Assembly: GCA_026786125.1 (NCBI GenBank)
Contig: JAJAYU010000357.1
Coordinates: forward strand, 1 to 15,417
DNA: 15,417 nucleotides
Direction: 5' to 3'
DNA from: Chamaesiphon sp.
Lineage (GTDB): Bacteria > Cyanobacteriota > Cyanobacteriia > Cyanobacteriales > Chamaesiphonaceae
Every line of letters starts with the position of its first letter. The first letter of the stretch is position 1. Of the stretch, positions 1 through 15,417 are shown in pieces. Position numbers and translations under genes: made by a program. The notes beneath the pieces were generated by a model. The model worked only from the letters and a program-made list of their open reading frames with translations, was not told the origin of the DNA and searched no databases.

Positions 1-390
1 CTCACGACCCATGTAGCAGAAGATACCAATTAGGAAGTGGAATACTACTAGTTGGTAAGGACCGCCGTTGTACAACCACTCATCTAAGGAAGCAGCTTCC
101 CAGATTGGGTAGAAGTGAAGACCAATTGCATTGGATGAAGGAATAACAGCACCGGAGATGATGTTGTTACCGAACATTAAAGAACCAGCGACTGGCTCAC
201 GGATGCCATCGATGTCTACAGGAGGTGCAGCGATGAAAGCGATGATGAAACAGATTGTTGCAGACAGTAATGTAGGCACCATCAGTACACCGAACCAACC
301 AACATAAATGCGGTTCTCGGTGGAAGTGATCCAGCTACAGAAGCGGTCCCAGACGTTCGCGTTCTGGGTGCGTTGTAAGGTTGTGGTCAT
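1..390 (-). CDS. psbA: Photosystem II D1 protein (partial, N-terminal 130 residues)
   Basis: D1 is the photosystem II reaction-centre subunit that binds P680, pheophytin and QB in the thylakoid membrane. The reverse strand reads from an ATG at 388-390 without a stop to the window edge, giving exactly 130 codons. It begins [17 protein letters not shown] and contains the conserved D1 stretches [36 protein letters not shown] and [11 protein letters not shown]. Identity is certain from these. Codon 130, the last one in the window, is GAG (Glu); this position hydrogen-bonds the active-branch pheophytin and is Gln in some low-light D1 forms and Glu in high-light forms. Residue 80 is Gly, unlike the Ala of the low-oxygen D1' type. 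Nothing suggests a divergent or non-oxygenic D1 in this part. The rest of the gene lies outside the window. Only a weak AGGA (411-414) lies upstream of the start. Confidence 0.98.
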
Positions 391-446
391 TGGTTTATGA
401 TTGCTTGTGTTCCTAATGGAACGGGATATCTTGGATGTATGTACCT

Positions 447-475
447 AATCTAACTCTATTGTTAACGTTTGTAAA
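447..475 (-). promoter_or_regulatory. psbA sigma-70 type promoter
   Basis: On the reverse strand TTTACA (470-475) serves as a -35 box, followed by a 17-base spacer and TAGATT (447-452) as a -10 box, 4 of 6 matches to TATAAT. Transcription would start near 440 and give a leader of about 50 bases. The arrangement is read directly from sequence; activity is inferred. Confidence 0.7.
458..475 (-). promoter_or_regulatory. HLR1 element (RpaB binding site) over the psbA -35 box
   Basis: HLR1 is a direct repeat of (G/T)TTACA(T/A)(T/A) separated by two bases and bound by the response regulator RpaB in cyanobacteria. The reverse strand reads TTTACAAA-CG-TTAACAAT: the first half is a perfect match, the spacing is exact, and the second half matches 7 of 8 positions. 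It overlaps the -35 box, so bound RpaB would be placed to control access of RNA polymerase. Whether the effect is repression under low light or activation under high light cannot be read from sequence. Confidence 0.7.
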
Positions 476-736
476 GTATTCTCATTTCTGATTAGCTGAT
501 GGGTGTCATCAGGTTTGCTGATGTTTGCTGGCTCTAGTGGCTTTGGGGTTTTGCGTCCATGAGTGCAGTAGGCATGATTGGCAACTCAACTAAATATTTA
601 TCTCGATTCTTCACTACCAGATTGAATCACGCTAAGGTGAAAGTCTGTTGCCGCAAGATTGTAGGCCATGATGATACGATCGATATCTGCGTCATCTTGA
701 TCGATCTCCCCAAGTTTTTTCATACCTTCTTAACAC
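476..736. other. Intergenic region between psbA and moeA (divergent)
   Basis: No credible gene is visible in this stretch. It holds a short perfect hairpin, CTGATG (496-501) and CATCAG (507-512) around a 5-base loop, with the left arm repeated at 518-523. moeA must be transcribed from within it, but I cannot pick a convincing -35/-10 pair or a ribosome binding site before the moeA ATG. An open frame at 559-795 overlaps the start of moeA in another frame and has no recognisable features. Confidence 0.5.
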
Positions 737-1969
737 ATGATTCCTGTATCCCAAGCCGAAAAGATTATTCTCAGCTTAGTTCAACCGTTGAGTGAGATAG
801 AATCAGTCGATCTGACACTGGCAACGGGGCGAATTCTGGCAAGATCGATCGATAGTCAATTGGACTTTCCCCATTGGGATAATTCGGCGATGGATGGGTA
901 TGCAGTAAAGTTTAGTGATGTGCGCTCGAGTACACCCAAGCATCCGATTACGTTGGAAATAGTCGAAGAGATTCCCGCTGGTTATCAACCGCAACGGGAG
1001 ATTCAATCGGGAGAAGCGGCGCGGATATTTACGGGGGCAATTGTGCCTGCTGGTGCGGATACGATCGTGATGCAGGAGCATACCCAGCGGGTACAGAAAA
1101 CTTTTGTCAAAATTCAAATCACCCCAACCGCAAAATCATTCATTCGTCAGCGAGGTGAATATGCCAAGGTTGGCGATCCGCTATTGGCTGCTGGTACGGT
1201 GCTAAACCCAGCCGAAATCGCGATTTTGGCGGCGACGGGATGCAGTGAGGTCAAGGTTTATCGTCGTCCGCGTGTGGCGATTATCTCGACGGGGAATGAA
1301 TTGGTGACACCGGATCGAACACTCAAGCCAGGGCAAATTGTCGATTCTAATCAATATGCCTTAGCTGCTTTTGTCCAGCAAGCGGGGGGAATACCAATCT
1401 GTATGGGAATTATCCCCGACGATCGAGCTAAACTGACCGCTGCGATGTCTGAAGCGATCGAGTCGGCTGATTTAGTACTTTCGACTGGCGGTGTCTCTGT
1501 GGGCGATTATGACTATGTAGAGGAGATATTGGCTGAGTTGGGTGGAGATATTCGGGTACGGGCAGTGGCGATCAAGCCAGGCAAGCCACTGACGGTTGCT
1601 AAGTTTAAGCGGGAGAATCGTTCGATCCTCTATTTTGGGCTACCAGGTAATCCGGTTTCGGCATTGGTTAGTTGCTGGCGATTTGTCCAACCCGCAGTGG
1701 CGAAGCTGGCTGGGTTGCCGAAGTCTAATTGGCAACCGACTTGGGTTGAAGCAATAACTACCCAAGATTTAACCGCTGATGGAAAGCGGGAAACTTATCT
1801 GTGGGGTAAGTTGGAACTAATCGACGGGCGATATCAATTTAGTCTCGCAGGTGGCAGTCATAGCTCGGCAAACCTGATCAATCTCGCAGGTACCAATGCT
1901 TTGGTCATGATACCTGTGGATGTGACTTCGATCGAGACTGGGACAACCGTAAAAGTATTAGTGATTTAG
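737..1969 (+). CDS. moeA: Molybdopterin molybdenumtransferase MoeA
   Basis: MoeA inserts molybdate into adenylylated molybdopterin, the last step in making the molybdenum cofactor needed in cyanobacteria by enzymes such as nitrate reductase. The 410-residue protein has the normal family length and order: DNSAMDGYA at 48-56, a GExARIFTGA segment at 92-101, STGNEL at 184-189 at the start of the MogA-like domain, GGVSVGDYD at 251-259, KPGKPLT at 280-286 and GLPGNPVS at 301-308, then a C-terminal beta-barrel domain to residue 410. These motifs line the active site in known MoeA structures. The ATG at 737 gives the expected N-terminus; no Shine-Dalgarno is visible. It stands alone, convergent with the rnhA operon, with no other molybdenum cofactor gene in the window. 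Confidence 0.96.
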   Translation: MIPVSQAEKIILSLVQPLSEIESVDLTLATGRILARSIDSQLDFPHWDNSAMDGYAVKFSDVRSSTPKHPITLEIVEEIPAGYQPQREIQSGEAARIFTGAIVPAGADTIVMQEHTQRVQKTFVKIQITPTAKSFIRQRGEYAKVGDPLLAAGTVLNPAEIAILAATGCSEVKVYRRPRVAIISTGNELVTPDRTLKPGQIVDSNQYALAAFVQQAGGIPICMGIIPDDRAKLTAAMSEAIESADLVLSTGGVSVGDYDYVEEILAELGGDIRVRAVAIKPGKPLTVAKFKRENRSILYFGLPGNPVSALVSCWRFVQPAVAKLAGLPKSNWQPTWVEAITTQDLTADGKRETYLWGKLELIDGRYQFSLAGGSHSSANLINLAGTNALVMIPVDVTSIETGTTVKVLVI

Positions 1970-2076
1970 CTTGAATCTTCGATGGTAGGCAGTCCCACAG
2001 TTTAGAGATTTTTGGTGGGGCGGGTTCGTTTAAGAATTATTGTTAAAAGAGAAGATTGTCAGCATAAACCAGCCCA

Positions 2077-2187
2077 TACAGGTCTTAACGAAAGCTGGGT
2101 GTGTTGGGTTTCATTCTTCTGCTTGGTGCGCTAATCCGTCGGGAAACCCGACGAACGCGCATCCGCAACCCAACCTACAGGTCTTAA
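2077..2187. mobile_element. Palindromic intergenic element with 12-bp flanking direct repeats (MITE-like)
   Basis: An 87-base sequence (2089-2175) is bracketed by identical copies of TACAGGTCTTAA at 2077-2088 and 2176-2187, as a target-site duplication would be. Inside are nested inverted repeats: GTTGGGTT (2103-2110) with AACCCAAC (2167-2174), TGCGC (2127-2131) with GCGCA (2157-2161), and a perfect core hairpin CGTCGGG (2137-2143) with CCCGACG (2147-2153) around AAA. It encodes nothing. Similar TTGGGTT...AACCCAA palindromes are common in cyanobacterial spacers. Lying between convergent moeA and rnhA, it could also end transcription from both sides. The mobile nature is inferred. Confidence 0.6.
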
Positions 2188-2228
2188 TTCACCATTCACC
2201 ATAGGCTAATTAACTATTCACCATCCAC
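2187..2228 (-). repeat. Heptamer repeat patch (GAATGGT type) overlapping the rnhA 3' end
   Basis: The reverse strand contains copies of the heptamer GAATGGT and its variants (GGATGGT, GAATAGT), the same unit seen at 7391-7418 and 9489-9509. The last codons and stop codon of rnhA (GGT GAA TAG) are formed by this repeat, so the C-terminus of that protein is repeat-derived. Confidence 0.6.
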
Positions 2229-3068
2229 TCGTTCCAATTGCCATAGAATCTGGTTTCCTTCCCGCCGGACTCTAGAAACGATCCAGTTGCGCCATGCCCA
2301 ACTATCGCCGCGACTGGTGACTGCACTGGCATTGATGTCCATTAGATCTGCAAGTTCAGAACTAGCAATCAGATAACTACCTTTGGCAATCTCATCGGCG
2401 ATTCGTAATGTGTCGATGAGGTGGTGGAGATGGGCAACACGGACTTCGCGAGGGATATGATCGGTACTTTCGGTATGAACGATCTGTTCTTCTAACATGG
2501 AGACAATTTGTAACTCAGGTGGAGAGGGAATAGGTGCTAAACGATTTGTAGAGTTCTGTTTAGCTGGAGGTAACTCCATTGTAGATCGTTGCCGGAGTTG
2601 CGGTGGTTGACCGCTAGAAAAGCCTCTGGCGATCATGTCACAGCGTTCGTTTCCGACATTACCAGAATGCCCACGTACATGCTGCCAAGAGACGGGGACT
2701 TTGGTTTGGGCTTGGACTTGCCGATCGAGCAAATCGAGTGTTTCCCACAGGTCTTTATTCAAGACATCTTTGCCAGCAGCGGTTTTCCAGCCTTTTTTCT
2801 TCCAGCCTTTTACCCATTGGGTGATACCTTTAATCAGATATTCACTATCGGTGTAGAGGACGCATTGCTGAGTTTGGCTGGTACCTGCAAAAAATTCTAG
2901 GGCGGAGATGGCGGCTTGCATCTCCATCCGATTATTGGTCGTTGCTCGATCGCGTCCGCCGAGTTCGTGACAGCTACCATCATCATAGTAAGCAACTGTA
3001 CCCCATCCACCAGGGCCAGGATTGCCGGAGCAAGCTCCATCTGTGTATAAGTCTCTAATTCTACTCAT
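2214..3068 (-). CDS. rnhA: Ribonuclease HI with C-terminal helix-turn-helix-like extension
   Basis: RNase HI cleaves the RNA strand of RNA-DNA hybrids, removing primers and R-loops. Residues 1-150 form the complete catalytic domain: LYTDGACSGNPGPGG with Asp10, NNRMEM with Glu49, LYTDSEYL with Asp74, RGHSGNVGN with His134 and ERCD with Asp144, matching the four acidic residues and the histidine of the E. coli enzyme. The protein is 284 residues, against about 155 for the usual enzyme. After a polar linker (150-205), residues 205-284 form a second domain. Within it ELADLMDINASAVTSRGDSW (239-258) looks like a helix-turn-helix, followed by a Trp- and Arg-rich segment. Its role is unknown; nucleic acid binding is an inference. 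A strong GAGGAG (3080-3085) lies inside the end of the upstream gene, 11 bases before the ATG, which fixes the start and suggests translational coupling. Confidence 0.94.
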   Translation of the reverse strand: MSRIRDLYTDGACSGNPGPGGWGTVAYYDDGSCHELGGRDRATTNNRMEMQAAISALEFFAGTSQTQQCVLYTDSEYLIKGITQWVKGWKKKGWKTAAGKDVLNKDLWETLDLLDRQVQAQTKVPVSWQHVRGHSGNVGNERCDMIARGFSSGQPPQLRQRSTMELPPAKQNSTNRLAPIPSPPELQIVSMLEEQIVHTESTDHIPREVRVAHLHHLIDTLRIADEIAKGSYLIASSELADLMDINASAVTSRGDSWAWRNWIVSRVRREGNQILWQLERVDGE

Positions 3069-3074
3069 TCGTAA

Positions 3075-4073
3075 TTACACTCCTCGATCGGGCATATTCA
3101 CTGCCTCTGGGAGTATCTCTTCACTATGATTTGCAGCTTGATCGGCACTCCAAGGATCTTCCGGTTTGTATTCTAGTTTTGGGGCTGGAGGAGGAGGGGG
3201 GAGTTCAGTTCGGCTCTGCTCACTGACCACGGGAGAAGTTGGATCTTCAATTTGACTTTGCTCACTGACTGGTTGATTTTGGTCGGTGAGCGGCTCGTAC
3301 TGAGCGGAGCCGAAGTAAGCCGAACTGACAACTGGATTGAGATCGCCGCTGGGTGGTTGGACTTGTTGCTGCATCTGAGCAATCACAATATCGACAATTT
3401 CTTGCGGATCGGTGGTTTCGACTCCAAATTGTTCGGCTAGTTCGGCGACTAGGCTGGGATCTTTGTGCAACATTGCCGAAAATTCTTCGAGACTAATTTC
3501 ACGAGTTTCGGATGGTGCATTTTCGTCGTCTGAATATGATCCAAAAGACTGGGATGGGGGTGATTCCATCGGATCGTTGTCGATTAGTAGTTCCGCTGGT
3601 ATTTCGGGAAACTGATCAAAGGAACTGTTGGCTCCTGAACCTAGAGCATCAAATTCCATAATCGGAAGTAGGTCTGAAAATTCTTCAGCTTGACGATTGA
3701 GCAACCTCGATCCATAAGATCCAGCCAAATCGCCAATCTCACCGCAGTCAAGTTCAGCCAATTGCACCATCCGTCCAGCTAGTTCATAATTAGGAACGGG
3801 TGCCTGAATCAAGTTATTCCCAAACCTGTCGAGCCATTCCAGCCACTCGGATTTGCGGACTCGTTGCCTAATTTTATTAAAAAAACCGACAGCCCGTGGT
3901 TGTTGCCAGCCATGCGCTACACCTTCGAGCAACTGCATGAATAGATACTCTCGATCGGTATCATCAAGAGGTGGTAACTCGGCGGTACTGACCCGATTTA
4001 TCGATCGATCTGCCCCTTGCTTAGACAATTTACGAAACCACCTCACTAATGATTGCCAGATTTTTTTTAACAT
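3075..4073 (-). CDS. Conserved hypothetical protein upstream of rnhA
   Basis: I do not recognise a named domain in this 332-residue protein. Residues 1-130 look like a folded, helical domain: it opens with a basic amphipathic stretch (MLKKIWQSLVRWFRK), then LPPLDDTDREYLFMQLLEG and a Trp-rich segment (EWLEWLDRFGNN). Residues 135-190 are acidic and low in complexity. A second short helical segment (ISLEEFSAM to IVIAQMQQQ, 193-236) follows. The C-terminal 95 residues are Pro/Ser/Glu-rich and disordered, including a duplicated VSEQS and a run of prolines. It is the first gene of a likely operon, ending 6 bases before rnhA, and is divergent from dnaX with 127 bases between. The C-terminal part contains an inverted-repeat-rich stretch, described separately. 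A role linked to RNase HI is suggested only by position. Confidence 0.82.
   Translation of the reverse strand: MLKKIWQSLVRWFRKLSKQGADRSINRVSTAELPPLDDTDREYLFMQLLEGVAHGWQQPRAVGFFNKIRQRVRKSEWLEWLDRFGNNLIQAPVPNYELAGRMVQLAELDCGEIGDLAGSYGSRLLNRQAEEFSDLLPIMEFDALGSGANSSFDQFPEIPAELLIDNDPMESPPSQSFGSYSDDENAPSETREISLEEFSAMLHKDPSLVAELAEQFGVETTDPQEIVDIVIAQMQQQVQPPSGDLNPVVSSAYFGSAQYEPLTDQNQPVSEQSQIEDPTSPVVSEQSRTELPPPPPAPKLEYKPEDPWSADQAANHSEEILPEAVNMPDRGV
3206..3327. repeat. Inverted and direct repeats inside coding sequence
   Basis: CAGTTCGGCT (3206-3215) and AGCCGAACTG (3318-3327) are perfect 10-bp inverted repeats. Between them lie two direct copies of GCTCACTGAC (3218-3227 and 3260-3269), a near inverted copy at 3281-3291 (GGTCGGTGAGC), and TGAGCGGAGCCGAAG (3301-3315). 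The latter resembles the TGAGCGGAGTCGAA palindromes that are dispersed in cyanobacterial genomes. The stretch lies in frame in the disordered C-terminal part of the gene at 3075-4073 and encodes the VSEQS duplication and the SAYFGSAQYE segment. I infer that a dispersed repeat was captured as coding sequence. Confidence 0.55.
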
Positions 4074-4200
4074 TTACTGATTCCTTGGATGCACAATTTT
4101 AGGTACATTCGATCTAGAGTATCGTAGAGGGTAGTGCTAGGCAAATCACCTCAATTGAGAGATATTACTTTCGCTCGACCTTTTTCTATTTATCCCGCAG

Positions 4201-6105
4201 ATGGCATATATACCTCTACATCATAAATATAGACCACAAACTTTCGCGGATCTGGTCGGTCAAGAGGCGATCTCTACTACCTTAACTAATGCGCTCCGAC
4301 TCCAGAAGATTGCCCCAGCATACCTGTTTACTGGGCCACGGGGCACGGGCAAAACTTCTAGCGCCAGAATTCTAGCGAAGTCTCTCAATTGTATGGCGAG
4401 TCCGGTACCTACAGCACAACCTTGTGGGATTTGTGAGGTATGTAGCTCGATCGCCCTCGGTGCTGCTCTAGATATTATCGAAATCGATGCTGCTAGTAAT
4501 ACAGGTGTTGATAATATCCGCGAAATCATCGAACGCGCTCAATATGCGCCCGTTCAGTGTCGCTATAAAGTTTACACGATCGATGAGTGTCACATGCTCA
4601 CTACATCGGCATTCAATTCACTATTAAAGACGCTAGAGGAGCCACCAGATAGAGTGGTATTTATTCTCGCAACTACCGATCCGCAGCGGGTGTTACCAAC
4701 GATTATCTCCCGTTGTCAGCGATTTGATTATCGGCGGATTCCGGTGGATGCGATGGTTAAGCATCTGACTTATATTGCGGGAATTGAGCAGATTTCGATC
4801 GATCCAGCATCAGTAAAATTAATTGCCCAAATCGCTCAGGGTGGGCTACGGGATGCGGAGAGCTTACTCGATCGGTTGAGCTTACTTGATGGCGAGATTA
4901 CACCCGATCGAGTGTACGATGCGATCGGTTCGGTACCAGAACAAGATTTATTGGATCTCTTACATTCGATCGCCAAAGCTGACCCAGAAAGTTTACTCGA
5001 TCGTACCCGCACTATTCTCGAACGGGGCAAAGAACCCCTGACTGTGCTCCAAAATCTCGCAGGTTGTTATCGCGATTTGCTGATTGCCAAAACTGCTCCC
5101 AAGCGTCCAGATCTAGTCGCACTAACCAGTGAGACTTGGACCGAATTGGTGAATATCGCTAAAACATGGGAATTGAACTGGATTCTCAATGGTCAAAAAT
5201 ATCTCAAAGATAGCGAAATTCAGCTCAAGCATACAACTCAACCCCAACTATGGTTGGAGATTGCGATCTTGGGGCTACTGACAGTTAGTACCCAACAGTC
5301 ACCAGCTCCTGCTCCCGCCAGTGCAGCTTTACCGTCGAGAGCTACTAGCCCTCAAATGTCTCCACCACCAGCGATGCAGACACAAAATATTGCAGCCGCT
5401 CCAATTACCCCGTCAGCTCCGTCAGCTCCATTGACCCCCATCGTCGCGCCAGTACCGATCGGCACTGTTGACCTCATCCAGACTTGGGAACAGGTCTTAC
5501 AGCAGCTTCTACCCGCCAGTAGGGACTTATTCAAACCGTTTGGGAAGTTGATTGTGGTTTCAGAAACCCAAGCGATTGTGGCGATGAAATCAAGTACGAT
5601 GCAATCGATCGCGTCTGGGAAGGTGCCAGAACTGAGTAAAGTATTTAGTAATATGTTTGGTCGATCGATCACGGTGAAACTAGATGTGATGGGCAAAACT
5701 CAATCCCAGCAGATTACTTCTGCCCCGCCATCAAAACCACCAGAACTAGCTGTAGTTACGCCACCAGAAATTCCCACAACAATTCCAGCACCTGTAGTCG
5801 ATCGACCCGCACCTGAAATAGCCAAGCCACCGGAGCTAAAAATCGCGCCCCCAGAACTACCTGTAGTAGCCCAGCCAGAACCATTAGCCCCAGTAGATTT
5901 ATTTGAATCAGATCCATCAATGGATTTTGCCGAACCGCCCGACTCCCTTGACGTGGAACGTGCCGAGCATACGCCAGAAATCGAGTTAGAAGAACCAGAT
6001 CTCGATCCGATCCTGCAAGCTGCAACGGAGCATGTTGTCAAAAATTTTAATGGCGAAATTATCGATCGCAGTCACGAACTATTCGACCAAATTGTTGGTG
6101 AGTAA
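4201..6105 (+). CDS. dnaX: DNA polymerase III subunit gamma/tau
   Basis: DnaX is the ATPase of the clamp loader, which loads the sliding clamp and, in the tau form, ties polymerase and helicase together at the fork. Within 634 residues the AAA+ core is complete: GPRGTGKT at 45-52 (Walker A), a zinc-binding set Cys64, Cys75, Cys78 and Cys81, YTIDECH at 125-131 (Walker B), LATTD at 156-160 (sensor 1) and ISRCQRF at 169-175 with the SRC arginine finger. Clamp-loader domains II and III run to about residue 360. A Pro/Ala-rich linker (about 365-423) leads to a small conserved C-terminal domain (about 424-498) and a disordered Pro/Glu-rich tail with an acidic end. Some cyanobacteria, such as Synechocystis, carry an intein in DnaX; there is none here. 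I see no A-rich slippery heptamer for making a shorter gamma form. The ATG at 4201 gives the family N-terminus (MAYIPLHHKYRPQTF). Confidence 0.97.
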   Translation: MAYIPLHHKYRPQTFADLVGQEAISTTLTNALRLQKIAPAYLFTGPRGTGKTSSARILAKSLNCMASPVPTAQPCGICEVCSSIALGAALDIIEIDAASNTGVDNIREIIERAQYAPVQCRYKVYTIDECHMLTTSAFNSLLKTLEEPPDRVVFILATTDPQRVLPTIISRCQRFDYRRIPVDAMVKHLTYIAGIEQISIDPASVKLIAQIAQGGLRDAESLLDRLSLLDGEITPDRVYDAIGSVPEQDLLDLLHSIAKADPESLLDRTRTILERGKEPLTVLQNLAGCYRDLLIAKTAPKRPDLVALTSETWTELVNIAKTWELNWILNGQKYLKDSEIQLKHTTQPQLWLEIAILGLLTVSTQQSPAPAPASAALPSRATSPQMSPPPAMQTQNIAAAPITPSAPSAPLTPIVAPVPIGTVDLIQTWEQVLQQLLPASRDLFKPFGKLIVVSETQAIVAMKSSTMQSIASGKVPELSKVFSNMFGRSITVKLDVMGKTQSQQITSAPPSKPPELAVVTPPEIPTTIPAPVVDRPAPEIAKPPELKIAPPELPVVAQPEPLAPVDLFESDPSMDFAEPPDSLDVERAEHTPEIELEEPDLDPILQAATEHVVKNFNGEIIDRSHELFDQIVGE

Positions 6106-6109
6106 CAAT

Positions 6110-6472
6110 CTATCGCTGAGGAATTAATTTCATTTTCACAATCAAATTTTTGAGTTTAGTTTTGCCACAAGGTTCAATGCTTTGACAATCATTTACCTTA
6201 ATGCGTTGATACGTTAGTCGTACCTGCTGGTTGAGGAGTTTAGTCTGGTTGCAAATATCAAAGTCAGCTCCAAGCTGATAAATTTTGCCACTAGTATTAA
6301 TTTCGACATAACACATCAGATCTCCATTTGTGAGCTTTAAAACTTTACCACTGGTAGGAAATGAATTAGATTTTTTGAATTTATTTGCTTCGCTAGGTGA
6401 TCCAGCTAAAAAATTTAAGCTAACGATCAGCCCAGCACAAGTTGCTGTTGTGAGATAATGATTTACTTTCAC
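6110..6472 (-). CDS. Small predicted secreted protein, unknown function
   Basis: A protein of about 120 residues, not recognised. It opens with a basic start and a hydrophobic segment (TTATCAGLIVSLNFLAG) followed by SPSEA-N, a plausible signal peptidase I site, so it is probably exported to the periplasm or beyond. The mature part is basic (many Lys), with three cysteines spaced as C-N18-C-N6-C that might form a disulfide, and a segment GKVLKLTNGDLMCYVEI that reads as beta strands. No in-frame ATG exists before the upstream stop: the start is GTG at 6470-6472 (chosen) or TTG at 6476-6478. It ends 4 bases from the dnaX stop, tail to tail, and lies downstream of cbiO by about 60 bases, so it may be co-transcribed with the cobalt operon. 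It could be a lineage-specific protein. Confidence 0.65.
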   Translation of the reverse strand: MKVNHYLTTATCAGLIVSLNFLAGSPSEANKFKKSNSFPTSGKVLKLTNGDLMCYVEINTSGKIYQLGADFDICNQTKLLNQQVRLTYQRIKVNDCQSIEPCGKTKLKNLIVKMKLIPQR

Positions 6473-6532
6473 GATCAAAATGTCTCTACTAATAAATAAT
6501 CTATAATCCTATCACAATGGGCAACCACCACA

Positions 6533-7381
6533 TTAGCTTTTCAATAGGTATTTGTCTAGATAAAGATTAAATTCCTCGATCGATCTAGGAGCAGACACTT
6601 CGGGTATTTTATCAGCAATTTTCGACCACATTTGCCAGAGGATTGGCATTCCCAATTCAAAGGTTGTCATTGATTGAAGCTGTTCAAAAACTGCCAGGGT
6701 TTCACCTTCAGCAATTAGCTCGCCTTGCTCCATCACCAATACCCAATCAGCCCATTGATAGACAAAATCTAAATCGTGGGTGGCGATTAATAGGGTAGTA
6801 CCCAATTTGGCGATCGAATCTAGTTCTGTCAAAAGATTACGAGTTTGAATCGGATCGAGATAAGCGGTTGGTTCATCTAGCAATAATAATTCAGGTTGCA
6901 ATACCATCACACCAGCGATACTGACTCGTTTTTTTTGACCTAAGCTAAGATGCTGAAGGGGCAACATCGCGAGGTTTTCTAAGTGAAAATCTGCGAGAGT
7001 TTTAGTTACTTTTATGGCTACTTCTGGATCTGGCAAACCTTGATTGCACAGTCCATAAGAGATGTCAGCGGCAACAGTCGGTGCCACTAATTGCTGTTCG
7101 GGATCTTGGAATACTAAGCCTACTCGTTGTCGCCAGCGATTGAGGGAAGACCTATCGAATGTGAGTGGAGTATTATCTAAAATAACTGTACCTCGATCGG
7201 GTTGGCATAGACCATCGGCAATCAGAAACATGGTAGATTTACCACAACCATTTTGACCAATAATTGCTGTCTTTTTATGCTTTGGCAACCGAAAGCTTAA
7301 TCCTTTTAAGGTTGGGGCTTTCGCCATTGGATAGCTATAGTAAATATCTTTAAATTCTAGTAAGTATTCACAATTAGTCAT
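6533..7381 (-). CDS. cbiO: Cobalt ECF transporter ATP-binding protein CbiO
   Basis: CbiO is the ATPase that powers cobalt import through CbiMNQ. All nucleotide-binding elements are present in 282 residues: GQNGCGKST at 42-50 (Walker A), VFQDPEQQL with Gln92 (Q-loop), LSLGQKKR at 145-152 (signature, with Leu in the variable third position), LLLLDEPTAYLD at 165-176 (Walker B and D-loop) and THD with His202 (switch). The FQDPEQQL segment is typical of ECF-family ATPases. It is the last transporter gene of the operon, separated from cbiQ by a 40-base spacer filled with heptamer repeats, and no Shine-Dalgarno is visible before its ATG. Only one ATPase gene is present, so the transporter probably uses a CbiO homodimer. 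Confidence 0.94.
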   Translation of the reverse strand: MTNCEYLLEFKDIYYSYPMAKAPTLKGLSFRLPKHKKTAIIGQNGCGKSTMFLIADGLCQPDRGTVILDNTPLTFDRSSLNRWRQRVGLVFQDPEQQLVAPTVAADISYGLCNQGLPDPEVAIKVTKTLADFHLENLAMLPLQHLSLGQKKRVSIAGVMVLQPELLLLDEPTAYLDPIQTRNLLTELDSIAKLGTTLLIATHDLDFVYQWADWVLVMEQGELIAEGETLAVFEQLQSMTTFELGMPILWQMWSKIADKIPEVSAPRSIEEFNLYLDKYLLKS

Positions 7382-7390
7382 TGAGGAAGT

Positions 7391-7418
7391 GAATGGTGAA
7401 TGGTGAATGGTGAATAGT
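7391..7418 (+). repeat. Tandem heptamer array (GAATGGT)3-GAATAGT inside the cbi operon
   Basis: Three perfect copies of GAATGGT and one GAATAGT occupy nearly the whole 40-base spacer between cbiQ and cbiO. Short tandem heptamers (STRR type) are characteristic of cyanobacterial spacers. Here they occupy the leader of cbiO, where a ribosome binding site would be expected. Confidence 0.85.
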
Positions 7419-7421
7419 TAC

Positions 7422-8213
7422 CTAAGATAGATAGAATATCTCGACCACGATCAGCGCAACACAACCAATAATCGACTCTCTTGCATAGCGGGGCGAATAC
7501 TCATAGGACTGAGGTTGCCAAAATCGAAACTCTTGTTGAAAACCGCGTGCTGTTACTCCCAAAATTAACTGCTGATAACGACTAGCCGTGCGCTGAATTA
7601 ATTGGCGCACTAATAAATTCAAGCTATGTATTCTTAACCGCTGAAGCCGATAACCACCACGGGAGATTTGAGCTGTGACGATTTTTTGGGCTGTGTCTGC
7701 TAATAGAAAGATAAACCGATAAACCAACAAAGCTAATTCAACTAAAATCTGTGGACAACCAACTTTCTGAGCCGTAGTTGCTAGATCGATCGCGGGAATC
7801 GTCAATACTATAAAGAATAGTGCGGAAGTACTCGCCAACGATCGAATCAAAACCTCGATCGCTTGAATCGAACCCTGACGGCTGAGATAGATCTGTCCGC
7901 CCCACGCGCCAATATGCCACAACGCATCAGCCTGGATCGTGGGGGTAATATTGCCAGCATACTCGATCGCCAAGGCTGGCATACTAGTAACGAGGAAGGT
8001 CATCACACCCAGGATCACCGAGCCATAGATCCGCCACGGAATCCCCGCATAAACCACGCTCCAACAGCTCATCCAGATAAAAATGAGGATTTGGACTGGA
8101 TAGTGGGTAATCAGGGCAAGCAGCAGTACTATAAGTACGAACCAGAGCTTTTGGGATGGGGGGAGATGGCGCAGCCGATTGCTGTAGGCGAGAGTATCGA
8201 GCTGAATATGCAC
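7422..8213 (-). CDS. cbiQ: Cobalt ECF transporter transmembrane protein CbiQ
   Basis: CbiQ is the T-component that couples the ATPase CbiO to the substrate-binding CbiM. The 263-residue protein has hydrophobic membrane segments near 22-37, 40-56, 62-83, 127-142 and 155-173 and a C-terminal one near 246-262. Between the last two lie the cytoplasmic helices with the coupling motifs AQISRGG (181-187) and TARGF (221-225), where T-components dock onto the ATPase. The start codon is GTG at 8211-8213: its G is the last base of the cbiN stop (TAGTG), so translation is probably coupled. Confidence 0.92.
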   Translation of the reverse strand: MHIQLDTLAYSNRLRHLPPSQKLWFVLIVLLLALITHYPVQILIFIWMSCWSVVYAGIPWRIYGSVILGVMTFLVTSMPALAIEYAGNITPTIQADALWHIGAWGGQIYLSRQGSIQAIEVLIRSLASTSALFFIVLTIPAIDLATTAQKVGCPQILVELALLVYRFIFLLADTAQKIVTAQISRGGYRLQRLRIHSLNLLVRQLIQRTASRYQQLILGVTARGFQQEFRFWQPQSYEYSPRYARESIIGCVALIVVEIFYLS

Positions 8214-8533
8214 TAATCGCGATCTTTGATGATCGCCACGACTTCATCGGCTTTCCGACGCTCGGTACGACCTTTATATAGTCCTAAAATATAACAAACA
8301 ACTCCCGATCCGATCGCCGCTTGAGTCGCAAATAGGAAAGTTTCAACCTCGCCGCCAGAGGGCTTGATCACAGGCTCGAACCAAGGTTTATAGCCAGGGT
8401 TAACTTCTTCGATTGCCGTAATATTAATACTATCTGTGGCTTTAAATTCCTTACCCTGATAGATCAAGACAGGAGCCATCGAAAGGATCACGGCACCACC
8501 CAACAACCAAGCATTAATTGATAGTTTCTGCAT
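8213..8533 (-). CDS. cbiN: Cobalt transport protein CbiN
   Basis: CbiN is a small membrane subunit found with CbiM in cobalt transporters. It is needed for efficient cobalt uptake, apparently by helping load the metal into CbiM. The 106-residue protein has the family plan: a first membrane helix (8-24), an extracytoplasmic loop with the hallmark [19 protein letters not shown], and a second helix (66-85) ending in [11 protein letters not shown] on the cytoplasmic side. Its start overlaps the end of cbiM by 20 bases and its stop overlaps the cbiQ start by one. Presence of CbiN, rather than NikN or NikL, supports cobalt as substrate. Confidence 0.93.
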
Positions 8534-9299
8534 CTAAATTATTTTTTTGTTGAAATAGTCCGAGTACTTTTAATTCCGATTGACCATAGTCCTGAAGCCA
8601 GTTCCAGACTAGCAAAGTCAATAATCCTTCGCTGATTGCCAACGGAATTTGGGTGACGGCAAAGACACCGACAAATTTAATAAAAGCTGCCATGAATCCA
8701 CCTTGTACGGCGGGGAAAGCGAGGGCTAATTGGATCGCTGTAACTAGGTAAGTACATAGATCCTCTAACATTGATGCCATAAACACGGCAACTTTTTGAT
8801 GTCCAGTTTTGGCGATCGCATTGTACACGACATAAGCTACCATCGGGCCAACAATTGCCATCGAGAAAGCGTTTGCGCCTAAAGTTGTCAGTCCGCCGTG
8901 GGCGAGTAATATCGCCTGAAATAATAATACTAATCCACCCATCACCGACATCGCCAGGGGACCGAATAAAATCGTACCTAAGCCTGTGCCTGTGGGATGG
9001 GAGCTACTGCCATTGACAGAAGGAATCTTGAGAGCAGAGAGGACGAAGGTGAAGGCTCCAGCTAATGCTAGCAGCAGTTTCAGTTCTGGGTGTGCTTTAG
9101 TAATTTGATCGATTGATCGCAAGCCCAATACAAAGAATGGGATCGCTAATACCCACCAAAAGATTGCCCACTGCACGGGTAAATAGCCTTCAGCGATGTG
9201 CATGGCATGAGCAGGAGTTGGTGAGCCGATTACTAAATAGCTGCTCAAGCCAATCATTGCTAGCAATGTAGCAACTTTTTTAGACCAATATTTTGTCAC
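8514..9299 (-). CDS. cbiM: Cobalt ECF transporter substrate-binding protein CbiM
   Basis: CbiM is the S-component that captures the metal ion. The 261-residue protein begins with a signal peptide-like segment ([21 protein letters not shown]) followed by MHIAEGYLP. Cleavage after AHA would leave Met33-His34 at the mature N-terminus, which in the related NikM2 structure supplies metal ligands together with a second histidine; here that is His101 in the SSSHPTGTG segment. About six hydrophobic helices follow. The start is GTG at 9297-9299 with GAGG (9306-9309) six bases upstream. It is the first gene of cbiMNQO and lies 32 bases downstream of a cobalamin riboswitch. Confidence 0.94.
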
Positions 9300-9331
9300 C
9301 TTGAGCCTCGCAGATGAACGTGATTTACTTC

Positions 9332-9438
9332 AATTAATGGGTGTTCTGACTCAGTTCATTCAAGATTTCAATTAGAGCTTGAATACATCACAGTTGCGGG
9401 ACAGCGTTGGATTTTGCACCAATCTTTCCCCATTAATT
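9332..9438 (-). ncRNA. Cobalamin riboswitch, compact form, upstream of cbiM
   Basis: The reverse strand carries the conserved cobalamin-aptamer core in order: GGGGAAA, then TTGGTGCAAAATCCAA (a 4-bp stem within the GGTG...TCC motif), then GCTGTCCCGCAACTGT, and finally a B12-box-like GAGTCAGAACACCC. The ends are closed by a perfect 10-bp helix, AATTAATGGG (9429-9438) with CCCATTAATT (9332-9341). Between core and B12 box is one hairpin, ATTCAAG/CTTGAAT, in place of the longer peripheral arms of the E. coli btuB type, making the aptamer about 107 bases. The following 32 bases have no terminator hairpin or T-run but do contain the cbiM GAGG, so control is probably at translation. Cobalamin-bound RNA would be expected to reduce CbiMNQO synthesis. 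Confidence 0.9.
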
Positions 9439-9488
9439 TCCGTGGCTACTTGCCGACGACTGGCTACATCCTATCACGCTAGGTTCGT

Positions 9489-9552
9489 GGATGGTGAATG
9501 GTGAATGGTGAGGATCGACGCAAGCGTCTCTCAGTCTCCCAGTCTCCCAGTC
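9489..9552 (+). repeat. Short tandem repeats: (GAATGGT)3-type and (CAGTCTCC)2
   Basis: GGATGGT-GAATGGT-GAATGGT occupies 9489-9509. A small hairpin GACGC-AA-GCGTC lies at 9517-9528. An octamer array CAGTCTCC-CAGTCTCC-CAGTC occupies 9532-9552. All sit in the spacer between the ankyrin gene end and the cobalamin riboswitch. The same heptamer is at 7391-7418 and 2187-2228, and the same octamer is at 12493-12516 on the far side of the ankyrin gene. Confidence 0.8.
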
Positions 9553-9575
9553 AATTAGATTTGCGCCGTCGCCTA

Positions 9576-12347
9576 CTAGCCACGACTCCCCAATTGCTGT
9601 AATTTACGAATGATCCGATCGTGTTGAAGATCTGCTGGTTGTGGCAGTTCGGAGTTGCGAGATGCTTCCTTCTGTGCCGCGCTGGGCAGGGGGCGGGCAT
9701 CAAATTGATATAGTCCCATTTGGGCGTATTCTAGGGCAGAATAACTTTGAGATTCACCAGCGGGGGCTTGAATGTCGGCACCTGCTTCAATTAGTAAATT
9801 AACGATTTCACTATAGCCGGAGTAGGCAGCACTGGCGATCGGGGAGAAACCTAATTTATCGGTTAAATTAACATTTGCTCCAGCTTGGATTAATAACTCG
9901 ACAATCTGAGTATGTCCAGCGGCGGCGGCATTACCGATGGCTGCACCACGATCGAGATCGAGATTGACTTTGGTAGCTAATAACGAGCGGACTCGATCAA
10001 TATTACCAGCCGCCGCTGCTTGAATTAGTTGGATCGATTCCAATCCGACGGTTGAGGCACCTGCTTGCATCAGTAGATTTAGCATCGAGTAATTTTCCGC
10101 AGTAGCTACTGATGTGAGTACGGTGTGCCCGCGATCGTCGTGGAGATCGAGATTGGCACCACCAGCGATCAGTGTCTCGACACAATCCAGATAGCCAGAA
10201 CCAGCTAGCGCAGCGTAGAAAACCGCTGTTTTACCCCCAGCTCCTCGTTGATTGACATCGGCACCACCAGCAATCAATAATTTGGCAACCTGTTGACGAT
10301 TACTCGCAAAGAAACTCCCCGCTGCGAGCATCAGTGCAGTCATTCCCGCCCCTAAGCCATTGTCATCGCTGAGGAGATTGGGATCCGCACCAGCAGCTAA
10401 TAAAGTGTTGACGATCGATCGATGACCATAATATGCCGCAACCATCAGGGCTGTATGCCCTTTAGCTCCCAGTTCATCGATTTCAATCCCGATCTCAATT
10501 GCCCGATTTACCTCATCAATATTGCCCTCTGTCGCCATTTCGATCAATTTCTCGATCGGACGATTTTGCTGGCGAATCCGGCGTTTGTGGGTGGCTTGGA
10601 GTAGATGTTCACCATCTCGATCAGCACAGAGTCGAATGGCTGTATTGACGAGCGGATAGAGATAATTGTAAATTTCTCGCTCTTCACATTTGGCAGCGAG
10701 GATAATTGGTGTCTCACCACGGCTCCAGACATTGACATTTGCCCCAGCAGTCACCAATAGCTGGACTACTGCTCGATGCCCATTTTGAATCGCAGCAAGT
10801 AAGGCTGTCCAACCATCTGGGGCAATGGGTGTATTGACATCGACTCGGCGAGCCAGCAGAAGTTGGATAATTTCGGCTTCACCGTTTTCAGCGGCTAAAC
10901 CTAGTGAGGTAGTGGATGTGCTGCCACAGTGAGGATTGGCTCCAGCTTTGAGCAGACACCCAACGATTTCGATATGTCCTCGATCAATTGCCATCCCTAA
11001 TGGTGCGTAGCCCAAATTCCAATCATACCGATCGAGACTAGCTCCAGCTTCGATCGATTGTTTCACCAAATCTAGATCGTCATCAATTACCGCCGCCATC
11101 AGGGAAGTATTAGTGGCATTTTCATCATAAGAGGGAGTTAGATCGGCTGATATTGGCTCACGCCGTCCAAAAATATCTGTAGGATCCTCATCGATCGTAT
11201 AGTCCGGCTCGTCTTCACCAGCAATGACCGGAAATAAACTAGAATCAAGATCAGAGAGCATGTATCCTGCCAATGGAGCGGATATATCCGCACTTTGTAG
11301 ATCTGCATCGATTTCATCCATTACTCTGGATAGATCGAGATCGCTGAGATCCATCGCATAGGTTTCATTTTCGGTATAAGTATCGTTGTGCTCTGGACTG
11401 CCTTCAGCAATCGAGATAAAGCTATTTTCTGTACTTGATCGAGGAACTACACCATTAGACTTCGCGGTGTCATCAATGCCCCCCATGATTTGGGCGAGGT
11501 TGAGATCGTCGAGATCGATGGCGTAGGTTTCGCCTTCTACCCAGTCTTCAACGACACCAGCATTTTCAACAGTGACAGTAGCAACTACTCCCAGTGATTG
11601 TGGTTCTGTAGCTGTTGCGTCCATGAGTTGGGCAAGATGGAGATCGTCAATATCGATCGCATAAGTTTCGCCCTCTCCCCATTCCTCACTCATGGCAGTT
11701 CCGTCTTCATCGATCTCTGGAGTGCCGATCATCCACTCAATGCGAGCAGACTCTTGTTGCTGAAGGACATCTACTAAAAAGCCCTCCTGTGCCAAATTTC
11801 CGCCACTTTCACTAAGCTCAGGGATCAGCAAATTGAAATTATCTATCACGTAGGTTTCATTTGCTTCCCATTCGCCCATCGGCACCGACAAGCAATCTGG
11901 CTCCTCTTGGCTCTCAGCAGTGAGTCGATCTAGATCGCGACTGAGATCAAAGGCATAAGTCTCGCTCGGCTGAAATTCAACCTTTTGGGCTGAATTATTG
12001 AGCGAAGTCATGGTGAGTTCGCTATCTACAAATATTTCTGAGTTGTTGCCAATCATCGAACTATCAGAGATTTGATTCGCTGCAAAAATCTCATCCAGAT
12101 CGAAGGCGTAAGTAACTTCAGCCGAAGATACAACTGGCTCTTGTGATACCTGCATCTGAGCACCAGCAGTGATAAGTAGATCGACGATCTCCAGATTACC
12201 CCGCTGACGAGCTACCATCAATGGAGTTTGTCCACGATCGTTCGGGTGATTGATTGCTACCCCTGAATCGATGATCAGTTTTACTCGATTGTAATTAACT
12301 GTCGAAATCGCATCAAATAAGTTCTGAGGTTGGGGATCTACACTCAT
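9576..12347 (-). CDS. Large ankyrin-repeat protein with central ETYAxDL motif array
   Basis: Ankyrin repeats are protein-binding modules; no enzyme domain is visible. From the ATG at 12345-12347 the protein has 923 residues; a longer frame exists only with a TTG at 12434 and adds an atypical 29 residues, so I prefer the ATG. Residues 7-66 hold two N-terminal ankyrin units (DRGQTPLMVARQRGNLEIVDLLITAGA). Residues 70-400 are acidic, low in complexity, and contain six copies of an ETYAxDL-like motif with Tyr at 80, 131, 166, 229, 275 and 330, the later ones continuing as DDLxLAQxM. Residues 413-862 hold about a dozen ankyrin units, interrupted by a degenerate stretch near 545-600 with a basic segment (HKRRIRQQNR). 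The C-terminus is polar. There is no signal peptide or membrane helix, so it is probably cytoplasmic. It is a single gene, flanked on both sides by the same octamer repeats. Partner and role are unknown. Confidence 0.9.
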   Translation of the reverse strand: MSVDPQPQNLFDAISTVNYNRVKLIIDSGVAINHPNDRGQTPLMVARQRGNLEIVDLLITAGAQMQVSQEPVVSSAEVTYAFDLDEIFAANQISDSSMIGNNSEIFVDSELTMTSLNNSAQKVEFQPSETYAFDLSRDLDRLTAESQEEPDCLSVPMGEWEANETYVIDNFNLLIPELSESGGNLAQEGFLVDVLQQQESARIEWMIGTPEIDEDGTAMSEEWGEGETYAIDIDDLHLAQLMDATATEPQSLGVVATVTVENAGVVEDWVEGETYAIDLDDLNLAQIMGGIDDTAKSNGVVPRSSTENSFISIAEGSPEHNDTYTENETYAMDLSDLDLSRVMDEIDADLQSADISAPLAGYMLSDLDSSLFPVIAGEDEPDYTIDEDPTDIFGRREPISADLTPSYDENATNTSLMAAVIDDDLDLVKQSIEAGASLDRYDWNLGYAPLGMAIDRGHIEIVGCLLKAGANPHCGSTSTTSLGLAAENGEAEIIQLLLARRVDVNTPIAPDGWTALLAAIQNGHRAVVQLLVTAGANVNVWSRGETPIILAAKCEEREIYNYLYPLVNTAIRLCADRDGEHLLQATHKRRIRQQNRPIEKLIEMATEGNIDEVNRAIEIGIEIDELGAKGHTALMVAAYYGHRSIVNTLLAAGADPNLLSDDNGLGAGMTALMLAAGSFFASNRQQVAKLLIAGGADVNQRGAGGKTAVFYAALAGSGYLDCVETLIAGGANLDLHDDRGHTVLTSVATAENYSMLNLLMQAGASTVGLESIQLIQAAAAGNIDRVRSLLATKVNLDLDRGAAIGNAAAAGHTQIVELLIQAGANVNLTDKLGFSPIASAAYSGYSEIVNLLIEAGADIQAPAGESQSYSALEYAQMGLYQFDARPLPSAAQKEASRNSELPQPADLQHDRIIRKLQQLGSRG

Positions 12348-12456
12348 GGTTGCTGTGTCCAAATTTTCTGGGTGACAGGTAATGTGCCCAATGCACTGCC
12401 TCTGTCTCTCTATAATTCCCAAATTATTAGCCAAAATTGCTAGATAGCTTTTTTTA

Positions 12457-12516
12457 GGCGTTAGGCGTTAGCTGAATTAAATAATTATCTCTAGTCCCCC
12501 AGTCTCCCAGTCCCTC
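12457..12516 (+). repeat. Short tandem repeats upstream of DUF2854 gene: (GGCGTTA)2 and AGTCTCCC-type octamers
   Basis: GGCGTTA occurs twice in tandem at 12457-12470. At 12493-12516 there are three octamer units, AGTCCCCC, AGTCTCCC and AGTCCCTC, in the same orientation as the array at 9532-9552. They fill the spacer between the divergent ankyrin and DUF2854 genes, where both promoters must lie. A pyrimidine-rich run continues to about 12530. Confidence 0.75.
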
Positions 12517-12585
12517 TCTCCCCTCCCCCCAATCATCTAACTTAGCTGATAATAAAAATACTTCAATCTTTTTTAACCCACAGCT

Positions 12586-13161
12586 ATGTTCCGTCTCATT
12601 CCTCTCAGTCTAGTACTGATCAATCTTGGTGGCTTACTCACGCTCATCGGCTTTTTTGCATACGCCATTCAAGATGCCACCTTCAATTTGATTGGCTTTT
12701 TCTATGGTATTCCCTTGTTCTTGGGCGGTTTAGCACTCAAATCAGCAGAACTTGAACCAGTTCCTTTTACGGAGCTAACTTCTGCTAGTATTCTAAAATT
12801 ACGTGATCGATCGGCGACAGATACACTCAATCAAATCCGTAAAGATGTTACCCGCTATCGGTACGGGCAAGAAGCACATTTAGATATCGCCCTAGAAAAA
12901 TTAGGGTTAGCTCCTAGTGATGATGATCGACCAGTTCTCACCGGAATTAAAGAGTCAGAAATTGGTGGTGATTATGCCCTCACCCTAGATTTTTATTCTC
13001 CTTTTATGAAAATTGATGTTTGGCAAGAAAAAAATGAAAAAATTACTAAATTTTTCGGGCCAGGTGTCACGGCACATATTGACTATGATGATACCTCAGA
13101 AAAAGTTAATCTTACTTTAATTGCTGATAAGGTTCCCGTTCCAGTTACTTCTCCAGCCTAA
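12586..13161 (+). CDS. DUF2854 family membrane protein
   Basis: This 191-residue protein matches the DUF2854 family, conserved in cyanobacteria and in plastid-bearing eukaryotes, whose function is not known to me. Two hydrophobic segments form an N-terminal hairpin in the membrane: residues 5-27 (LIPLSLVLINLGGLLTLIGFFAY) and 34-51 (NLIGFFYGIPLFLGGLAL). They are followed by a soluble domain of about 135 residues with KLRDRSATDTLNQIRKDVTRYRYGQEAHLDIALEKLGL, then beta-rich segments (DYALTLDFYSPFM, KITKFFGPGVTAHIDYD, KVNLTLIADKVPV). The last 17 bases overlap the end of the opposing gene at 13145-13402. The family name is from recall of the pattern, not from a search. Confidence 0.85.
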   Translation: MFRLIPLSLVLINLGGLLTLIGFFAYAIQDATFNLIGFFYGIPLFLGGLALKSAELEPVPFTELTSASILKLRDRSATDTLNQIRKDVTRYRYGQEAHLDIALEKLGLAPSDDDRPVLTGIKESEIGGDYALTLDFYSPFMKIDVWQEKNEKITKFFGPGVTAHIDYDDTSEKVNLTLIADKVPVPVTSPA

Positions 13162-13402
13162 CAACATACCATTGCAAGTACTCTCCTGGAGCTAGATCCA
13201 ACTCGCAGCTAGTATCGAGTAGATATTGAACTTTCGCATCAACACCACTAATTTGCTGGACATCGATCGGTAGATCTTCAGCAAATTTGATTACAATCTG
13301 CTTAAGCTTTTCAAACATTTCTGCTGGCGTAAGTATTTCTTCTGGTCGATCTGTTTCCAGCACCACATAAGCATCGTTGTTGAACATTAGAGAGTCTGAC
13401 AT
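13145..13402 (-). CDS. CRR7-like protein (chlororespiratory reduction 7 family)
   Basis: This 85-residue soluble protein resembles the CRR7 family. In Arabidopsis CRR7 is a stromal protein needed for stable accumulation of the chloroplast NDH complex, and small homologues occur in cyanobacteria. The recognisable parts are YVVLETDRPEEILTPAEMFEKLKQIV near the N-terminus, a central VDAKVQYLLDTSCELD, and the C-terminal signature PGEYLQWYVVRLEK. A role in NDH-1 complex biogenesis in this organism is inference from the plant protein. The ATG at 13400-13402 fits the family length. It overlaps the 3' end of the DUF2854 gene by 17 bases, tail to tail. Confidence 0.8.
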   Translation of the reverse strand: MSDSLMFNNDAYVVLETDRPEEILTPAEMFEKLKQIVIKFAEDLPIDVQQISGVDAKVQYLLDTSCELDLAPGEYLQWYVVRLEK

Positions 13403-13417
13403 TATTTTAAGAAATAG

Positions 13418-13603
13418 AGGATAGGGAACAGGGAATAGAGTTAAATCAAAATTTACACTTCGATTCTATACTAAGAATAAAAGCTGAATTTAATATTTAT
13501 ATTTGGTTTGTACTTTCACATCTCTGTCAGCTAATTCAACCTTGATTCTTCTGACTATCTTAATCCCTATCGCCTATTCCCTGTCCCCTACACCCTATCC
13601 CCT
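13418..13603. repeat. Inverted GGGAACAGGGAATAG-type repeats flanking the CRR7-selO spacer
   Basis: GGGAACAGGGAATAG at 13424-13438 is matched in opposite orientation by CTATTCCCTGTCCCC at 13574-13588 (14 of 15). Both lie within longer heptamer-like runs: GGATAGGGAACAGGG on the left, and CCCTATC / CCCTGTC / CCCTACA / CCCTATC units on the right reaching to within a few bases of the selO ATG. The roughly 130 bases between the arms are AT-rich and hold no gene. The two arms could pair into a long hairpin. Confidence 0.7.
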
Positions 13604-13608
13604 AATTT

Positions 13609-15039
13609 ATGAATCCAATTCTCGCACTTAACTACGAACCTGCCTTAGAATCCCTGGGTGCTGATTACTATGATGATGTCGTAGCTGCTGAGTTTTCGCA
13701 ACAGACTTTACGATTTCGGAATGATGATCTGTTAATTCAGTTGGGATTGGATCCTGGTGGAGTAAAGGATGCCGATTTCACCGAAGCTTTTGGTAAATTT
13801 GTTAGTCCAGCTCATCCATTCCTAGCTCTACGCTACCACGGTTATCAATTTGGTGAGTACAATCCAGGCTTGGGTGATGGACGGGGCTTTCTGTATGGAC
13901 AGGTGCGTGGGATAGATGGCGAACTGTACGACTTTGGTACCAAAAGTTCGGGGCGAACTCCTTATTCTCGCGGTGGCGATGGGATGTTGACGCTCAAGGG
14001 TGGTGTGCGGGAGGTTTTGGCAGCGGAAGCCCTGCATCAGATGGGAGTAAGGACTTCGCGGTGTCTGAGTATGGTAGAAACAGGTTTGGATCTATGGCGG
14101 GGAGATGAACCATCACCAACTAGATCAGCTGTAATGGTGCGATTTAGTCGATCGCATATCCGGTTTGGCACCTTTGAACGATTAAATTATCTCAAGCGCA
14201 AGGATTTAATTCAGAAGTTATTAGATCATGTGATTGAATATTATTATGGTCATCTGAGTCAGGTTGCTGGGGTCGATCGATATATTGAATTCTACACTGA
14301 ATTAGTCCAACGAGTTGCAGAACTAGTCGCTCAATGGATGGCAGCAGGGTTCTGTCATGCAGTCTTAAATACTGATAACATGTCAATTACTGGCGAAAGT
14401 TTTGATTACGGCCCTTTTGCCTTTTTGCCTAGTTATAATCCTGACTTTACGGCTGCTTATTTTGATCATTATGGCCGCTATAGCTATGGCAATCAACCAG
14501 GTATCTGTAAGCTCAATCTAGAGCTACTCCAGCAGCCTTTAGCCGCAGTTATCGATCGGGCTGAGATGACTACAGCTCTAGCTAAATTTGAGGGATATTA
14601 TTTTCCTTATTATAAAAAGCTGATGCTTCGCAAATTGGGGTTTGAGAGTGTAACAACACCTATCAGAGATGAGTTGTTGGTAGCTACATTGCAACTATTA
14701 GCAGATACTCAGGTTGGCTACCATCAATTTTTCTTTGATGTGAGTCAAGCCTTTAAGCTGCGCTGGACAAATGATCTTAATTCAATGTTAAATGAGATCG
14801 GATTAATGCCGGAAGTGGTGGGAAATTCTGGTTATGAGCAGTGGTTACAACTTTATCATCAAGCTTTGAGCGAATTACCTGAAGCTGAATTAAATTTAGT
14901 TGGGAGTACTTTAGATCGATCGAATCCTCAAACTATTTTATTGCGTCCGCAAATTGAATCAATTTGGGATCCGATTGCTCAAGAGAATAATTGGGAGCCT
15001 TTTTATGATTTATTAGCCAAGATTAGAGCTGGTAAATAG
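13609..15039 (+). CDS. selO: SelO/YdiU-family protein adenylyltransferase (AMPylase pseudokinase)
   Basis: SelO proteins have a protein kinase fold that binds ATP upside down and transfer AMP to Ser, Thr or Tyr of target proteins; in bacteria they are linked to oxidative stress. The 476-residue protein carries the family motifs: YHGYQFG with LGDGRG (76-92), [15 protein letters not shown] with Lys112 (111-125), [14 protein letters not shown] with Glu135 (133-146), [12 protein letters not shown] (176-187), [13 protein letters not shown] with Asn254 and Asp256 (250-262) and FDYGPFAFL with Asp266 (265-273). The last two hold the metal-binding and catalytic acidic residues, so the enzyme looks intact. 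No selenocysteine is evident and the C-terminus (IRAGK) lacks the Sec/Cys tail of other members. The ATG lies directly after a pyrimidine-rich repeat, with no visible ribosome binding site. It may be co-transcribed with the dehydrogenase 41 bases downstream. Confidence 0.94.
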
Positions 15040-15053
15040 TCAGTGTTTAATTC

Positions 15054-15071
15054 AACCGCAGAGACGCAAAG
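15054..15071 (+). repeat. Partial CCGCAGAGACGCA-type dispersed repeat
   Basis: AACCGCAGAGACGCAAAG just before the dehydrogenase start resembles the ACCGCAGAGACGCAGAG repeats commonly found in cyanobacterial spacers. Only one copy is present here, so the call rests on recall of the motif. Confidence 0.4.
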
Positions 15072-15080
15072 AAAATCAAG

Positions 15081-15417
15081 ATGTCAAATAGCTTTTTAAA
15101 AGCTGCCCTAATTGTGGGTGGTGGACAGGGAATTGGTTTGGGATTTGTCAGACAGTTGCTCGATCAAAGTGGTGTCCAGCGTGTCTATGCAACATATCGC
15201 CGAGTAGAATCAGCAACAGAACTATTGGCGATCGATGATCCTAAGTTACACTGTCTGCAAATGGATATTACTGATGAGTCTCAAATTGCTGGAGTAATTC
15301 AGGCGATTCAGGTGGAGACAAAGACTCTACACTACGTGATCAATTCGGTGGGTGTATTGCATGAAGGTGAGATGCAGCCAGAGAAAAGTTTACGGCAGAT
15401 TAATAGTGACCAATTGC
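15081..15417 (+). CDS. Short-chain dehydrogenase/reductase (partial, N-terminal 112 residues)
   Basis: The frame opens at ATG 15081 and runs past the window end. It starts MSNSFLKAALIVGGGQGIGLG, with the GGGQGIG variant of the TGxxxGxG nucleotide-binding motif at residues 13-19, an Arg-rich segment after strand 2 (ATYRRVES) that favours NADPH, MDITDES at the usual adenine-contact position, and NSVGVLHEG in place of the NNAG motif. These place it in the SDR superfamily, closest in look to the C-factor-like group. The catalytic Ser-Tyr-Lys lies beyond the window, so activity and substrate cannot be judged. It follows selO by 41 bases on the same strand. Confidence 0.88.
   Translation, partial: MSNSFLKAALIVGGGQGIGLGFVRQLLDQSGVQRVYATYRRVESATELLAIDDPKLHCLQMDITDESQIAGVIQAIQVETKTLHYVINSVGVLHEGEMQPEKSLRQINSDQL

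Follow-up and report, generated by a model that had tools for sequence, protein, structure and literature searches.

Evolutionarily protected tyrosine peptides in an ankyrin protein of Chamaesiphon look like a multi-site docking strip, perhaps for the protein's own groove

An ankyrin protein with a long acidic linker

The 15,417-nt stretch of DNA that was analysed, referred to below as the window, encodes on its reverse strand a large ankyrin scaffold protein (Table 1), and neither Rfam nor a tRNA scan gave any match in the window. Residues are numbered from the ATG at 12347, a start backed by the near-invariant M1-S2-V3-D4-P5 in 95 aligned proteins. The protein scores well above the Pfam ankyrin thresholds (Ank_2, 219 bits with a cut-off of 27.3; Ank, 184 bits with a cut-off of 21.1). 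All 11 listed NCBIfam models of named ankyrin equivalogs, which include the Dot/Icm Ank effectors and MzaA, stayed below their curated cut-offs, with a best score of 144.5 bits vs a cut-off of 600. PADLOC returned PDC-M72A (5.6e-62), Ankyrin and MzaA; PDC-M72A was taken as a general ankyrin match because its best stretch, 413–603, sits in the ankyrin block. A search for Chamaesiphon and ankyrin found no paper in the literature collection covered, and no function was found for the protein.

The linker between the two ankyrin blocks has a net charge of −69 over a 340-residue stretch, and the C-terminal ankyrin part is also net negative (−18). On a charge-hydropathy plot the linker falls on the disordered side of the boundary and, judged from composition only, it is predicted to be disordered. 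Comparison of the linker with Pfam, NCBIfam and PDB gave no significant family match; besides ankyrin models, CTC1 and Lsr2 (Pfam/NCBIfam) appeared below significance, and the top PDB match was neogenin (E 0.066). The ankyrin block contains a basic insertion, KRRIRQQNR, in which 7 of 9 positions are invariant among the 95 aligned proteins. By eye, the insertion in the ankyrin block of outgroup homologues is likewise K/R-rich.

Table 1. Features of the ankyrin gene in the window
Feature	Position	Strand	Residues	Peptide	Tyrosine	Basis or remark
Ankyrin scaffold protein, 923 aa	9579..12347	−				ATG start; Pfam Ank_2 E 7.3e-66
N-terminal ankyrin pair	12144..12341	−	3–68			repeat scan
Acidic linker	11133..12140	−	70–405			charge-hydropathy
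Motif copy A	12075..12116	−	78–91	VTYAFDLDEIFAAN	Tyr80	
Motif copy B	11922..11963	−	129–142	ETYAFDLSRDLDRL	Tyr131	Tyr in 95/95 aligned proteins
Motif copy C	11820..11858	−	164–176	ETYVIDNFNLLIP	Tyr166	35 residues past B
Motif copy D1	11622..11669	−	227–242	ETYAIDIDDLHLAQLM	Tyr229	
Motif copy D2	11484..11531	−	273–288	ETYAIDLDDLNLAQIM	Tyr275	
Motif copy D3	11319..11366	−	328–343	ETYAMDLSDLDLSRVM	Tyr330	
Extra conserved linker segment EPDY...TDIFG, no TY motif	11157..11210	−	380–397			conserved alignment columns
C-terminal ankyrin block, 13 repeats	9753..11123	−	409–865			
KRRIRQQNR, basic insertion within ankyrin block	10560..10586	−	588–596			

The motif array, its constraint and its order

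A sequence-only reading had described, within 11328–12116 (residues 78–340), six TYxΦD motifs, three of them with a shared tail. All six were located at the tyrosines of Table 1, with the tails DDLHLAQLM, DDLNLAQIM and SDLDLSRVM after the last three copies. The pattern [EV]TY[AV][FIM]D occurs six times in residues 71–345, compared with a mean of 0.00015 and a maximum of 1 in 20,000 composition shuffles, and 64 self-similar 10-mer pairs (BLOSUM62 sum of at least 28) stand against 0.3 on average, and never more than 7, in 1000 shuffles. Because the pattern was chosen after the data had been seen, these figures give a distance from chance and are no pre-planned test.

Relatives were compared as a set of 120 listed homologues of 173 and as an alignment of 95 proteins. 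Every one of the 120 carries 3–7 motif copies with the consensus E-T-Y-[AVT]-hydrophobic-D-L, and 580 of the 653 tyrosines in the array regions of the homologues listed lie inside the motif. The copies are of four position-specific kinds, usually in the order A-B-C-D (A-B-C-D-D-D in this protein). Spacing had been called irregular, which is correct for this single protein (51, 35, 63, 46 and 55 residues) but not across relatives: B and C lie 34–36 residues apart in 117/120 listed homologues, and A and B 49–56 residues apart in 106 of the 117 in which both copies were found. Nor is the sequence between copies consistently unlike, as had been stated, since W-x-E-G precedes the motif in both copy 4 and copy 5, copies 4–6 have a similar tail, and evident tandem duplicates occur in relatives at distances of 17, 33 and 47 residues. 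It is mainly C and D that expand. Parsimony gave 17 gain or loss steps for C and 11 for D vs 4 for A and 5 for B, the A and B figures being partly label errors (the copy-class expressions call copy B 'A' in 5 rows, AACDD); A and B are single in nearly all 95 proteins.

The fixed B–C distance, together with good conservation all the way from B to C, LSVPMGEW included, would also suit a small folded or fold-on-binding domain made of A-B-C, with only the D copies as true repeats. The position of the linker on the charge-hydropathy plot and its lack of a significant fold-family match speak against such a domain, and C copies can duplicate 17 to 42 residues apart, which makes a compact fold unlikely; we give this explanation little credence.

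In two of three species pairs, constraint on the motif codons resembles that on the ankyrin block, while the remaining linker drifts. Between the window and G006 (42 motif codons), dN/dS was 0.026 in the motif core, 0.264 in the rest of the linker and 0.074 in the ankyrin block; the corresponding values against G004 (28 motif codons) were 0.094, 0.443 and 0.115. In the closest species pair, with G001, motif (0.259) and linker (0.313) did not clearly differ, the motif dS being only 0.039. The tandem duplicates in relatives are what would be expected if a repeat in a loose linker had expanded neutrally and had no function. That the motif cores are under purifying selection in two of the three pairs while their surroundings diverge, and that A and B stay single, argues against this explanation, which we regard as very improbable. 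The earlier proposal that a short binding peptide recurs along an acidic linker, predicted to be disordered, is well supported by selective constraint, conserved order, copy gain and loss and the lack of a significant linker family match. The array is, however, not uniform, as it has four copy kinds, of which mainly two expand, and a fixed B–C distance.

Across the four conserved copies, 371 of 378 letters at the tyrosine position are Tyr, the preceding residue is Thr in 375 and the one at +3 is Asp in 355, and position −2 is never Pro. Such constancy of the tyrosine is consistent with modification, whether a BY-kinase phosphorylates it or the neighbouring SelO AMPylates it, in which case the array would act as a multi-site switch. 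The SelO gene lies 1.26 kb away and adjoins the ankyrin gene in 5 of 6 other genomes with sufficient contig. The BY-kinase-type model TIGR01007 scored above its cut-off in 9/9 Chamaesiphon genomes; it does not discriminate, because it also matched in all 14 control genomes (5 above cut-off). Against modification, Thr and Asp are about as fixed as Tyr, four of the 95 proteins have lost the copy A tyrosine (to C, Q, Q and L) and keep [FV]DLDE[VA]FA, Phe occurs in one extra copy (P0026), and no SelO was found in the vicinity of four outgroup homologues. The missing Tyr-to-Phe exchange at the four conserved copies was rejected as a sign of modification, since Phe is rare at ankyrin Tyr columns too (4/71 substitutions). 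Overall, we consider modified tyrosines improbable, and less likely than either docking explanation discussed below.

Occurrence in Chamaesiphon only and, in essence, in a single gene

The array was found in all 9 Chamaesiphon genomes, in neither of 2 genomes of the sister genus, and nowhere outside Chamaesiphon among 386 cyanobacterial genomes. Neither of the two outcomes that the sequence-only reading had named as refuting it turned up: the motif is kept in the Chamaesiphon relatives, and no described repeat family was found for it. In the 9 Chamaesiphon genomes, 27 of 30 matches to ETY[AV]ΦD fall in the ankyrin gene (a reversed control pattern gave 2 matches), which makes a receptor with many other clients carrying the same peptide unlikely; of the other three, two lie in short frames and one in a frame resembling an SDR enzyme. 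A profile search with the array (best 8000 candidates scored, limited length) gave 4 matches, each with ankyrin domains, and array-bearing proteins of other kinds were rejected on this basis.

The ankyrin-linker-ankyrin architecture occurs also without the motif. The array is missing from six outgroup homologues of the ankyrin block and from a paralogue of the block within Chamaesiphon. Like the Chamaesiphon protein, outgroup homologues combine an N-terminal ankyrin pair (similar in L011, L033, L035 and L036) with an acidic linker and the homologous ankyrin block, which is 48% identical in L033, a relative of P0125 and P0126 (named Nostoc). Their linker is shorter (103 residues in L035), has a different conserved segment, LGELIxQAT...FYxxFxxIVD, and contains no Thr-Tyr anywhere. 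Homology of this segment to FENLI, a segment seen in other Chamaesiphon clades, was not supported (hhalign probability 3.6, E 0.012, in one comparison with 4 outgroups).

The neighbours cbiMNQO, DUF2854, CRR7 and SelO are kept adjacent in most Chamaesiphon genomes; a look at four outgroup loci did not find them there. This adjacency was therefore read as inherited gene order, and SelO or the cobalt-transport genes were rejected as functional partners.

Candidate receptors and known systems

We propose that the protein is a Chamaesiphon-specific scaffold whose acidic linker, probably disordered and flanked by the two ankyrin blocks, would display short linear motifs as an ordered array. The motif T-Y-x-hydrophobic-D-L probably has a strand-like core, with a helix-like tail in the D copies, and every copy may serve as a docking peptide, all of them for a single kind of receptor. 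A, B and C would bind together as a register-fixed set, and additional C and D copies would tune valency. The likeliest receptor may be the ankyrin groove of the protein itself, in cis or in trans. In cis, the linker would fold back over the groove until a client displaces it; in trans, docking between molecules would lead to multivalent self-assembly. We thus favour, if tentatively, a multivalent array served by one dedicated receptor, for which the ankyrin block of the same protein is the most likely candidate. It is nearly as likely that the receptor is a dedicated partner recruited in several copies, with the ankyrin blocks binding other things. The copy-number variation of C and D fits valency tuning for such a partner, as confinement of the motif essentially to the ankyrin gene fits a specialised one, and the occurrence of the ankyrin block without the array presumably means other ligands there; no partner candidate was found.

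In favour of docking on the own groove, conservation of the ankyrin block is roughly double that of a control ankyrin protein (0.30 vs 0.58 bits; 11 repeats, same 8 species). Groove positions vary less than back positions when 95 sequences are used (0.57 vs 0.89 bits, p 0.016), but the difference is not significant across 8 species (p 0.154). Since the control protein showed a like groove bias in the same species (p 0.027), groove conservation was rejected as proof of docking in cis. Enrichment of genus-specific fixed residues in the groove was not significant (7/25 vs 40/264, p 0.15), groove positions are not clearly basic, and the presence of the block without the motif in the outgroup homologues and the paralogue was counted against docking on the own groove, as was the negative net charge of the C-terminal ankyrin part.

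Eukaryotic scaffolds provide well-known examples of multivalent linear-motif arrays, which to our knowledge are rarely documented in bacteria. An array confined to one genus, on a frame that also exists without it, together with 120 listed homologues bearing 3–7 copies, forms a natural variant set, and therefore its origin, valency and receptor are directly testable in a bacterium.

Among the EPIYA-type effectors, AnkA is an ankyrin protein. With these effectors, including AnkA, the array shares a short Tyr motif with a preceding acidic residue, a location in a disordered region (predicted for the Chamaesiphon linker) and variable tandem copies (PMC3593179). Membership in this group was rejected: the Thr at −1 and the consistent lack of Pro at −2 set the Chamaesiphon motif apart, and only Tyr-Ala is common to both, not in every copy. 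EPIYA effectors are injected into host cells and phosphorylated there, whereas Chamaesiphon is a free-living cyanobacterium.

Closer likenesses come from autoinhibited ankyrins. In ankyrin-B, several disordered linker and tail segments bind along the protein's own groove of 24 ankyrin repeats (PMC5779224). Autoinhibited ankyrin-B/G and the Chamaesiphon protein share a long ankyrin solenoid with a linker in the same chain, disordered in ankyrin-B/G and predicted to be so in Chamaesiphon, that has several separate conserved segments, some of them acidic; the ankyrin-B/G segments are mutually distinct and their binding was measured, whereas those of the bacterial protein are variants of one motif. 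With 13 + 2 repeats and conserved segments in an acidic, predicted-disordered linker, the architecture is of the ankyrin-B/Espin1 type. Espin1 ankyrin repeats bind paired Tyr-containing repeats of Myo3 (ARB1/ARB2) and a segment of Espin itself (AI) (PMC4758956). These are likewise repeated Tyr peptides with one end extended and the other helical, as is predicted for Chamaesiphon, and the groove-binding peptide is mirrored inside the ankyrin protein, as groove binding by the linker motifs would imply. They differ in their motif (YY and KxL), in having two copies, in being eukaryotic and in that binding was established by crystal structures and ITC. It is conceivable, with more reserve than for the array and receptor as such, that a linear-motif code born within one genus, ordered and expandable, is read by the protein's own groove and leads to multivalent self-assembly or graded self-inhibition, which would make it a bacterial, independently evolved counterpart of ankyrin-B and Espin1.

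Motif array and its conservation

The acidic linker (residues 70–405) of the 923-aa ankyrin protein, between an N-terminal ankyrin pair and a C-terminal 13-repeat block, carries six TYxΦD motifs, and the tyrosine positions assigned in the sequence-only reading (Tyr 80, 131, 166, 229, 275 and 330) were confirmed in the translated protein. An alternative TTG start at 12434 is disfavoured by the near-invariance of M1-S2-V3-D4-P5 among 95 aligned proteins. The pattern [EV]TY[AV][FIM]D, which was picked post hoc with the sequence already in view, matched six times within residues 71–345, compared with 0.00015 on average and at most 1 in 20,000 shuffles. Pfam and NCBIfam recognised ankyrin repeats in the protein and nothing significant in the linker, for which a PDB sequence search gave no significant relative (best E 0.066). 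The same search with the whole protein returned ankyrin-1/ankyrin-2 entries, e.g. 4rlv and 5y4d, amid many designed ankyrin proteins.

Coordinates of the ankyrin gene and surrounding features in the window
Feature	Position	Strand	Remarks
Ankyrin protein gene	12347 to 9579	minus	923 aa, ATG start
Basic insertion KRRIRQQNR	10560-10586		interrupts the ankyrin block
cbiO-cbiQ-cbiN-cbiM	6533-9299		
DUF2854-CRR7-SelO	12586-15039		
Frame near dnaX and rnhA	3075-4073		332 aa, no Pfam match
Frame near dnaX and rnhA	6110-6478		122 aa, no Pfam match

A protein search with residues 70–420 gave 173 matches at E ≤ 0.001, and the following counts rest on the 120 listed. Those named by organism are Chamaesiphon, which, together with the loci of the species-wide scan described below, suggests that the genome of the window is of this genus too. 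All 120 have 3 to 7 motif copies (580 in total) with the consensus E-T-Y-[AVT]-[FIVM]-D-L, and 580 of the 653 tyrosines of the array region lie inside a motif. In the alignment of 95 of these homologues, window included, the four conserved copies keep Thr in 375/378, Tyr in 371/378 and Asp in 355/378 cases.

Pairwise dN/dS between the window and the Chamaesiphon genome G006 was 0.026 for motif cores (42 codons), 0.264 for the other linker and 0.074 for the ankyrin block; the values against G004 were 0.094 (28 codons), 0.443 and 0.115. The pair with G001 does not discriminate (0.259, 0.313 and 0.050, with a motif dS of just 0.039). Mean identity to the window across the alignment was 0.68 for the six cores, lowered because D1 and D2 are missing from many relatives, 0.36 for the other linker and 0.86 for the ankyrin block.

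Order, spacing and copy number

Four kinds of copy were distinguished: A, TY[TA]FDLDEVFAAN; B, ETYAFDLSxDLDRLT; C, NETYVxDNFxxLxP; and D, WEEGETYAIDLDDL. They are laid out as A-B-C-D in 35/95 proteins and as A-B-C-D-D-D, the window's layout, in 21/95; the remaining 39 mostly differ from these in how many C or D copies they have, and five rows labelled AACDD by the copy-kind expressions are label errors, truly A-B-C-D-D. On the ankyrin-block tree total copy number requires 24 steps, against a mean of 70 and a minimum of 60 for shuffled labels, with C (17 steps) and D (11) changing more often than A (4) and B (5). In the homologues P0037 and P0039 and the G006 protein, copies duplicated in tandem lie 17, 33 and 47 residues apart.

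Spacing had been described as irregular, and it looks so in the single window protein. Across relatives, B and C are 34–36 residues apart in 117 of the 120 listed homologues (of 173) and A and B 49–56 apart in 106 of 117, so the spacing is nearly fixed on the N-terminal side of the array and loose on the C-terminal side.

Distribution, outgroups and gene neighbours

In a search of 386 genomes from across the phylum the linker was found in one, that of the window itself, and within the family it was found in 9/11 genomes; it was not found in the two genomes of the sister genus. A scan of an 84,980-species collection with two peptide patterns gave 7 confirmed loci among 44 pattern matches; six of these are in records titled Chamaesiphon and the seventh is from an uncultured cyanobacterium. 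When a protein collection was searched with a profile of the linker alone, four proteins were found among the 8000 best candidates of limited length, every one with ankyrin domains. A degenerate DNA pattern for ETY[AV]ΦD, which misses copy A in the form most relatives have, matched 30 times in the nine Chamaesiphon genomes, with 27 matches inside the ankyrin gene; the other three (one SDR-enzyme-like frame and two short frames) are about as many as in the reversed control (2 matches).

The ankyrin block has few close homologues (5/386 genomes at E ≤ 1e-60, window's own included). Four of six outgroup sequences (L033, L035, L011 and L036, the last interrupted by a stop) have the N-terminal ankyrin pair, an acidic linker carrying a different segment, and the ankyrin block; the N-terminus is another one in L037 and is lacking in L010. 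The Thr-Tyr pair was absent from all six. A search with the L033 linker gave four relatives, two of them named Nostoc. Since outgroup homologues share this plan without the motif, the ankyrin-linker-ankyrin frame is, judged from sequence homology, wider than the motif array and probably older. The basic insertion in the ankyrin block is nearly invariant and its site is likewise K- and R-rich in the outgroup homologues; the older design may therefore be one in which the acidic linker faces such a basic stretch.

A second repeated linker motif, I[PS]FENLI[DE]LIxQPxxxxxTEIEQ, occurs in 1–3 copies in 57/123 proteins (P0037, P0043, P0049, P0051 and others); the same single expression did not find it in the window or in its closest relatives, P0001–P0036. 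A shorter paralogue without the TY motif (L063, a 378-aa frame with the ankyrin block alone and a short acidic N-terminus) was seen in one genome of the genus, G007.

Most of the genus keeps the arrangement cbiO-cbiQ-cbiN-cbiM / ankyrin / DUF2854-CRR7-SelO, with cbiM adjoining the ankyrin gene in 7/8 other genomes; no such neighbours were found at four outgroup loci. Several Chamaesiphon genomes have matches to the frames near dnaX and rnhA at the corresponding position.

Possible tyrosine modification and candidate receptor

Modified tyrosines had been proposed as one possible reading of the array. BY-kinase-type proteins occur in 9/9 genomes of the genus, which says little because the model also matches all 14 control genomes (5 over cut-off). 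SelO lies 1.26 kb from the ankyrin gene in the window and adjoins it in 5/6 of the other genomes with long enough contigs, and was not found at the four outgroup loci; in the exception, G005, the contig has none of the ankyrin gene's neighbours. Copy A lacks its Tyr in 4/95 proteins, with FDLDEVFA intact in one and changed once in three. This survival, together with the equally fixed Thr and Asp, argues that the whole motif peptide matters, beyond its tyrosine.

The array's short linear motifs would be read by one kind of receptor, and the data are compatible with such a set. Since the motif is confined to one gene, this receptor would be the protein itself or a dedicated partner. Groove conservation was non-discriminating as a test of docking in the protein's own groove: groove positions were more conserved than the back in 95 sequences (p 0.016) but not significantly so when 8 species were compared (p 0.154), and a control ankyrin protein from these species was biased too (p 0.027). 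Genus-specific residues make up 7/25 groove positions versus 40/264 elsewhere (p 0.15).

None of the papers searched treats Chamaesiphon together with ankyrin, and a text search for ETYAFD, ETYAID and longer forms gave a single occurrence, in a 1962 text on tranquillizers, an apparent scanning artefact. Within the searches made, the TYxΦD motif, the ordered A-B-C-D layout and their restriction to one cyanobacterial genus appear new.

The protein's own ankyrin block is favoured as the receptor, by analogy, because ankyrin grooves bind extended peptides and ankyrin-B and Espin1 offer precedents. Several disordered segments of ankyrin-B's own linker and tail cover the protein (PMC5779224), and Espin1 binds repeated tyrosine-containing peptides as well as its own segment of like kind (PMC4758956). 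As a kind, multivalent arrays of motifs on ankyrin scaffolds are known from eukaryotes.
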